Source: Candidatus Roseilinea mizusawaensis
GTDB taxonomy: Bacteria; Chloroflexota; Anaerolineae; J036; Brachytrichaceae
Direction: 5' to 3'
NCBI GenBank assembly: GCA_016841965.1
Contig: JAEANN010000054.1
Span: 62,001-126,000, forward strand
Length of the DNA: 64,000 nucleotides
The first letter of the stretch is position 1, and each line of letters opens with the position of its first letter. Both the position numbers and the translations under genes were made by a program. Below, piece after piece: positions 1-64,000 of this stretch. The notes under the pieces were generated by a model. It saw only the letters and a list, made by a program, of their open reading frames with translations, was not told the origin of the DNA and ran no database searches.

Positions 1-2188
1 AGATCACTTCGCGCTGCTTATTGACTACATCGTCATACTTGATGACGTGCTTGCGCAGGTCAAAGTTATAGCCTTCTACCTTTTCCTGCGCCTGTTCGAT
101 GCTCTTGCTGAGGATGCCGTATTCGAGCGGCACATCGTCCTCGATGTTTAGGCGAGTCATCAGCGCTTTGACGCGCTCGCCGCCGAAGCGTTGCATAAGC
201 TCATCTTCGAGTGACACGTAGAAACGGGTGGAGCCGGGGTCGCCCTGGCGGGCGCAGCGGCCGCGCAACTGATTGTCGATACGCCGCGCCTCGTGCCGTT
301 CAGTGCCGATGACATGCAGGCCGCCCAGTTCGAGCACTTTCTTCTTCTGTGCGCTGGTTTCGGCTTCAGCTTCGGCCAGCGCAGCCTGCCAGATTTCCCT
401 GGGCGCCTGGGTCAGGTCAAGGCCCTGTTTGCGCAACCGCTCGCGGGCGATGCCCTCTGGGTTGCCGCCAAGCAGGATGTCCACGCCGCGGCCGGCCATG
501 TTGGTGGCGATCGTCACCGCGCCCAGCCGGCCGGCCTGCGCAATAATGAGCGCTTCTTTCTCGTGCTGCTTGGCGTTCAGCACCTGATGTTCGATGCCTT
601 TGCGGCGCAGCATCTCACTCAGCATTTCGCTTGTCTCGATGGCAATCGTGCCGACCAAGATCGGGCGACCGGTCTTATGCACCTCGGCGATCTCATTGAC
701 CACTGCTTTGAACTTGGCGTCGCGCGTCTTGTACACCAAGTCGGCATAGTCCAGCCGGCGGAAGTATTTGCGCTGCGGGTTCTTGGGGTCGATAAAGACG
801 GTGATGGGCGAGCCGTCCACGAATTTGTCTTTCTGCTCGACCAGCTTCTTTTGCATGGCCTGATACTCAATATTCGTCGGCAACGGGACCACTTCGAGGT
901 TGTAAATCTTGAAGAATTCCTCTGCCTCGGTCATGGCTGTGCCGGTCATGCCAGATAGCTTGTCGTACATGCGGAAGAAATTTTGGAAGGTGATGGTGGC
1001 GTAAGTCAACGATTCACGCTGCACCTTCACGCCTTCTTTGGCTTCAATGGCCTGGTGCAGGCCCTCGCTGAAGCGCCGGCCATACATCAGGCGGCCGGTG
1101 AATTCGTCCACAATGATGATCTCGCGTTTGTCGCTGACCACATAATCCCGGTCGCGCTCGTAGATGGCATGGGCGCGCAGTGCGTTGTCCAGATAGGGCG
1201 TCATCTCGGCATGCTCGGCCGAGTACAAGTTCTCGATCCCCAGCATCTTCTCGATGTGGATGATGCCCTGTTCGGTCAATGTCACGTTTTTGGTTTTGGC
1301 TTCGACGATATAGTCGCCATCGGGATTTTTGGGGTCGTTGTTCTTGCTCGGCTCCAGCCGGCGCACCAGCTCCGCAAATCGCTTGTACAGCGGCGATGGC
1401 TCATCGGCCTGCCCGCTAATGATGAGCGGCGTGCGCGCCTCGTCGATCAGCAAGTTGTCCACTTCGTCGATTACGGCGAAGTGCAACAAGGGTTGGCCGT
1501 CTTCGTCCACACGCTGCACGCACTCGCTCAAGTCTTGGGTCATGTTGTCGCGCAGGTAGTCGAAGCCGTACTCATTGTTGGTGCCATAGGTAATGTCTGC
1601 GCGATAGCAGTCGGCGCGTTTGACCGGCCGCAAGTTGAGCAGCCGGTCATCTTTCGAAGGGTACGTCGGGTCGTACAGGTAAGAGGCGTCGTCGGGGCGG
1701 CCCTCGCCGGCGCTTTGGATGATTCCCACGCTGAGGCCGAGCGCGTGATACACCGCGCCCATCCACTGCGCGTCGCGTTTGGCCAAGTAGTCGTTCTGGG
1801 TCACCAGATGCGCCCCCAGTCCGGCCAGCGCGTTCAAGTACAGCGGCAGGGTAGCAACCAATGTTTTGCCTTCGCCGGTGCGCATTTCGGCAATCTTGCC
1901 CTGATGCAGCAACGCCCCACCGACCAATTGCACATCGTAGTGGCGCATGCCCAGGGTACGCCGGGCAGCTTCGCGCACGGCCGCGAACGCTTCGGGCATT
2001 AGGTCGTCCAGTGTCTCGCCGTCGGCCAGGCGGCGGCGGAATTCGTCGGTCTTGGCGCGCAACTCGGCGTCGGTCAGTTGCATATACTCCGGTTCCAGGG
2101 CGGCGCAGCGGCTCACCAGGGGTGTCAGCCGGGCCAGAGCTTTGGTCGTGTCATCACCGACCAACCGGTTGAGAAAATTCTTCAGCAT
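1..2188 (-). CDS. secA: Preprotein translocase ATPase SecA (C-terminus cut by window edge)
   Basis: SecA is the ATPase motor that pushes unfolded preproteins through SecYEG at the cytoplasmic membrane. About 729 residues are visible, starting at ATG 2188 and still open at base 1. The Walker A stretch TGEGKT lies near residue 103, the DEVD/DEAR helicase motif near residues 238-250, the preprotein cross-linking region follows, and the [17 protein letters not shown] signature of nucleotide-binding fold 2 is near residue 556. The family is usually 800-1000 residues, so roughly the last 100-250 are missing, including any C-terminal zinc motif. The gene lies 100 bp downstream of the AceE-like gene, with a hairpin between them at 2214-2235, so it probably has its own promoter. 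Identification is secure. Confidence 0.97.
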
Positions 2189-2213
2189 AGCGATCCATGA
2201 AATAGAGTGGCAA

Positions 2214-2235
2214 GGGCGGGTCTATAAACCCGCCC
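2214..2235. terminator. Hairpin between the AceE-like gene and secA
   Basis: A perfect 8-bp stem (GGGCGGGT at 2214-2221, ACCCGCCC at 2228-2235) with a 6-nt loop lies after the stop of the AceE-like gene on the minus strand. It is followed there by TTGCC rather than a T run, so it is a weak intrinsic terminator at best. Its loop and inner stem nearly match the terminator at 11637-11665. Confidence 0.45.
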
Positions 2236-2288
2236 CTGCAACGTAACGATCCATTCAGGCCAAGCGCAAGGATTATAGCAGCCGGCGC

Positions 2289-4712
2289 TTAGCCATCCAG
2301 CAGCCTGAACGCGGCCGCCACAACGCTGAGTGTGTCGATGCCCATATAACGATACACGTCCTGTCGGCTGCCCGACTGCCCAAACCGATCGACACCCAGC
2401 GAAACGGTGCGCTGCCCAAAAGTGCTGCCGATCCAGGCCAGCGCATGCGACGCGCCATCGTGAACGGTGACCATCGGGGCGCTGCGCAGATCTTCGGGAA
2501 TCAGCGTTACCAAATGCTGGCTCTCGCGTCCATGCTGTTTCCAGTCCTCGTATAGCCGGCGCGGGCGGGTTAGATGAATGACATTGACGCCCACGCCTTC
2601 GCGCTCCAGGTAATCTGCCGCTGCCAGGACATCGGGCAACACTGCGCCGCAGGTCACCAGATGCACAAGCGGGTCAGACCGGGCAGGCACGCGAATGCGA
2701 TAACCGCCGGCCAGCGCCTGCCGGCGCAGGGCATCGAGGCCCAGCCGATCAATGGCCGGCTGCATCAAAGCCTGCTCAACCGGCCGCGTGCTTAACCTGA
2801 GATAGGTGCTGCGCCCTTCTGCGCGGTCGCAGCACTGGCGCAACGCCTCGAGCAGCGCCCACTCCACCTCGACTGCAAAGCACGGCTCCCAAAAGTCCAG
2901 GTTGGGCAACTCGAACCCCAGCGAGGGCGTGACCGACGACTGATGCGCGCCGCCTTCGGGCGAAAGCGTCACCCCGCTGGGCGTGCCGGCAAAAATGAAC
3001 TTCGAGCCGGAGTACAGCCCATAGATCAACGCATCGAGACCGCGACACACAAACGGGTCGTACACCGTGCCGATGGGAAACAGAATCTGTCCGTTGATCT
3101 CGTGCGACAGGCCGAGCTGCCCCAGCAGCATGAACAGGTTCATCTCCGAAATGCCCAGTTCGATGTGCCGGCCCCTCGCGCCGGCCTGCCAGTTCAACGC
3201 CCGCGCGCGACCTGCTTCATAGTCCGTTGCCGCGCGCAGCGAGAAGGTGCCCACTTTGTTGATCCAGCCGGCCAGGTTGGTCGACACACTCACATCGGGC
3301 GACGAGGTGACAATGCGTTCCCCCAGGCCGGGTGCGTCAGCCAGTCGCAACAACGCGCGCCCGAACGCCTCTTGGGTCGAGGCTACTGGCAGATTGGATG
3401 CATTCAACACCGCCGGGATTGCTGCGGGCGTGATGGCCGGCGGGCGCGCAGGATGCGGGCGGCGCACACCATCGGGTGACTGCGCGCGCAGGCCCAGTCG
3501 CTCGGCTGACTGGGCGCACCAGCGCCCTTCGGGCGAGCCGGGGTCAAAACCATCCCACTGATGCGCGTCGTCGATGCCCAGCAATCTTTGAAAAGCTGTC
3601 ATGCGCTCCGGGCTGAGCAGGGCCGAGTGATTGAGCGGATCGCCGGCGATTGGCAATCCCCAGCCTTTGATTGTGTACGCAAAGATGACGGTGGGTTGTG
3701 AGGTGCTGCCGGCTTTGGCCAGCACTTGCAACAACACGCGCAGGTCATGCCCACCCAGATTTGCCAGCAGGCTGGGCAACTCGGCGTCTGTGACAGGCGC
3801 GATGGCGCGGGCGATGTCGGCGCTGTTCGAGTACTCGGATAACGCTTTGCGGATGGTTGGGCCGTCGCTGCGAATCAGGCTTTGATACTGCTCATTGCTC
3901 ATGTCGTCGATACACTGTCGCAGCGCCTGACCACCCGGCCGGGCGTAGGCCGCCTGAAGCCGCAGCCCATACTTCGCCTCCAGCACCTGCCAGCCACAGG
4001 CAGCAAAGATCTGCTTCAGCCGGCCGGCGCGCACACCCGGCACTACCCGATCGAGACTTTGCCGGTTCAAATCGATGATCCAGATCACGTTGCGCAAATC
4101 CTGCAACGACTCTTCGATGATGGCCTCCCAGACGTTGCCCTCGTCAAGTTCCGCATCGCCGCTGAGCGCGATGAAGCGTCGGGCATCGGTGTCGCCAAAG
4201 TGGGCGTGGGCATAGTGCTGGGTCAGCGCGGCAAAAGCCGGGGCCACCGCGCCCAATCCCACCGAGCCGGTCGAAAAGTCCACAGGATCGATATCTTTGG
4301 TGCGGCTGGGATAGGCTTGCAAGCCACCGAACTGGCGCAGCGTGGTGAGGTAGCGTTTGGGCAGTGCGCCCAACAGCGACATGATGGCGTGAAAGACCGG
4401 CGAGGCGTGCGGCTTGATAGACACACGATCGCCTGCGCGCAGGAAGTGAAAATACAGCGCCGTCATGATGCTGACAACCGAAGCAGAGGACGCCTGATGA
4501 CCGCCGATCTTGACACCCTCCGGATTGGGGCGGACATGGTTGGCATGATGGATGATATTGGTGGCCAGCCACAGCACGCGTTGCTGGATGCTTTCTAGAA
4601 TAGCGATGTCGTCATCGGTGAGGCCGGCGGTGTTGGCGAGAGAAGCTGAAAGGAATGATACGTCTTGCGCGCCGGGCGCAATATGAGGCTCCGAAACAGC
4701 TTGGGTTTGCAT
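2289..4712 (-). CDS. Transketolase-family thiamine-diphosphate enzyme, AceE-like (homodimeric pyruvate dehydrogenase E1 type)
   Basis: The 807-residue protein has the three-domain layout of transketolase and homodimeric 2-oxoacid dehydrogenase E1. The ThDP/Mg motif begins GDAELDEGN near residue 184 and is followed about 25 residues later by DLNRQSLDR, closely paralleling GDGEMDE...NLQRLD of E. coli AceE. A TIKGWGLPIAGD segment matches the AKTIKGYG loop, and ELGISEMN in the second half aligns with the EGINELG pyrimidine-domain motif. ATG 4712 is preferred over a start at 4817 because the latter would overlap fmt by 47 bp and adds a sequence unlike the family. No E2 or E3 gene lies nearby, so it may act alone or on another 2-keto substrate. 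The family is clear; the substrate is not. Confidence 0.8.
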   Translation of the reverse strand: MQTQAVSEPHIAPGAQDVSFLSASLANTAGLTDDDIAILESIQQRVLWLATNIIHHANHVRPNPEGVKIGGHQASSASVVSIMTALYFHFLRAGDRVSIKPHASPVFHAIMSLLGALPKRYLTTLRQFGGLQAYPSRTKDIDPVDFSTGSVGLGAVAPAFAALTQHYAHAHFGDTDARRFIALSGDAELDEGNVWEAIIEESLQDLRNVIWIIDLNRQSLDRVVPGVRAGRLKQIFAACGWQVLEAKYGLRLQAAYARPGGQALRQCIDDMSNEQYQSLIRSDGPTIRKALSEYSNSADIARAIAPVTDAELPSLLANLGGHDLRVLLQVLAKAGSTSQPTVIFAYTIKGWGLPIAGDPLNHSALLSPERMTAFQRLLGIDDAHQWDGFDPGSPEGRWCAQSAERLGLRAQSPDGVRRPHPARPPAITPAAIPAVLNASNLPVASTQEAFGRALLRLADAPGLGERIVTSSPDVSVSTNLAGWINKVGTFSLRAATDYEAGRARALNWQAGARGRHIELGISEMNLFMLLGQLGLSHEINGQILFPIGTVYDPFVCRGLDALIYGLYSGSKFIFAGTPSGVTLSPEGGAHQSSVTPSLGFELPNLDFWEPCFAVEVEWALLEALRQCCDRAEGRSTYLRLSTRPVEQALMQPAIDRLGLDALRRQALAGGYRIRVPARSDPLVHLVTCGAVLPDVLAAADYLEREGVGVNVIHLTRPRRLYEDWKQHGRESQHLVTLIPEDLRSAPMVTVHDGASHALAWIGSTFGQRTVSLGVDRFGQSGSRQDVYRYMGIDTLSVVAAAFRLLDG

Positions 4713-4770
4713 GTGCGCAAGGATAAACGCGCATGTGGCGAGCGTCAACCGGCAAGGCGCTGCCGAAACT

Positions 4771-5709
4771 TTAATCCCCCAGGCAATTGACGGGCAGTTC
4801 GCGCTGGCCGCGCGCAAAATCGGCGCCGGGCATGGGACGCTTGCCCTCTGGTTGTACTTCGATTAACTCAACAGCGCCATCGCCACACCGGACGCACAGC
4901 GCTTTGCCGGCCAGGAAGACCCGACCGAATGGCAGCGCGGCTTGCTGCGCGTCCACGATGCGCGGGGCTGCGCGCAACACGCGCAACAGCCGGCCTTCCC
5001 ATCGTGTGAACGCCGACGGCCACGGCGACATGGCCCGCACGTGCCGTTCGATTTCCACGGCGCTGCGCCGCCAGTCAATGCGCCCATCTTCTTTTTTCAG
5101 CAGGCCGCATTTAGTCGCACGCGTCTCGTCCTGCGGCTGGGGCTGAATGAGGCCGGCCAGATAGCCCGGCAACGTCTCGATCAACAACGCAGCGCCCAGC
5201 TCGGCCAGGCGCGCTCCCAGCGCGCCGGCAGTGTCATCGGGGCAGATAGCTTCGCTGCGTTGAGTCAAAATCGGGCCGGTGTCCAGGCCGGCATCCATTT
5301 GCATGATCGTGACGCCGGTCACTGCGTCGCCGGCGGCAATGGCCGCGCTGATCGGCGAGGCGCCGCGCCAGCGTGGCAACAGGGAGGCATGCACATTGAC
5401 ACACCCATGCGGCGGCAACGCCAGCACAGGCCGGCGCAAAATCTGCCCAAACGCCGCCACCACAATCACATCGGGCGCATAGGCGCGCAGTTGCTCCACC
5501 ACTTCCGGCGGCTTCAGCGATTCGGGTTGCAACACCGGCGCGCCGTGTTCCAGCGCTAGCGTTTTGACCGGCGAGACCGACACCACGCGCCCGCGCCCGG
5601 CAGCGGCATCGGGCTGCGTGACGACGGCAACAACTTCGTGATGCGACAGAAGCGCCCGCAGGGTTGGCACGGCGAACTGGGGCGTGCCCATGAACATGAC
5701 TCTGGCCAT
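4771..5709 (-). CDS. fmt: Methionyl-tRNA formyltransferase
   Basis: Fmt formylates the amino group of Met-tRNAfMet with 10-formyl-tetrahydrofolate for translation initiation. The 312-residue length is normal. The N-terminal MGTPQFAVPTL motif, the folate-binding and catalytic segment NVHASLLPRWRGASPI (catalytic Asn and His) near residue 105 and the MDAGLDTGP loop carrying the catalytic Asp are all present, followed by the C-terminal OB-fold domain. A GAGGGG ribosome site lies about 12 nt upstream of ATG 5709. The usual partner def is not adjacent; the downstream gene is the AceE-like enzyme, 58 bp away on the same strand. Confidence 0.96.
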   Translation of the reverse strand: MARVMFMGTPQFAVPTLRALLSHHEVVAVVTQPDAAAGRGRVVSVSPVKTLALEHGAPVLQPESLKPPEVVEQLRAYAPDVIVVAAFGQILRRPVLALPPHGCVNVHASLLPRWRGASPISAAIAAGDAVTGVTIMQMDAGLDTGPILTQRSEAICPDDTAGALGARLAELGAALLIETLPGYLAGLIQPQPQDETRATKCGLLKKEDGRIDWRRSAVEIERHVRAMSPWPSAFTRWEGRLLRVLRAAPRIVDAQQAALPFGRVFLAGKALCVRCGDGAVELIEVQPEGKRPMPGADFARGQRELPVNCLGD

Positions 5710-5914
5710 GCCATGAGTCTAACCCCTCGCGCCGGCCTGATGCCTGCGACCGGTTGCGCTTGTTTGCGCGCCCAAAATGGCGCACCCTGATGTGCGCAGA
5801 GGGGTGCGGCTTCACCCATTCTCACCAGCGCCGAGCCGGCGCAAACGGGTTAAGATCAAAGGCTGTGGCGTCGTCCCATCGCACGCTGTGCCAAACCATG
5901 AGGAGGAAGCAAGC

Positions 5915-6907
5915 ATGAGCGATAGACTGCGTGTGGGAATTGTTGGATGCGGCGGCATCGCGCGCGCTCACGTGAGCGCATATCATAGCATTCCCGAAGT
6001 TGATATCGTGAGCGTGCACGATGTGGTTCCGGCAGCGGCCGAGGCGCTGGCGCGCGAGACCGATGCGCGCATCGCCAAATCACCCCAGGAAATGGCCGCT
6101 GTCGATGATCTGGACGCGGTGAGCATTTGCACTCCGCCGGCGTTGCACTTCGAACATTGCCGGCCGTTTCTCGAAGCGCGCATCGCGGTGTTGTGCGAGA
6201 AACCTCTCGAAGCGAACACGCGCGCCGCTGCCCGGCTGGCTGAACTCACCCGGCGCAGCCGCACGTTGTTCATGACCGCCTTTTGCCATCGCTTCCACCC
6301 GGCCGTCATCGAGCTAAAAAAACTGATCGACAACGGCGCGCTGGGCAAGCCGCTGCTGTTTCGCAACATCTTCGGCGGCTATCTGCCATTGAAAGGCAAT
6401 CATCGCGCGAATCCGGCGCTGTCGGGCGGGGGCGTTATCATCGACAACGGCTCGCACTCGGTCGATCTGTTCCGCTTTCTGGTGGGCGAGCCGACTGCGG
6501 TGCAGGCAGTGGCCGGCAATGCGATGCAGAAGTTGCCGATCGAGGACTTTGGCATGATCGTGCTGGAGCGGCGCGGCAAAGTGTTCGGCGAGATCACGTC
6601 GAGCTATTCGTTGAAGGGCTGCGGCAACTGGCTCGAATGGTATGGCACGCAGGGTGTCGCCATGGTCAGCTACTGGAATCCGGGTGAGCCGGATTTGAAG
6701 TATCGGATCGAGGGTCAGACGGAATGGACGCCGATCGATTGCAGCTCACATCCCGATCGCTTCGCCGGTGAAATTGGGCATTTCATCGGGTGTGTTCGCG
6801 CCGGCCAGCGCAAGGCGGCTGTCACCGTCGAGGACGGCTATCGCGCCAGCGTCATCATCCAGGCTGCGTATGAATCGGCTGCCAAGGGCAAGAAGATCGC
6901 GCTATAA
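5915..6907 (+). CDS. Gfo/Idh/MocA family NAD(P)-dependent oxidoreductase
   Basis: Members of this family oxidise or reduce sugars, inositols and related cyclic polyols. The 330-residue protein opens with the Rossmann motif GIVGCGGIARAH and has the conserved CEKPLE motif near residue 96 whose lysine contacts the substrate. A second domain contains GGGVIIDNGSHSVDLFRFL with the conserved Asp/His pair. ATG 5915 was chosen because AGGAGG lies 8 nt upstream (5901-5906), while the longer frame from 5777 has no ribosome site. The next plus-strand gene is a xylose-isomerase-like TIM-barrel protein 162 bp away, a common pairing in inositol and sugar catabolism. The exact substrate cannot be read from sequence. 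Confidence 0.9.
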   Translation: MSDRLRVGIVGCGGIARAHVSAYHSIPEVDIVSVHDVVPAAAEALARETDARIAKSPQEMAAVDDLDAVSICTPPALHFEHCRPFLEARIAVLCEKPLEANTRAAARLAELTRRSRTLFMTAFCHRFHPAVIELKKLIDNGALGKPLLFRNIFGGYLPLKGNHRANPALSGGGVIIDNGSHSVDLFRFLVGEPTAVQAVAGNAMQKLPIEDFGMIVLERRGKVFGEITSSYSLKGCGNWLEWYGTQGVAMVSYWNPGEPDLKYRIEGQTEWTPIDCSSHPDRFAGEIGHFIGCVRAGQRKAAVTVEDGYRASVIIQAAYESAAKGKKIAL

Positions 6908-6983
6908 GCTAAGCTGCGCGGGCGCAATTGCGGGCGTAATCAGGCGCTTCGTTGCGCTATAGCGCGCGCGGCCCAATCTTGCG

Positions 6984-7049
6984 TATTGCATATTGCGTGT
7001 TCTGTGCTCTGTACTCTGTCATCTGTCATCTGGCTACTGGCTACTGGCT
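6984..7049 (+). repeat. Degenerate 7-bp tandem array in the leader of the TIM-barrel isomerase gene
   Basis: From 7001 to 7049 the sequence reads in seven consecutive 7-bp units: TCTGTGC, TCTGTAC, TCTGTCA, TCTGTCA, TCTGGCT, ACTGGCT, ACTGGCT. Two more 7-mers, TATTGCA and TATTGCG, lie at 6984-6997. The array ends 20 nt before ATG 7070 and abuts its ribosome-binding site. No promoter was recognised in the 162-bp spacer. Confidence 0.85.
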
Positions 7050-7069
7050 ACTAAAAGAAGGAGTGTGTC

Positions 7070-7933
7070 ATGGGCAGGTTCAAGATTGGTGTGATGAGCG
7101 ATTCGTTTCGGCTGCCGCCGCGCGAGGGCGTTCGGAAATCAAAGGAAGTCGGCGCCGACGGTATTCAGGTCTATGCCGTGGCCGGCGAAATTTGCCCGGA
7201 AGTGATGGATCGATCCACACGCGCCGACTTCAAACACTATTGCGCAAGTCTCGGGCTGGAGATTGCCGCGTTGTGCGGCGACCTGGGCGGGCACGGCTTC
7301 GAGCGCGCCGATGACAACATTGCCAAGGTCGAGCGGTCGAAGCGCATCGTCGATCTGGCGGTTGATCTCGGCGCGCCGGTGGTCACAACGCACATCGGCG
7401 TCGTGCCGGCCAACCGCGCGCACCCGCGCTACGCCATCATGCAGGCCGCATGCCGCGAGTTGGGCAACTATGCGCACAAAGCTGGCGTCACCTTCGCCAT
7501 CGAGACCGGCCCCGAAACCGCCGCCGTGCTCAAAACATTCCTCGACGATGTCGGCTCGCCCGGCATCGGCGTCAACCTTGACCCGGCCAACTTCGTCATG
7601 GTCACCGGCCAGGACCCGGTTGAAGCTGTTCAGATTTTGAAAGACTATATCGTCCACACTCATGCCAAAGATGGCATCCGGCTGAAGCCCAGCGACCCCG
7701 AGCAAGTCTATGGGGCATTCGCCAAGGGCAGTGTGGCCGGCTTGACTGCCGCCGACATTGCTCAACTTTTCCAGGAAGTGCCGCTCGGCCAGGGTGACGT
7801 GCCCTGGGACGCTTATCTGAATGCGCTAGAGTCAATCGGCTATACCGGCTTTCTGACCATCGAGCGCGAAGTGGGCGACACGCCCGAACAAGACATTCGA
7901 GACGCGATTCAGTTTTTGCGCGCCAAAGCGTAG
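7070..7933 (+). CDS. Xylose isomerase-like TIM-barrel sugar isomerase/epimerase
   Basis: The 287-residue protein matches the AP-endonuclease-2/xylose-isomerase-like superfamily, which isomerises or epimerises sugars and inosose derivatives using a divalent metal. Likely metal ligands are the Glu in AIETGPE (near residue 143), the Asp in NLDPANF (near 177), the His in HTHAKD (near 206) and the Glu in TIERE near the C-terminus. AAGGAG at 7058-7063 sits 6 nt upstream of ATG 7070. It follows the Gfo/Idh gene on the same strand and probably serves the same polyol pathway. A specific function such as IolE or IolI cannot be assigned. Confidence 0.88.
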   Translation: MGRFKIGVMSDSFRLPPREGVRKSKEVGADGIQVYAVAGEICPEVMDRSTRADFKHYCASLGLEIAALCGDLGGHGFERADDNIAKVERSKRIVDLAVDLGAPVVTTHIGVVPANRAHPRYAIMQAACRELGNYAHKAGVTFAIETGPETAAVLKTFLDDVGSPGIGVNLDPANFVMVTGQDPVEAVQILKDYIVHTHAKDGIRLKPSDPEQVYGAFAKGSVAGLTAADIAQLFQEVPLGQGDVPWDAYLNALESIGYTGFLTIEREVGDTPEQDIRDAIQFLRAKA

Positions 7934-7953
7934 CCGCGTCGAATTCCACTTTG

Positions 7954-8261
7954 TTCATTCTGGAGGGCGCGCTGATCGCGGTGGTTGGCGTGGGGTTTGG
8001 TGTGGCGCTGGGCGTGGTGGGCATTGACTATAGCAATTCACCCCGCTCACAGAATACACCGCCCTGATCAGCGGCACGGTGTATCCCACATTGGGGCTGG
8101 ACAATCTCCTTCAGCGCGGTCTGACCGTGATCGTCATCGCCATCCTGGCCTCCTTCTATCCGGCGCGCGAAGCGGCGCACGAAGCGGCGCACGAAGCGGC
8201 GCGCGAAGCGGCGCACGAAGCGGCGCACAGTGAGCCGGCCAAAGCGTTGCACTACGTGTGA
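7954..8261 (+). pseudogene. Decayed C-terminus of a FtsX/MacB-type ABC permease
   Basis: Reading from 7954 gives FILEGALIAVVGVGFGVALG, the penultimate membrane segment of a MacB/LolC-type permease. The frame breaks near 8035-8037 and resumes as FTPLTEYTALISGTVYP, then a last membrane helix and the typical ending EPAKALHYV with a stop at 8259-8261. The N-terminal two thirds and any start codon are absent. Between the last helix (SFYPAR) and EPAKALHYV the 12-bp tandem array 8161-8228 adds about five EAAH repeats, absent from normal permeases. The remnant lies directly before another permease fragment and an intact ATPase, so this is a dying exporter operon. Confidence 0.75.
8161..8228 (+). repeat. 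12-bp tandem array, unit GAAGCGGCGCAC
   Basis: Five full copies run from 8169 to 8228, with a partial copy at 8161-8168. Units 1, 2, 4 and 5 are identical and unit 3 differs only at base 11 (G for A). In the permease frame each unit reads EAAH or EAAR. The same 12-mer, in either orientation and slightly changed, occurs at 14411, 23251 and 47929. Confidence 0.95.
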
Positions 8262-8269
8262 GGTTCACC

Positions 8270-8542
8270 ATGATTCAACTGTTCAAGACAGCCTGGCGCG
8301 ACCTCGGCCGCAACCGGCGGCGGTTGTTCTTCTCGGCTCTGGCATTGGGCATGGGTCTGGCAGTCTTGTTGTTAATAGCCGCTGTCATCAAAGGCGAGAT
8401 GCGCAACTCGATGAATGCCGCCATCCATCTGAACAGCGGCCACTTACCGGAGACAACGTTAACCTGCTGGTCAACACCTCATCTGGACGAGCAGCCGGCT
8501 GGTCTGCGGGCCGGCATGAGCGTCGAAGTGCGATTTGACTGA
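8270..8542 (+). pseudogene. Truncated ABC permease N-terminus joined to an unrelated tail
   Basis: From ATG 8270 the frame reads MIQLFKTAWRDLGRNRRRLF, then a hydrophobic helix and GEMRNSMN, the standard N-terminus of a FtsX/MacB-type permease. Homology stops after about 60 residues, at NSGHL. The remainder ends in GLRAGMSVEVRFD, which resembles the C-terminal beta strand of HlyD/MacA-type adaptors; the overlapping frame reads DNVNLLVNTSSGRAA just before it. The simplest reading is a large internal deletion that fused a permease start to an adaptor end. A functional permease should be 380-400 residues. The adaptor identification is tentative. Confidence 0.65.
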
Positions 8543-8574
8543 GGCCCGCCGGCAAGCGGTAAACTTGCGCTCAA

Positions 8575-9687
8575 ATGTGCGCACAGGCTGCACTGGCTCA
8601 GAGGCAGGCTTTCATCCGCCTGCGTGGGGTAACCAAAGCCTATAAGACCGGCGCCGGCGAGGTCACGGTGCTGAAGGGGATTGACCTCGATTTCGGGCAG
8701 GGCGAATTCGTCGCCATCATCGGCAAGTCCGGCAGCGGGAAATCCACGCTCATCAATATGCTGACCGGCATCGACCGGCCCACCGCCGGCGAAGTGTGGG
8801 TGGGCGACACAGCAGTGCACACGCTTAGCGAAGGGCAGATGGCGGTCTGGCGCGGGCGCAATCTGGGTATCGTCTTCCAGTTCTTCCAGTTGTTGCCGAT
8901 GTTGTCGCTGGTCGAGAATGTGATGCTGCCGATGGATTTCTGCAACACCTATCCCCCGCGCCGGCGGCGCGAACGCGCTATGCATCTACTGGGCCTGGTA
9001 GATATGGCCACACATGCGCATAAGCTTCCCTCGGCACTATCCGGCGGCCAGCAACAACGTGTGGCCATCGCCCGCGCGCTGGCCAACGATCCACCGGTGA
9101 TCGTAGCCGACGAGCCGACCGGCAACCTCGACTCCAAAACCGCCGAAGCGGTGTTTGCGTTGTTCCAACAATTGACGGCGCAGGGCAAGACGCTGATCAT
9201 GGTCACCCACGACAGCAGCCTGGCCCAACGCGCGCACCGCACGGTGCTGATCGCCGACGGTGAAATCGTCAACGAGTATGTGGCGCGCGCGCTGCCTACT
9301 CTGACGCACCAGCAAATGCTGCACGCCACGCGCCGGCTGCAACCCCTGCATTTCCCACCTGGCGCAACCATTATCCAGGAAGACACGCACGGCGATCAGT
9401 TTTTCATCGTCACTGCGGGGACGGCGAACGTGTTTTTGCGCCGACCCGGCGCTTCGGATGTGATGGTCGCCAGCTACGGGCCCGGCCAGTACTTCGGCGA
9501 GATCGAGGCGCTGCGCGGCGGCAAGTGGCGCGCCACGATTCGCGCTGCGCCCGATACCCCGGTGGATGTGGTCGCGCTCGACCGCGCCACGTTCATAGCA
9601 CTGCTGGCCGAGTCTGAGGCGACGCGCGAGGTGATCGAACGGGTGGTCGAAAGCCGGCTGGCCGAGAACGAGACCAGCCGGCTATGA
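8575..9687 (+). CDS. MacB/LolD-type ABC ATPase fused to a C-terminal cyclic-nucleotide-binding domain
   Basis: Residues 1-235 form a complete ABC ATPase of the lipoprotein/macrolide exporter class: Walker [10 protein letters not shown] near residue 57, Q-loop IVFQFFQ, signature LSGGQQQR near 155, Walker [14 protein letters not shown] and the switch His in VTHDSS. Residues 240-370 resemble a CAP/CNBD beta barrel, with [20 protein letters not shown] and [20 protein letters not shown] standing in for the phosphate-binding cassette. Such ATPases are normally about 230 residues, so the fusion suggests ligand-gated transport. Its permeases just upstream are broken (7954-8542), so it is either orphaned or serves permeases elsewhere. 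No clear ribosome site precedes ATG 8575. Confidence 0.88.
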
Positions 9688-9697
9688 GACCCCGGCG

Positions 9698-10600
9698 TCA
9701 CTCTCTGAGGAAGGCGCCCCGCTCCAGATCTTCGAAAGCCTGTCTCAGTTCGGCCCGTGTGTTCATCACAATCGGCCCATACCAAGCCACCGGCTCTTTG
9801 AGGGGCCGGCCCGACACCAGCAGGAAACGCACCCCTTCGTCGCCGGCCTGTACTGAAACCTCGTCACCCTGATCGAACAGCACCAGCGAACGATTATCTG
9901 CCTCGCGGGGCGGGGTTGTCTCAGCCCATCTCACACCTTCGGTGGGCACGGCCAGCGGTTCAGAGGCATCGCAGAATTTGCCGGCGCCGGCAAACACATA
10001 GGCAAACGCATGGCGGGTGGTTTCAACAGGCAGCGTTGCCTTCACGCCGGGCGGCACAGCCACATCGAGGTACACGGGGTCCGCGGCAATGCCCTCCACC
10101 GGCCCGCGCTTGCCCCAGAACGCGCCGCAGATGATACGCGCGCGCACACCGCTGTCGTCAATCACCTCGGGGATTTCCTGCGCCGTGATCTCTTGGTAGC
10201 GCGGCGCAGTCATTTTGAGCGCGGCCGGTAGATTGGCCCACAACTGAAACCCGTGCATGCGGCCGGCGGCGTCACCTTTGGGCATCTCTTGATGAATGAT
10301 GCCGCGGCCGGCAGTCATCCATTGCACGTCGCCGGCGGCGATGATGCCCCGGTTGCCCAGACTGTCGCCGTGTTCGACCGTGCCGGCCAGCACATAGGTG
10401 ATCGTCTCGATGCCGCGATGCGGATGCCATGGAAAGCCAGCCAGATACTCCTCCGGAATGTCGTTGCGAAAATCGTCAAGAAGAAGGAACGGATCGAAGT
10501 CCGACGTATCGCCAAAGCCGAACGCGCGCCGCAGATGCACGCCTGCGCCTTCCAGCGTCGGCTTGGACTTGATCAATCGTTTGATCGGTCGCACAGTCAT
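9698..10600 (-). CDS. Pirin family protein
   Basis: The 300-residue bicupin matches pirins, iron-binding proteins with quercetinase or regulatory roles. The N-terminal cupin holds the metal site in GFPWHPHRGIETITYVL and MTAGRGIIHQEMP (His, His, His, Glu), followed by the pirin hallmark GFQLWANLP. The C-terminal cupin has the usual AYVFAGAG strand. ATG 10600 has GGAGG five nt upstream and is preferred over 10624. It converges with the ABC ATPase gene (11-bp gap) and is divergent from the dioxygenase gene at 10733. Confidence 0.93.
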   Translation of the reverse strand: MTVRPIKRLIKSKPTLEGAGVHLRRAFGFGDTSDFDPFLLLDDFRNDIPEEYLAGFPWHPHRGIETITYVLAGTVEHGDSLGNRGIIAAGDVQWMTAGRGIIHQEMPKGDAAGRMHGFQLWANLPAALKMTAPRYQEITAQEIPEVIDDSGVRARIICGAFWGKRGPVEGIAADPVYLDVAVPPGVKATLPVETTRHAFAYVFAGAGKFCDASEPLAVPTEGVRWAETTPPREADNRSLVLFDQGDEVSVQAGDEGVRFLLVSGRPLKEPVAWYGPIVMNTRAELRQAFEDLERGAFLRE

Positions 10601-10732
10601 CGTTGCCTCCAGTGCGCGGATCATACAGGATGCCCTTGCCCCGCATCGCAGAGGCTTGCAACCGAGAAGCTTCGCGGTATGCTATCGGCCCGTACACGAT
10701 CGGTTTGAGTGGGACGTTGGAGGGTTGCACCC

Positions 10733-11608
10733 ATGAGCCACTACAGAGTTTTGACAGACGAGCAGGTTGAGAGTTTTCTCGATAAGGGCTATCTGGTGGT
10801 GCGCGATTGTCTCGATATGAACATCGCTAATCGCTGGATCGAGGAGGCATACGAGCGGCTGGGCTATGACAAACACAACCCGGCCACGTGGGCAAAAGAC
10901 ATTGTCTGGTTGGATCATAAAAACCAGAGGCCCGTGCGCGAGATCGCGCCCAAAGCCTGGGCAGCGCTGCTCGACGTGATCGGCGGCGAGGAGCGTCTGG
11001 AGACTCAGGTGATGGGGATCAAAAGTGGGCACTTCACCACGATCAACTCGTTCATCTGGTCAGACGCGTTCATTGTCAACTTCCATCGCGGCGCCGACAA
11101 GCCGTGGCAACCGCCGTCGCCGAAGGTGAGTGGTTGGCACAAAGACGGCAGCTACTTCAAACACTTCCTCGACAGCCGCGAGCAAGCGCTGTTGCCGATC
11201 GTGTGCTGGTCGGACATGTTGCACCAGGGCGGGGCCACTTTCATCGCGCCGGATTCGGTGCGGGTGGTGGCGCGCTATCTGTACGAGCACCCTGAGGGCA
11301 TTGAGCCAAACAAGTTCGACTTCCAGTCGCTGATCAACCAATGCACCCAGTTCGAGGAGATCACGGGTCAGGCCGGGGACTTCGTCATCATGCATCCGTT
11401 CATGCTGCACGCCTCGTCGCAGAATGTGCTACGCCGACCGCGCTTCATGAGCAACCCGCCGGTGGTGTTGAAGGAGCCGATGAACCTCAACCGCGACAAC
11501 CCAGAAGATTTCTCATTGCTGGAGCGCGCCACTTTGCACTACCTGGGATTGGAGCGGCTGGACTTCCGCCCGACGGCGCCGCGCGAATCCTACTGGTGGC
11601 CGGTGTAG
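10733..11608 (+). CDS. Phytanoyl-CoA dioxygenase (PhyH) family Fe(II)/2-oxoglutarate oxygenase
   Basis: The 291-residue protein belongs to the PhyH family of mononuclear iron hydroxylases. The facial triad is visible as the H-x-D in SGWHKDGSY (His near residue 136, Asp near 138) and the distal His in MHPFMLHASSQN. GGAGGG at 10719-10724 lies 8 nt before ATG 10733, which decides the start over 10709. The gene stands alone, divergent from pirin. Family substrates range from fatty acyl groups to ectoine and natural products, so the substrate is unknown. Confidence 0.9.
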   Translation: MSHYRVLTDEQVESFLDKGYLVVRDCLDMNIANRWIEEAYERLGYDKHNPATWAKDIVWLDHKNQRPVREIAPKAWAALLDVIGGEERLETQVMGIKSGHFTTINSFIWSDAFIVNFHRGADKPWQPPSPKVSGWHKDGSYFKHFLDSREQALLPIVCWSDMLHQGGATFIAPDSVRVVARYLYEHPEGIEPNKFDFQSLINQCTQFEEITGQAGDFVIMHPFMLHASSQNVLRRPRFMSNPPVVLKEPMNLNRDNPEDFSLLERATLHYLGLERLDFRPTAPRESYWWPV

Positions 11609-11627
11609 CCGGCACCATGAACGGCGC

Positions 11628-11665
11628 AAAAAAAGCACCTCGCGGGTCTATCAAACCCGCGAGGT
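11628..11665 (-). terminator. Intrinsic terminator of the DegT-acetyltransferase operon
   Basis: A perfect 11-bp stem (11637-11647 with 11655-11665, 7-nt loop) lies 25 bp past the acetyltransferase stop. On the minus strand it is followed by seven consecutive T (the A run at 11628-11634). This is a textbook rho-independent terminator and also separates the convergent dioxygenase gene. Confidence 0.9.
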
Positions 11666-11690
11666 AATGCGCAAGATCATATCAGGCCGA

Positions 11691-13067
11691 TTACGCCACG
11701 GGCCAGATGTCTGACACTTGTTTGGGGAACAGCGCGCTCAATAGCGCCTGGGCCTCGTCATTCTCCACCCAGCAATCGGCAAAAGCGTAGCGCAGCTCCC
11801 CCAGATCGCGGTAGCCGAACAGCAGTTGCAGGAAGGTCAGGCCGGGGAAGGCCGCGCTGCCTTCGTCATCCGGCGTCGGCTTCCATGCTTCGACTGTGGT
11901 CATCCGGCCTTGCTCGAACGCCAGCCGCATGCCGTGGCGATAGAAGCTTAACTTCAGCTGGCCGGTGTGGCCTGCCAGCACCGATCCGGCGATACGCTGT
12001 TCCAGCACCGGCGCGATGTGGCGCAGAAAGCCGGGCAGGTCTGCTACACGGATGTACCACGCATACGGATTGTCCGGTTTGGTAAGCCGGCCTTCCATCA
12101 CCTGGTAGGCGGGATGCTCGACGCCGAATCCAAAGCCGATCACAGCGAAGTCATCTTTGGCGCCGATGGCCTTTCTGCCGCGCGCCTGGTAGTCCTCGCC
12201 GGTCGTCCGCAGGTAACGCAACACACTGGGCGCTACGGCGGCCCACGATTGCCCCTCGATCATCTCCCACTGCTGCACCCATAGCGTGGCGCCCTGCTGC
12301 ACCGGCGAGTGCATCAGATAGCCCACCGGCTGTCCTTCGACCGATTCGATCACGCACATCACACGCTGGTTGAAGTTCAGGCCAGTGCGGCCACTCAGTT
12401 CATACCGCCATAGGCGCGCGTCACGCAGACAGGCCAGCAGGTGCCGCTTGCAACCATGCGCGTAGGTAGCTGCGATGAACGGCAGGTCGGCCTCTGTCGC
12501 CGGCCGGATGCGATAAGGCTCGCTGTGATCCGGCTTCAACGCCGGCACAGCGGCTTTTTGCATCATGCGCGCCCCGCCGAGATTGACGGTCATTTCGTAG
12601 CCAAACTGGCGATAGAAGTAGGGAATGCCGGTGATGGCCTGAATCATCTCGCCGCGCCCGGCGCTGACGCGATGCAGTTCATCGAATAGCATCCGCACCA
12701 GCCCTTTGTTACGGTGCTCTGGCTTGGTGCCGACCAGTTCAACCCGCCCCACGCCGAACGGGATGCCGGCGTAGGTCCACGTCTGCGAGATCAGGTTCAG
12801 GGCGCACACAATCTCACCGGTGTTGCGGTCTTCGACCAGAAAGTAGTCATCCTCGCCGAAGGTGGGATGTGTCCCAGACGCCAGATCGCGCGCCCAATCC
12901 GCCACGTAAGGATTCGGCTGCTCAGGATCGCGCATCTTGAAGATCTGGCCGTAGAACGTCGCCAGCGCATCAGCGTCGGCGGCGGTAGAACGACGGACGA
13001 ACAGGCCGTCGCCGATGTCGTGCGGCAATGGCAGCATGCTTGGCGAAATTTGAGTGAACGGTTCCAT
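11691..13067 (-). CDS. Eis-like N-acetyltransferase (two GNAT-type domains plus SCP2-like C-terminus)
   Basis: The 458-residue protein has the layout of Eis-type acetyltransferases. An N-terminal GNAT domain has the acetyl-CoA loop VGTKPEHRNKGLVR near residue 120 and the FYRQFGYEM motif; a second degenerate GNAT-like domain follows; the C-terminal domain with LKLSFYRHGMRLAFEQG resembles the sterol-carrier fold. Eis proteins acetylate amines, aminoglycosides or protein lysines using acetyl-CoA. An upstream ATG at 13121 overlaps the DegT stop as ATGA and would add 18 residues; ATG 13067 fits the family better, but coupling makes 13121 possible. The substrate could be the amino sugar made by the DegT enzyme next door; this is inference. 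Confidence 0.82.
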   Translation of the reverse strand: MEPFTQISPSMLPLPHDIGDGLFVRRSTAADADALATFYGQIFKMRDPEQPNPYVADWARDLASGTHPTFGEDDYFLVEDRNTGEIVCALNLISQTWTYAGIPFGVGRVELVGTKPEHRNKGLVRMLFDELHRVSAGRGEMIQAITGIPYFYRQFGYEMTVNLGGARMMQKAAVPALKPDHSEPYRIRPATEADLPFIAATYAHGCKRHLLACLRDARLWRYELSGRTGLNFNQRVMCVIESVEGQPVGYLMHSPVQQGATLWVQQWEMIEGQSWAAVAPSVLRYLRTTGEDYQARGRKAIGAKDDFAVIGFGFGVEHPAYQVMEGRLTKPDNPYAWYIRVADLPGFLRHIAPVLEQRIAGSVLAGHTGQLKLSFYRHGMRLAFEQGRMTTVEAWKPTPDDEGSAAFPGLTFLQLLFGYRDLGELRYAFADCWVENDEAQALLSALFPKQVSDIWPVA

Positions 13068-13117
13068 ATCTTTTTTTGACCACAAACAAACAAAGCACAC
13101 ACCGATCGGCTGATGGC

Positions 13118-14350
13118 TCATCTCAGGTCCTGAATGTGCTCGACGACCTTGCGCACGGCAGCGACAATGCCACGCATGTCGTCCTCGCCGGCCAGCAGCA
13201 CCGTGTGGAACAACCAGCACGTGTCCTGGCAGACCTGCTCGCACACCGGGCAGTTTACCTGCGTGTAAGCCACCGGGTCGCCGGCGTAGTAGGGGCACGT
13301 CACCGGGCAGCCGTCCGCGCCTTGGTACGCGCGCTGGAACAACGGCATCTTGTACAGCGGCGTGCTATAGCCGGGCATACACGGCACACCTTCTGCGGTC
13401 AACGCTTCCAGGAATCGCTCGCGCGTGACGCCCAGCAGGTTGAGATCGAGGCGGAAGCAGAACAGATGATAGCCGCGCCGCGTCATGCGCGGATCGTTCT
13501 CGATCGTGATGATGCCGGGAATATCACGCAAGCCGTCGTTCAGAATCTCGGCATTGGCCTGGCGCTTGAGGGTGTGCGCTTCGAGCCGGGAGAGTTGCGC
13601 CAACAACAGCGCGGCCTGAAATTCGGTCATACGCAGATTGCTGCCCAGCAGAAAGTGTTGATACCACGCGCCGCCTTTGCGCCGGCCCACGTTGGTAAAA
13701 CTGCGGCACTGCTCGGCCAGCTCTTCATCGTCGGTGAGCATGATGCCGCCTTCGGCGCTGGTGATGTTCTTGGACGCCTGGAAGCTGAACACGCCGCACG
13801 CGCCCAGCGCGCCTGTGCCCTTGCCTTTCCACTGGCTGCCCCACGAGTGACAGGCATCCTCGACCACAAACAGCGTGTGAGCGCGGGCGATCTCGTTGAG
13901 GCGGTCCATGTCGGCCACATAGCCGGCCAGATGCACCGGCAGGATGGCCCGTGTGCGCGGCGTGATCTTGCGCGCCACGTCATCGGGATCGATGCACAAC
14001 GTGTGCGGCTGGATATCGGCAAAGATGGGAATGGCGTTGACGCGCAGGACGGCGCTGGCAGTGGCGACGAATGAATAGGGCGGCACAATGACTTCATCGC
14101 CGGCGCCGATGCCCAGCGCCAGCAGCGACGCCTCCAGCGCCGTGGTGCCGCTGCTAGCCGTGACGCCAAACCTTGCGCCTTGAAAAGCCGCGTAGGCGGC
14201 CTCGAACGCTTTGACCTGCTCGCCATACCACCACTTGCCAGATTCGAGCACGGCCATCAACCCGTCTCGCTCGCGGTCGTCCCAGATTGGCCAGGTGGGC
14301 CAGACAGTCGCGCAGGTTTTCTCGCCGCCATAAATCGCCAGGACACTCAT
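13118..14350 (-). CDS. DegT/DnrJ/EryC1/StrS-family PLP aminotransferase
   Basis: These enzymes transfer an amino group to keto sugars or cyclitols. The 410-residue protein has the TASSGTTALEASLLALG cofactor loop, the VEDACHSWGS aspartate motif and the PLP lysine in SFQASKNITSAEGG near residue 193. A cysteine-rich stretch near residues 350-382 (CPVTCPYY, NCPVCEQVCQDTC) is unusual and could bind a metal or form disulfides. GGAGGA stands just upstream of ATG 14350. Its stop overlaps a possible start of the acetyltransferase gene, so the two are translationally close and probably functionally linked. Confidence 0.92.
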   Translation of the reverse strand: MSVLAIYGGEKTCATVWPTWPIWDDRERDGLMAVLESGKWWYGEQVKAFEAAYAAFQGARFGVTASSGTTALEASLLALGIGAGDEVIVPPYSFVATASAVLRVNAIPIFADIQPHTLCIDPDDVARKITPRTRAILPVHLAGYVADMDRLNEIARAHTLFVVEDACHSWGSQWKGKGTGALGACGVFSFQASKNITSAEGGIMLTDDEELAEQCRSFTNVGRRKGGAWYQHFLLGSNLRMTEFQAALLLAQLSRLEAHTLKRQANAEILNDGLRDIPGIITIENDPRMTRRGYHLFCFRLDLNLLGVTRERFLEALTAEGVPCMPGYSTPLYKMPLFQRAYQGADGCPVTCPYYAGDPVAYTQVNCPVCEQVCQDTCWLFHTVLLAGEDDMRGIVAAVRKVVEHIQDLR

Positions 14351-14410
14351 GTTGTTCCTCCATCAAGAAAACGTGACGAATGAGCTGAACACACGGAAAC
14401 AACGATTCAT

Positions 14411-14470
14411 CGGCGCTCGGTGCGGCGCGCGGTGCGGCGCGCGGTGCGGCGCTCGGTGCGGCGCGCGGTG
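14411..14470. repeat. 12-bp tandem array, unit CGGCGCGCGGTG
   Basis: Exactly five 12-bp units: positions 14411-14422 and 14447-14458 have T at base 7, the other three have G. It lies in the 200-bp gap between the DegT start (14350) and the glycosidase stop (14551), 60 bp upstream of the DegT start. The unit shares nine to ten of twelve bases with the one at 8169. A short minus-strand frame reads it as RAPH repeats but shows no other coding signs. Confidence 0.95.
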
Positions 14471-14550
14471 TTTGTCCGCAGTGTTCTGAGTGGTTTGCGT
14501 TCTCCTGGGTGGTGAGAATCGCGCGCCCATTATCGAATCAAATCGCCCGA

Positions 14551-16290
14551 TCACGGCGCATGGACAAGCGGCACAAATGCGGCCGGATTGATGCCGGGCA
14601 ACATGACTGTGGTAGTGGCAATGGCCGCTGTCGCCCAGGCTTGTTCGTTGCCGGCGCGGTCACGCGCCCGCGCGCGGAAGGCATAGGTTGCCCCATGCTG
14701 GCCGGCAAATGCGTGAGCGGTGGTGTATAGCCACGTGGCAGCCGTGATCCATCCGCCGGCCTGGACACGATACTGCAGGTCATACGACCACACGCCGGCC
14801 GCGTCATCCGCGCCGGCCCAGCTCAGCGTGATCGTCGGCTGTGATGTGACAGCGGGCAGCGGATCAATGACAGCAACCGGCGGCGTCACATCCTGCTCGA
14901 GAATGATCAGCGGCGGGCTGGCCACCAGGCAGGAATCAGGTGGATTGTGCCAGGTGAAGTTCGGCGCCGGCGGCAGAGTGAACGTGTACTGCTTGTTGAT
15001 GAAGCTGATCGGCGTTGTGTTGCCATTTTGCAGAACGAGTGTGCCTGTCGGCAGCACAGCGCCAAACACGTACGTCTGCGCTGTGTTCGTGATGTTCCAG
15101 ATCACGCTAACCCGGCCCAGCGGGGTGCCCCAGAAACTGATGCGGCTGACCGCGTGGTTGTTCGACCAGACGCGTGTGGAGAACGTGAACGTGGCCGGCA
15201 GATGCTGCGCCGCAACTTGAAAAGCGCGATAGGCCGGACGCAGCGAACCATCCAGCCGGATCAGCCCCCATTGTTCGGGGCTGCCGTCGTCGGTAGTGCG
15301 AAAGTAGTAATAGCGGCCGGCGTTCTTGTGCAGCGCGTAGGTGTAATTCTGGATGAGGAAGGCCGCTGCCTCGTCCGGCCAGGCGTAACGCGCTCCCGGC
15401 GGTGGCGAGCCAGCATAGCCCTCCCAGTGCCGGATGCCGGTCTCGGTGATCCACAGCGGGTGGGGCAACAATCCGCCCCGGTCGGCGCGCGTCATGTTTT
15501 GCCGGAAATCCTCAATCACATCCCACGTTTCGCACGTGCCGCCGTCGTACAAATGAAACGCCGCCACATCGAAATAGTTGTTGCGCGCGACGCTGTCGGG
15601 CAGATCGCGGATGGCGTTCCACACGGTAATCGGGCTGGGCCACTGGTCGTGACGATAGAGAAAACCGCCCAGCACGACGGTCGCTTGCGGATCAGCAGCC
15701 TTGATCGCTTCGTAGCTCACGCGCAGCAACTGGGCAAACAGAGAGGCCGGCGCTGCGGGCATCTTCCAGTAGGCGCGAATGTCCGGCTCATTCCACACCT
15801 GCCAGTCGCGGATGGCCAATCTGTATCTGAGCACAACCTGATGCACAAATTGCCCCCAGTAGTTGTCAGGATGATTCCAGGGCAAGTGCAGATTAGCCGG
15901 CGCCGGCCAGCTTTCGTAGGGCACGTTGGGGTCGCTGGCCCACAGTGGCGGCGCGGTCAGCACGGCCAAAATCTGCAGGCCATGCGCCGTCTCGCCGGCA
16001 ACGAGCGCGTCATATGCTTGCCAGTCCCACACGCCAGGGGCAGGCCAGATGGCGCGCATTTGAAACTCGACGCGATCATGCGCAGCGCCGGCTTCGCGCG
16101 CGCGGGCATACATCGGGTTGCCGGCGAAGTAGTTGGAAAAGCTGAGGCCCAGACGCGGGTTCTGAGCAGCCCCGCCAGCGTGTGGCGCATCTTGCGCCGC
16201 AAGCGGCCTGGAAAATAGGCCGGCCACAATAAGCGCCACAACCAATATCGAGCCAGGTTGGGTGCGTGCGTGTGATCGACTTACACCCAT
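14551..16290 (-). CDS. Secreted clan-A glycoside hydrolase-like protein with FnIII-like C-terminal domain
   Basis: About 579 residues. An N-terminal signal peptide (basic HAR region, hydrophobic ILVVALIVAGLF, likely cut after LAAQ) is followed by a TIM barrel with the clan-A catalytic pair: acid/base Glu in WNEPD near residue 167 and nucleophile Glu in WITETG near 281. This resembles GH39/GH5-like enzymes. Residues 430-560 form an immunoglobulin/FnIII-like domain with DLQYRVQAGGW and FRARARDRAGNEQ. The protein ends FVPLVHAP. GTG 16305 is an alternative start; neither start has a good ribosome site. It is the last gene of a four-gene operon, 36-51 bp after the HD-GYP gene. The substrate is unknown. 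Confidence 0.8.
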   Translation of the reverse strand: MGVSRSHARTQPGSILVVALIVAGLFSRPLAAQDAPHAGGAAQNPRLGLSFSNYFAGNPMYARAREAGAAHDRVEFQMRAIWPAPGVWDWQAYDALVAGETAHGLQILAVLTAPPLWASDPNVPYESWPAPANLHLPWNHPDNYWGQFVHQVVLRYRLAIRDWQVWNEPDIRAYWKMPAAPASLFAQLLRVSYEAIKAADPQATVVLGGFLYRHDQWPSPITVWNAIRDLPDSVARNNYFDVAAFHLYDGGTCETWDVIEDFRQNMTRADRGGLLPHPLWITETGIRHWEGYAGSPPPGARYAWPDEAAAFLIQNYTYALHKNAGRYYYFRTTDDGSPEQWGLIRLDGSLRPAYRAFQVAAQHLPATFTFSTRVWSNNHAVSRISFWGTPLGRVSVIWNITNTAQTYVFGAVLPTGTLVLQNGNTTPISFINKQYTFTLPPAPNFTWHNPPDSCLVASPPLIILEQDVTPPVAVIDPLPAVTSQPTITLSWAGADDAAGVWSYDLQYRVQAGGWITAATWLYTTAHAFAGQHGATYAFRARARDRAGNEQAWATAAIATTTVMLPGINPAAFVPLVHAP

Positions 16291-16341
16291 ACGCCGATGG
16301 TACACGATCGTATCTGGCTTTCGCGCCGGCGCAGGGCTGTG

Positions 16342-17286
16342 TCAATCAGGCTGGTCAAGCACCTTCAGAAAGGCATCGACTACGGCGGGGTCGAAGGATG
16401 TGCCTGCCAGCGAACGGATGTGCTCTCGCGCTCTCTCCGGCGCCCAGCGTTTGCGATATGGGCGGTCCGAGCACAGCGTGTCCCACACATCGACGACAGC
16501 AAAAATGCGCGCGGCCAGCGGAATTTGCTCACCGCGCAACCCGCGTGGATAGCCGGTGCCATCCCAGCGCTCGTGATGCGCATAGGGAATGTCGATGGCG
16601 CGACTGAGATGCGGCACGGCCGCCAGCATCTGCCGGGCATGCTCCGGGTGGGTCAGCATGATGCGCCATTCATCGTCTGTGAGGGGGCCAGGCTTGGCAA
16701 GAATGCTCTCAGGCACAGCCAGCTTGCCGAGATCATGGAGCAACGCCCCATAGCGAATGTAGCGCAATTCATCTGCGCCGACACCCATCGCCTGCGCCAG
16801 ACGCAGCGTCAGGCCGGCCACCCGTTGCAGATGATCCTCCTGCTCGTAGTTACGCAAGCTGAGCTGCCTGGTCCAGGCTGTCACCATCGCATCGAGGGCA
16901 GCGTCAATCTGCTGTCGCGCAAGCAACACGCCTTCAAGCAGACCAGACAGCGTAGCCAGGTAACCGTCGCCTTTCTCGATACAACGCGCGGCGCCGGCCT
17001 GAAGCGCCCAGCGAACTATTGCATCATCACCTAGGGCAACCAGGACGACCACTACCGCATCTGGCGCAGATTTACAGACTGCTGCGATGTGATCTGAGAC
17101 CCAGGTGGAATCGGCGCGATGGTCTGGCAGGATCGCCGACAAATCCAGCGCCACAGCCTCGCTCGGGGTGTGCTGGAGGATGTGCAGCAGTTCTGTCAGG
17201 GATCTCACCAGCTTATGCGGCGCTGTGATCTGGCGCGTTATGAGTTCACAATGCGGGTCGCCTGCATCGACGTGCACGATGACCAT
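16342..17286 (-). CDS. HD-GYP domain protein with N-terminal receiver-like domain
   Basis: HD-GYP proteins hydrolyse cyclic di-GMP at a bi- or trinuclear iron centre. In this 314-residue protein the metal motifs are HDLGK near residue 184 and HHERWDGTGYPRGL near 234, with the conserved HPEHAR and DVWDTLCSDRPYR stretches, so catalysis looks intact. Residues 1-120 resemble a receiver fold with low conservation and no clear phospho-Asp. GGAGGA precedes ATG 17286, 25 bp after the PIG-L stop. It could degrade c-di-GMP made by the GGDEF protein at 35-38 kb, but this link is only inferred. Confidence 0.88.
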   Translation of the reverse strand: MVIVHVDAGDPHCELITRQITAPHKLVRSLTELLHILQHTPSEAVALDLSAILPDHRADSTWVSDHIAAVCKSAPDAVVVVLVALGDDAIVRWALQAGAARCIEKGDGYLATLSGLLEGVLLARQQIDAALDAMVTAWTRQLSLRNYEQEDHLQRVAGLTLRLAQAMGVGADELRYIRYGALLHDLGKLAVPESILAKPGPLTDDEWRIMLTHPEHARQMLAAVPHLSRAIDIPYAHHERWDGTGYPRGLRGEQIPLAARIFAVVDVWDTLCSDRPYRKRWAPERAREHIRSLAGTSFDPAVVDAFLKVLDQPD

Positions 17287-17311
17287 GCTGATCCTCCAGC
17301 ACCGATCCCGA

Positions 17312-18004
17312 TCAGAGCGACACGCACCGGAAAGCTTCCCAGTACTGAACCTGTCCATCGGCCAGCAAGCGAAACAAACCTGTGCGCAGCCGGTCGGCCA
17401 CTTTTGCGGAGTCAGGCTCTTTGACCTGTGAAACATGCTGGCAGACAGCCTGCGCTTTCAGGTCGATCGTGGCGGTGACATCGATCCATGTGTTGGGGGC
17501 GCTGGGGCCGGCGTAATACACCTCGCGCGGCGGGTGTGGCAGATAACCATCGGCCAGCAGTTCGGTGAAGTAGAAACGGCTGCTGGAGCCGGGAAAGATG
17601 GCGTCGTTGACGGCATTGCCGATGGCGCGGTGGTCACGGTGGTTGATGCCGCGCGCGCCCCAGTGCAGCGTCAGCGGGTCGAGGGTAACGATGCGATCGG
17701 GCCGGGCGCGGCGAATTTCACGCACCAGATCGCGCTGCAAGTCGTGCGTGTTGAACAATTCGCCGTCAGAATAGGCCAGGAATGTGATGTCGTGCACACC
17801 CAGCACAGCGCCGGCTTTGCGTTGCTCCTCACGGCGCGTCTCGACCAGTTGCCAGGGCGTCATGTGCGGGTCATCGCTGCCCTTGTCACCGCTCGTGACG
17901 ATGAGATATTCGACATGATGCCCCTCCTGCACCCAGCGCGCAATGCTGCCGCCGCAGAAGAATTCAGGATCGTCTGGATGCGCCACAATGACGAGGATGT
18001 TCAT
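17312..18004 (-). CDS. PIG-L family zinc-dependent deacetylase
   Basis: The 230-residue protein has the zinc motif AHPDDPEFFCGG at residues 8-19 and the second ligand motif NHRDHRAIG near residue 125, both diagnostic of the LmbE/PIG-L family, which de-N-acetylates GlcNAc conjugates such as mycothiol or bacillithiol precursors and other sugars. Length is typical. It starts 18 bp after the PSP1 gene stop and ends 25 bp before the HD-GYP gene, consistent with one operon. The substrate cannot be decided. Confidence 0.92.
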   Translation of the reverse strand: MNILVIVAHPDDPEFFCGGSIARWVQEGHHVEYLIVTSGDKGSDDPHMTPWQLVETRREEQRKAGAVLGVHDITFLAYSDGELFNTHDLQRDLVREIRRARPDRIVTLDPLTLHWGARGINHRDHRAIGNAVNDAIFPGSSSRFYFTELLADGYLPHPPREVYYAGPSAPNTWIDVTATIDLKAQAVCQHVSQVKEPDSAKVADRLRTGLFRLLADGQVQYWEAFRCVSL

Positions 18005-18022
18005 TGGATGCCGGGGTTAGCT

Positions 18023-19456
18023 TTACGAGGGTGAATCCTGAGCCGCACGATCTGACCGCGCGGCGCGGGGGCGCAGCGGTTTGCGTAAGGGGCGTCGGCG
18101 CTGCGCCTGTTCGGCCGAGCTGGATACAGTCGGTTCGGATGATTGTGCCTTGTGGTCAGACGGCATGGCGGCATGTTCTACGCGGCGCTGCTGGCGGGCT
18201 TGGGCGCGCTCGTTGGCACGGCGACGAGCAGGGGTGGCCCCGGCCGGCCCAGCAGGCTGAGCTTGCACAGCAGGCAACGTTGCACTGCCTTTGCGTTTTC
18301 GCTTCTTACGCGCGCGCCGGTCTGCGCTGGTTGTGCGCTCGCTTTGTAATGTGGGGGCAATAGATTCGGCGCGCTCTGTTTCGGTCGGGAGCGCGCTAGC
18401 GGCTTCAGGCTGGGCTGTTGTTGCTCTTCCGCAATCACACTGCCCGCCCTCATGCTTGTCACACGTGCCACTGGCTGCCTTTTCCTGCAGGCGTTTCAGC
18501 TCTTCCAACGGCACAAGCTGCTCGCGATGAAACTCGTGATCTTTGACCTGTTCACCTTCACCAATCCGGACGCGCACCGAATCACGCAGAGGCAACACCT
18601 CAATCACCTTGCCCTGCCCCAATGGAGTGCCGATGATGGTGTTTCGTTTGGGTAGATGCCGGCGCGCCTCTACGTACTGCTCGAACTCGTACACCAGGCA
18701 GCAGCGCAGCCGGCCGCACATACCGGTGATGTCGTGCGGGTTCAGGCTCAGGTTTTGCTCTTTGGCATGTTTGATAGAGATGGGGCTGAACTCGGTCAGA
18801 AAGCGTGAACAACAGCGTTCTTCGATGCCACATGCGCCCATGCCGCCCAGAATTTTGGCGACTTCGCGCGGGCTGATCTGGCGCATCTCGATGCGGGCGC
18901 GATACAGCCGGCTCATCACCTGGCGCAACTGGCCTGTCTCGACACGCTCTTCTTGATCGGTCGAAAACAAGAACGTTAGCGTCTGGCCGTCGAAGCTGTA
19001 CTCGGCGCGCACAATCTTGATCGGCAGTCCCAGGGCGCTGGACTCGGCGCGGCAGGCGATCATGGCTTCCAGCTCTTTGGTCTCATAGTAATGGCGGATC
19101 GCCATATCCCGGCCGGTCGCCAGCCGCTCGACCTTCTTGAAAGGGCCATCGCTCTTGTTGCGCGGTGGCTTGAGCGTGGCGACCTGGCCCATCTGCCGGC
19201 CGCGCGCCGTATCCACAATCACCCAGTTGCCCACCTTCAAAGCTAGCCCGTTGGAGAGATAGTGGTAGATCTTGCCGGCAGGTTGAAATCGTACCCCGAC
19301 GAACCCAGCACCCGAAGTGTCAGAGTAATCCTGTGCGCCGGTCCAGTACGGGGAATCAAACTGCGACAACTCAGTGTGCGGCAGCTCGGTGACATGTGCG
19401 GCAGCCTCGCCCGCCGGCTGCGCATGCAGTGTTACGGCGTCAACTTCATCAGTCAT
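18023..19456 (-). CDS. PSP1 domain protein with long basic C-terminal tail
   Basis: The first 310 residues match PSP1/RicT-type proteins: VGVRFQPAGKIYHY and VIVDTARGRQMGQV open the domain, and a conserved cysteine set follows (GACGIEERCC, then TGMCGRLRCCLVYE). In Bacillus the relative RicT binds Fe-S clusters with RicA/RicF and affects RNase Y. Residues 330-477 are a low-complexity tail rich in Arg, Lys, Ala and Pro (RRARKKRKRKG, RRRPLRKPLRPRAAR) with an extra CDKHEGGQCDCG cluster near its start. The tail is probably disordered and RNA-binding. It is the first gene of the four-gene minus operon. Confidence 0.85.
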   Translation of the reverse strand: MTDEVDAVTLHAQPAGEAAAHVTELPHTELSQFDSPYWTGAQDYSDTSGAGFVGVRFQPAGKIYHYLSNGLALKVGNWVIVDTARGRQMGQVATLKPPRNKSDGPFKKVERLATGRDMAIRHYYETKELEAMIACRAESSALGLPIKIVRAEYSFDGQTLTFLFSTDQEERVETGQLRQVMSRLYRARIEMRQISPREVAKILGGMGACGIEERCCSRFLTEFSPISIKHAKEQNLSLNPHDITGMCGRLRCCLVYEFEQYVEARRHLPKRNTIIGTPLGQGKVIEVLPLRDSVRVRIGEGEQVKDHEFHREQLVPLEELKRLQEKAASGTCDKHEGGQCDCGRATTAQPEAASALPTETERAESIAPTLQSERTTSADRRARKKRKRKGSATLPAVQAQPAGPAGATPARRRANERAQARQQRRVEHAAMPSDHKAQSSEPTVSSSAEQAQRRRPLRKPLRPRAARSDRAAQDSPS

Positions 19457-20008
19457 CTGGCCATCAATCTTACCGCATCAGACCACAGAGCACAGGTTGT
19501 AGATGCTTCCGCTCGCGCGCTGCGTCCGCGCGTCGCGCGAGCGGATTGGCAGTGCTCACCGGCTTCGTCCTCAAGCCCGGTGAACGGGCGTAGTGGAAAT
19601 CTGTCAGGTGGCTAGATGTTAAACCAAATTAACGTGGCGTCGTCAGCAGAATCAAACGGTGCGCTCTAACCCGCATCTTGATGCGCCAATCGAGCCAAGT
19701 ACGATCGCGGAAAGTTTGTTCCAGGCGCAGGCGATCAACCTGCTCGAACGCGGGCTGCAACGCTCCCCGCTTCGCTGGCGCAGCCCTCTTCAGGCAGACT
19801 CAGACGCGGATGTGGAGCGCACGTCTTGATACCTGCCTGACCCTGTAGAATCAGCGCTCCAGAAGATTTGATTTGGAACAGGTTGTCGGGCTGCCGCCGC
19901 CGAAGCTACTCGGTTATCTGGGCCAGCCGGCGTACGGCGCGACGACCTCTGCCCAATGCGCGCCGGTTAAGCACAAAGTAACCTGGCTGACGTAAAAGGA
20001 GATTGGCA
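19457..20008. other. 552-bp gap holding a 12-bp-stem hairpin and a dispersed repeat
   Basis: An inverted repeat with a perfect 12-bp stem (19508-19519 with 19534-19545, 14-nt loop) lies 52 bp upstream of the PSP1 start. The 35-bp dispersed repeat follows at 19579-19613. From 19620 to 19990 I see no gene with coding character, no tRNA and no clear promoter; a possible -10 TAGAAT is near 19847. Confidence 0.6.
19579..19613 (+). repeat. Dispersed 35-bp repeat, copy A
   Basis: This 35-bp segment, ending AAATCTGTCAGGTGGCT, matches 61431-61465 at 33 of 35 positions. The last 16 bp also match 61382-61397, where an inverted partner forms a hairpin. It lies in non-coding DNA upstream of the GNAT gene. 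Confidence 0.9.
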
Positions 20009-20491
20009 ATGACGCGCTCAACCTTTCGCAGATATGCCCGATACATGCCCCCAACGATTGCGCCTGCCATCGCCGGCGAATCATCAACGGCCGAGAGGCT
20101 CATACCGCTGCGGCGCGATTTGCTGCCGGCCTGCGCGGCCTTGATGCTGGATGGCACAACCCGTAAACACGCAGGCCAAAGCGCAATGACGCTGGCCGAC
20201 GCATTGCGACGCCTGGAGATATGCTTTGACCATGATCATGCGGTTGGTGTCGCCCTGCTAAACACCCGGTGTCAACCAGTCGCCTTTGCGCTAGGTCACG
20301 TTGAACGAGATGAGCGCGGCACGCCCACCCACATTTGCCTGCGCGAGTTCTACGTGGCAGCGCGCGCACGTCGCAGCGGTCTTGGCGCGTGGATGATCGA
20401 GTTCCTGCGACAGCAATGTGACGGCGCGCCCATTGACTTTGACGCGCGAGCGGGGCGCTGGCAGATGTCCGAATGGATCAATATGCTTTAA
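20009..20491 (+). CDS. GNAT-like acetyltransferase
   Basis: The 160-residue protein resembles a GNAT-fold acetyltransferase: the core strand FALGHVERDERG and LREFYVAARARRSGLGAWM provide the beta4-acetyl-CoA loop-alpha3 pattern (R-x-x-G-L-G) near residues 115-128. The final part of the fold is short. AAGGAG at 19996-20001 lies 7 nt before ATG 20009, which decides the start over TTG 20003. The first 30 residues are basic and unlike the family, so a later start is possible. Ferritin begins 39 bp downstream on the same strand. The substrate is unknown. Confidence 0.65.
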   Translation: MTRSTFRRYARYMPPTIAPAIAGESSTAERLIPLRRDLLPACAALMLDGTTRKHAGQSAMTLADALRRLEICFDHDHAVGVALLNTRCQPVAFALGHVERDERGTPTHICLREFYVAARARRSGLGAWMIEFLRQQCDGAPIDFDARAGRWQMSEWINML

Positions 20492-20530
20492 ACTAGGCCT
20501 ATCTCTGATGAGACTGAGTAGGAGCAAAAC

Positions 20531-21034
20531 ATGATTAGCGAGAACATGCAAGCATCGTTGAATAAGCAAGCCGCCGACGAAGCCTATGCGTCGAGCGTGT
20601 ATCTGTCTATGGCAATGTGGTGTGATGGGCAAGGCTATGAAGGCGCTGCCAAATACTTGGTCAACAGCAGCAGCGAAGAGCGGGAACACATGACCCAGTT
20701 CCTTCAATATATCGTCGATCAGGATGGCCAAGCGCGCGTCCCGGCTGTCAAGGAACCACCCCACGAGTTCGACTCTTTGCCGGAGATTATGAAGAGCGTG
20801 CTGGAGCTGGAAATGAGCGTAGCGGCCAGCATCCACACCATCGTTGAACAAGCCTGGCAAGAGAAGGATTTCGCCACGTTCAATTGGTTGCAGTCGTTTG
20901 TCGAGGAACAGCGCAACGCCGAAATCCAGGCGCGCAATATCCTCGACCGCATCGAGGTGATCGGCACGGATGCGACCGGCTTGTATGAGATTGACCAGAT
21001 GCTGGAGAAACTGGCCAACCAAGGTGAAGGCTAG
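20531..21034 (+). CDS. ftnA: Non-haem ferritin
   Basis: Ferritin oxidises Fe(II) at a diiron centre and stores it as a mineral in a 24-subunit shell. The 167-residue length is typical. Ligands fit the Ftn pattern: Glu in DEAYAS near residue 17, the E-x-x-H in SEEREHM near 50-53, Glu in LELEMS near 94 and the EEQRNAE helix near 126-132. AGGAGC lies about 7 nt upstream of ATG 20531. It lies close to Mrp, two DtxR-type regulators and feoAB, marking this as the iron-handling region. Confidence 0.95.
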   Translation: MISENMQASLNKQAADEAYASSVYLSMAMWCDGQGYEGAAKYLVNSSSEEREHMTQFLQYIVDQDGQARVPAVKEPPHEFDSLPEIMKSVLELEMSVAASIHTIVEQAWQEKDFATFNWLQSFVEEQRNAEIQARNILDRIEVIGTDATGLYEIDQMLEKLANQGEG

Positions 21035-21085
21035 CGCCGCAATTCAAGCTGAGCGCCACACCTCCACGCGCCATATGCGCGCCAC

Positions 21086-21142
21086 CAAGCTGGCGCGGTA
21101 GGTCTGCGCCAGCTTGTGCGTTATCGTGCTGGCGCACAGACC
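21086..21142. other. Two overlapping, mutually exclusive hairpins between convergent ferritin and mrp genes
   Basis: Stem 1 pairs 21086-21096 with 21106-21116 perfectly (11 bp, 9-nt loop). Stem 2 pairs 21101-21112 with 21129-21142 (GGTCTG plus CGCCAG, with a 2-nt bulge). They share 21106-21112, so only one can form. Neither is followed by a T run. The segment is the 3' region of both convergent genes. Confidence 0.55.
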
Positions 21143-21258
21143 GCCAGGCGCGTGTCGCGCCGGCAGCAAGTCTGCGTATTACTCTCAAGCTCATCCAGGC
21201 AGAGGCCGGCCAATAGACCCGCCGCCTGTGGCGCGAGGCAACCGTCTGCCATCTGCCC

Positions 21259-22377
21259 TCAGCCGATGATCGAGATTGGGATGACGTTGCTGCTTTGGTA
21301 ATTCAGCACGCTGACGCGCGCGGCAACCTGCTGGGCGATGCTGATAAAGCGCTGAGCAGTCTCCGAAGTCGGATCGGCAATCAGAATTGGCTTGCCGCTG
21401 TCCCCCCCCACGCGCACCATTTGATCGAGCGGCACGCTGCCCAGAAACGGCACATTCTTCATGGCAGCCAGGCGCTCCCCGCCGCCTTCGCCGAATAGCG
21501 CAACTTTCTGGCCGGTGCGCGGGTCCATGTAAGGCCCCATGTTCTCGATCACGCCGACAACCGGCACTTTCAGTTGCTCGAAGGCAGCCAGGCCCTTGAG
21601 CGCGTCGCTCATCGAGACCAGTTGTGGGGTTGTGACGATGATGCCCATGACGCCGGCAGCGACTTGCGCCAGCGAGAGCTGCGAGTCGCCGGTTCCGGGT
21701 GGCATGTCGATGATCAAGTAGTCCAGTTCGCCCCACTCGACATCCTGCAAAAATTGGCGAATCGCGCTGTGCAGCATTGGGCCGCGCCAGACCAGCGGCG
21801 CTTCAGGGGGATAGATAAAGCCGATGCTAAACACCTTGATGCCGTACTTTTCGGCCGGCAAAATGCGCCCGTCACGCTGTTGCACAGATGGGATGCTGTT
21901 CTTGCCGTCTGGCGAGACCTGGGCGTAGGGCAGGCCGAGCATCAGGGGCACATTCGGGCCATATACATCGTTGTCTAGCAGGCCAACGCTAGCCCCGGTT
22001 TTTGCCAGCGCCAATGCCAGATTGACAGCGACGGTGGTCTTACCGACGCCGCCTTTGCCCGACGCCACGGCAATGATGTTCTTGACCGGGATATTCAGTG
22101 CACCGCGCACGCGCGCGTTAGCCGTCACATTGCTGGTGAAGCCAATCTCAATCTTGCCGATGCCGGGGATTTTCTGCAGCTCAGCGCGCGCAGCCTTGTC
22201 CATCACATCTTTCAGTGGACAGGCCGGCGTCGTCAACTCGATCTTGAATGAGACTGCACTGCCTTGAATGCTCAACTCCTTGATCATGTTCAAGGAGACC
22301 AAGTCTTTGTGCAGCTCAGGCTCGATCACGCGCGAGAGCGCGTCGAGCACTTGTTGTTGTGTAATCACAGATGACAT
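21259..22377 (-). CDS. mrp: Mrp/NBP35-type P-loop ATPase, iron-sulfur carrier family, without the CxxC motif
   Basis: The 372-residue protein has an N-terminal MIP18/DUF59 domain (residues 1-90, with the conserved Cys in TTPACPLKD) and a ParA-like ATPase with deviant Walker A ASGKGGVGKTT near residue 108 and IDMPPGTGDSQLSL near 225. Mrp/ApbC proteins carry [4Fe-4S] clusters to apoproteins through a C-terminal CxxC pair. Here the usual site reads ENMGPYMDPRTGQK, with no cysteine, so cluster carriage by the normal route is doubtful. A GTG at 22368 has GAGG 9 nt upstream and is an alternative start. It lies between ferritin and the feo genes. Confidence 0.9.
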   Translation of the reverse strand: MSSVITQQQVLDALSRVIEPELHKDLVSLNMIKELSIQGSAVSFKIELTTPACPLKDVMDKAARAELQKIPGIGKIEIGFTSNVTANARVRGALNIPVKNIIAVASGKGGVGKTTVAVNLALALAKTGASVGLLDNDVYGPNVPLMLGLPYAQVSPDGKNSIPSVQQRDGRILPAEKYGIKVFSIGFIYPPEAPLVWRGPMLHSAIRQFLQDVEWGELDYLIIDMPPGTGDSQLSLAQVAAGVMGIIVTTPQLVSMSDALKGLAAFEQLKVPVVGVIENMGPYMDPRTGQKVALFGEGGGERLAAMKNVPFLGSVPLDQMVRVGGDSGKPILIADPTSETAQRFISIAQQVAARVSVLNYQSSNVIPISIIG

Positions 22378-22479
22378 CCTCGCCGGTTGAGTCGCGCCAG
22401 GCGCTGGCGCAAGCGTTATTATGCGCGAGGATGTGAGCGCGCGCTGAGCGTTTCCTGAGGGGCGCCGGCATGCAACAAA

Positions 22480-23229
22480 TCAATTGCGGTCGGCGCGTCT
22501 GGCGTGGGTTTCGGCGTAGATCCACTCGGCTGTTTGCAAGCCCAACACCACCGGCCTATCTTCCACCTCTAGCGTCATGGTTTGGTTGAAAGGCATCACC
22601 TCGCGCACCACGAATTGAGTCCCTGGCATCAGATTATTTTGTTCGAGGAAAGCCATCAGATCGGCGCTGTCTTCGGCGAATTCGTGAATACGTCGGATAA
22701 TGCCGGCGCTGCCAGGAGCTAGGTCGGTCAGTTTGATCCACTCTGCAACAGCCTGTTCTTCGCCGGGCAGAGGATTCCCATGCGGGCAGGTGGTTGGGTG
22801 CTTGAGCTTGCTCTCGAGCAGTTTCAGCGTCTCATCCGAAATAGTGTGTTCCATAGCGTGCGCTTCCTCATGGATGCGCGACCAGGGCAGCCCCAACACT
22901 TTGCGCAGCAACAGTTCGAGCAGAAAATGCCGGCGCAGCACCGAGCGGGCAAGGTCGCGGCCGGCAGGGGTCAGGCGCACTTCCTTCCGTTCATCGACCA
23001 TCACCCAGCCATCGCGCGCCATGCGCTTGATGGTGGCGGTGGCGGTGGGCAGCGCCACGCCAATCTGCTCTGCCAGACGGGTGGCGATGGCCGGTCGGCC
23101 GTCGCGCTCGAACACGTGTAGCAGCGCCAGATAATCTTCGACTGTGGGAGTAGCCGGCGCGGGCGAATCCTCCTTGTGCGCCACACGTCCCTGACTCTCT
23201 ACAACAGACTTTCTCGATGACTTGCTCAT
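22480..23229 (-). CDS. DtxR/MntR/IdeR-family metal-dependent repressor
   Basis: The 249-residue protein has a winged-helix domain (ATRLAEQIGVALPTATATIKRM, then a DGWVMVDERKEVRLTPAG wing), a dimer/metal domain with HEEAHAMEH and CPHGNPLPG, and a C-terminal FeoA-like SH3 domain. Such regulators sense Fe(II) or Mn(II). GGAG lies 7 nt upstream of ATG 23229. It is divergent from feoB across a 195-bp region containing a promoter and a tandem array, so it very likely controls the feo operon. An N-terminal extension of about 30 polar residues is unusual. Confidence 0.92.
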   Translation of the reverse strand: MSKSSRKSVVESQGRVAHKEDSPAPATPTVEDYLALLHVFERDGRPAIATRLAEQIGVALPTATATIKRMARDGWVMVDERKEVRLTPAGRDLARSVLRRHFLLELLLRKVLGLPWSRIHEEAHAMEHTISDETLKLLESKLKHPTTCPHGNPLPGEEQAVAEWIKLTDLAPGSAGIIRRIHEFAEDSADLMAFLEQNNLMPGTQFVVREVMPFNQTMTLEVEDRPVVLGLQTAEWIYAETHARRADRN

Positions 23230-23250
23230 GATAACGCTCCCGATCGCGCA

Positions 23251-23289
23251 GCGCGCGCTGCTTTGCGCGCGCTGCTTTGCGCGCCGCTT
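23251..23289. repeat. GC-rich tandem array in the dtxR-feoB control region
   Basis: Two identical 14-bp units GCGCGCGCTGCTTT (23251-23264 and 23265-23278) are followed by GCGCGCCGCTT. The reverse complement contains CGGCGCGCAAAG, one base away from the 12-bp unit at 47929. The array runs directly into the TTGACA hexamer at 23288. Confidence 0.9.
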
Positions 23290-23316
23290 GACAATGCGCA
23301 GAGGAAAGTGTACCAT
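23288..23316 (+). promoter_or_regulatory. Probable sigma-70-type promoter of feoB
   Basis: A consensus -35 TTGACA (23288-23293) is followed after 17 bp by TACCAT (23311-23316, four of six consensus). The predicted start is about 100 nt before feoB ATG. An AT-rich stretch at 23320-23350 (TAAGTATATGCTAATATTC) is the only such segment nearby and a candidate DtxR-protein operator, though its dyad symmetry is weak. Confidence 0.65.
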
Positions 23317-23424
23317 ACCCTCTAAAGTAAGTATATGCTAATATTCAGGCGAAGGTAAAGTTTGACACTGTTCGCCCCCTCCAGCTGTGCAAGCGGCGCA
23401 GGCTCGTCACAGGAGGACTTTGGA

Positions 23425-25365
23425 ATGATTGCTGAGAGTATCGCCCTGGTCGGTCATCCCAACGTAGGAAAGTCGGTGTTGTTTCAACGGTTGACCGGCC
23501 GCTATGCCAACGTTTCCAACTATCCCGGCACAACGGTCGAGGTGACGCGCGGCGCGGCGTCGTTTCTGCCCGGCGTCATGGTGATCGACACACCGGGTGT
23601 GTCTTCGCTGCCGGCTACTAGCGAAGACGAGCAAGTGACGGCGCGGGTGCTCTTAAACGAGCCGTTGCGGGCCATCCTGCAAGTGGGAGACGCCAAAAAC
23701 TTGCGTCGCACCCTACTGCTGGCTGCACAACTGGCCGAAATGCAACGCCCGATGGCCCTAGCGCTGAACATGATGGATGAGGCCCGCGCGCGCGGCTTGC
23801 ATATCGATCACGCGGCGCTCTCGGCGCGTTTGGGCGTGCCGGTGCTGCCCACTGTTGCTACGCGCGGCGCGGGCATTCGAGAATTGACTCACTCGCTGGT
23901 TCATGTGTCAGCGCCGCGTTTCGAGCTGCACTATCCTGACCCAATCGAAGCGGCAGCCCAGGCAATATCGCCGCATCTGCCAGCCTCTTCGATTGCCCCG
24001 CGCGCGCTGGCCTTGCTGTATCTCAGCGGCGATCCTGTGGCCGAGGGATGGATTGAACAGCACACCGACGCGCAAACACGCCAACACCTGGCCGAACAGC
24101 GCGCGCAAGCGCAACGCGTCCTAGATCAGTCGGTTGCTGCCGTAATCCAGCAGACACGCCTGGCCTGGGCCGATCAAGCCACCGCCGACGCAATTTCCAG
24201 TCATGCCAAAGCCGACGTGCGCTCAAGCCTGGGCGCGAGCCTGGGCCGGTTGGCTGCTCATCCCATTTGGGGCCTGCCCATCCTTGCTGTGGTGCTCTAT
24301 GTCATGTACTGGTTTGTCGGGGTCTTTGGCGCGGGCGATCTAGTGGGGTTGCTCGAAGAAAACCTGTTTGGCGAGACCCTGAATCCCTGGATGACCAGTC
24401 TGGTTCAAGGCGTGCTGGGCCAATCGCTGCTGACAGATTTTCTGGTGGGCGAGTATGGGCTGTGGACGATGGGCATGACCTATGCGCTAGCGCTGATCTT
24501 GCCGATTGTGACGACCTTCTTCATCGCGTTTGGCATCTTGGAGGATTCGGGGTATTTGCCGCGTCTGGCTGCGCTGACCAACCGCATCTTTGCCGCCATC
24601 GGTCTGAACGGCAGGGCCGTGCTGCCGATGGTGCTGGGGCTGGGATGCGTGACCATGGCCACGATGACCACACGCATTCTGGACAACAAGCGCGACCGGC
24701 TGATGGTCACCTTGCTGCTGGCGCTGGCGGTGCCGTGCTCGGCGCAACTGGGCGTGGTGATGGGAATGCTGGCCAGCGTCTCGCTTGGCGCAACGCTGTG
24801 GTGGGCCGGCGTGGTGGTGGGCGTGTTGTTGGCCGTGGGCTGGCTGGCAGCGCGCGTGTTGCCGGGCGAGCGCTCGATGCTCTTTGTAGAGCTGCCGCCC
24901 TTGCGATTGCCCCAAGTCTCCAACGTGCTGATCAAGACCCTGGCCCGACTGGAGTGGTATATCAAGGAGGTTGTGCCGTTATTCCTGATCGGCACAGCCA
25001 TATTATTCGCGCTGGATAAACTCGGCGTCTTGCCGGGGCTGATCCAGGCCGGCCAGCCGCTGGTGACCGGCTGGCTGGGGCTGCCGGCCGAAAGCAGCGC
25101 CGCATTTCTGATGGGCTTCCTGCGGCGTGACTTTGGCGCCACCGGCCTGTTTGCCCTGGAGTCCGCCGGGTTATTGTCCCCCCTTCAGATCGTCGTCGGC
25201 ATGGTCACCATCACCCTATTTGTGCCCTGTGTGGCCAGCGTGATGATGATTGCCCGCGAGCGCGGCGCGCGCGTTGCGCTGAGCATGCTCGCACTGATCT
25301 TCCCGTTGGCATTGCTGGTGGGCGGGCTGTTGTTCCGCCTGTTGTCTGCGCTGGGGTGGAGCTGA
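23425..25365 (+). CDS. feoB: Ferrous iron transporter FeoB
   Basis: FeoB is the GTPase-linked inner-membrane Fe(II) permease. In this 646-residue protein the N-terminal G domain has G1 GHPNVGKS at residues 10-17, G3 DTPG near 55 and G4 NMMD near 117; two Gate domains follow, with Cys-containing membrane segments LGLGCVTMAT and ALAVPCSAQLG, and LFVPCVASVM near the C-terminus. AGGAGG lies 8 nt before ATG 23425, deciding the start over 23362. Five bp after its stop begins the Cys-rich small protein, then feoA and a second DtxR-type gene, all on the plus strand. Confidence 0.97.
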   Translation: MIAESIALVGHPNVGKSVLFQRLTGRYANVSNYPGTTVEVTRGAASFLPGVMVIDTPGVSSLPATSEDEQVTARVLLNEPLRAILQVGDAKNLRRTLLLAAQLAEMQRPMALALNMMDEARARGLHIDHAALSARLGVPVLPTVATRGAGIRELTHSLVHVSAPRFELHYPDPIEAAAQAISPHLPASSIAPRALALLYLSGDPVAEGWIEQHTDAQTRQHLAEQRAQAQRVLDQSVAAVIQQTRLAWADQATADAISSHAKADVRSSLGASLGRLAAHPIWGLPILAVVLYVMYWFVGVFGAGDLVGLLEENLFGETLNPWMTSLVQGVLGQSLLTDFLVGEYGLWTMGMTYALALILPIVTTFFIAFGILEDSGYLPRLAALTNRIFAAIGLNGRAVLPMVLGLGCVTMATMTTRILDNKRDRLMVTLLLALAVPCSAQLGVVMGMLASVSLGATLWWAGVVVGVLLAVGWLAARVLPGERSMLFVELPPLRLPQVSNVLIKTLARLEWYIKEVVPLFLIGTAILFALDKLGVLPGLIQAGQPLVTGWLGLPAESSAAFLMGFLRRDFGATGLFALESAGLLSPLQIVVGMVTITLFVPCVASVMMIARERGARVALSMLALIFPLALLVGGLLFRLLSALGWS

Positions 25366-25369
25366 GGGC

Positions 25370-25618
25370 ATGGCAACCGACTCTTCACGCTGGATCGATT
25401 GCCCGGTGTGTGGTTTTCGCTTTGATCCAGAGGCGCACCCCGGCTGTCGCACATGCCCACTGCATACGAACTGCGCCACAGCCTGCTGCCCGCGCTGCGG
25501 CCACACCACGATCAATCCGCGCCGTTCGCGCCTGGGCCGCTGGGTTGCAACGCTTTTGAAACAGGGAGATAAACCAGATGAAGCGCAATCTGTTGTCCCG
25601 CTTGACTCAATCGTCTGA
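25370..25618 (+). CDS. Small cysteine-rich protein of the feo operon
   Basis: The 82-residue protein has ten cysteines in its first half: CPVC, then CRTCPLHTNC, then CCPRCGH, followed by a basic, then acidic tail. The spacing suggests a double zinc ribbon or Fe-S/redox-active protein. It sits between feoB (5-bp gap) and feoA (41-bp overlap), so it is certainly co-translated with them. Similar small Cys-rich ORFs occur in some feo operons, as I recall, but this one is not FeoC by sequence. It may receive or sense Fe(II) at FeoB; the function is not proven. Confidence 0.8.
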   Translation: MATDSSRWIDCPVCGFRFDPEAHPGCRTCPLHTNCATACCPRCGHTTINPRRSRLGRWVATLLKQGDKPDEAQSVVPLDSIV

Positions 25619-25856
25619 ACGCTCGTCGGCGCAGCCCCGCACACTGGCCGAGGTGCGTCCGGGCCGGATGGCGCGCATTATTCGCTTCAGCAGCGCCTCA
25701 CCGAGATGGCAGGAGCGCCTGCTGGCGCATGGCGTGGCGCCCGGCTGCGTGGTGCGCGTGGCGCAGCATCAGCCGGTCACAATCATTCAGATCGATCACA
25801 CCGAGCTGGGCTTCGAACGCGAGCTGGCGCGCGCGATCGAAGTTGAAGCGTTATAG
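25578..25856 (+). CDS. feoA: FeoA family protein
   Basis: The 92-residue protein has an SH3-like FeoA domain from about residue 22: TLAEVRPGRMARIIRF, then RLLAHGVAPGCVVRVAQHQP and a final strand ending ELARAIEVE. FeoA is a small cytosolic partner needed for FeoB-dependent Fe(II) uptake. Its start lies inside the preceding gene, and a second DtxR-type regulator follows 15 bp after the stop. The first 20 residues are a polar extension. Confidence 0.9.
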   Translation: MKRNLLSRLTQSSERSSAQPRTLAEVRPGRMARIIRFSSASPRWQERLLAHGVAPGCVVRVAQHQPVTIIQIDHTELGFERELARAIEVEAL

Positions 25857-25871
25857 CTCCAAGCGCGCCGC

Positions 25872-26570
25872 ATGGCTCAAGTTGTCCCGCGCGACGAAGT
25901 TGACATGCTAGACGCAGCGCGCACCGACGCGGCGCTGCGCTATCTGGATGCCATTTATCGGCTGTCTCAGCATGGCGCGCTGGCCGGCGTCAACGCGATT
26001 GCCGATCGCCTGAATGTGACCGCTTCTGCGGCCAGCCTGATGTTGCGCCGGCTGGCTGCGCGAAGGCTGGTGCAGATTGTGCCGTACAAAGGCGTTACGC
26101 TGACGCAACGCGGTTTGAAGCTGGCATTGCGTACAGTGCGCCGGCATCGCCTGTTGGAAGTCTTTTTGACACAGGTGATGCGTTTTGAATGGCATGAGGT
26201 GGACCGTCACGCCCACGCCCTGGAAACGGCCATCGATGACGCGTTCGAGGATCGGATCGATGAAATGACCGGACATCCAACGCGCTGTCCGCATGGGCAT
26301 GTCATTCCCACGCGTCAAGGCGTTTTGCCGGCTGTATCCGATGTCAGGCTGGTGGATTGTCCAGCCGGCACGTCAGGCGTGATTCGTTGTGTGGACACCG
26401 AGCGAAGCGAATGGCTGGAATATCTGGGCCGGCTCAAACTGATGCCTGGGGCGCGTGTGACACTGAAGTCAATTGCGCCATTCGGCGGGGCTGTGACGCT
26501 GCTCACGCCACGCGAAACGATCACACTGGGGTTGCCGCTCGCCGAAGTGATTCTGATCGAAAAGGAGTAG
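25872..26570 (+). CDS. Second DtxR-family regulator, last gene of the feo operon
   Basis: The 232-residue protein repeats the DtxR plan: helix-turn-helix INAIADRLNVTASAASLMLRRL-like sequence near residues 40-62, wing VPYKGVTLTQRG, a metal/dimer domain with HEVDRHAHALE and CPHGHVIPT, and a C-terminal FeoA-like SH3 domain. It is only distantly similar to the regulator at 22480. Its place downstream of feoA suggests autoregulation or a separate metal or target. The predicted ATG follows feoA by 15 bp without a strong ribosome site. Confidence 0.9.
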   Translation: MAQVVPRDEVDMLDAARTDAALRYLDAIYRLSQHGALAGVNAIADRLNVTASAASLMLRRLAARRLVQIVPYKGVTLTQRGLKLALRTVRRHRLLEVFLTQVMRFEWHEVDRHAHALETAIDDAFEDRIDEMTGHPTRCPHGHVIPTRQGVLPAVSDVRLVDCPAGTSGVIRCVDTERSEWLEYLGRLKLMPGARVTLKSIAPFGGAVTLLTPRETITLGLPLAEVILIEKE

Positions 26571-26579
26571 GCGCGCCGG

Positions 26580-27110
26580 CTACACCCAGCGATAGCGCCA
26601 ACTGACCGGCCGGCCATCTTGATAGGGCATCACGCCGTGAAACTGGCGCGAGTCATCGCCAAACACGAGCGGCAGAAAGAAGCGATCGCCGGGCCACATA
26701 GGCAGCGCCTGGGCCGGCGGATTGCCCTGCGCGTCCACCTGGCAGGCAGCCAGGATGCGCGCCAGTTCAACCCATTCGAGCCGGCCTTCTTGTGTCTCGG
26801 TATAGGGCATCCCCTGCCAGGCAGGGATCAGAAAGATAAAACCCAGCCAGTGCTCGCCGTGCTTGCCAAAGCCGGGCCAGTTGACGGTGCCGCGCAACCT
26901 CAGTTCAAGCGCTTCGATGCCGGCTTCTTCGCGCACTTCGCGGATCATACCCGTCACCACATCTTCATCGGCTTCGATCTTGCCGCCCAGGCCGTTGTAT
27001 TTGCCCAGATGGTGATCATCGGGCCGGCTGTTGCGATGGATCATCAGCACCGACTGACGATCCGGTGACAATACATACCCTAGCGTGGCGACGATGGGGG
27101 TATAGGGCAT
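26580..27110 (-). CDS. Nudix hydrolase, MutT/8-oxo-dGTP type
   Basis: The 176-residue protein carries a complete Nudix box (G, five residues, E, seven residues, REVREEAGI) at about residues 42-65, with catalytic glutamates in REVREE. The upstream NGLGGK and downstream WPGFGKHGEHWLGFIF segments resemble 8-oxo-dGTP/dihydroneopterin triphosphate pyrophosphatases, which sanitise nucleotide pools. It converges with the feo operon (9-bp gap). Its leader begins with a degenerate 7-bp array 6 bp upstream of ATG 27110; no promoter is obvious. Confidence 0.92.
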   Translation of the reverse strand: MPYTPIVATLGYVLSPDRQSVLMIHRNSRPDDHHLGKYNGLGGKIEADEDVVTGMIREVREEAGIEALELRLRGTVNWPGFGKHGEHWLGFIFLIPAWQGMPYTETQEGRLEWVELARILAACQVDAQGNPPAQALPMWPGDRFFLPLVFGDDSRQFHGVMPYQDGRPVSWRYRWV

Positions 27111-27116
27111 TCCGGC

Positions 27117-27151
27117 GATTTCGGATTGCGCGTTTAGGATTTCGGGTTGGG
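27117..27151. repeat. Degenerate 7-bp tandem array upstream of the Nudix gene
   Basis: Reads in 7-bp register as GATTTCG, GATTGCG, CGTTTAG, GATTTCG, GGTTGGG. It lies between the Nudix start (27110, minus) and the nuo terminator. Confidence 0.65.
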
Positions 27152-27152
27152 C

Positions 27153-27191
27153 AAAAGCATCCTCCCGCAGCGTATGCCCTGCGGGAGGATG
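27153..27191 (-). terminator. Terminator of the iscX-nuoB-nuoCD-nuoI operon
   Basis: A perfect 13-bp stem (27158-27170 with 27179-27191, 8-nt loop) lies 9 bp past the nuoI stop. On the minus strand it continues CTTTTGCCC, giving a short T tract. It marks the end of the operon, so no further complex I genes follow. Confidence 0.85.
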
Positions 27192-27199
27192 ACGCCATA

Positions 27200-27892
27200 T
27201 TAACTCTGAGGCGGGGCAGCGGGCGGCTGGGGCGCAGTAGAAGCAGGTTTAGCCGGCGTAGCCGCTGCTTTGGCCGCGGCCGCCTTGGCTTTAGCTTCTT
27301 CGGCCTGGCGCTTCTTTTCTTCCTCGGCAGCTTTCTCGGCCTGTTCGCGCGCCCAGTCGGTAGGATGAATCGCGGCGTGATAGGTGTCTGGCTTGGTGAG
27401 CCGCTCTTTGTCGAGGATCATCTCTTTGATGCGCCCGTAGTCCGACAGTTCATATTCGACATTCATCTTGATGGCGTCGAAGGGGCAGAACTCGGCGCAG
27501 TAGCCGCAGTTCATGCAGATGGTCGAGTCGATGTAGAACTCCTTGGGGGCCGGCACAGGGCGCTTGGTCACCGGGTCGGTGGTGCGAACGATCCAGATAC
27601 ACTGCGGCGGGCAGACCTTGGCGCAGATGCCGCACGAGGTGCATTTATCTTCGCCGGTCTGCGAGTCGCGCACCAGAAACGGGATATTGCGAAAGTTCTC
27701 TGGCAAGGGCAGGCGCTCTTTGGGGTACTCCACCGTCACCAGGCCATAGTTCTTCGGGCTTTGCCTGCGCAGCGGGCGTGGCTCGATGCCGGCTTTCTTG
27801 CCCAGATACTTGAAGTCCTCAAGATAGGTGTTGATAAAGTGGGTGAGCGTAACGCTCAGCCCCTTCAAAATTCCAGTTCCCAGCAAACCCAT
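27200..27892 (-). CDS. nuoI: NADH-quinone oxidoreductase subunit I
   Basis: NuoI carries Fe-S clusters N6a and N6b in the peripheral arm of complex I. Two complete 4Fe-4S motifs are present: C84-x2-C87-x2-C90-x3-C94 and C126-x2-C129-x2-C132-x3-C136. After residue 185 the protein has an extra 45-residue tail of Glu/Lys/Ala then Ala/Pro, absent from most NuoI; a similar Ala/Pro/Lys-rich segment heads NuoCD. AAGGA lies 7 nt before ATG 27892. It is the last gene of the operon, 157 bp after nuoCD, with tandem arrays in the gap. Confidence 0.95.
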   Translation of the reverse strand: MGLLGTGILKGLSVTLTHFINTYLEDFKYLGKKAGIEPRPLRRQSPKNYGLVTVEYPKERLPLPENFRNIPFLVRDSQTGEDKCTSCGICAKVCPPQCIWIVRTTDPVTKRPVPAPKEFYIDSTICMNCGYCAEFCPFDAIKMNVEYELSDYGRIKEMILDKERLTKPDTYHAAIHPTDWAREQAEKAAEEEKKRQAEEAKAKAAAAKAAATPAKPASTAPQPPAAPPQS

Positions 27893-27911
27893 GGTGTGTT
27901 CCTTATCTAGC

Positions 27912-28049
27912 TTGTTCAGGTAGTTCAGGTGTGTCAGGTTATTCGGGTTCGTCAGGTTTACAAAGCTCCCGATATCCTTCTGGAACCTTACAGCCTCTTA
28001 TCACCTTATCACCCGATCACCTTACGAACTTTATCAACCTTTATCAACG
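27912..28049. repeat. Two short-period tandem arrays between nuoCD and nuoI
   Basis: From 27912 to 27956 five 9-bp units all end in CAGG or CGGG (TTGTTCAGG, TAGTTCAGG, TGTGTCAGG, TTATTCGGG, TTCGTCAGG). From 27997 an 8-bp array begins CTTATCAC, CTTATCAC, CCGATCAC and decays into TTTATCAAC-like words up to the nuoCD stop. The first array ends 20 nt upstream of the nuoI start. Confidence 0.75.
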
Positions 28050-29948
28050 TTACCGATCCACTTCGCCGAGCACAATGTCGAGACTGCCCAGAATGACGAC
28101 GGCATCGGCAACTTTCTGGCCGATGGTCATCTCGCGCATCGAAGTCAGGTTGATGAACGACGAGGAGCGCACGTGGTAGCGATAGGGGTTTTGACCGCCG
28201 TCGCTGACCAGATAGAAGCCCAGTTCACCCTTGGGGGTTTCGACGCGGGCGTAGGTCTGGCCGGCCGGCACGCGGTGGTTATAGGCCTTCTTGCCGGCCT
28301 GGATATCGCCGGCGGGGGTCTGGTCGATCTGATTCAGCGCCTGCTCCAGAATGCGCAGGGACTGACGCATCTCCAGCACGCGAATGCGATAGCGGTCGTA
28401 CACGTCGCCGCCATACAGCACGGGGATGTCGAAGTCAAAGCGGTCGTAGATGCTGTAGGGATCGGCGCGGCGAATGTCATAGGGCACGCCGACAGCGCGC
28501 AGACAGGGGCCGGTCAAGCTGTAGGCGATGCTGCGCTCGGCAGACATGTAGCCTACACCAATCGTGCGAGCTTTGATGATCTCGTTGTCCGAAAGGAGTC
28601 GCTCCAGTTCATCGATGGCGCGCGGGATGCGCTCGAAGACCAGTTCGCGCGCGCGGGCCAATTGTTCGGGAGTGAAATCGCGCGCCACGCCGCCGAAGCG
28701 CATGTAGTTGCACATCATGCGGCTGCCGGTGACCGACTCGAACAGGTCGATGATCAGATCGCGCTCGGTGATGAAATAGAGCGCCGGCGTGTAAAAGGCG
28801 CCCAGGTCGTTGAGCAAAAAGCCAATGGCCCAGAAGTGCGACTGGATACGGGTTAACTCGGCCATGATGACGCGCAAATACTCGGCGCGCTCGGTCGGCT
28901 TGATGCCCATCATGCGCTCGACGCCGATCACATAGCCCATCTCGTTGGCCATGCCGCAAATGTAATCGAGCCGGTCGGTGTAAGGGATATTATGCAACCA
29001 GGTGTTGCGCTCGCCGATTTTCTCGTGGTTGCGGTGCAGATAACCAAGCACCAACTTGAGGTCGGTGATGGTCTCCCCGTCGATGCGGACGACCATGCGC
29101 AACACGCCATGCGTGCTGGGGTGTTGGGGACCCATGTTGACGATGATCTGATCGGTCTTCAGACCGCTCGAGGAGCCAATCACAGCATCTGCCCCAGTGT
29201 CTAGAGGCGGAACTTCAAGATCATGCCCATTGCCGCCCTCCAACATCGACTCGTAAATGTTGCCGTCGGGATTGGCGACGTAGGTGGCGGGGTCAAAGCC
29301 GGGTGGCAGATTGATATTGTCCGCCCAGGGCACACGCTCTTCGGCGAGCTTGTGGTTACCGCCGGGCCAGCGCGAATCGAACGGTTTGGTGTCGCCCTCG
29401 TAATAGGCTTCTTTCCAGTCCCTGCGCATCGGCCAACCGTTGAAGCCTTCCCACATCAGAATGCGGCGCAGATCAGGATGGTCAGAGAAGCGCGCGCCAT
29501 ACAGGTCATATATTTCACGCTCCTGGAACTCCGCGCCGGGGTACACTGGGGTGAGCGAGGGGACAGCAACGGATTCATCGCGCGGGATGCGCGTCTTGAA
29601 ACACAGCGGCTTCCCCCCCTGAATGTGCGAGACGTGATAGACGATTTCGATGGCGTTTTCAGCGAGATAGTCTACAGCAGTCTGGTTGCTGAGCGTTTCG
29701 AAACCCAGTTCGTCGCGCAGGAAAAGCGCGACATCGCGCACCTTAGCCGGATCGGTAACGAGAAACCCTTCGTAAGGGGCCGGCTGAATCAGCGCTTCGC
29801 CGAAATGTTGCTGAACGACCATCATTTCAGGCGTCAGGGTGGCCAGTGTGCCAGCCGGTTTTTTGTCGGTGTGCTTGGCGGCCGGGGCAGCCTTGGGGGC
29901 CGGCTTGGTGGGAGTTGGTGTGGCCGCAGCAGGAGTAGTTTCTGCCAT
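28050..29948 (-). CDS. nuoCD: NADH-quinone oxidoreductase, fused subunits C and D
   Basis: The 632-residue protein joins NuoC (about residues 45-215, with YPGAEFQEREIYDLYG) to NuoD (from about 265, with MGPQHPSTHGVLR and the quinone-site region near TERAEYLRVIMAEL, ending SLDIVLGEVDR). Together they form the quinone-reducing end of complex I. Residues 1-35 are an Ala/Pro/Lys-rich extension not seen in NuoC. GGAGA lies upstream of ATG 29948. It lies 48 bp after nuoB. Fusion of C and D is known in several phyla, including Chloroflexota and enterobacteria. Confidence 0.96.
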   Translation of the reverse strand: MAETTPAAATPTPTKPAPKAAPAAKHTDKKPAGTLATLTPEMMVVQQHFGEALIQPAPYEGFLVTDPAKVRDVALFLRDELGFETLSNQTAVDYLAENAIEIVYHVSHIQGGKPLCFKTRIPRDESVAVPSLTPVYPGAEFQEREIYDLYGARFSDHPDLRRILMWEGFNGWPMRRDWKEAYYEGDTKPFDSRWPGGNHKLAEERVPWADNINLPPGFDPATYVANPDGNIYESMLEGGNGHDLEVPPLDTGADAVIGSSSGLKTDQIIVNMGPQHPSTHGVLRMVVRIDGETITDLKLVLGYLHRNHEKIGERNTWLHNIPYTDRLDYICGMANEMGYVIGVERMMGIKPTERAEYLRVIMAELTRIQSHFWAIGFLLNDLGAFYTPALYFITERDLIIDLFESVTGSRMMCNYMRFGGVARDFTPEQLARARELVFERIPRAIDELERLLSDNEIIKARTIGVGYMSAERSIAYSLTGPCLRAVGVPYDIRRADPYSIYDRFDFDIPVLYGGDVYDRYRIRVLEMRQSLRILEQALNQIDQTPAGDIQAGKKAYNHRVPAGQTYARVETPKGELGFYLVSDGGQNPYRYHVRSSSFINLTSMREMTIGQKVADAVVILGSLDIVLGEVDR

Positions 29949-29996
29949 TCGCTTTGTCTCCGCTTGGTTCAGAATAATTATGAGCTGAGGCCGGCC

Positions 29997-30668
29997 TCAG
30001 GCTGTTGGCTCGGCGGACGCAGCCGGCGCTGTCTGTGGCGCCAGGGCACGTGCGACGATCTCCTGGGATCGCCGTAAATCGATCAGATCAGGGCCGAGCA
30101 CAGGCACCGGCACAACGGTTGCTTCTCCCTTGCGATACCACGACACCGAGCGCAGGGACTGCTTTTCGATCTTCTCCTGGAGTTTGGTAAAACCGTGCAG
30201 CAACGCTTCGGGCCGGGGTGGGCAGCCGGGAATATACACGTCTACCGGCAGGAATTTGTCGATGCCGGACACAACGTTGTATCCCTCCTTGAACGGCCCG
30301 CCGCTGGTGGCGCATGCGCCCATAGCAATCACATAGCGCGGCTCGGGCATCTGGTTGTACAGACGCACGATCTGCGGCACCATCTTCTTGGTCACTGTGC
30401 CCGATACAATCATCAGGTCAGCCTGGCGCGGGCTGGGGCGCATGAGTTCCCAACCAAAGCGGGCCAGGTCATGCCGGCTGGCAGCCGTGCAGATCATCTC
30501 GATGGCGCAACAGGCCAGGCCAAACAACATTGGCCACATGCTGCGCTTGCGTCCCCAGTTATAGAGCTTGTCGAGCGTCGTGATGAACACATTGTTGTTC
30601 AACTCAGGGGGCACGCGTGGATCGTTCTTGATTTCTTCAATAGGTTGATTGGTCGCCAATTCAGCCAT
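29997..30668 (-). CDS. nuoB: NADH-quinone oxidoreductase subunit B
   Basis: NuoB holds cluster N2, the last electron donor to quinone. Cluster ligands are visible in [10 protein letters not shown] near residue 59 (two adjacent Cys), MGACATSGG near 124 and PGCPPRPE near 153. The 223-residue length includes a short Ala/Pro-rich C-terminus. ATG 30668 is chosen over 30692 from family length. No nuoA precedes it; instead iscX lies 66 bp upstream on the same strand. Subunits A, H and J-N are absent from the window. Confidence 0.95.
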
Positions 30669-30734
30669 ATTCAAATTCCATTTTCCATGCACCGCATCGC
30701 CTGTTGCGGTGAGCGCAATAAACTGTGCGGCAAG

Positions 30735-30971
30735 TTAAACCACACCCTGTTTCAGGCCACCGATTTCCAGCCATTCGCACCGGATGTCGTCCAACCACTC
30801 TGTGCGCGCCATGTCTGGATCGTCGCTGAAGCCCGGCAGGGCAATCACCCATTGCCTTAACGTCGCATAATCCACTTCCAGCGGTTCTGCATCTGGATGA
30901 CACGCCTTGAGCAACAGAGCAATCGGGTACGCGTCGTCCCAGTAAATCGGGTCTGCACCTGACCTCGCCAT
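30735..30971 (-). CDS. iscX: IscX-like Fe-S assembly adaptor
   Basis: The 78-residue acidic protein fits the IscX (YfhJ) pattern: YWDDAYPIALLL at the N-terminus, a DYATLRQWVIALPGFSDDPD core and ILEAI-W-like ending DIRCEWLEIGG. In E. coli IscX binds the cysteine desulfurase IscS and iron and modulates Fe-S assembly. No iscS or iscU is nearby; the gene instead heads the nuoB-nuoCD-nuoI operon, whose products need many clusters. A perfect TATAAT lies 11 nt upstream, suggesting an almost leaderless mRNA. Confidence 0.78.
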   Translation of the reverse strand: MARSGADPIYWDDAYPIALLLKACHPDAEPLEVDYATLRQWVIALPGFSDDPDMARTEWLDDIRCEWLEIGGLKQGVV

Positions 30972-30982
30972 GACAGGCCCGG

Positions 30983-30988
30983 ATTATA
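30983..30988 (-). promoter_or_regulatory. -10 element of the iscX-nuo operon
   Basis: Perfect TATAAT on the minus strand, ending 11 nt before the iscX ATG at 30971, so the transcript would start only a few bases before the codon. No good -35 hexamer is seen 16-18 bp upstream. Confidence 0.55.
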
Positions 30989-31180
30989 CCTCTGACCTCG
31001 ACGATAATGATACATTTCACAAATGAGCGCAGAATTAAAATTAGCAAGAAGTCGATCTTTCAAATGAGGTCAAGGCCAGAGCGCCTGGCCAAGATGCGCG
31101 CATCCTGCGCGCACAGGACGTGCACAAACCGCCTTATTCTCGGATTCTCGGGGCGTGTGTTTTCGCAGCAATATCACAGC

Positions 31181-31228
31181 CGCCCAGCAGGCCGCCCAGC
31201 AGGCCGCCCAGCAGGCCGCCCAGCGGCA
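31181..31228. repeat. 12-bp tandem array, unit CGCCCAGCAGGC
   Basis: Three identical 12-bp copies (31181-31216) and a fourth with changes at its end. The period matches the other arrays but the sequence is different. It lies just upstream of the promoter of the histidine kinase gene. Confidence 0.95.
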
Positions 31229-31232
31229 GGCT

Positions 31233-31258
31233 CGGCCATAGCCAATTGGCCGTATAAT
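31233..31258 (+). promoter_or_regulatory. Palindrome and -10 element upstream of the histidine kinase gene
   Basis: CGGCCA (31233-31238) and TGGCCG (31247-31252) form an inverted repeat with an 8-bp spacer, directly followed by a perfect TATAAT at 31253-31258. The palindrome would overlap a -35/-10 spacer, as expected for a repressor or activator site. No consensus -35 is seen. Confidence 0.5.
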
Positions 31259-31283
31259 CTGCATCCAACCTGGGGGTGCACTC

Positions 31284-31322
31284 ATGTCTTTGCCGTCCCT
31301 GCAAGCCCTCTGTTGTCCGTAA
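31284..31322 (+). CDS. Possible 12-codon leader peptide
   Basis: ATG 31284, preceded by GGGGGTG at 6-nt spacing, reads MSLPSLQALCCP and stops at 31322, 44 bp before the histidine kinase start. It lies 25 nt after TATAAT. Leader ORFs of this size can couple translation or sense starvation, but chance is not excluded. Confidence 0.3.
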   Translation: MSLPSLQALCCP

Positions 31323-31366
31323 GTGGCAGCTTGATTGTTAGCTTGTTGATTTGACTCAGGGTACTT

Positions 31367-34300
31367 ATGCGTGACATCATGTCGCGCTCCCGCGACCTGC
31401 CTGCCTTTCGGCAGGCCGTGGTTGTCGCTGTGCTGATCCTCTCAGCATACAGTGTCTGCCTTGCCATATTTCAGTCAGTCCCACAGGCTCTGTTGACCGT
31501 GCAGACTGTGTTTGGCTGCGCACTGGCGACGCTGGTTGCTGCTGCATGTATGTGGGCAGCTCGGCAATCTCTGCGCATGGCCCCACAGTTGGGTCCGCCA
31601 TGGACGCTCATGGCAACCGGCATGCTGTGTGTCGTGGCAACAGCAGCCATAGATTTGCCGCCGGCGCTGCAGATGTTGCCGCGCGGGGCGATCTTCTCTG
31701 TGGCCGATGTGGGGCGCGTGATGTTTTACATTCTGTTCATCACCGCCATGCTGATGATGCCGCGTGAGATGCTTGATCGTGCCAGATGGCTATCGATCTT
31801 GCTCGACGTGGTCACTCTCAGCATTGCCGGCATTGTGCTGTTGTGGTCATTTGTCTTCATTCCGGCCATTGCCGACGACGCGCTGCGTCAGCCGTTTTCG
31901 GCGCGCTCGCACGACCTGCTTTTAATGCTGCTCTACCCGGCCTTGGGTTTGATGCTGTTGTGGACATCCGTGATGATCCTGCTGCAACGGCCTGTAGGTG
32001 TGCCGAGGCTCACCATTGGGCTGCTGTTTGCCGGGAGCGTGCTTGCCATGGTCAGCGATGTGCTGCTGGAAGCGCGCTCCGTGCTTTCGCCCTTTGCAGT
32101 GGTTGCGCCGGCGCCCACGGCCGAAGCAGTCTGGTTCGTTGGCTGCCTGCTGCTGGGTCTGGCAGCGATGGCCCATGTCGACACCCTGCCGGCAACGGTC
32201 GCGATACAGAAGGAGCATCGCGCGCCCAGTCAGGAGCGGCCCTCGCCACCGATATCGGCCGGCAAAATGGCCGGCTTGCGCCGGAAATGGGCTCGCTATC
32301 TACCGCTGGCCTGGACGATTTTTGCCTATCTATTGCTGACGTGGAGCGCCTACTTCGCCGCCGGGATCACGATGCCGGTTCCCTTCACCGTGTCTGTGCT
32401 CGGTGTATCGGTACTGTTCGGACTGGTGTTATTGCGCCAGCTTGCCACCACAACTGAGAACATCGACCTGGCCGAGCGACTGCGCAACGAGCTTGCTGAG
32501 CGCCGGATAGCGGAGGAATTGCTCTATCTCAATCAGGAGCGCATGAAGCATCTGCTCTCAGCGACGCCGGCTGTCATCTATGCCGCCAGCGCGGCGGAAC
32601 AGAATGGCCGCCGGCTGACATTCGTCAGTGACAATGTGCGCGTTATTCTGGGTCACGCGCCGGGCGCATTCACGACCGATCAGAGATTCTGGCTGGCGTG
32701 CGTGCACCCCGACGACCGTCCCGACCTGCTGGAGCGCCTGCGCCGGCCCGGCGGCGGCGAATCATTCGTCCACGAATACCGGTTCAGAACCAGCGCCGGC
32801 CTCTACCGCTGGGTACGCGACGAGGCCCGCCTGATCCGCGATAACACCGGGCAACCTGTTGAGGTCGTAGGGTTCTGGGCCGACATCACCGAGCGCAAGC
32901 GCATGGAACAGGCGTTGCGCCAGGCCAATGACGAGCTGGAATTGCGGGTGCAGGCCCGCACAGCGGAGCTGTCACAGACGCTTGAAGAGCTGCGGCGAGA
33001 AATCAATGAACGACAGCAGGCCGAAGCATCGCTGCGCGAATCCGAGGCCAAATTTCGCAGCTTCGTCGAGCAATCCACAGACTGTCTCCTGTTGACAGAC
33101 GAACAGGGCAACATTGTCGAGTGGAATCGCAGCTTCGAGGCGCTGACCGGTCTGCCCCGCGAGCGTGCGATTGGGCGCAAGGTTTGGGACGCGCAGTGGG
33201 AGATGATTCCTGAGGAATTGCAGACTGCGGACCGGCGCGCGCGTATTGAGCAGGTATTCAAGCAGGCTCTCTGGGCCGGCGAGCAGCCGTTTTCAGGCCG
33301 GCTGACTGAAGGACGAATTCAGTCACTTGATGGCACCCGGCGCATCGTTCAGCAACGCGCTTTTCCCATCTGCACCAAACGCGGCATCTGTGTCGGCGCC
33401 GTGTTGCGCGACGTGACCCCGCAAAAAGAGGCCGAGCAGCGACTGCGCGACTCAGAGGCCAGATATCGCGCCATTTCAGAATTGATCTCCGATTTCGCGT
33501 TTGCGGTGCGCGTTGCGCCGGACAACACGGCGACTCTGGAGTGGGTGACCGACGGATTCAACCGCATCGCCGGCGGACACCTGAGCGCAAATGGCTTGGA
33601 CATGCTGAAGTGGGTAGAACCAGAAGACCGGCCCAACGTGCTGAACAGGATTCGGGCCGCGCTGTCATCGAGACGTGCAACCACATTCGAGACGCGCATC
33701 CGCTCTGGCACAGGCCGGCAACACTGGATCGAGGGCACGCTGCTGGCGCAGCGTGACACAGTTCAGGGGGTGCGGTTGATCTGCGCCGGCCAGGACATCA
33801 CGGCCCGCAAGCAGGCCGAGGCGCGCGAGCGCCAATACACCGAAAATTTGCAGGCGCTGTCGCGCACCGCCATGGCTTTCCTCGAATTGCCGATCGGCGC
33901 GGACATCTATCGCCTGATTGCAGACCAACTGTACGCCCTCATCGGCGAGCCGGCTGCCGTAGCGGCGACATCTTTCGATGCGGCCACCAGCCGGCTGACG
34001 GTGTGCACCGTGGCCGGCCTTGATCGTTTTGCCGCGCTCAACGGCCTTAACGTGCCCGTCAACGTGCAGGATATTCAAGTCACGCTCGGCCAGGACGATA
34101 TCGCCAGGCTGGCAAAGGGGCATCTCGCGCGTCTCGACGTATCGCGCATCGACCTTGCCCTGCGTCATGTGCTTCCCGCAACGCGCGCAAGCCTGCTCGA
34201 TCTGATCAGCGACTGTGCCATGTATAGCATGGGCTTCAGCGGCAATGGACAACTTTTTGGCAGCATTGCCATTCTGCTGCCCAAAGGCCGGCACCTTGAC

Positions 34301-35008
34301 AACGCTCGGCTGATCGAAACATTCGTCCGCCAGACGACAGTTGCCCTGCAACGCCAGCAAGTCGAAACGCAATTACAGGCCTCGCTGCGTGAAAAAGAGG
34401 CCATGCTGCAAGAGATTCACCACCGGGTCAAGAACAATCTGCAAGTCGTGTCCAGCCTGCTCAACTTGCAGGCTGAACGCGCTCAGGATCCGGCTCTGGC
34501 CGACATCTTGCGCGATAGCCAGAATCGTGTGCGCAGCATGGCGTATATCCATGAGCGGTTGTATCGCTTCGCCGATCTGGCGCAGGTCGATTTTGCAGAG
34601 TACACACGCGCTCTGGCAGACCATCTGCTCAACTCATATCAATCGAAAGATCAAGGAACCGTCGACGTGCACGTTGAGATAGGCCCAGACGTGCGTCTGG
34701 GCGTGGATACAGCCATTCCATGCGGCCTGATTGTCAACGAACTTGTGTCGAATGCGCTGAAACACGCCTTCCCGCCCGGCTGGAAGAGGCCTGGTCTCGT
34801 CACTATTGCCGTGCAACAAACACCGAATGGCTATATGCTTAAGGTGCAGGACAACGGGGTGGGGTTGCCGGCCGATGTGGATGTGCGCTGCGCGCGCTCG
34901 CTGGGGCTGGAGCTGGTCACCATTCTGGCGCAGCAGCTTGGCGGCGCGCTCGAAATTGATCGTCAGGGTGGAACCGCGTTCACCATCACATTTGGCCGGC
35001 GCAGCTAA
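31367..35008 (+). CDS. Membrane-bound multi-PAS sensor histidine kinase (HisKA_2 type)
   Basis: The 1213-residue protein starts with about eight membrane segments (residues 15-235 and 310-355). PAS domains follow at about 385-510 (ending FWADITERKRMEQ), 565-690 and 700-825, linked by a coiled coil (QANDELELRVQARTAELSQ). A GAF-like domain spans about 830-1000. The kinase core has the phospho-accepting His in EIHHRVKNNLQ near residue 1020, an N box NELVSNALKHAF and DNGVGLP in the ATPase lid. HisKA_2 kinases usually phosphorylate stand-alone or output-linked receivers; the next gene begins with one. The ligand is unknown. Confidence 0.92.
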   Translation: MRDIMSRSRDLPAFRQAVVVAVLILSAYSVCLAIFQSVPQALLTVQTVFGCALATLVAAACMWAARQSLRMAPQLGPPWTLMATGMLCVVATAAIDLPPALQMLPRGAIFSVADVGRVMFYILFITAMLMMPREMLDRARWLSILLDVVTLSIAGIVLLWSFVFIPAIADDALRQPFSARSHDLLLMLLYPALGLMLLWTSVMILLQRPVGVPRLTIGLLFAGSVLAMVSDVLLEARSVLSPFAVVAPAPTAEAVWFVGCLLLGLAAMAHVDTLPATVAIQKEHRAPSQERPSPPISAGKMAGLRRKWARYLPLAWTIFAYLLLTWSAYFAAGITMPVPFTVSVLGVSVLFGLVLLRQLATTTENIDLAERLRNELAERRIAEELLYLNQERMKHLLSATPAVIYAASAAEQNGRRLTFVSDNVRVILGHAPGAFTTDQRFWLACVHPDDRPDLLERLRRPGGGESFVHEYRFRTSAGLYRWVRDEARLIRDNTGQPVEVVGFWADITERKRMEQALRQANDELELRVQARTAELSQTLEELRREINERQQAEASLRESEAKFRSFVEQSTDCLLLTDEQGNIVEWNRSFEALTGLPRERAIGRKVWDAQWEMIPEELQTADRRARIEQVFKQALWAGEQPFSGRLTEGRIQSLDGTRRIVQQRAFPICTKRGICVGAVLRDVTPQKEAEQRLRDSEARYRAISELISDFAFAVRVAPDNTATLEWVTDGFNRIAGGHLSANGLDMLKWVEPEDRPNVLNRIRAALSSRRATTFETRIRSGTGRQHWIEGTLLAQRDTVQGVRLICAGQDITARKQAEARERQYTENLQALSRTAMAFLELPIGADIYRLIADQLYALIGEPAAVAATSFDAATSRLTVCTVAGLDRFAALNGLNVPVNVQDIQVTLGQDDIARLAKGHLARLDVSRIDLALRHVLPATRASLLDLISDCAMYSMGFSGNGQLFGSIAILLPKGRHLDNARLIETFVRQTTVALQRQQVETQLQASLREKEAMLQEIHHRVKNNLQVVSSLLNLQAERAQDPALADILRDSQNRVRSMAYIHERLYRFADLAQVDFAEYTRALADHLLNSYQSKDQGTVDVHVEIGPDVRLGVDTAIPCGLIVNELVSNALKHAFPPGWKRPGLVTIAVQQTPNGYMLKVQDNGVGLPADVDVRCARSLGLELVTILAQQLGGALEIDRQGGTAFTITFGRRS

Positions 35009-35077
35009 GCGCCAGGCTGGGCAACGGGATGGCCACGCTGAAAACGTGGGCTGCTGCGGACAAGCAAAAGGAGCAAT

Positions 35078-38000
35078 ATGCCTTCTGCGCGTATTCTGGT
35101 AGTCGAAGATGAAGCGATTATTGCGGCTGATTTGAAAAGCCGGCTCAGCCGGATGGGCTATCACATCGTCGCCACGACGCCCACCGGCACAGAGGCGCTG
35201 GCCCTGGCCGCCGCGCTGCGCCCCGACCTCATCTTGCTCGATATCGTGCTCAAGGGGGAGATGGATGGCGCACAGGCCGGCGAGCGCATTCGGGCTGACT
35301 ACGACATTCCCGTCATCTATCTGACCGCCTACTCCGACGACGCAACCGTGCAGCGGGTCAAGGCCGCGGAGCCTTACGGGTACATCTTGAAGCCGTTTCA
35401 GGATCGTGAGATGTACACAGCCATCGAAATTGCTCTGCACAAACACAGCGTCGAGAAAAAGCTGCGCCAGAGTGAAGCCAGTCTGCGGGCCTTGTTCGAG
35501 GCGGCCCAGGACCTGATCTTCGTCAAGGACGCCGGCCTGCACTACACGCAAGTCAATGCCGCCATGGCGCGCACGCTGGGGCTGTCCATCGAGGCCATGA
35601 TCGGGCGCACCGCCCACGACCTGTACAGTGAGGCCGATGCGGCGATCGTGGAAGCCGATGATCGTCGCGTGCTGGCGGGCGAGACGGTCACACGCGAGCA
35701 TGTGTTCGAGCTGTGCGACAGGCCGGCCGTGCTGCACATCGTCAAGGCCCCTCTGCGCGACCAGGCCACCGGCGCCATCATGGGCGTGTGCGGCATCGCG
35801 CGCGATATTACCGAGCGCAAGCAGTCCGAAGAGCGCCTGCGCCGTCAACTGGACATGCAGAATCTGGTGTCGCGCATCGCACGGCGATTTATTGATATTG
35901 CGCCGCACGACATGGACGCTGAACTGCTGCGCATCGTCAAAGACATCGGCGAGTTCGCCGGGGTGGATCGCAGCTATATCGATCTTCTCGACGAGGCCGG
36001 CGCCACAATCCTGCGCGCCTGGGAATGGCGCGCCGACAGGCTTGAGCCGATGGCCGAAACGGTTACGGGGATGTCGATTGAACCGATGACCTGGGCCACA
36101 GATCAGTTGCACGCCGGCCGGCCCCTGAATGTGCGCGACGTGGCGCAGTTGCCGGATGCCGCCCGCATCGAGGGGGAGTTCTGGCAGGCAGCGGGCCTGC
36201 GCGCCGTGCTCACGATCCCGCTGATTGTCAATCAAAAACTGGTCGGCCTGCTGGGCTTTACGCTGGATGCGCAGTCCAGCCGGCCGGCCTGGCAGGATGA
36301 CGATGTGCGTTTGCTTTCACTGGTCGGGGAGATTTTGTCGGTGGGTTTTGCGCGCGCGCGCGCCGAGCAGGCCTTGCGCGCCAGCGAAGAACGCTATCGG
36401 CTGCTGGTCAACTCAACCGATGATTTCATTTACAGCTTCGACCTCGACAGCCGATACACAGGCGCCAACCAGGCCCTGTGCCGGGCGCTGAACGTGTCTG
36501 AAAAGGAGTTGATCGGCAAACGCTCAGGCGACCTCAGCATCATCGCCAAAGACGGCGCAGACTGGCTGCCACTTCACCAGCAGGTCATCCAGACCGGCAT
36601 TCCCCTGCGCACCGAGATCGCCGTGACGATGCCTTCCGGCGCCACTCGCATTGCCGACCTCTCGCTCAGCCCATTGCGCGACACGGGCGGGCAGGTGTGC
36701 GGTCTGGTGGCAATCAGCCGAGATGTCACCGAGCATCGGCAGGCCGAGGAATCGCTGCGTGAATCGCAACGCCTCTTTCGCGCAGTGCTAGAGGATGTTC
36801 AACTGGTAGCCATCATGTTGGATACGCAGGGCTGCATCACATTCGCTAACGACTTCACGTGCGAGCTGACCGGCTGGCAGCGCGAAGAACTGCTGGGCCG
36901 CAACTGGTTCGACACGTTCACGCCGGGCAACCAGGCGCTGCGCCGCACATTCACCGAGGGCCTTGCCCGAGGCGCTGTCCCAATCCATGCCGAGAACCCC
37001 ATCCTCACCCGACAGGGTCAATGGCGTATGGTGGTTTGGAACAACACGCTGCTGTTCGACAGCACGGGCAAAGTGGCCGGCGTCACCAGCATCGGCGAGG
37101 ACGTCACTGAGCGTCGGCGCGCCGAGAAGATCGAGTCGGCGCTGTACCGTATTTCCGAGCAGAGCGCGCTGGCGGTCAACGCGCAGGCGCTCTACCCGTG
37201 GATCCATCGCATCGTGGCCGATCTGATCGATGCGCAGAGCCTGTATATCGCCATGCGCAAGGAAACAGACGAGACCGAGCTGGAATTTCCCTATCTGGTC
37301 GATCCGTTCATGCCACCCTCGGTGATCGAGAACCTGCCGGCCCGCGAACTGCGGCGCAAGCTGACCGAATACGTGATAGACACCGGAATGCCAATGCTGG
37401 CCACGCCCGCCATTGTGTCAGCCTTGATCGCGCAGAATGGCGCGGAAGTCGCCGGCCGGGCGCCAGTCAACTGGCTGGGCGTGCCCTTGCGGTTGGGCAG
37501 TCGCGTTCACGGCATGCTGGCCGTCCAGAGCTACTCGCCAGATGTGCGCTTCGGCGAGACTGAAGAGAGCGTGCTCAATTTCGTGTCGCAGCACATCGCC
37601 GGCGCGATTCGCCGCAAGCAATCCGAGACCGCCCTGCGCGCCAGCGAAGAGCGCTTCCGCGCCATCTTCAAGAACTCGGCGCTGGGCATTTTCCAGTCCA
37701 GCCTGGATGGCCGGCTACTGATGGCCAACCAGGCCTATGCCCAGATGTTTGGGTATCCCTCGCCCGAAGCTGCCGTTCAGCAGATGAATGATATAGCCAT
37801 GACGACCTATGTGACGCCCGAACAGCATGAGCACTACTATCAACTGGCCCGCGCTCAGCCCGGCGTCGCACGCTTCGAGACCGAGTTTCGCCGGCGCGAT
37901 GGGGGTGTCTTCATCGGCGACGTGCGTCTGCGCGTCGTGCGCGACGACGCGCAGCGCGAGCTATATCTCGAAGGGTTCATCGAAGACATCACCGAGCGCA

Positions 38001-38551
38001 AACACGCCGAAGCACGCCTGCGCTATTTGTATGCTCACGACATCCTCACCGGCTTGCACAATCGGGCCTATTTTGAAGAAGAACTGACGCGTTTAACGGA
38101 CAGTCGCCGATATCCAGTCGGCGTGATCATCGTCGATGTTGATGGTCTGAAGCAGGTGAACGACCTGCTGGGTCATGCCGCCGGCGATGAGGTGTTGCGC
38201 CGAGCAGCCAGACTGATCAAAGACGCTTTTCGCGCCGAAGATGTCGTCGCACGCATCGGCGGCGACGAGTTCGCAGTCCTGTTGCCACAATCCGACGCAA
38301 ACACCACCAGCGCGGCTGTGCAACGCTTGCAGGAACACCTGAGTCAACACAATCGGCGGAACGACCCGACGCACATCCATCTCTCTATCGGTTATGCCAC
38401 AGCCGACAAAGACGTTTCGATTCTCGAGGCATTAAAACAGGCAGATGCCCGCATGTATCGAGACAAGGCATTGCATGGTCACAGTTCCGCGCGCGTGGCG
38501 CGACGGATCGGTGAGGGCGCGCGCGGCGCGCCTGAAGAGGATTCCTCCTGA
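35078..38551 (+). CDS. Response regulator with PAS/GAF sensors and GGDEF diguanylate cyclase
   Basis: Order in the 1157-residue protein: receiver (1-125; VVEDE acidic pair, phospho-Asp in LILLDIVL, Thr in YLTAY, Lys in LKPF), PAS (about 130-255), GAF (260-425), PAS (430-555), PAS (560-690), GAF (695-840), PAS (850-975) and GGDEF (985-1140). The active site GGDEF is intact near residue 1062, and an inhibitory I-site RAED lies exactly five residues upstream, so a product-inhibited cyclic di-GMP synthase is expected. No EAL domain is fused. AAGGAG lies upstream of ATG 35078, 69 bp after the kinase gene, which is its likely phosphodonor. Confidence 0.93.
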   Translation: MPSARILVVEDEAIIAADLKSRLSRMGYHIVATTPTGTEALALAAALRPDLILLDIVLKGEMDGAQAGERIRADYDIPVIYLTAYSDDATVQRVKAAEPYGYILKPFQDREMYTAIEIALHKHSVEKKLRQSEASLRALFEAAQDLIFVKDAGLHYTQVNAAMARTLGLSIEAMIGRTAHDLYSEADAAIVEADDRRVLAGETVTREHVFELCDRPAVLHIVKAPLRDQATGAIMGVCGIARDITERKQSEERLRRQLDMQNLVSRIARRFIDIAPHDMDAELLRIVKDIGEFAGVDRSYIDLLDEAGATILRAWEWRADRLEPMAETVTGMSIEPMTWATDQLHAGRPLNVRDVAQLPDAARIEGEFWQAAGLRAVLTIPLIVNQKLVGLLGFTLDAQSSRPAWQDDDVRLLSLVGEILSVGFARARAEQALRASEERYRLLVNSTDDFIYSFDLDSRYTGANQALCRALNVSEKELIGKRSGDLSIIAKDGADWLPLHQQVIQTGIPLRTEIAVTMPSGATRIADLSLSPLRDTGGQVCGLVAISRDVTEHRQAEESLRESQRLFRAVLEDVQLVAIMLDTQGCITFANDFTCELTGWQREELLGRNWFDTFTPGNQALRRTFTEGLARGAVPIHAENPILTRQGQWRMVVWNNTLLFDSTGKVAGVTSIGEDVTERRRAEKIESALYRISEQSALAVNAQALYPWIHRIVADLIDAQSLYIAMRKETDETELEFPYLVDPFMPPSVIENLPARELRRKLTEYVIDTGMPMLATPAIVSALIAQNGAEVAGRAPVNWLGVPLRLGSRVHGMLAVQSYSPDVRFGETEESVLNFVSQHIAGAIRRKQSETALRASEERFRAIFKNSALGIFQSSLDGRLLMANQAYAQMFGYPSPEAAVQQMNDIAMTTYVTPEQHEHYYQLARAQPGVARFETEFRRRDGGVFIGDVRLRVVRDDAQRELYLEGFIEDITERKHAEARLRYLYAHDILTGLHNRAYFEEELTRLTDSRRYPVGVIIVDVDGLKQVNDLLGHAAGDEVLRRAARLIKDAFRAEDVVARIGGDEFAVLLPQSDANTTSAAVQRLQEHLSQHNRRNDPTHIHLSIGYATADKDVSILEALKQADARMYRDKALHGHSSARVARRIGEGARGAPEEDSS

Positions 38552-38571
38552 AAGCCGCAAAGGAAATACCT

Positions 38572-39618
38572 ATGCCACGAATACTTGTCGTTGAAGCCGG
38601 CAAACCTGATTCGCGCGGGCTGTTGGATGCTGTCGCCGGAATTGGACAGGCCGTTGTCGCTGAGGCAAGATCAGGACGTGAGGCGCTGCAATATGCTGCC
38701 CGATCACGCCCCGATCTGGCGTTGGTGAATGTTGAACTGGCCGGCGACATGAACGGCATCGAACTGGCTCAACATTTGCGCATCATGTATGACGTTCCCG
38801 TCGTCCTGGTCACCGAACGGAGCAGTCCGGTCCGGCTCGAACAGATTGCGAGTGTCGCGCCGTATAACTGTGTGCTCAAGCCCTGCACAGACTACGAAAT
38901 ACACCTGGCCATTCATGTAGCGTTGCAGCGCCGACGCCTGGAGCATGAGCAGATTCAACAACAGTGCGCCAAAGCCGCCGTACAGGAACGCGAGCGACTG
39001 GCTGCCGAACTGCACGATAACGTGTGCCAGCTCCTCGGCTTCGTCAAACTGCAAGCCTTCTCGGCGCGCGAACTGTTGGCAGGCGGCGACACCGCCGGCG
39101 CAGACATGTTGTTGCAGCGCATCATCGACTCCGCTCAGCAAACGCAAGCCGAAATTCGCCAGGAGATCCGCGACTTGTACGTACGTGTCGCGGCCAAGGA
39201 CTTGGCGGCAGCGTTGCAGGCCTGCGCGCGGGGATTCGAAATCGACGGGACCAATGCAAAGCTGAGTGTAGTTCTGACGCCGGCCGTTGAACAGGTGACA
39301 CTCGATCCCCAAACATCGCTGCAACTGACTCGTATCGTGCAAGAAGCGCTGGCAAATGTGCGCAAACACGCCCAGGCACAACATGTGACGATGCACTTCG
39401 ATATTGTCGATGGGAATTTGACCGGCCTGATCGAGGATGATGGGTGCGGATTCGATGAGCAGTCGATGGAGTGGATCGCGCGCGGGCACTTTGGGCTACA
39501 AATCATGCGCGAGCGCGCGCGGTCGATCGATGGCCAGCTTAACGTGGTTTCTTCTCCTGGCCACGGAACGCGCATCTCGATCGTCGTGCCGCTGGATAAA
39601 GAAGCGCCAGCCGGCTGA
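38572..39618 (+). CDS. HisKA_3 (NarX/LiaS-type) histidine kinase with degenerate receiver domain
   Basis: In the 348-residue protein residues 1-122 have a receiver fold, but the phospho-Asp position reads LALVNVEL (Asn) where its neighbour has LILLDIVL, and the acidic pair is reduced to VVEAG. Lys (LKPC) and Thr (LVTER) remain, so it is probably a non-phosphorylatable sensor or docking domain. The kinase half has the H box ERERLAAELHDNVCQ with His near 144, an EALANVRKHAQA N box, DDGCGFD and GHGTRI. Such kinases normally pair with NarL-type regulators, none of which is in the window. It follows the GGDEF gene by 20 bp. Confidence 0.9.
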   Translation: MPRILVVEAGKPDSRGLLDAVAGIGQAVVAEARSGREALQYAARSRPDLALVNVELAGDMNGIELAQHLRIMYDVPVVLVTERSSPVRLEQIASVAPYNCVLKPCTDYEIHLAIHVALQRRRLEHEQIQQQCAKAAVQERERLAAELHDNVCQLLGFVKLQAFSARELLAGGDTAGADMLLQRIIDSAQQTQAEIRQEIRDLYVRVAAKDLAAALQACARGFEIDGTNAKLSVVLTPAVEQVTLDPQTSLQLTRIVQEALANVRKHAQAQHVTMHFDIVDGNLTGLIEDDGCGFDEQSMEWIARGHFGLQIMRERARSIDGQLNVVSSPGHGTRISIVVPLDKEAPAG

Positions 39619-39656
39619 AAACGGATGTGGCACGTCGCAATAAAAAAGATGACTGT

Positions 39657-39684
39657 TTGACAAATTAATCGGAATCGTTACAAT
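39657..39684 (+). promoter_or_regulatory. Strong promoter of the sufR-like gene, leaderless layout
   Basis: TTGACA (39657-39662), a 16-bp spacer and TACAAT (39679-39684) give a near-consensus promoter. The expected start point falls at the A of ATG 39692, which has no ribosome site, so the mRNA is predicted to be leaderless. The spacer ATTAATCGGAATCG could hold an autoregulatory site. Confidence 0.75.
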
Positions 39685-39691
39685 CTCTGGT

Positions 39692-40318
39692 ATGCAGGCA
39701 ACTCGACGGCGCATTTTGGAGTTACTGCGGGACAGACAAGTGCTGACCGTGGACGATCTGGCCGGCGAACTAGGACTGACCCCAGTCACGGTCCGGCATC
39801 ACCTGGACATCCTGAGGACGGAGGGATTGGTGGAGTCGCCGGAAGTCCGGCATCGTGACACGCCCGGCCGGCCCCAATTCACCTTCCGGCTGACCCCGAC
39901 GGCGCTATCCCATTTTCCCAAGAACTACCAGGGATTTGCGCACCTGATGGTGAATGAGATTCGCGAGCATGTATCCGAAGCCGAGATGGAGCGCATTCTA
40001 GCCGGGGTTGCCTCGCGCATGGCGACCGAAGCAGCACTACCCGCTGGCGACGCTCCGATCGAGCGCCGCCTGGATGCCGCGGTGAGATATCTGAACGCGC
40101 GAGGCTACGAGGCGAGTTGGGAGCGCCTGTCTGCCGGGCGGGTCGTGCTGCGCACACGCAACTGCCCCTATCATGAACTAAGCCAGTCGAACAGCGAGTT
40201 CTGTCGGCTCGATTTGAACCTGGTGTCACAACTGCTTGGCCTCAAACCGGTTGTAGAGGAACGCATCAGTGATGGCGGGTCAAGCTGCTCATACATCATG
40301 ACGCTGCCGGCTGCCTGA
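39692..40318 (+). CDS. SufR-like Fe-S-sensing transcriptional regulator
   Basis: The 208-residue protein has an N-terminal winged helix (RILELLRDRQVLTVDDLAGE, then TPVTVRHHLDIL) and a C-terminal domain with three cysteines: C, twelve residues, C (NCPYHELSQSNSEFC), then a third in GGSSCSYIM. This is the layout of cyanobacterial and actinobacterial SufR, which binds a [4Fe-4S] cluster and represses Fe-S assembly genes. The next gene is an A-type Fe-S carrier 100 bp downstream, supporting the assignment. No sufBCDS genes are in the window. Confidence 0.82.
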   Translation: MQATRRRILELLRDRQVLTVDDLAGELGLTPVTVRHHLDILRTEGLVESPEVRHRDTPGRPQFTFRLTPTALSHFPKNYQGFAHLMVNEIREHVSEAEMERILAGVASRMATEAALPAGDAPIERRLDAAVRYLNARGYEASWERLSAGRVVLRTRNCPYHELSQSNSEFCRLDLNLVSQLLGLKPVVEERISDGGSSCSYIMTLPAA

Positions 40319-40418
40319 ACATGCTGTTGGGCATCGCGTGAACAGCGCGACGGGCCGTCGTGTAGAATCCTGTCTTTATCCATATCAGGTGAAGAATTGT
40401 TTGAGAGGTGTCTTGAAA

Positions 40419-40868
40419 ATGGCAACAACCACAGTGGAAACGCTTAAGGCGCAGACAAATGCCCCGACCGAGATTGAAACGCCGACTTTGAAATTGACAA
40501 CAGCTGCGGAAAACAAGTTGCGCCAGTTGCTGGCCGAACGCAATATTCCCAGCTATGGCCTGCGCGTGTTCGTTGCCGGCGGCGGCTGTTCGGGGCTGCA
40601 ATACGGCATGGCTTTCGAGCCAAAGGCGCGCGAGTTTGACACCGTTGTGGAGCAGAACGGCGTGTCGCTTTTTGTCGACCCAACCAGCCTGATGTATCTG
40701 GCCGGCGCCACCATCGATTTTGTGGACACGCTGATGGGCGGCGGCTTCAAGATCGACAACCCGAACGCTGTATCCTCGTGCGGCTGTGGTCACTCGTTCC
40801 GCACCAAAGATTCAGCCGGGGCTGAGCAAGAAGATGGATCGTGCGGGTCGGGCTGCGGCTGCCATTAA
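40419..40868 (+). CDS. A-type iron-sulfur carrier (IscA/SufA/ErpA family)
   Basis: The 149-residue protein has the HesB core from about residue 28 with the three cluster cysteines in VAGGGCSGLQYG (near 67) and SSCGCGHSF (near 127 and 129). Such proteins transfer Fe-S clusters to targets. Two extra parts are unusual: a 25-residue Thr-rich N-terminus and a C-terminus ending GSCGSGCGCH, adding four cysteines. ATG 40419 with GAGGTG upstream is preferred over 40338. It follows the SufR-like regulator. Confidence 0.92.
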   Translation: MATTTVETLKAQTNAPTEIETPTLKLTTAAENKLRQLLAERNIPSYGLRVFVAGGGCSGLQYGMAFEPKAREFDTVVEQNGVSLFVDPTSLMYLAGATIDFVDTLMGGGFKIDNPNAVSSCGCGHSFRTKDSAGAEQEDGSCGSGCGCH

Positions 40869-40925
40869 TCTGCACGATTTCTCTGAAACACATAACCCCT
40901 AAGAGCGAGTCAGGAGCAACAACGC

Positions 40926-42353
40926 ATGACTGAGGCTACACGGCCCGCAGCTGCATCTTTTATCAAAAAAAGTGGGCCGAAGAGACTGTGGTTGGATTTG
41001 GGCGATCTGGGCGACCTGGTCAATCCGGCCGGCCCGCACGAGCAATGGCAAGACCACGGCCTGGGCCTGTTACGCACCATCCTGCATCAGAACGGTGTGA
41101 TGACCGATATGTTCTCCACACGGCAGTGCGTGTCGTGGGACGAGGTGCGCGCCCGCATGCAGGCCGGCCAGTACGATGTGCTGATCATGAATGTGCGCAG
41201 CTACACATACCCGGTCGCCTATCGTTCGGCCAAAATTTTCAAGGAAGTCAATCCAAAAGGCATTGTGATCGCCGGCGGCTTGCACGCCACCGTGGCGCTC
41301 GATGAAATGGAATCGGTGCCGGAGTTTGATCGCATCGTGCAGGGGCCGGGAGAAAAGAACATCGTCGAGATCGTCAGCGATCCTCTTTCCTTCCCGCGCG
41401 TCATTTTGGGCATGGGCGCGCGTTCGATGGAAGAGTGGCCCATGATCGACCGCACACTGTGGCCGAAGCCGGCCAGCAAAAAACTGGCCAAAAAGTTCAA
41501 CTGGCCACTTGAACCAGAGTGCGGCTGGGGTCCGCCCAAGGTGGCTACGATTCTCACCAGCCGGGTCTGCCCTTGGCAATGTGTCTTCTGCAACGAAAAC
41601 TCGTACATCCCCAACATGGGCCGCCGACCGGTCGAGATGGTCATCGACGAACTGAATTACCTCGACCGCGTGTATGGGCCGCTGGGGTCGGTCGTGATTC
41701 ACGACTCCATGTTCTTCCAGAATCCAAGCTGGCTGGAAGAGTGGATCGAGAAGTATCCGCGCAAGGCGCGCAAGGCGTGGCCGTACTGGGCCGCCGGCCG
41801 CGCCGATACCGTGCGCCAATGGCCGCATCTGTTCGAGGCGCTGATCAAGGAAACCAACTGGATGACCGTCTCCATCGGGTTCGAGTCTGGCAGTGATCGT
41901 GTGCTGAAGATCATCAACAAGGAATGCACCGAAGAGGATAACTACTTCGCCATCGACCTGCTGCATAAGATCGCCGACGAACTGGAAGCGCAAGGCCGGC
42001 CTGCGCCGGTGTTCTGGTCGAATATCATGCTGGGCATCCCCGGCGAGACGCGCGAGGACGCTATCAAGACTATGCGCATGGTCAAGTACACGCGGCGCAT
42101 CATGCCTTCCATCTCCTTCTACGCCCCTTACCCTGGGTCAGCACTCGGTTATCAACTGATTGCCGAAGGCAAGAGCCTGATGTCGAAGGAGAACTATCAT
42201 CGCTTCCCTGACGATGAAAAGGTGAAAGGCATCGACTATCAGTTCTACCGCGACCTGCTGGGCGGCAAGTATGATGACGAGGTCAACCGCGGCCTGCCCG
42301 AATTCGCCCGCCAGCGCCGCAGCATGTTTTTGGACGCCCTGGCCAAAGCCTGA
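40926..42353 (+). CDS. B12-binding domain radical SAM protein
   Basis: The 475-residue protein combines an N-terminal cobalamin-binding-type Rossmann domain (residues 20-170; YDVLIMNVRSYTYPVAYRSA, GIVIAGGLHATVA) with a radical SAM core whose cluster motif is CPWQCVFC near residue 217. The pattern (GFESGSDRVLKIINK, MLGIPGETREDAIKTM) matches the BchE/MiaB-like B12-rSAM class, which includes methyltransferases and cyclases. The usual DxHxxG B12-ligating motif is not evident, so cobalamin may bind base-off without a His ligand. AGGAGC precedes ATG 40926. Two unknown small genes follow. Its substrate is unknown. Confidence 0.88.
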   Translation: MTEATRPAAASFIKKSGPKRLWLDLGDLGDLVNPAGPHEQWQDHGLGLLRTILHQNGVMTDMFSTRQCVSWDEVRARMQAGQYDVLIMNVRSYTYPVAYRSAKIFKEVNPKGIVIAGGLHATVALDEMESVPEFDRIVQGPGEKNIVEIVSDPLSFPRVILGMGARSMEEWPMIDRTLWPKPASKKLAKKFNWPLEPECGWGPPKVATILTSRVCPWQCVFCNENSYIPNMGRRPVEMVIDELNYLDRVYGPLGSVVIHDSMFFQNPSWLEEWIEKYPRKARKAWPYWAAGRADTVRQWPHLFEALIKETNWMTVSIGFESGSDRVLKIINKECTEEDNYFAIDLLHKIADELEAQGRPAPVFWSNIMLGIPGETREDAIKTMRMVKYTRRIMPSISFYAPYPGSALGYQLIAEGKSLMSKENYHRFPDDEKVKGIDYQFYRDLLGGKYDDEVNRGLPEFARQRRSMFLDALAKA

Positions 42354-42356
42354 GCA

Positions 42357-42433
42357 TTTTGAATTTCTGATTTTGGACTTGGGATCGATCAACAGCCCAA
42401 TCCAAAATCCCAGTCCAAAATCCAAAATCGGAA
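42357..42433. repeat. 7-bp-register array forming an inverted repeat
   Basis: The gap after the radical SAM gene reads in 7-bp steps: TTTTGAA, TTTCTGA, TTTTGGA, CTTGGGA on the left and AATCCAA, AATCCCA, GTCCAAA, ATCCAAA on the right. The halves are complementary, pairing 42369-42384 with 42407-42422 with one bulged base. It ends at the next start codon (42433). Confidence 0.75.
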
Positions 42434-42639
42434 TGAGCAGCTTCAGCAATCCCCACTACATGTATCTGTTCAGCTTGAAAAACGGGAAGAAAAAGCTGGC
42501 CTATGGCCAGTCCCCAGAGGACGCACTGGAGATCCTGAGTTACCGGCTGACGGCAGAGGAAATGGATCAGATTCTGCGCGATCAGTACATCAAGATTAAC
42601 CAGCGCAAGCTACAGGAACATATCGACGAGCTGGGATAG
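42433..42639 (+). CDS. Uncharacterised 68-residue protein
   Basis: A small charged protein (YLFSLKNGKKKLAYGQSPED, then a helical LTAEEMDQILRDQYIKINQRK and LQEHIDELG). No membrane segment or cysteine. ATG 42433 directly follows the 7-bp array; ATG 42460 is an alternative. It lies 79 bp after the radical SAM gene and 1 bp before the next gene, so an operon is likely. No known family is recognised; being small and helical it might be an adaptor or substrate of the radical SAM enzyme, which is speculation. Confidence 0.6.
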   Translation: MSSFSNPHYMYLFSLKNGKKKLAYGQSPEDALEILSYRLTAEEMDQILRDQYIKINQRKLQEHIDELG

Positions 42640-42640
42640 C

Positions 42641-42964
42641 ATGATGCGTCTGACAATCCAGCAGCTCGCAATTCTGGTCGCGCTGGCCGACGGCTGCGCG
42701 TTGAAGGCGCAACGCGATCTGGAGGGGCGCAAAGTGTATCGGCTGCATTACCTGGACGGCCACACAAAAGAGGTGGCCGCGACCGATGCACAACACCTGC
42801 TGGAAAGCCGGCTGATCGACAGCAACAAAAAGTTCCCCACCGCCACATTCTTCCTCACCGTGCGCGGCGTGGAGCAGTTAAAACAGATCTCTGTCAACAT
42901 CTCGGCCAGAGGGCTGGTGGCCACAGCTTCCCCTTCAGCAAATCGGCCGGCATATAACGTGTGA
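42641..42964 (+). CDS. Uncharacterised 107-residue protein, possible winged-helix-like fold
   Basis: Begins one base after the stop of the 68-residue gene. The sequence LTIQQLAILVALADGCALKA with a following KVYRLHYLDGHTKEVAATDA strand pair and LLESRLIDSNKKFP suggests a compact alpha/beta fold resembling a winged helix, but it lacks a clear recognition helix. No cysteine cluster or membrane segment. The last 20 residues (SARGLVATASPSANRP) look disordered. The tight spacing supports it being real and co-expressed with the radical SAM gene. I do not recognise a family. Confidence 0.55.
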   Translation: MMRLTIQQLAILVALADGCALKAQRDLEGRKVYRLHYLDGHTKEVAATDAQHLLESRLIDSNKKFPTATFFLTVRGVEQLKQISVNISARGLVATASPSANRPAYNV

Positions 42965-43200
42965 GAAGGCCGATTCTCCTTGCACTCTCTTCTGTCGCCA
43001 CGGCCGCACTCGCCGGGCGCGCAACACATCGGCCGGCCACTCATTACCCCACAGCAGCCAAGCAAGCGTAAACACCTGGCGCGTCGCAACCTGCGGCAAC
43101 GCGCCGGCTGGTGTATGCTATGCTCCAGCTCAGCACCAGATGTCGGACTTCTCCGACAAGCCCAACATCTGAGACACCCACAATCAGGCGGTTTCATCGC

Positions 43201-44304
43201 ATGTACGACCCCCGTTTCGACAAGATGGCCGAGGTCATCGTCCACTATTCAATCGAAGTGAAGCCCGGACAGACGGTATACGTGTGGAGCCAAGGATTTG
43301 CCGCGCAACCGTTGCTCCTGTCAATCTACCGCGAGATTCTCAAAGCCGGCGGCAATGCCTACCTGCGCGCCGACGTGCCTGGCGCGCAGGAGATTTTCTA
43401 CCGCTATGCCCGCGACGGACAACTCGACTTCGTCTCGCCGGTGGACAAAATTTCAGTTGAGCAGTTCGACGCCTACATCCGCATTGGCTGCGAAACCAAC
43501 ACGCGCCGGCTGTCTAGCATCAATCCCGACGCCATTGTGCGTCAGCAGGCTGCCCAGCGGCCCATCCTCAACAAGCGCATGGAGTTGTCGGCGGCAGGCA
43601 AGTACAACTGGTGCGTGACCCTGTTCCCCACCGAGGCTTACGCGATGGAAGCCGAAATGAGTCTGGCTGAATTTACCGAATTCGTGTTCGACGCCTGCCT
43701 GTTGAACGATCCCGACCCAGTGGCAAGTTGGCGCGCCCTGGGCGCTCGGCAGCAGCACTACGTGGATTTTCTCAACGGCAAGCGGCGCATCGAGATTTGG
43801 GGGCCGAACGTCGAACTGTCGTTCAGCATCGAGGGGCGCACATTTCTCAACTCGCAGGGCAAGCGCAACTTCCCCGACGGCGAGATCTTCACCGGCCCGG
43901 TCGAAGATTCCGTCAACGGCTGGGCGCACTATACCTATCCGGCCATCTACAACGGGCGCGAAGTCAGCGGCGTCAAACTGTGGTTCGCAAATGGCCGAGT
44001 GGTCAAAGCAACGGCCGACAAGGGCGAGGACTTGCTCAACAAAGTGCTCGACACCGACGCCGGCGCGCGCACGTTGGGCGAGTTCGCCATCGGCACGAAC
44101 TACGGCATTACTCGCTTCTCGCGCAACATCCTGTTCGATGAGAAGATCGGCGGCACGATGCACACTGCTGTAGGCTCTGGCTACCCTGACACCGGCGCAA
44201 AGAATAAGAGCGCCGTGCACTGGGACATGATCACCGACACAACCGGCGTCACCATGACTGCGGACGGGATTGTGTTCTACCAAGACGGCCAGTTCGTGGT
44301 GTGA
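43201..44304 (+). CDS. M29 family aminopeptidase
   Basis: The 367-residue protein matches M29 (aminopeptidase T/AmpS) metallopeptidases, which remove N-terminal residues using a two-metal centre. Ligand motifs are FPDGEIFTGPVEDSVNG near residue 230, MHTAVGSGYPDTG near 320 and VHWDMITD near 340. ATG 43201 (MYDPRFDKMAEVIV) is chosen because the 30 residues encoded before it from 43111 are not family-like. The 236-bp gap before it contains no recognised gene; a TATGCT -10-like word is near 43117. Confidence 0.92.
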   Translation: MYDPRFDKMAEVIVHYSIEVKPGQTVYVWSQGFAAQPLLLSIYREILKAGGNAYLRADVPGAQEIFYRYARDGQLDFVSPVDKISVEQFDAYIRIGCETNTRRLSSINPDAIVRQQAAQRPILNKRMELSAAGKYNWCVTLFPTEAYAMEAEMSLAEFTEFVFDACLLNDPDPVASWRALGARQQHYVDFLNGKRRIEIWGPNVELSFSIEGRTFLNSQGKRNFPDGEIFTGPVEDSVNGWAHYTYPAIYNGREVSGVKLWFANGRVVKATADKGEDLLNKVLDTDAGARTLGEFAIGTNYGITRFSRNILFDEKIGGTMHTAVGSGYPDTGAKNKSAVHWDMITDTTGVTMTADGIVFYQDGQFVV

Positions 44305-44325
44305 CACGTTCAGACGACAAGTCAA

Positions 44326-44381
44326 CAGACAGCAGATATCAGACAGTAGATATCAGATATCGGACAACAGGCAGTGGTCAC
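44326..44381 (+). repeat. 7-bp tandem array upstream of the TSUP gene
   Basis: Reads in 7-bp units: CAGACAG, CAGATAT, CAGACAG, TAGATAT, CAGATAT, CGGACAA, CAGGCAG, TGGTCAC. It starts 21 bp after the aminopeptidase stop and ends about 46 bp before ATG 44428. Confidence 0.85.
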
Positions 44382-44427
44382 ACGTGAGCTACTGTCTGCT
44401 AATCTACGCTCTGCCTTTAACCCACTG

Positions 44428-45198
44428 ATGGAGATCTCCAATCTCGTCTTGCTGTTTGCCGCAGCGATTGTCGCGGGAGCAATCAACTCGGTGGCCGGCG
44501 GCGGCACGCTGATCTCATTTCCATCGCTGCTGGCTGCCGGCGTGCCGGCCATATTGGCGAACGCCACCAACACAGCCGCACTCGTGCCCGGCTCGGCCAG
44601 CAGCGCCTTCGCGTACCGTGAAGAGATTCGCACACAGGGCCGATTGCTCATCACTCTATTCATCCCCAGCGTCATCGGGGGCGTGCTGGGCGCGATTGCG
44701 CTGGTCGTCACACCGCCCGAAATCTTTAACTACATCGTGCCCTTCCTGGTGCTGTTTGCCACACTGTTGTTTGCCGGGCGTGATCTGTTCAACCGGCTGT
44801 CAAGGAACGACGCCAAAGCAGAGAAGCCGGTGACCTGGATTGGCAACGTCTGGGGCGTCACCTTCCAGATTCTCGTGGCAGCCTATGGCGGATACTTTGG
44901 CGCCGGCATCGGCATCTTGATGTTGGCCTCGCTCAGCATCATGGGCTTGCGCGATATCCACCGCATGAACGGCGTCAAAACAATGCTGGCAGTGGCCATC
45001 AACGGCGTGGCGCTCGTGGTGTTTATCATCGAGCAGAAGGTGGTCTGGCCGCTGGCAATTCTGATGGCGGTGGGGGCGATCATCGGCGGCTATGGCGGGG
45101 CGCGGCTCGCTAAACGTGTCAATCAGAGCATCGTGCGCGGATTGGTCATTGGCGTCGGCCTGCTTGTCTCAGCTTATTTGTTCGCGCGGCTGCTGTAG
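44428..45198 (+). CDS. TSUP (TauE/SafE) family membrane transporter
   Basis: The 256-residue protein has about eight membrane helices in two repeats typical of the TSUP family, which exports or imports sulfite, sulfonates or other small anions. The family hallmarks AGAINSVAGGGTLISFP at the N-terminus and GGYFGAGIGILMLASLS near residue 155 are clear. ATG 44428 is chosen; GTG 44374 would add 18 polar residues. An 8-bp hairpin (45221-45239) follows the stop. Confidence 0.93.
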   Translation: MEISNLVLLFAAAIVAGAINSVAGGGTLISFPSLLAAGVPAILANATNTAALVPGSASSAFAYREEIRTQGRLLITLFIPSVIGGVLGAIALVVTPPEIFNYIVPFLVLFATLLFAGRDLFNRLSRNDAKAEKPVTWIGNVWGVTFQILVAAYGGYFGAGIGILMLASLSIMGLRDIHRMNGVKTMLAVAINGVALVVFIIEQKVVWPLAILMAVGAIIGGYGGARLAKRVNQSIVRGLVIGVGLLVSAYLFARLL

Positions 45199-45220
45199 CG
45201 CCACACTGCCGACACGGTCT

Positions 45221-45239
45221 GAGCGGACTACGTCCGCTC
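45221..45239. terminator. Short hairpin after the TSUP gene
   Basis: GAGCGGAC (45221-45228) pairs with GTCCGCTC (45232-45239) around a 3-nt loop. No T run follows, so terminator activity is uncertain. Confidence 0.35.
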
Positions 45240-45244
45240 GCGGC

Positions 45245-45799
45245 ATGGTTATGCGAAACGACTCTCCAGGACAGTGGTGGTTGGAGCTGGCTCTGTTCCG
45301 GCGCAGCGCGTTTCAGGACATTGCGCAGAGACCTGTAACAGGCGCAGCAGGCGCCATCGTAGCAGCCGGCGGCCTGATCATCAACGGCGCAGGCGCGCTT
45401 ATGGCGGGCCTGTCAGCAGAGGTCATCATTGCCAGCGCGCTGGCCGGCGTCGTTGCAGCGCTGCTGGCGTGGGTGTGTCTCTCGGCATTGGCTGCGCTTC
45501 TGGCATCACGCGGGTTGCGCACACCGCCGGCGCTGCAGCCAATCTTGCGTGTAGCCGGCTTTGCCAGCATGTGGCGCTGGGCCGGCGTCATACCGGCGCT
45601 CAGTCTGGCCGGCGATATGTTGGCCGCTATTGCGCTGGGCGTTGCGCTTTCCACACGGGTGCCGGACAAGCCAGGTCGCGTTGCGCTCGCCACCGCCACG
45701 TGCGTGGGAATGGGTGCGGTCGTCCAAGCGATCGCCGGTCGGCTGGCCTACACGGCGCTGTTGGCGCTATGGGCGTGGGTCGGCTCGATTCAACTGTGA
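45245..45799 (+). CDS. Yip1-like multi-pass membrane protein
   Basis: The 184-residue protein starts with a soluble WLELALFRRSAFQDIAQRP segment, followed by four or five Ala/Leu-rich membrane helices, as in bacterial Yip1-domain proteins, whose role is unknown. ATG 45245 and 45251 are both possible; neither has a strong ribosome site. It follows the TSUP gene by 46 bp. Confidence 0.7.
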   Translation: MVMRNDSPGQWWLELALFRRSAFQDIAQRPVTGAAGAIVAAGGLIINGAGALMAGLSAEVIIASALAGVVAALLAWVCLSALAALLASRGLRTPPALQPILRVAGFASMWRWAGVIPALSLAGDMLAAIALGVALSTRVPDKPGRVALATATCVGMGAVVQAIAGRLAYTALLALWAWVGSIQL

Positions 45800-45817
45800 T
45801 AGGCCTCCCCTGAATTG

Positions 45818-45826
45818 TGCTATATT
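45818..45826 (+). promoter_or_regulatory. Extended -10 promoter of the 158-residue membrane protein gene
   Basis: TG-C-TATATT matches the extended -10 consensus (TGnTATAAT) at all but one base. It lies 47 bp upstream of ATG 45874, which has a good AGGAGG site. Confidence 0.5.
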
Positions 45827-45873
45827 GAGCGCGGTGTAATTCCGCTCATTTTGCTCGCAACAGGAGGAACGAC

Positions 45874-46350
45874 ATGCAGTTGAACACGCGCTCACTATTG
45901 ATAGCGGCCGGTATCGCCGGCGTTGCCATGGGCATCCTGAGTTCTGTGCCGATTCTCAGTCTGGCGAACTGCCTGCTGTGCGGTTGGGTCTGGGGTGGCG
46001 CAATATTCGCCGTGTGGTTGTACAAGCGCAACGAGAACGGGGTCATCGTAACGACCGGCCAGGGCGTTGTCATCGGCCTTGTCGCCGCATTGATTGGCGC
46101 AGTGATTAGCTGGCTGGTCGGCATCGTCATGGGCGGCGCGACGATGGCAGCCATGGGCCCATTGCTCGACCAGTTCCCCGACGCAGAGTCGCGCCAGATG
46201 TTTCAACAGTTGATGGCTTCCGGCGGCGTCTCGATCATCAGCCTGTTGTTCGGCCTGATCATCAATGCGATTTTCGGCATCATCGGCGGATTGATCGGCG
46301 CCGCCCTCATCGGCAACAAGCCGGCTGCTCCGGCGGCGCCTTCCGTATAA
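45874..46350 (+). CDS. Small four-helix membrane protein of unknown function
   Basis: The 158-residue protein shows four Gly/Ala/Ile-rich hydrophobic segments (near residues 8-28, 33-50, 63-90 and 118-148) and a short Pro/Ala tail. The first loop contains NCLLCGWVWGG with two cysteines. AGGAGG lies 7 nt upstream of ATG 45874. Downstream is a 24-codon ORF with an excellent ribosome site and then a terminator, so both probably share one transcript. No family recognised. Confidence 0.75.
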   Translation: MQLNTRSLLIAAGIAGVAMGILSSVPILSLANCLLCGWVWGGAIFAVWLYKRNENGVIVTTGQGVVIGLVAALIGAVISWLVGIVMGGATMAAMGPLLDQFPDAESRQMFQQLMASGGVSIISLLFGLIINAIFGIIGGLIGAALIGNKPAAPAAPSV

Positions 46351-46379
46351 TGTGAAACAACCATCTCCGGAGGATCATC

Positions 46380-46454
46380 ATGATTGACATCGGTCGCGCT
46401 GCGCAGCACCCGTTGGCCCGCACCGACACCATCCCCCTGTCTTTGTGGCTTTGA
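46380..46454 (+). CDS. Possible 24-residue small protein
   Basis: ATG 46380 is preceded by GGAGGA at 5-nt spacing (46369-46374), one of the best ribosome sites in the window. It encodes 24 residues beginning MIDIGRAAQHPLARTD and ending LSLWL, and stops at 46454, five bases before a strong terminator stem. It could be a true small protein of the upstream membrane-protein operon. A leader-peptide role is unlikely because the next gene is on the other strand. Confidence 0.5.
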   Translation: MIDIGRAAQHPLARTDTIPLSLWL

Positions 46455-46459
46455 ATAGC

Positions 46460-46499
46460 GAACCCCGGCCTGATTTGCAGGCCGGGGTTCTTGCTTTAT
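46460..46499 (+). terminator. Terminator after the small ORF
   Basis: A perfect 12-bp stem (46460-46471 with 46479-46490, 7-nt loop) is followed on the plus strand by TTGCTTTATA. It lies between convergent genes, and the minus-strand SDR stop overlaps its tail. Confidence 0.8.
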
Positions 46500-47245
46500 A
46501 GGAACTGGTGGCTTTCGGGTTGCAGCACAACTTCGTTCAGCACGCTGTGCGCCGGCGCTTCAAGGGCATGCAGGATGGCGCCGGCGGCATCCTCAGGCCG
46601 CAACATCTTGTCGCGTTGCACGGGCATATCGATCGCATCCCAGAAGTTCGAATCCACCCCGCCGAGATAGAGCAGCGTGAACTGCACCCCCTGGCGTTGA
46701 AACTCAGTGGCCATCGCCTTCAAAGCCCCGGCCGCGCCCCATTTGCTGGCGCTGTACGCGGCGCTGCCGCGCATGACGTAGCGCCCCATCGTGCCCACCG
46801 GCGTGATGACACGGCCCACAGGCCGGCCGGGCGCGCGCTTTGCAGCCGTCTTCAACATCTCGGCTACCACAGCCTGCGTCACCAGAATCACGCCTTTGGT
46901 GTTGACGGCCAGCATGAGGTCGATGTCTTCGTCAGTCAGGTTCAGCGCAGGCCGGATCACGCCTTGCCCGGCGCAGTTCACCAGCGCGTCGATCCGGCCA
47001 TAGGTAGCAGCGGCCTCGCTCACCAAGTCGCTCACCTGAGCGCGCATCGTCACATCAGCCGGCACGGCGATTGCCTGTCCGCCCCGTTGGCGCACTTCCT
47101 CTGCGACGCGCGACAGCGGCGCATAGTTGCGCGCAGCCAGGGTCAGCGCTGCGCCGCACTCGGCCAGCGCCAACGCTGCAGCCCGCCCAATGCCCCGGCT
47201 GGCACCGGTAATCACTACGCTTACACCTTTCAGATCGATAGCCAT
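46496..47245 (-). CDS. Short-chain dehydrogenase/reductase
   Basis: A classical SDR of 249 residues: TGASRGIG cofactor loop at residues 13-20, NCAGQG near 91, and the YSASK active site near 163 (Tyr, Lys), with a VGTM segment where the catalytic Ser usually lies; the Ser itself is not clearly placed. NADP(H) is suggested by the Arg after TGAS. Substrate unknown. The gene is separated from the upstream SRPBCC gene by a 13-bp hairpin. Confidence 0.92.
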   Translation of the reverse strand: MAIDLKGVSVVITGASRGIGRAAALALAECGAALTLAARNYAPLSRVAEEVRQRGGQAIAVPADVTMRAQVSDLVSEAAATYGRIDALVNCAGQGVIRPALNLTDEDIDLMLAVNTKGVILVTQAVVAEMLKTAAKRAPGRPVGRVITPVGTMGRYVMRGSAAYSASKWGAAGALKAMATEFQRQGVQFTLLYLGGVDSNFWDAIDMPVQRDKMLRPEDAAGAILHALEAPAHSVLNEVVLQPESHQFL

Positions 47246-47270
47246 GACTACAACACCTTACTGGTAGAGA

Positions 47271-47305
47271 GAAGCGTGGCCGTCAGGAGACAACGGCCAC
47301 GCTTC
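47271..47305 (-). terminator. Hairpin after the SRPBCC gene
   Basis: A perfect 13-bp stem (47271-47283 with 47293-47305, 9-nt loop) lies between the SRPBCC stop (47384) and the SDR start (47245). The minus strand continues CTCTCTACC, only mildly T-rich. Confidence 0.55.
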
Positions 47306-47383
47306 AGGTCATGTGCGCTGACCCGCCAGACCTCTTGCCGAAGCACACCCAAACCATGCACAGGGAAGCCGAACGCGAGTCAG

Positions 47384-47872
47384 CTACACAGAGACGCCGG
47401 TTGTCGGCCCCGAATGCGCTGGCGATTCCAACGCTTTGCGGGTCGCCGTCCGGCGGGACGCAAAGATCACCTTCATCATCAACGCTCCGCCGATACAGGC
47501 GGCGATTTTGCCCAGCACACCCAACGGCAACTCATACTCGATATGATCGATGATGCATGTGCCCTCGTCCGCCGGCTCGAAGCGATGCATGTGGCGCCAG
47601 TGTTTGAACGGCCCTTGGCCGGGCAGTTGCTCGTCCACGAACTGGTGCGGCGGCTCATATGCGATCACCTGCAAGGACCAGGGTTGTCGCAACGGACCGA
47701 CACCCATCGAGAGGTTCACCCGGCTGCCGGCGCGCAGGGGCCGGTCATAGCCTTCGACCGTTAGGCCAAACAAAGCGGGCATGATTCTGGGCAACGCGCG
47801 CGGATCGTTGTGAAATTCCCACACCACATTCAGCGGCGCGCGCACAACAAACGATGATTCAATGACGGGCAT
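47384..47872 (-). CDS. SRPBCC family (START/polyketide cyclase-like) protein
   Basis: The 162-residue protein has the START-like ligand-binding fold: IESSFVVRAPLNVVWEFHNDP at the N-terminus, PWSLQVIAYEPPHQFVDEQL in the middle and an HIEYELPLGVLGKI strand-helix at the end. The family binds hydrophobic ligands; many are uncharacterised. It follows the tiny membrane protein by 17 bp and the NDUFA9-like epimerase upstream, a pairing often seen with SRPBCC proteins. Confidence 0.88.
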   Translation of the reverse strand: MPVIESSFVVRAPLNVVWEFHNDPRALPRIMPALFGLTVEGYDRPLRAGSRVNLSMGVGPLRQPWSLQVIAYEPPHQFVDEQLPGQGPFKHWRHMHRFEPADEGTCIIDHIEYELPLGVLGKIAACIGGALMMKVIFASRRTATRKALESPAHSGPTTGVSV

Positions 47873-47889
47873 AGCTCAGCGCCCGGCCT

Positions 47890-48063
47890 TCAGCGATGGC
47901 GAATGGTGTTGCGCCGGCGTGCAACAACGTGCGCCGCTTTGTGCGCCGCTTTCTGCGCCGCTTTGTGCGCAACAGTGTTGCGCCATGCAACCATCAAGAC
48001 TACAGCCACTGCCAGAGCAGTGCCAGACATCACAAAAGCATCCATCAGCATTTCATTCTGCAT
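47890..48063 (-). CDS. Possible 57-residue membrane protein with KAAH repeat tail
   Basis: ATG 48063 opens MQNEMLMDAFVMSG, then one hydrophobic helix ALAVAVVLMVAW, then VAHKAAQKAAHKAAH encoded by the 12-bp array 47929-47970, and a basic end ARRRNTIRHR. It lies 28 bp after the epimerase stop and 17 bp before the SRPBCC start on the same strand, the spacing expected for an operon gene. AGGG lies near the start. The repeat is in frame, as it is in the permease remnant at 8161. Confidence 0.5.
   Translation of the reverse strand: MQNEMLMDAFVMSGTALAVAVVLMVAWRNTVAHKAAQKAAHKAAHVVARRRNTIRHR
47929..47970 (-). repeat. 12-bp tandem array, unit AAAGCGGCGCAC on the minus strand
   Basis: Three and a half 12-bp units. 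Read on the minus strand the unit differs by one base from GAAGCGGCGCAC at 8169. The plus-strand units are GTGCGCCGCTTT, GTGCGCCGCTTT, CTGCGCCGCTTT and GTGCGC. Confidence 0.95.
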
Positions 48064-48091
48064 ATTGCGCCCTACCCTACGCCTAACACCG

Positions 48092-49042
48092 TTAGCGATA
48101 CTCAGCCCGGCCAAGCGAACGCTTGATCAGGAAACCCAGGGTCATGGCGCGCACGTAACCGATGCCTTCGCGCAGGCGAATTGGCTGCACCCCAAACACT
48201 TTCTCTGTGGCGTTGTTAGTTGCCACATTGTCCACGCCAAGTTGGGCCAGCAAACTGGGCGTGACCGGCGGCTTGGGGAGCACTTTATCCATCACCCCAA
48301 CGGCGATGCGCAACAAACCCACCGGCATATGCAGCTTGACGCGCTTGACGCCAAGTTCAGCAATCACGGCATCGATAATGTGTTCGAGTGTGATGACCTC
48401 GCCGCCACAAATCTGCAAACGCGCATTGATGACCTGTGGATTATCCAGGGAGCGCATGACACACGTCGCCACGTCCTGCACGGCAATGGGCTGGAACCTC
48501 GATTTGCCATCGCCCGGAACAATCATGATGGGCGGAATGCGCGCCAAGCCGGCCAGCGTGTTGATGAACTCGTCGCCCTCACCAAAGATAACCGACGCTT
48601 CCAAAACCGTGTATGGAATGCCGCTGGCCATCAGGTAATCCACGCCGACGCCCTGTGTGTGGGCCAGTGGGTAAGGCCGGCTGGCGTCGGCGCCCAATCC
48701 GACCACAGTGATGATATGTTTGACACCGGCCCGCTTGGCGGCATCGACCACGTTGATGGCGCCCTGAGCGTTTACCCGCTCCATCGTCACCGCGCCGCGA
48801 TCGCGGTTGACAGCAGCCAGATGGATGACCGTCTGCACGCCTTGCATCGCAGCGTCCAGCGATGCGGGGTCGGTCACATCTCCCTGCACTGGCTCGACGC
48901 GGCTGCCAAGCCGGCGGATCTTTTCAAACCGGGTCTGACTGCGCACCATGGCGCGAATGGTCGGTTCGACCCCGCCGTTGGCGAGCAGCGTTTTCATGAC
49001 ATGCGTTCCAACGTATCCGTTTGCGCCTGTTATCAGAATCAT
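48092..49042 (-). CDS. NDUFA9/NmrA-like atypical SDR (NAD-dependent epimerase family)
   Basis: The 316-residue protein has the TGANGYVG cofactor loop at residues 5-12, the VIHLAAVNRD motif near 75 and an NDUFA9-like C-terminal half. The usual YxxxK pair is not evident near residue 125, as in non-catalytic NADP-binding members. Relatives are complex I accessory subunits, NmrA regulators or quinone-related chaperones. ATG 49042 fits the Rossmann start; the frame extends to 49129 without homology. It heads an operon with the tiny membrane protein and the SRPBCC gene. Confidence 0.87.
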   Translation of the reverse strand: MILITGANGYVGTHVMKTLLANGGVEPTIRAMVRSQTRFEKIRRLGSRVEPVQGDVTDPASLDAAMQGVQTVIHLAAVNRDRGAVTMERVNAQGAINVVDAAKRAGVKHIITVVGLGADASRPYPLAHTQGVGVDYLMASGIPYTVLEASVIFGEGDEFINTLAGLARIPPIMIVPGDGKSRFQPIAVQDVATCVMRSLDNPQVINARLQICGGEVITLEHIIDAVIAELGVKRVKLHMPVGLLRIAVGVMDKVLPKPPVTPSLLAQLGVDNVATNNATEKVFGVQPIRLREGIGYVRAMTLGFLIKRSLGRAEYR

Positions 49043-49244
49043 CAGATTCGCTTTCCTTGACTGCAGCAGAGAGTGCCAGACAGTACGATCGGTTTGTGCG
49101 TGCTGTGCAAAATGATCGTAGCCGGGCAACTGAGACTTGACTTAAGCGCACCTAAGATGGCACATACACTTTGTACACGAGCGCGTCGCACAGCAGGCCG
49201 GCCCATCCACCCAACGACCGAATCGCTTTGGCCAATCGCGGTGA

Positions 49245-49250
49245 TAGAAT
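49245..49250 (+). promoter_or_regulatory. Candidate -10 element of mutS2
   Basis: TAGAAT ends 7 nt before the GTG start at 49258, the same geometry as at the sufR-like gene, so a leaderless mRNA is possible. No good -35 is seen at 16-18 bp. Confidence 0.4.
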
Positions 49251-49257
49251 CCTGCGC

Positions 49258-51624
49258 GTGAATGAGAAGCACCTGAACACCCTGGAATTGCCAAAGATTC
49301 TGGAGCGATTGACTGCCTATTGCAGCTTTTCGGCCAGCGTCGAATTGGCGCGCGCCCTGCGGCCGGCCACGGATGCCGCTGAAGTGCAACGCCGGGTTTC
49401 AGAGACAACCCAGGCCCGCGCGGCGCTGCAGGCAAACGACACTCTGAGCATCGGCGGGGCGCGCGATGTGCGCGAACGCGCCGAGTTCGCGGCCCGCAGC
49501 GGCGTGCTTGACCCCTCTGAGCTGCTCAACATCCGCGATACGCTGATCAGCGCGCGCACTGTGCAGCGCGCCTTGTCGCGCTACGCGGCGATGTACCCGC
49601 AGTTGACGGCGATTACGAATCAGATCGAGCCGTGCGGGGGTCTGATCGCTGAAATCACCCGCTGCATCGACGAGAAAGCCGAAGTGCGCGATAGCGCATC
49701 AGCCGAGCTATCGAACATCCGACGCGAAGTGCGTCTGGTCCACGACCGGCTGATGCAGAAACTCCAGCGCCTGATCAGCGACAGCAGTAACACGCCATGG
49801 TTACAGGAGCCGATCATCACCCAGCGCGGTGGGCGTTACGTGATTCCGGTCAAGGCCGATCACAAAGGACGCATCGCCGGCCTGATCCACGACCAGAGCG
49901 CCAGCGGCATGACGGTCTTCATCGAGCCGTTAGCAACGCTGGAATTGAACAACCAGTGGCGCGAATTGCAGTTGGCCGAGGCGCGCGAAGTGCGGCGCAT
50001 TTTGGGGAATCTGTCTGCCCTGGTAGGCCAGGAGGCTGCGTTCATCGTTCGCACCGTCGAAGCGTTGGCGCAATTCGATCTGGCGCTGGCCAAGGCCAAA
50101 TATGCCGACGCGATTCGCGGCGTGGCAGCCGGTGCATCCGCGCCACGTGTGATCGAGTTGCGCCAGGCCCGGCATCCCTTGCTCAATGCAGATACGGTGG
50201 TGCCAATTGATGTGCGGATGAACGACGACGCACGCTTACTGGTGATTACCGGCCCAAACACCGGCGGCAAGACGGTGGCGCTGAAAACGATCGGCCTGCT
50301 GGCAGCCATGCACCAGTGTGGGTTGCACGTGCCGGCCGAGTCAGCTACATTGCCTGTGTTCGAGCACATCTACGCAGATATCGGTGACGAGCAATCCATC
50401 GAGCAAAGCCTATCCACGTTCAGCGCACATTTGACGAATTTGGTGTCATTTCTGGGAAACGTGGATGCGCAATCGCTGGTGCTGCTCGACGAGTTGGGCG
50501 CAGGCACCGACCCGACCGAGGGCGCCGCTTTGGCGCGCGCGATCCTGGAACATCTGCTCGCATCCGGCGCGCTGTGTGTGATCGCTACGCACTACCCGAA
50601 TCTGAAGGCGTGGGCCTACATGACCGACGGCGCCCAGAACGCCAGTGTCGCGTTTGACGACGAGACGCTGAGGCCGTTGTACACCTTGCAGATCGGCCTA
50701 CCCGGCAAGTCGAACGCTTTCGCCATCGCCCAGCGCCTGGGCGTGCCGCCGGATGTGCTGCAAAAGGCGCAGCGTTACATCGACGCCAGCGACGCCCGCA
50801 CGGAGGATATGCTGGCGGAGATTGCCAAATTGCAGCGCCAGGCTGAATTGGCCCGCCAGGCCGCCGCCCGGGCGCAGCGCGAAGCTGAGGCGAATGCGGA
50901 CAAGATTCGCGCCCGGCTGGCCGGCATTGAAGATGAGCGGCGGGCATTGCTGGCCGAGGCGCGCGAGGATGTGAACCGCGAGGTCGAGGCGTTGCGCGCC
51001 GAGGTGCGCCGGCTGCGCAGCCGTGTGTTAGCCGCCGGCGGCGCGCTTGACGAAATCAAAGCTTTTGAGCGCGAAGCCGAGCGACTCGAAGAGCAAGCCG
51101 AGCGCGAAGCAGCGCGCGTAACGACCCGCGAGGCACCCAGGCCGGCGCCTGCCCCACTTCAGCAAAAGCGGCCCTTGCGCCCCAACGACCGCGTGCGCGT
51201 GCGCTCACTCGGCGCAGATGGCGTGATCGGCGCCATCACCGGCGAGGATGCCGACGTACAGGTAGGGCGCATGAGAATGCGTGTCAAGCTGAGCGACCTA
51301 GAGCGTTTGCACACGGCGCCGGCACAAGACAGGCCCTCCGAACAGCTATACGAATCCTTCGACCGCCCGGCGTCGCCGGGCATGGAACTCGACCTGCGCG
51401 GCCTGACCTCCGATGAAGGCGTGACACGGCTGGAGCAGTATCTCGAGCGTGCGGTGCGGGCGTCGTTACCTTTCGTGCGCGTCATCCACGGCAAGGGCAC
51501 GGGCGCGCTGCGCCGGGCAATCCACACTGCCATCAAAGACAACCCGCTGGTCAAGTCGTTTGAGACCGGCCAGGATGGCGAGGGTGGCGATGGCGTCACC
51601 GTGATAAAACTGGTTGATATCTGA
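49258..51624 (+). CDS. mutS2: MutS2 family ATPase/endonuclease
   Basis: The 788-residue length is normal for MutS2, which acts on recombination intermediates or collided ribosomes rather than mismatches. The core has Walker A ITGPNTGGKTVALKT near residue 332, VLLDELGAGTDPTEG near 410 and the ATHYPNLKAW switch. A coiled coil (about 510-620, rich in RAEVRRLRSR-like heptads), a KOW-like segment (RPNDRVRVRSLGADGVIG) and a C-terminal Smr nuclease domain with LDLRGLTSDE and HGKGTG near 743 follow. GTG 49258 gives the family N-terminus (NEKHLNTLELPKIL); no ribosome site precedes it. Confidence 0.96.
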   Translation: MNEKHLNTLELPKILERLTAYCSFSASVELARALRPATDAAEVQRRVSETTQARAALQANDTLSIGGARDVRERAEFAARSGVLDPSELLNIRDTLISARTVQRALSRYAAMYPQLTAITNQIEPCGGLIAEITRCIDEKAEVRDSASAELSNIRREVRLVHDRLMQKLQRLISDSSNTPWLQEPIITQRGGRYVIPVKADHKGRIAGLIHDQSASGMTVFIEPLATLELNNQWRELQLAEAREVRRILGNLSALVGQEAAFIVRTVEALAQFDLALAKAKYADAIRGVAAGASAPRVIELRQARHPLLNADTVVPIDVRMNDDARLLVITGPNTGGKTVALKTIGLLAAMHQCGLHVPAESATLPVFEHIYADIGDEQSIEQSLSTFSAHLTNLVSFLGNVDAQSLVLLDELGAGTDPTEGAALARAILEHLLASGALCVIATHYPNLKAWAYMTDGAQNASVAFDDETLRPLYTLQIGLPGKSNAFAIAQRLGVPPDVLQKAQRYIDASDARTEDMLAEIAKLQRQAELARQAAARAQREAEANADKIRARLAGIEDERRALLAEAREDVNREVEALRAEVRRLRSRVLAAGGALDEIKAFEREAERLEEQAEREAARVTTREAPRPAPAPLQQKRPLRPNDRVRVRSLGADGVIGAITGEDADVQVGRMRMRVKLSDLERLHTAPAQDRPSEQLYESFDRPASPGMELDLRGLTSDEGVTRLEQYLERAVRASLPFVRVIHGKGTGALRRAIHTAIKDNPLVKSFETGQDGEGGDGVTVIKLVDI

Positions 51625-51658
51625 CGCGGGCCAAGACTGGCCATCTGCTTGACAGACC

Positions 51659-52942
51659 ATGACGCGAGAGAAGACCTTCCGGATTGCAACAATCCTGGCG
51701 ATCATCGCGTTGACGATTGTGATCGTCGAGCAGGTTTGGCGGTTTGGCCAGACGATCAGCGGTCTGCTCTCGGTGCTGGCCGGCGCGTGGTTCCTCGCGC
51801 TAGTCTTGCGCCCATTCATCACCCTGCTGCGCCGCCTGACGATTCCCCCACGCGTCGCGCAATGGGTAGGGCGCCGGTTTGGGCAACGGGCAGCCCAACG
51901 CCTGTCTGGCGCGCGGATGCCGTTTAGTGTAGCGGTTGGTCTGGTCTACATCACTGCCCTGGTGATCGTGTCTGGCCTCGTGACGATCGGCGTGGCCACC
52001 GGGCTGGATCAGATTCGCGCATTCGTCAATCGCCTGCCCGATTTTTCGACCGCGCTGCCGGGACAAATTCGCGCGCTGTGGGGGTCATTCGCAGCCCAAT
52101 TCGGGTTGGAACCAACCGCCATCGACCAGATTCTGTCGGCCGAGGCCATCACCACCCAAGTGCGCGACTCGATTGGCAACATTGCCCAGCAAACCTTGAG
52201 TCTGGCAGCGGGCACGGCCAACCTGGTGGCGCAACTGGCATTGATGCTGATCCTGAGCTTGTTCATGACGATGGAAGGCCGGCTGTTGCAGCGTCAGATC
52301 TTTCTGCTCATCCCGCGCGAAGCACACGAACCGTTGATCGCCAGCTTTGCGGCGGTAGACCGCTCGTTCACCGGCTACCTGCGCGGCTATGTGTTCGCGG
52401 CGCTGATTCGCGGCGCAATTGCGCTGGCAGTGTGCAGCCTGTTTCAGATCAATTTCAGCGTGGTGATCTCGCTGCAATATGCCATCCTTTCGTTCATCCC
52501 GCTCTTGGGATCGCCACTGGGCATCATGGTGGCTGCCATCATCGCGCTGGTGGTGCGGCCCGATGCAGCTCTGGCAATAACAATCATCCTCTTGATTGCT
52601 GATCAGGTGGTGGCCTACATTATTCTGCCGCGCATCATGAGTGACATCGTGGGTGTGCCGGGGCTGGTGCAATTGGTATCGGTGACAATTGGCGTGCAGT
52701 TGATCGGGTTTTGGGGATTGCTGTTCAGCATCCCGTTTGTAGGCGCGGCGTATGCGCTGGCGTTTGACTTCTACTTGCCACGTATGCGCCGGTCGCAAGG
52801 GTTGCCAGAGACGGATAGCAGTCTGGAGGAGATTCTGCATGGCAAGCACAACAAGCCGCCGGCTGTTGCGTCGGCCGGAAGCTGGGTGGACGCGCCGGCC
52901 GGCGCAGCGGAGCGCCGCCAGAAAAGCGCAGGGCCGGTGTGA
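51659..52942 (+). CDS. AI-2E/PerM family membrane protein
   Basis: The 427-residue protein has about eight membrane helices in the PerM arrangement: two at the N-terminus, a soluble segment (DQIRAFVNRLPDF), then helices around FMTMEGRLLQRQ, LRGYVFAALIRG and FIPLLGSPLGIMVAAIIALV. Family members export AI-2, work as Na+/H+ antiporters or are uncharacterised. The last 50 residues form an Ala/Pro-rich tail. It begins 34 bp after mutS2. No strong ribosome site precedes the ATG. Confidence 0.9.
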   Translation: MTREKTFRIATILAIIALTIVIVEQVWRFGQTISGLLSVLAGAWFLALVLRPFITLLRRLTIPPRVAQWVGRRFGQRAAQRLSGARMPFSVAVGLVYITALVIVSGLVTIGVATGLDQIRAFVNRLPDFSTALPGQIRALWGSFAAQFGLEPTAIDQILSAEAITTQVRDSIGNIAQQTLSLAAGTANLVAQLALMLILSLFMTMEGRLLQRQIFLLIPREAHEPLIASFAAVDRSFTGYLRGYVFAALIRGAIALAVCSLFQINFSVVISLQYAILSFIPLLGSPLGIMVAAIIALVVRPDAALAITIILLIADQVVAYIILPRIMSDIVGVPGLVQLVSVTIGVQLIGFWGLLFSIPFVGAAYALAFDFYLPRMRRSQGLPETDSSLEEILHGKHNKPPAVASAGSWVDAPAGAAERRQKSAGPV

Positions 52943-53046
52943 GGCTGATTGCACTAGCCGGCGATGTGTTCAGGCAGCTATCACAGTCGCATCAGCGAGC
53001 CTTAACCGGCCTGCGCCTATGATGGGTTTATTCTGGAGAGATGACA

Positions 53047-53691
53047 ATGGGTTTGTTTGGCCGCAGGGATAAGGAAAACGAGATTCGCAAGATGGGCCGG
53101 TTGCCCCCCGGTCAGGCGCTGACCGAAAAGTTTCCGGTGTTGCACTACGGGCCGGTGCCCAGTTACGACATGTCGAAGTGGGACTTCCGCATCTTCGGCG
53201 CGGTAGAACAAGAGAAGCGCTTCACGTGGGAAGAATTCCAGCGCCTGCCGATGCGCACCGTGACTATGGATATCCACTGCGTGACCCGCTGGAGCAAATT
53301 CGACACCGTGTGGGAAGGGGTGTGGCTGCAAGACCTGATCGACCAGGGCATCGTGAAACTGAAGCCAACGGCAAAATACGTCATCGAACATTGCGAGTAT
53401 GGCTTCACCACCAATCTGGACATTGAACACTTTCTAAAGCCGACCACCCTGCTGGCGGTGAAATACAACGGACAGCCTTTGGAACCAGATCATGGCTATC
53501 CGGTGCGCGTTGTAGTCGGAGCCCTTCCCAACCAGGCGCAGGACCCGGACACGCGCTATTTCTGGAAGGGGGGCAAGTGGGTGCGCGGGCTGGAGTTCAG
53601 TGCAGTGGATAAGCCGGGATTTTGGGAGCAGGCCGGCTATCACAACATTGCGCGCGTGTGGCCCGAAGAGCGCTTTGAAGGGCAATGGTAG
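53047..53691 (+). CDS. Sulfite oxidase-like molybdopterin-dependent oxidoreductase
   Basis: The 214-residue protein matches the molybdopterin domain of sulfite oxidase-like (YedY/MsrP-type) enzymes. The Mo-coordinating cysteine lies in MDIHCVTRWSKFD near residue 78, and the pterin-binding GYPVRVVVGALPN segment follows near 157. There is no Tat signal, haem domain or membrane anchor, so it is a cytosolic stand-alone version. GGAG (53035-53038) is 8 nt before ATG 53047 but only 2 nt before ATG 53041, favouring 53047. The electron partner is unknown. Confidence 0.92.
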   Translation: MGLFGRRDKENEIRKMGRLPPGQALTEKFPVLHYGPVPSYDMSKWDFRIFGAVEQEKRFTWEEFQRLPMRTVTMDIHCVTRWSKFDTVWEGVWLQDLIDQGIVKLKPTAKYVIEHCEYGFTTNLDIEHFLKPTTLLAVKYNGQPLEPDHGYPVRVVVGALPNQAQDPDTRYFWKGGKWVRGLEFSAVDKPGFWEQAGYHNIARVWPEERFEGQW

Positions 53692-53713
53692 CCGGCCCTC
53701 GCGCGCCGCGACC

Positions 53714-55834
53714 TCAACGTGCTACATCCACCGGCCGGCCGGCATACGTTCCCGTCACGTGCGCCGTGCCGTCGCCTGCACGCACGTAGACCAGGCGGCC
53801 TTGCGCTGCGCCATCCACCTGCCCTTCTAGCCGGAACTGATCGGCGTTCAGGTCATAGTCGCCCACGCCCGTAAATGCCAGTCCGCGGCTGAAGCTACAT
53901 GCCTCTAGTGCAAACACTACGCGCTCGCCGCGCATCTCAAAAGACACCCTTCCTCCACGCGCGCACCCCACCGCAAGCCTGGCGACTCCATCCCAGTAAT
54001 AGTATTCGGGCAGGTGCTCGATCTCGTCGTTCAGCGAGCGCATGGCTTGCAGCGGATCGGCGAAGCGGGTCATATCGGCCGGCGCGATAGGCACATAGTC
54101 GTCCACCCAAATGTCCTCGCAGGATGTCTGGCGCTGGGCCGGCGGAATCGCCTCTACCAGAAAGCGCGTCACGGCATTGTCCACACAGCGGTTGCCCCGC
54201 CCGAACATGACGTGCGCCCCGCCGCGCGTGGTGATGAGATAGCCATCTTCCAGCCGGCTAAATACGCGCTGCCCATTGGCCAGAGGCGTGAGTGGATCGG
54301 CGCTGGCGGCCAGCACCAGCGCTGCAATGCCAGGGGCAGTGAATGGCCCAGGGCGGGGATTGCGCCGGCTCACAGCCGGCCAAAATACGCATGGCAGATC
54401 GCTGTAGAACAGCGCGCCCAGGCGCGGCGCACGGGCCAACACGGCTTCACCTCTATTCAGCCAGGTTGCCCCGCGCGCCAGCGGGGAGTCGCCCACATCC
54501 TCGGCATAGTCCAGGCATGTCACTGCATAGTAGGCCGCGTCTGAATACGTCGGGTCAGGCGCGACGGCCAGCGTGTCTGCATTCAGCCCCAGCGCACTGT
54601 AGAGCAGGCGTGCGAAGGGCACAAAATCGCCCCGCGCGCCGGCGGCAATGGCGCGCAACACCAGCAGGCGCGCATCGGGGGCGCTGAGATAGCCGGCCAC
54701 AGCCGTGTCGATATCCGAACGCGACAACTGGCGCGCGACCATCTCGCCCGTGCTCAACGGAAACTGGAATACGACCGGCCCCTGATCCACCGAGGCCAGC
54801 AGCCGGTCATAGGCGGCGTCAGGATCGCCGCCCATGTCGTCTGCGCAGCGCGCATTGCTGGCGCAGGCAATCAGCGTTTGCGCCAGCACATCCTCGAACG
54901 CCAGCGCAGATTCGGCGGCGTAGTCCACAGCCGATAGCGTCAGATCCACTGCGCCATCCAGCACCAGGCCGGCTGTTTGGGCGGGGTAGCGCGTGGCGTA
55001 GGCCTGGACGAATTGCGTGCCATAGCTCTCGCCGTACAACCACAGTCGGTCTGCGCCAACGATCTGGCGAAAGCGCTCCAGGTCTTCAACAGCCTGACGG
55101 GTGCTCAAGAAGGGCAACAGGTCTGCGGCGCCGGTCTGTGTGACACAAGCGTCGACAAAGGCCCGCGCTGCTTGCAGTAGGGCTGCGCGTTGGGCCGGTG
55201 CGCCGGCGCGGCGGTGAGTCGCGGTGTCGGCGGCAAAGTAGTCGGCTGCCGCCTGAGGACATTGGATGCCGCGCGACAGGCCGGTTCCACGCTGATCAAA
55301 GAACACAATGTCGAATCGCTCGCGGATGCGCCGATCATAGGCGCCCACGTAGGCATCGGCCAGCGCCAGACCAGACGATCCCGGCCCGCCCACTGCCACA
55401 ACCAGCATTCCTTTACGCAACCCAGAAGCCGGCAACACGCCGAATACCACCGGGATCGTCGCGCTGCTCGCTGTTACGGGCGCGTTGTGGTCCAGTGGCA
55501 TGTCAAGCGTGACGCAAGTGAACGCGCTGTCCGGGCAGGGTGTGGCCCCCAGGCGGGCGAGTGTGTCGGTGATTGAGGAGTGTCGCGTTTGAATATTGGC
55601 TTGCGGCATGACAGCGGGGGCAGTCAGAATGCGTTCAGGGATGGGCGTTGTGGCAGATGGCCTGCGCGTTGGCGCCGGCGCAGGCGGGGGCGGCGGCTGT
55701 GTCGTCGGCAAAATCGGCGCAGGACTGGGCGGGGGTGGCGCAGGATCCGGCGCTTCGGCGCATGCTACGCTCAGCATCAACAGCGCGGCTGCCGACAGAA
55801 GCGCCCTCAAACCCGCGTGCAATCGCCGAAGCAT
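53714..55834 (-). CDS. Lipoprotein alpha/beta hydrolase, TAP-like prolyl/tripeptidyl peptidase
   Basis: Of 706 residues, the N-terminus is a lipoprotein signal with lipobox LSVAC near residue 25, followed by a Pro-rich linker (residues 28-70). The hydrolase has the oxyanion segment VAVGGPGSSG, FFDQRGTGLS, the nucleophile elbow YGESYGTQ near residue 250, the Asp in ASADPLTPLANG and the His in RGGAHVMFG, with a TAP-like C-terminal domain. About 130 extra residues at the end form a beta-rich domain. It likely cleaves N-terminal peptides outside the membrane. It begins 39 bp after the GH127 gene on the same strand. Confidence 0.9.
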   Translation of the reverse strand: MLRRLHAGLRALLSAAALLMLSVACAEAPDPAPPPPSPAPILPTTQPPPPPAPAPTRRPSATTPIPERILTAPAVMPQANIQTRHSSITDTLARLGATPCPDSAFTCVTLDMPLDHNAPVTASSATIPVVFGVLPASGLRKGMLVVAVGGPGSSGLALADAYVGAYDRRIRERFDIVFFDQRGTGLSRGIQCPQAAADYFAADTATHRRAGAPAQRAALLQAARAFVDACVTQTGAADLLPFLSTRQAVEDLERFRQIVGADRLWLYGESYGTQFVQAYATRYPAQTAGLVLDGAVDLTLSAVDYAAESALAFEDVLAQTLIACASNARCADDMGGDPDAAYDRLLASVDQGPVVFQFPLSTGEMVARQLSRSDIDTAVAGYLSAPDARLLVLRAIAAGARGDFVPFARLLYSALGLNADTLAVAPDPTYSDAAYYAVTCLDYAEDVGDSPLARGATWLNRGEAVLARAPRLGALFYSDLPCVFWPAVSRRNPRPGPFTAPGIAALVLAASADPLTPLANGQRVFSRLEDGYLITTRGGAHVMFGRGNRCVDNAVTRFLVEAIPPAQRQTSCEDIWVDDYVPIAPADMTRFADPLQAMRSLNDEIEHLPEYYYWDGVARLAVGCARGGRVSFEMRGERVVFALEACSFSRGLAFTGVGDYDLNADQFRLEGQVDGAAQGRLVYVRAGDGTAHVTGTYAGRPVDVAR

Positions 55835-55873
55835 GAGCAGTAGTAGTTGGATAATCCGCAGGAGGCATACGGC

Positions 55874-57772
55874 TCAACTGCGGAACCACACGCGCATCTC
55901 ACCCGGCGCGCGGTTATCCCATACGCAATAGGGGACTGCCGTAACTTCAGCAGTGGTGTAGCGGGCCGGCCGGGCTGGCGCATACAGGCTGTGCGCCGGG
56001 GCCGGCTCTAACGCCTTGACTGCGCCACGCAACACGACCACGCCACCCAGCAGATCGGGGCGATAGTCTGCATCCCAGCGCGTATTCGGCGGGATGACGA
56101 TGCGGTCGAGCGGTGTAATGGGATTATCGACTTCTTCGAGACAATACACCACCGGCCCGCGCTGGATCGCCACGCGGCCCACCATCTGGCGCACCTGTGG
56201 ATGCGCGGCGATCAGACGCGTGGGCATGTCCAGATCGACTATCACCGCGTCGCCGGTTTGCCAGGCGCGCGCGATGGCGACATAGCCCTGCTGCGGCGCG
56301 CCGTTCACGCGCTTGCCGTTGACAGCCACTGTGTAGCGTTCACACCAGCCGGGGATGCGCACGTAAAGGGTGAACCTGGCCGGCTGATCTAACTGCACGT
56401 CGATCCGCACCGCGCCATCCCAGGGATAGTGAGTGGTCTGGCGCAGCACAACCAATCGGTCATGCAGCGCGGTGGTGGCCTCGCCCGCGGCGTACAGGTG
56501 CACCCAGATCGCGTCGTCGCCGGCAGAGTAGAAATATCCGCCTACGCTGGCGATCATGCGGGCGATATTGGGCGGGCAGCACGCGCAATCGAACCAGCCC
56601 TGCCGGTGATGCGCCCCGCGCGAGGCCAGCGGGTTCTCGTAGAAAAAGCGTGTCCCGTCCAGCGACACGCCGCTGATCGTGCCGTTGTACAGCGCGCGTT
56701 CCATCACATCGGCGTATTTACCATCGCCGCTGAACTGGAGCATGCGGTGGTTCCAAAAGACCATGCCAACGGCAGCGCAAGTCTCGGCATAGGCGGTCTC
56801 GTCTGGCAGGTCGTAGGCCGCCGTAAAGCCCTCGTTGCGCGCAGAAGGGCCGATGCCGCCGGTGAGGTACATACGCGCGTCGACGACGCTGTGCCAGATG
56901 CGCTCGCAGGCAGTCAACAGTGCTTCGTCGCCCGTCTCGTTGGCCAGATCGGCCATGGCCGAGTACAGGTACATGGCACGCACCGCATGGCCGGTGACAA
57001 CGTGCTGTTCACGCACCGGGAGATGCGACTGGTTGTACTGGTAAGTTCCGGCCCAGAAGGTGCGCGGATCTTCGCCACGCCGGCGGGCTTCGATGTCGAA
57101 GTAATGGGGCTGTCGGCCACGCTCATCCACAAAGTATTGCGCCAGCTTCAGGTAACGCCGGTTGCCAGTGGCGTGATACAGCTTGACCAGCGCCAACTCG
57201 ATCTCCTCGTGGCCGCAGTAGCCGCGCAGTTTGCCCTTGCCCCGGCCAAACACGCTGTCAATGTAGTCTGCATAGCGGCACATCACGTCAAGCAGTGATC
57301 GTTTGCCGGTGGCCTGATAGTGCGCCACAGCCGCTTCGATCAGGTGGCCGGCGCAATACAACTCATGGTTGTCGCGCAGATTGGTCCAGCGCCTGTCCAG
57401 CCCTTCGCGCTCGAACACGATGTAATGCGAGTTCAGATAACCGTCGGGCTGCTGCGCTTTGGCGAGTTTGGCAATGACGCGATCAAGCAGTTTGTCTAGT
57501 GCAGGGTCGGGATGGGCGGCTAGGGAATAACTGGCTGCCTCGATCCACTTGGCGGTATCCGAGTCCCAGAAGATGTGGGGGGGATTGGGCCGGCCTATCT
57601 TCCACTTCAGATCCAACGCGGCGATACGGCCAGTCGACACGAGCATGTCGTATTCAGCCGGAAGGGTCACCGCACGGTTGACCTCGATGCGCGGCGCCCA
57701 GAACTGATCGGCCAGTCGAACCTGTGTGAACGGTACAGGGATGAGTTTACGCGGGAATGGCATGGCCAGCAT
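55874..57772 (-). CDS. Glycoside hydrolase family 127 (beta-L-arabinofuranosidase-like)
   Basis: The approximately 632-residue protein matches GH127/DUF1680: an (alpha/alpha)6 barrel with [15 protein letters not shown] near the start, [16 protein letters not shown] near 265, and the zinc/catalytic cysteines in [12 protein letters not shown] near residue 400. In HypBA1 the corresponding cysteine is the nucleophile held by zinc. No signal peptide is evident, so it probably acts in the cytoplasm on arabinose-containing oligosaccharides. AAAGGA lies 2 nt before ATG 57772 and 11 nt before ATG 57763; the start is uncertain by three codons. Confidence 0.92.
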
Positions 57773-57910
57773 TATCCTTTCATTGCGCCGGTTGTTGGCC
57801 GACACGTGGTGTCTCCTCGGCGAACTGGAATAACTGTACACCGTTCATCAGGGATGACACAAAAAGTGATGAGTTGCCTTTGTTGATCCCGGCAACACCG
57901 CAAGGCGACA

Positions 57911-58405
57911 TCACGCGCACAAGAGATTGGCCCATAGCCCGCAGTCGGCAGGGCCGCGGATGTAGTTGAAAGTGCCGATCGCAAGATTACTGCCTTTGCG
58001 AAGTTCCTCGACAACGACCATGTGGTTGTCATCGGGCTGGCGGTAAATAAACTGATCGGAGCGAAAAGCGCCGCCCCGGCGGAAAGTGGCCTGCCGGTCG
58101 CCCAGGTCAACCAGCGCAAAGGCGCGCACCAGGGTCTTGCCTTCCCAGGCAACCAGGCCCTCGTGGAAATGCTTCAGGCGCAGCGCCAGGCCGCCGGCGC
58201 CATCCGGCTCGATGGCCAGAAACTCGTACATGTACGGCCGGCCCTGTTTGAGCCAGCGAAACATGCCGATCATCACGCCGCCGGCCGGCGCGCTCCAGTG
58301 TTCATCGATCGCGTCGTCGCCGATATGGCCGTACCAGCTACCGGCCAGCCAGGCCAGATCATCAATCGCCGCGCGCAATGGGGTAGGAGGAATTGACTGG
58401 GCCAT
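57911..58405 (-). CDS. DUF6265 family protein
   Basis: The 164-residue protein has the DUF6265 pattern: LAWLAGSWYGH near residue 18, EHWSAPAGGVMIGMFRW near 35 and a beta-rich remainder with FEGLVAWE-like strands, suggesting a lipocalin-like barrel. No signal peptide and no known reaction. GAGG lies 6 nt upstream of ATG 58405. It is the last gene of the minus run after DUF3048. Confidence 0.82.
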   Translation of the reverse strand: MAQSIPPTPLRAAIDDLAWLAGSWYGHIGDDAIDEHWSAPAGGVMIGMFRWLKQGRPYMYEFLAIEPDGAGGLALRLKHFHEGLVAWEGKTLVRAFALVDLGDRQATFRRGGAFRSDQFIYRQPDDNHMVVVEELRKGSNLAIGTFNYIRGPADCGLWANLLCA

Positions 58406-58447
58406 GCGTTGCCTCGCGGGCTGATTGTAATGCCGGCGGGGCCACGC

Positions 58448-59461
58448 TTATTGCTGGGCCTTGACCGGGAAGTCGAGTGGCACCAACTGGATCCAGGTAA
58501 CGCCAGGCTTAAGCGCAATCGGGTTGCCGGCGAAGTCGACGAACTCCAGCACGCCGGGCTGGGCCGGCCTGCGCCAGTTGCCGTCGATCATTTTGCCGTC
58601 ACGGAAAACGCGCGCCAGTCCCTGCCCCCACAACTGGATTTCGATTGAGCGTGCGCCGCCCACATCTTCGACGATGCCGGTGACGGCATGGTGCGCATAG
58701 ACCACGATCACATTCGCGGCAGCCAGTTGCCGGCGGGTAATGCGCTCGGTATGCGGCGTTCGGCCATAGAAGCGTTTCCACAGCCGATCGGCCGCATCGT
58801 AGGCCCAGGTGACCGTCCCGCTGCCATAGGGCACGTTCACGGATTTGACCGGGATGCCGGCAGCAGGAGCGCCGGCTTCGAAGCGCCAGGCGCTGAAGGC
58901 GCTGGGGTGGTTCTTACCGCGCTGCTCCAGCACGGCCCAGGCATTGACAGCACTGGCAAACAGATTGTGCGGCACGCCGGCATCATTCGTGCGATACATC
59001 GGGCAGCCTTTGCAGCCCGAATAGCGGCCCAGGTCGGCCACCATCGTACGATCGTCAAGGTAAGCCGGCGACTGGCGCATTAGCCGTTGTACGCCGGGGC
59101 TGGCGCCTGAACATACCAGGCCGGCATCGAAAATCTGTGGCAGTTCCAGATCGATCAGCCGGCAACTGCGCACCGAGCCGACTTTCTCCGGCGCGTGGGT
59201 CAGATAGAGCGCGGTGAAGCGGGTGATGTTGCCTTCGGACAGATGCTCGACCACCACATCGGCCAGGCTCAGGCCGGTTTGAGGGCGCACGTTAGCCGTG
59301 TTGGCCACCTTGATGAGCAACGCGCGGCGCTGCAAGGCGGCATCGTCGAGCGGCAAGCCGGTGAATGGGTTGACGCCGCCGGCGCGCGCCGGCGCGCTCG
59401 CGCCAATCAGGGCAACGATCCCACACATCAGGACGAGGGGGTTTAAGCGTTGTTTGCTCAT
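58448..59461 (-). CDS. DUF3048 (YerB-like) exported protein
   Basis: The 337-residue protein starts with a signal peptide (KQRLNPLVLMCGIVALIGA, cut near ARA-GG) and contains the DUF3048 landmarks NPFTGLPLDDA, RRALLIKVANTANVRPQTGL and VVEHLSEGNITRF near residue 70, with VGSVRSCRL following. The C-terminal half has VNVPYGSGTVTWAYD. The role of the family is unknown; B. subtilis YerB is a lipoprotein. It starts 31 bp after the CobW-type gene. Confidence 0.9.
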   Translation of the reverse strand: MSKQRLNPLVLMCGIVALIGASAPARAGGVNPFTGLPLDDAALQRRALLIKVANTANVRPQTGLSLADVVVEHLSEGNITRFTALYLTHAPEKVGSVRSCRLIDLELPQIFDAGLVCSGASPGVQRLMRQSPAYLDDRTMVADLGRYSGCKGCPMYRTNDAGVPHNLFASAVNAWAVLEQRGKNHPSAFSAWRFEAGAPAAGIPVKSVNVPYGSGTVTWAYDAADRLWKRFYGRTPHTERITRRQLAAANVIVVYAHHAVTGIVEDVGGARSIEIQLWGQGLARVFRDGKMIDGNWRRPAQPGVLEFVDFAGNPIALKPGVTWIQLVPLDFPVKAQQ

Positions 59462-59492
59462 GCGCGTTTACCTTGACCTGTACTGGATTGGC

Positions 59493-60551
59493 TCACACCT
59501 GGCAGGCGCGCAACCCGCGCTCAATGTCTGGCTGCTGCAACGCGATGCGCCGGCCGATGAAGATGACGAATTCGGCGCGCGAGGGGTCGCCGGCCGGGGC
59601 GAACACCTCGGTGCTGAAGCGGCGCGGCACAAAGTTGAACAGGCGCACAGCCGGCGAGTCTGTCAGGCGTATGAATCCTTTGGCGCGATACACATGCTGC
59701 ACCGCGCTGCTCTTCAGAAAGGCCGTCAATCGGTTTTCGTCGAGCGGCCTGTCGAGGTGGACAACAAAACTGTCGATCTCATCCTCGGACAGATGATCGT
59801 GAAAAGAGCGAAGAGCGGAGCTTGACGATTGCTTATGCTCATGCTCGTGCTCGTGATCGTCATGGTGATCGTGCGCCATCGTTCGCGCATTGATTTGCCG
59901 CTGCACGTCCTGCACCAGGGCGTCGATGTCCCGGCCGGCATGAGCAACCTGCGCGCCAAACAACACGTCGGGCGGCACATCACAATAAGAGGTGCGCAGG
60001 ATGGCGCACCGGGCGTTGAATTGCCGGATACGCTTCTCTGTGGCGTCCAGTTGATCGGGCGTGACCAGCTCGGCTTTGTTCACCAGCACGAAGTCGGCCA
60101 TGTAGACCTGCCACTCCACGGCCGAGGACAGCCGGGCGTACTGGGTGAACCGCTCAGCGTCGATCACGCACACCACCGAGTCGAGACGCAACGCAGGATG
60201 GTTCAAGCCGTGCAGGACAGCGGCCGGGTTTGCCACGCCCGACGACTCGACGATCAGCGCGTCGGGGTGGAGCTTATCGATGATCTGATCGACTGTTTGT
60301 TCGAACTCGCCCTTGATGGTGCAGCACACGCATCCTGACGACAGCCGGGTGATGGACAAACCGCCGTCGGTTTCCGTGCTCAGGATTTGCCCGTCGACAT
60401 CCATCTCGGCCAGATCGTTGATGATGAAGGCGAGGTTGCGCGTTTTCCAGTCGGTCTGCAACAGGCGGCGCAACAGGGTTGTCTTGCCGGCGCCCAGGAA
60501 GCCGGTCACGACGGAAAAGGCGGTGCGGGGAGGCGGCGTGGAAATGGTCAT
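59493..60551 (-). CDS. CobW/COG0523 GTPase, probable metal chaperone with His-rich linker
   Basis: The 352-residue protein has Walker A TGFLGAGKTTLL at about residues 16-27, the metal-binding GCVCCTIKGE (CxCC) near 77, the G4-type VLVNKAEL near 165 and a C-terminal CobW domain. Between them lies a His-rich stretch (MAHDHHDDHEHEHEHK) near residue 230, typical of zinc, cobalt or nickel chaperones. ATG 60551 is chosen because the frame before it runs through the tandem arrays. A second, shorter CobW-type GTPase lies 154 bp upstream. Zinc delivery under limitation is the best guess. Confidence 0.9.
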   Translation of the reverse strand: MTISTPPPRTAFSVVTGFLGAGKTTLLRRLLQTDWKTRNLAFIINDLAEMDVDGQILSTETDGGLSITRLSSGCVCCTIKGEFEQTVDQIIDKLHPDALIVESSGVANPAAVLHGLNHPALRLDSVVCVIDAERFTQYARLSSAVEWQVYMADFVLVNKAELVTPDQLDATEKRIRQFNARCAILRTSYCDVPPDVLFGAQVAHAGRDIDALVQDVQRQINARTMAHDHHDDHEHEHEHKQSSSSALRSFHDHLSEDEIDSFVVHLDRPLDENRLTAFLKSSAVQHVYRAKGFIRLTDSPAVRLFNFVPRRFSTEVFAPAGDPSRAEFVIFIGRRIALQQPDIERGLRACQV

Positions 60552-60583
60552 TGGTTTGCTTCGGGTGGCACGTAGTACGTGTT

Positions 60584-60618
60584 GCGTAGTGCGTAGTGCG
60601 TAGTGCGTAGTGCGTATT
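60584..60618. repeat. 7-bp tandem array, unit GCGTAGT
   Basis: Four perfect copies (60584-60611) and a fifth, GCGTATT. It lies 32 bp upstream of the CobW start on the minus strand. Confidence 0.95.
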
Positions 60619-60645
60619 GGACGGCGCGAGTTCGAATTGATCTGA

Positions 60646-60694
60646 AAATACGAGATACGAGATACGAAATACGAAATACGAAATACGAAATACG
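60646..60694. repeat. 7-bp tandem array, unit AAATACG
   Basis: Seven units: one AAATACG, two AGATACG, four AAATACG. It lies between the two CobW-type genes, 27 bp from the other array. Confidence 0.95.
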
Positions 60695-60705
60695 AAAACA
60701 CACCC

Positions 60706-61275
60706 TCACATCTGCATTGCGCTTCTGAGGGCCGGCATGGCCTCGACGGCGCGACCGATCTTCTGCGGCGCGGCGCGCGCCTCGAGCGCAGCGATGACTT
60801 CATCGAGCCGGGCCGGGTCGGTGCGGTCGGCGTTGACAACGAACCACAGGTCGGCGCTGGCAACCTGTCGCTCGGTGAGGTAATCCAACGGCCGGCCCAC
60901 ACGCGCCATGCGCTCGGCATCGGTCATGGTCACCAGATACGTTTGGTTGACCCAGCCATACAATTGGGCCAGGGTGATCTGCAATGCATCGGGGCTGGCT
61001 ACCGGCGAGCCTTCGAGGATCACTACATCCAGGGGCGGCTGTTCTTGCGCCCACTTCTTGAGCCTGGCGAAGAGGCCCATCGCCAGATCGCAACACACAC
61101 ACCCGCCGTGAATCTCGACCACATCGAGCGCCTCGGCACCAGAGGTAGTGAGCCGGCCGGGGCCATTGTGCAAGATGCGCACGCGCCGGCCCTCTTGTTG
61201 CAGCGCAGTTGCCAAAGCCACAATGGCGCTGCTTTTGCCGACGCGCGAGTAGCCGATGAAAGTGATCAATTTCAC
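60706..61275 (-). CDS. Short CobW-type GTPase (G domain only)
   Basis: The 189-residue protein has a Walker A GYSRVGKSSA near the start, IHGGCVCCDLAMG (CxCC) near residue 56, a Walker B-like DVVILEGSP and a VVNADRTD G4-like motif, but lacks the C-terminal CobW domain and the His-rich linker. It may be an accessory GTPase to the neighbour or a degraded copy. GTG 61275 is chosen as start; the open frame extends to 61425 through repeat DNA. No strong ribosome site is seen. Confidence 0.8.
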   Translation of the reverse strand: MKLITFIGYSRVGKSSAIVALATALQQEGRRVRILHNGPGRLTTSGAEALDVVEIHGGCVCCDLAMGLFARLKKWAQEQPPLDVVILEGSPVASPDALQITLAQLYGWVNQTYLVTMTDAERMARVGRPLDYLTERQVASADLWFVVNADRTDPARLDEVIAALEARAAPQKIGRAVEAMPALRSAMQM

Positions 61276-61350
61276 GAGCAGAATGATACCAGCCGGCGCG
61301 CGGGCAATCAGAACATTGTGTGCGGTTAATGTTAAACTGGCGTGCATCTG

Positions 61351-61465
61351 GCTACCCGACAGATTTTGAAAACAGCGACGGAAATCTGTCAGGTGGCTCC
61401 AGACAGGCTGGAAAGCCTGTCCCACATTTGGGTGAACGGGCGTCGTGAAAATCTGTCAGGTGGCT
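61351..61465. repeat. Dispersed repeat cluster with inverted arms, copy B
   Basis: An arm at 61351-61366 (ending GACAGATTT) pairs with 61382-61397 (beginning AAATCTGTC) with two mismatches. A second hairpin, GACAGGCT/AGCCTGTC, lies at 61402-61421. The 35-bp segment 61431-61465 matches 19579-19613 at 33 positions, so AAATCTGTCAGGTGGC occurs twice here and once at 19597. It lies between the GTPase and the channel gene, starting 46 bp upstream of the latter's leader. Confidence 0.9.
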
Positions 61466-61511
61466 TAGGCGTGCATCACACACCCGGCGCTGATCTGAAA
61501 CCGGAGGACTC

Positions 61512-63482
61512 ATGCAATCAGGCAAACCAAGCATCACCGTGCGAGACCGGTGGCGCTATTGGTTCGACAAAACCATGTCGCGCGGCACGCCGGCCCAGGT
61601 CGCGCTGCTGGCGCTCGCATCGCTGGCCATCATCACCCTCAGCGGCGCATTCGTCAGCCTGACCGGCGCTGCGCCTGAGGGCGGCGAACCGTCCAACTTC
61701 ATCGACGCCACCTGGAACAGCCTGATGCACGCCTTTGACCCCACTCGCGTCGACAACTACCCTGATTGGACCTTTCGCGGCATCATGGCGTTCGCCACGC
61801 TCGGCGGATTGTTCATCGTCAGCGCCTTTATCGGCATTCTCACCACCGGGCTGGACAACCGGCTGCAAAACCTACGGCTTGGCCGTTCGCGGGTGATCGA
61901 GCGCGACCACACGCTGATTCTGGGGTGGTCGCCCAAAGTCTTTCCCATTCTGTCCGAGCTTGTCATCGCCAAAGCCAATGAGCGCAAACCGCGCATTGTC
62001 GTGCTGGCCGAACAGGGCAAAGTGGACATGGAGGAAGAAATCCGCGCCCACATTGGCAGAACGGGACGAACCCAGATCATCTGTCGCACCGGCAGTCCCA
62101 TTGACCCGGTCGATATCGATATGGCCAACCCCGACGAAGCCTCGGCCATCATCATTCTGTCGCCCGATGGCGATGCTGACCCGGATGCCCAGGTCATCAA
62201 GTCGATCATGGCGCTGACGCGGGATGGCGCGCGCAAACGGGCGCGCAAAGCAGGCCGATATCGCATCGTGGCCGAGATCCAGGAAGAGCGTAATCTGAAG
62301 GTCGCGCGGCTGGTCGGCGGCGACGACGCGACGTTGATCCTGTCCGGCGATTTGATCTCGCGCGTGATGATGCACACCTGCCGGCAGCCGGGCCTGAGCG
62401 CGGTGTATACAGAACTGCTCGGCTACACGGGCAGCGAAATCTACTTCCGCGTCGAACCCAGTCTGGTGGGACGGACTTACGGCGAAGCGATCTTAGCGTA
62501 CGAGGATTGCAGCGTGGCCGGGCTGCGCAAACGGGGGCAGCCGGCGCATCTCAACCCGCCGGCCGACGCGCCGATCGAACCGGGTGACGAATTGATTCTG
62601 ATCGCTGAAGACGATAGCGCCACCCGCGCCGGCACGATCGCGTCGGCGCAAATCGACCTTTCGGCGCTGCGCGAACCGCACATTGCCTCTCCTGCGCCCG
62701 AAAGATTCCTGATCCTGGGTTGGAATGTGCATGGCCCCACCTTCCTTACGGAATTGGATCGGTTTGTCGCGCCCGGCTCCGAGGCGTTGGTGGTTGCCGA
62801 TCTGGGAAACGCCGAAGACGATGTGGCCGGGGTAGCCGGCAGTCTGGAGCGCCTGAGCGTGTCCGCTCAGGCCGGCGACACCACAGACCCCCTTGCACTC
62901 GAAGCGCTGGAGCTGGGGCGATTTGACCACGCGCTGGTGCTGTGCTACTCAAACCAGCTCGGTGTGCAGGAGGCTGATGCGCGCACCACCGTCACATTGC
63001 TGCACGTGCGCGAGATCATGCGCCAAATGTCTGGCGCAAGCGCGGGCGAGCACCAGCCGGCTTCCGGAGCCGGCTTCAACATCGTCAGCCAAATGCTCGA
63101 CCTGCGCAATCGCGAACTGGCCGAGGTAACTCGCGCCGATGATTTCATCGTCAGCGATAACCTTGTCAGCCTCATCCTGGCGCAAGTTGCGCAGGACCCC
63201 GGCCTGGCCGATGTGTTCGTCGATCTGCTGGCTGTAGAGGGGTCGGAAATCTATCTGGAGCCGGCCAGCGCATATGTCCAGACCGGCCGGCCGGTGAACT
63301 TCTACACGGTGTGCGAAGCAGCCCGCCGGCGCAACGAGACAGCCATCGGCTACCGGTTACACGCCCTGGCCGGTGACGCCACAAAGTCCTATGGCGTTGT
63401 GATCAACCCGCCCAAGTCCAAGCAGGTTACCTTCGGCAGTTTGGATCGCATCATCGTGCTGGCCGAAGCCGATGAGGCGTGA
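61512..63482 (+). CDS. CASTOR/POLLUX-type ion channel with RCK-like domains
   Basis: The 656-residue protein has two or three N-terminal membrane segments (near residues 28-50 and 92-112) with a pore-like stretch, then tandem NAD-binding RCK/TrkA_N-like domains: HTLILGWSPKVFPILSEL near 130 and FLILGWNVHGPTFLTEL near 395. This matches bacterial relatives of plant CASTOR/POLLUX. It probably conducts K+ or Ca2+ in response to a ligand. GGAGGA lies 4 nt upstream of ATG 61512. The preceding 236 bp contain the repeat cluster. Confidence 0.88.
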   Translation: MQSGKPSITVRDRWRYWFDKTMSRGTPAQVALLALASLAIITLSGAFVSLTGAAPEGGEPSNFIDATWNSLMHAFDPTRVDNYPDWTFRGIMAFATLGGLFIVSAFIGILTTGLDNRLQNLRLGRSRVIERDHTLILGWSPKVFPILSELVIAKANERKPRIVVLAEQGKVDMEEEIRAHIGRTGRTQIICRTGSPIDPVDIDMANPDEASAIIILSPDGDADPDAQVIKSIMALTRDGARKRARKAGRYRIVAEIQEERNLKVARLVGGDDATLILSGDLISRVMMHTCRQPGLSAVYTELLGYTGSEIYFRVEPSLVGRTYGEAILAYEDCSVAGLRKRGQPAHLNPPADAPIEPGDELILIAEDDSATRAGTIASAQIDLSALREPHIASPAPERFLILGWNVHGPTFLTELDRFVAPGSEALVVADLGNAEDDVAGVAGSLERLSVSAQAGDTTDPLALEALELGRFDHALVLCYSNQLGVQEADARTTVTLLHVREIMRQMSGASAGEHQPASGAGFNIVSQMLDLRNRELAEVTRADDFIVSDNLVSLILAQVAQDPGLADVFVDLLAVEGSEIYLEPASAYVQTGRPVNFYTVCEAARRRNETAIGYRLHALAGDATKSYGVVINPPKSKQVTFGSLDRIIVLAEADEA

Positions 63483-63524
63483 CAGGGTCTGGCATGACCT
63501 GACAGGCGCGACAAGCACACAACA

Positions 63525-63554
63525 AGCGGCGAGCGGGTTCAACCGCTCGCCGCT
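63525..63554. terminator. Hairpin between convergent channel and ABC ATPase genes
   Basis: A perfect 12-bp stem (63525-63536 with 63543-63554) around a 6-nt loop, 43 bp after the channel stop and 54 bp past the ATPase stop. On the minus strand it continues TGTTGTGTGCTT. It may serve both genes. Confidence 0.65.
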
Positions 63555-63607
63555 GTCATGAAAATGCTGGAGGTGCGAGGCGATGCGCGCAGTACGCGCG
63601 CGACAAC

Positions 63608-64000
63608 TCATCGAATGGCCTTCTCAGTCTGCTTGTCGAAGATGTGGAAGCGGTCCATGTTGAAGGCCAGACTGGCGGTGTTCCCCACGCGCAGTTTCGA
63701 GCGCGGGTCGACGCGAGCAAGGAACGACTTGTCCTTGGCGTTCAGATACAGGATCACTTCGTTGCCCATCAACTCGGTCACTTCCACTTTGGACTCGACC
63801 AGCGCCTGGTGAATGCCGGGCGGCGCGAATTCGGGATCGTGGACGTTTTCGGGCCGGATGCCGAAGATGACCTGAGTGCCTTTGTAAGGCTTGTACGGCT
63901 CGACGCGCTCGGCAGGAATTTTGACGCGGAAAGCGCCGGCGTCAACGTACATCTCGCTGTCGCTGCCGGTGAGCGTGGCGTCGAAGAAGTTCATCGACGG
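63608..64000 (-). CDS. ABC transporter ATP-binding protein, UgpC/MalK type (C-terminal part)
   Basis: Only the C-terminal 130 residues are inside the window; the start lies past base 64000. The visible part is the regulatory TOBE-like domain of sugar ABC ATPases: MNFFDATL, IFGIRPENVHDPEF and VTELMGNEVILYLN, with a final SLAFNMDRFHIFDKQTEKAIR-like strand pair. These energise uptake of sugars and glycerol phosphate by associating with two permeases. Its sugar role fits the GH127, glycosidase and isomerase genes elsewhere in the window. Confidence 0.88.
   Translation of the reverse strand, partial: PSMNFFDATLTGSDSEMYVDAGAFRVKIPAERVEPYKPYKGTQVIFGIRPENVHDPEFAPPGIHQALVESKVEVTELMGNEVILYLNAKDKSFLARVDPRSKLRVGNTASLAFNMDRFHIFDKQTEKAIR

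Follow-up and report, generated by a model that had tools for sequence, protein, structure and literature searches.

Short tandem repeats with a GCGGCGC core in the Candidatus Roseilinea mizusawaensis genome probably arise in place and are filtered by reading frame

The window analyzed here, a stretch of 64,000 nt with 61% GC from the 3.86 Mb genome of Candidatus Roseilinea mizusawaensis (G000), carries on its minus strand an epimerase gene, an SRPBCC protein gene and a short-chain dehydrogenase (SDR) gene, and the gap between the first two holds a 57-codon ORF with an array of 12-bp units in its tail (period 12, 3.5 copies, 93% match). The array and the ORF were both found where the preliminary description had placed them, and its remark that the ORF fits neatly between operon genes also holds, all on one strand and with spacers of 28 nt after the epimerase stop and 17 nt before the SRPBCC start (Table 1). 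Across the family, the epimerase and SRPBCC genes occur as a pair, in most cases together with the SDR gene. The gap within the pair measures 223 nt in this genome and 235 nt in G001, a same-genus uncultured Anaerolineae bacterium (CALBEF010000091.1) whose epimerase is 89% identical, while in the 18 other-genus loci listed it is 3–119 nt and too short for the small ORF. Among the loci compared, the ORF is present at two same-genus loci only, in this genome and in G001. In the third genome of the genus, G002, neither the small ORF nor an orthologue of the epimerase was found, the best match to the latter being a distant paralogue (E 9e-36), and this genome is uninformative on the ORF.

Table 1. 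Positions of the genes, gene fragments and 12-bp arrays in the window
Feature	Position	Strand	Details
Upstream fragment of the permease, in another frame	about 7954-8034	plus	FILEGALIAV... aligns to the permease of G002; collinear, although weak (E 0.4)
C-terminal remnant of an ABC permease	8079-8261	plus	66% identical to the end of the intact 425-aa G002 permease
12-bp array in the permease C-terminus	8161-8228	plus	GAAGCGGCGCAC, read EAAH; 5.7 copies, 94% match
Fusion scar, second permease start joined to the end of a presumed HlyD-like protein	8258-8542	plus	G002 comparison
12-bp array with GCGGCGC core	14411-14470	plus	classed non-coding
12-bp array without GCGGCGC core	31179-31224	plus	GCCGCCCAGCAG; classed non-coding
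Short-chain dehydrogenase (SDR), trio gene 3	46496-47245	minus	Pfam PF00106; synteny
SRPBCC (polyketide cyclase/dehydrase and lipid transport) protein	47384-47872	minus	Pfam PF03364; synteny
Small ORF, 57 aa	48063-47890	minus	ATG to TGA; MQNEMLMDAFVMSGTALAVAVVLMVAWRNTVAHKAAQKAAHKAAHVVARRRNTIRHR
12-bp array in the small ORF	47929-47970	minus	GCGGCGC core plus 5 nt, read KAAQKAAHKAAH
Epimerase, NAD(P)-binding/NmrA-like, trio gene 1	48092-49042	minus	Pfam PF13460, PF01370; orthologues in the family

The putative product of the small ORF has a single hydrophobic segment (best 19-residue window from residue 9, KD19 2.18) followed by a tail rich in K, A, H and R, and AlphaFold2 run with a two-row alignment predicted, with moderate confidence, one continuous helix over residues 2–56 (pLDDT 78, pTM 0.37). 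Neither Pfam nor NCBIfam gave a match, and a homologue search of 28 family genomes gave genuine matches only in this genome and in G001; a third match, in genome G003 (E 0.009), which contains a stop, was judged to be due to chance. The G001 orthologue, MQSEMLISAVVTFGAAFATTMSLLAAQRRIAAQKAAAQKVALQQARVDAQQRRRNTGANR, is 60 aa long and 51% identical, with start and stop aligned and two frame-neutral indels of 3 and 6 nt. Stops or frameshifts in orthologues had been named in the preliminary description as speaking against its reading of the ORF, and the G001 orthologue has neither. The dS of the small ORF against G001 is 0.68, similar to the 0.48–0.72 of its neighbors, and its dN/dS is about 0.54, well over their 0.08–0.28. 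Its BLOSUM score gave p 0.034 against column shuffles and 0.037 when the array was left out. In our in-house gene-calling model, which uses a coding-score threshold of 8, only the ORF's own frame scored positive, at +3.4 here and +8.6 for the G001 ORF.

The 57-codon ORF might instead not be a gene, the array then lying in an untranslated operon spacer with a frame that is open partly by luck. The coding score below the threshold, the dN/dS, the nearly flat mismatches per codon position (16/18/22), the short gaps of the 18 listed other-genus loci and the lack of a family match or of a convincing homologue beyond G001 among the 28 family genomes all agree with this. On the other side, G001 keeps the start, the stop and the frame despite its two indels, the other frames score negative, and in simulations with the observed number of substitutions such a frame kept its start and remained open in about 18% of runs, indels not yet counted; we consider a spacer rather unlikely. 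Because G001 retains start, stop and frame, the small ORF is probably a fast-evolving, genus-specific gene, and its product is probably a genus-specific single-pass membrane protein. The coding evidence is moderate, while constraint, judged from the single relative G001, appears weak.

In G001 the tail is rich in K, A and Q, with RIAAQKAAAQKVALQQ at the array position, and is itself a 15-bp repeat, with 14 bp matching at lag 15. Regular periodicity of 12 bp is a trait of the present genome, and on this comparison the array appears to be a late decoration that formed on a tail already K/A/Q-rich and repetitive. Since the relative's tail was already repetitive, the array did not lengthen the small protein (57 against 60 aa). 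A repeat ancestral to the protein had also been named as speaking against the original reading, and this is found in part: the tail was repetitive in G001, but with a 15-bp unit.

The array read EAAH lies in the C-terminal remnant of an ABC permease, which by its family features is presumably of the FtsX type. The designation 'permease remnant' proved correct in the strict sense, as the C-terminal piece is out of frame with the upstream piece and the surrounding transporter operon is mostly deleted. In G002 the operon is intact between TIM-barrel and ABC/cNMP genes and consists, by partly presumed names, of a TetR-like regulator, two permeases, an ABC ATPase and an HlyD-like protein; the window retains only fragments, and G001 has none of it. 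In the fusion scar, the start is 79% identical to the second G002 permease and the end is AGLRAGMSVEVRF, as in the G002 ORF 5057-6379, which we take to be HlyD-like. The deletion scar at 7954-8542 thus shows, with intact, fragmentary and absent states, three stages of loss of one operon within one genus. The G002 permease ends in YPAREAAHSEPAKALHYV and contains a single unit (YPAREAAHSEPAK), and the window has the same end with exactly 48 bp more, or 16 residues in exactly four units, with identical codons in the unit common to both. The permease C-terminus therefore appears to have been lengthened by 16 residues by the array, in a gene that has now decayed.

Copy number differed clearly between related genomes in four of the five genes compared. 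These clean in-frame gains were the permease end (+16 aa against G002), a DUF362/TAT protein (+16 aa against G001), SMC (+12 aa or more against G001 and G002) and an AAA/VWA ATPase (+6 to 8 aa against same-genus orthologues). The array is missing from SMC and AAA in both G001 and G002 and from DUF362 in G001, with clean alignment on either side. As SMC and AAA identity place G002 furthest from the other two genomes, the SMC and AAA arrays are most simply gains in the present genome. In the fifth gene, encoding a TPR membrane protein (L041), the linker varies in all three genomes and the array gave no clear reading. The proposal that insertion lengthens proteins in frame thus holds for these four genes, but not for the small ORF, which is longer in G001. 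Arrays were also found in genes for a PDZ protein (L035) and a DUF5656 protein (L037), and in a transporter-like ORF (L034) and a glycosyltransferase-like ORF (L046), the last two named by inspection of their sequences. The single SMC gene detected in the genome (L038:2503-6207, contig C21) has, around residue 700, a AAQHAAQHAAQHAAP segment that both same-genus relatives lack. In the DUF362 protein (L039:818-2353, contig C31), which has a twin-arginine-like signal by our reading of its sequence, the arginine pairs themselves are multiplied (TRRVTRRITRRVTRRVTRRVFLR).

In three of the four clean genes, the unexpanded relative carries a direct repeat of 6–8 bp at lag 12, the longest being CGGCGC (permease, G002), CGGCGCGC (DUF362, G001) and GTGCGCC (AAA, G002), and random 60-mers of the window reach 6, 7 or 8 bp at this lag in 3.4, 1.5 and 0.8% of cases. 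No lag-12 seed of more than 4 bp was found in G001 SMC, and the longest repeat in G001 AAA is at lag 13, which counts against lag-12 seeding.

An exact pattern of at least three GCGGCGC cores spaced 12 bp apart had 37 hits in this genome, distributed over 18 loci that include the array of the small ORF, against 6 for a reversed control pattern, and variable spacing gave 91 hits against 35, mainly with periods of 11, 12, 13, 15 and 17. The three-core 12-bp pattern had 9 hits in G001 and 2 in G002, occurred in two of 25 further members of the family (4 and 2 hits) and in two of 32 others of the class (one hit each), and matched in 19 of 400 Chloroflexota genomes drawn, including this one, with 5 hits in the next highest. 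We then considered arrays of all kinds in a 583 kb sample, composed of the window and 26 stretches chosen by position on contigs mostly with a known hit. Once periods divisible by 7 had been set aside, 38 distinct arrays remained, of which 9 contained GCGGCGC where 0.66 were expected (p 3.5e-8; 2.9e-4 corrected for 8192 heptamers), and in 300 GC- and period-matched draws the core appeared in at most 4 arrays. Three of the nine are in the window, which was itself flagged for its arrays, and six lie outside it. The remaining 29 arrays lack the core, which is therefore an enrichment and not a rule. GCGGCGC pairs numbered 14 at lag 12 and 15 at lag 13, while three similarly common heptamers had at most 3 at these lags. 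General over-abundance of the word (759 sites in the sample) was ruled out (z -1.3). A quasi-palindromic heptamer was present in 17 of the 38 arrays against about 9 in matched draws; without the GCGGCGC arrays the figure was 8 of 29 against 6.2 expected, so that quasi-palindromes in general were rejected as the driver and only the core is claimed. A 17-bp unit, GCGGCGCGAGAGCGGAC, occurs in tandem with variants on five contigs of the genome (C17, C40, C41, C43 and C53), twice within 450 bases of a contig start, and may break assembly.

One core at 18 loci of a single genome, together with the five-contig distribution of the 17-bp unit, could point to a mobile or transposed satellite unit inserted many times, and in the consulted part of a study of Chloroflexus aurantiacus (PMC6749651) a family of this kind, Fam_1_14_23, is read as probably transposed; its unit is 14 bp by our own reading of the family name. 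Like that member of the same phylum, the present genome has scattered, species-specific satellites of short units. However, the five spacer bases mostly differ between the core loci, the flanks of the 18 core arrays showed no similarity to each other at E 0.01, and the relatives hold a seed unit at the same place. With a common core, mostly differing spacers and unrelated flanks, the arrays do not form a transposed family of the Chloroflexus type, and such an origin is improbable.

Equally little weight falls on retention for a useful peptide, that is, charged helical tetrapeptides KAAH or EAAH that extend a helix. The small ORF is predicted to be one helix and G001 has a similar K/A/Q tail, but the permease copy sits in a decayed gene, and the core arrays are read in several frames and on either strand as KAAH, EAAH, AAQH, RRNM, TRRV or APQR, or lie outside genes. 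Both of the readings first described do occur; given such varied readings, what the loci have in common is the DNA core GCGGCGC and not a peptide.

For the role of chance, the window was simulated with Markov models of orders 2 and 5 (20 simulations each), and no simulated window had a run of at least 14 matched bases at lags 6, 7, 9, 12, 15 or 18. The actual window shows three such runs at lag 12 in addition to the 47929 array, which is broken by an internal C/G change and is hence visible at lag 24. A chance product of a GC-rich genome rich in Ala and Arg codons, as 61% GC and the abundance of GCGGCGC sites might suggest, is scarcely credible and was rejected on these simulations, the phylum comparison and the z-score of the word. 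The arrays at 47929 and 8161 both consist of head-to-tail copies of high identity with a unit in the range of about 10–60 bp, as in minisatellites. Three 7-bp tandem arrays with unrelated units were also observed in the window (7030-7052, 60571-60616 and 60646-60697), and the 583 kb sample has 18 period-7 runs (merged count, 11 non-coding and 6 coding) that resemble the heptamer repeats of Nostoc and Xanthomonas.

Among 40 non-heptamer arrays, those with periods divisible by three were 15 coding and 10 non-coding, while the other periods gave 2 coding, 12 non-coding and 1 at a gene edge. This bias was significant by Fisher's test (p 0.008 without the edge case; p 0.010 with the small ORF and the edge case taken as coding), with genes called by a simple in-house model, in which the permease remnant passed as coding but the small ORF did not. 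The relation between period and frame is known from Burkholderia (PMC1853098) and more generally (PMC6749651), according to the consulted sections of both reports.

GCGGCGC is self-complementary save for its central base, and GCGGCGC-N5-GCGGCGC can fold into a 3+3 bp hairpin that has a mismatch at its center and a loop of 5 nt. When three copies of each unit were folded together for periods of 8–20 (14 excepted), array units exceeded in stability both genomic units matched for GC and period (mean rank 0.28, p 7e-5, n 35) and shuffled units (mean rank 0.23, p 3e-6), and the excess persisted without the core arrays (mean rank 0.31, p 0.002, n 27); period-14 arrays had no hairpin excess (n 6). 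Given the seeds, the unrelated flanks, the core excess and the stable hairpins, hairpin-assisted slippage at chance direct repeats is the best mechanism. A GC-rich direct repeat of 6–8 bp that arose by chance at 12-bp spacing, typically around GCGGCGC, would serve as the seed; two adjacent cores would fold with 3 bp paired on either side of a G.G or C.C mismatch, leaving a loop of about 5 nt; during replication, slipping or refolding of the nascent strand would add whole units; and selection within genes would retain expansions with periods that are multiples of three. Slippage itself is the step that we infer, from unit counts, length differences in multiples of the unit, seeds in three of the four relatives, unrelated flanks and the hairpin excess. 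We think it likely that the array belongs to a group of many short minisatellites formed in situ by such local slippage, with the frame kept by selection. A bolder and tentative possibility is an active, motif-specific process across the genus, in which two GCGGCGC copies 12–13 bp apart would give rise to arrays by hairpin-assisted slippage and repeatedly supply in-frame peptides to conserved genes, including SMC. Hairpins with G.G mismatches are thought to drive the expansion of trinucleotide CGG repeats; the present arrays differ in their 12-bp unit, arbitrary 5-nt spacer, bacterial host and few copies.

In Burkholderia pseudomallei, the consulted part of the report (PMC1853098) describes many short tandem arrays that are mostly intergenic, with genic ones mostly multiples of three and, as here, similar motifs elsewhere without common flanks. 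The motifs there are mostly 6–9 bp, whereas here a 7-bp quasi-palindromic core recurs at 12–13 bp spacing, and polymorphism was shown there, whereas one genome per species was compared here. The heptanucleotide repeats of Nostoc and Xanthomonas, in the sections consulted (PMC4692102), are likewise structure-forming and lineage-enriched, and this genome also has 7-bp arrays, but they are mostly intergenic G-quadruplex formers, in contrast to the hairpin-capable and also genic 12-bp units described here. We found no report of the GCGGCGC motif as an expansion site in the literature searched, which does not imply its absence elsewhere. In-frame bacterial minisatellites are thus already known, and what is new is the common quasi-palindromic core and the lineage restriction.

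Overall, these are ordinary bacterial minisatellites filtered by frame, in an unusual form with one self-complementary 7-bp core, in one genus and with seeds in relatives. They offer a natural bacterial test case for an idea debated for triplet repeats, in which a short self-complementary motif with a mismatch would set the sites of expansion. Steps of 12 bp inside a gene can lengthen a protein without breaking its frame, and conserved proteins, even SMC, gain short segments through an accident at the DNA level that selection then filters by frame.
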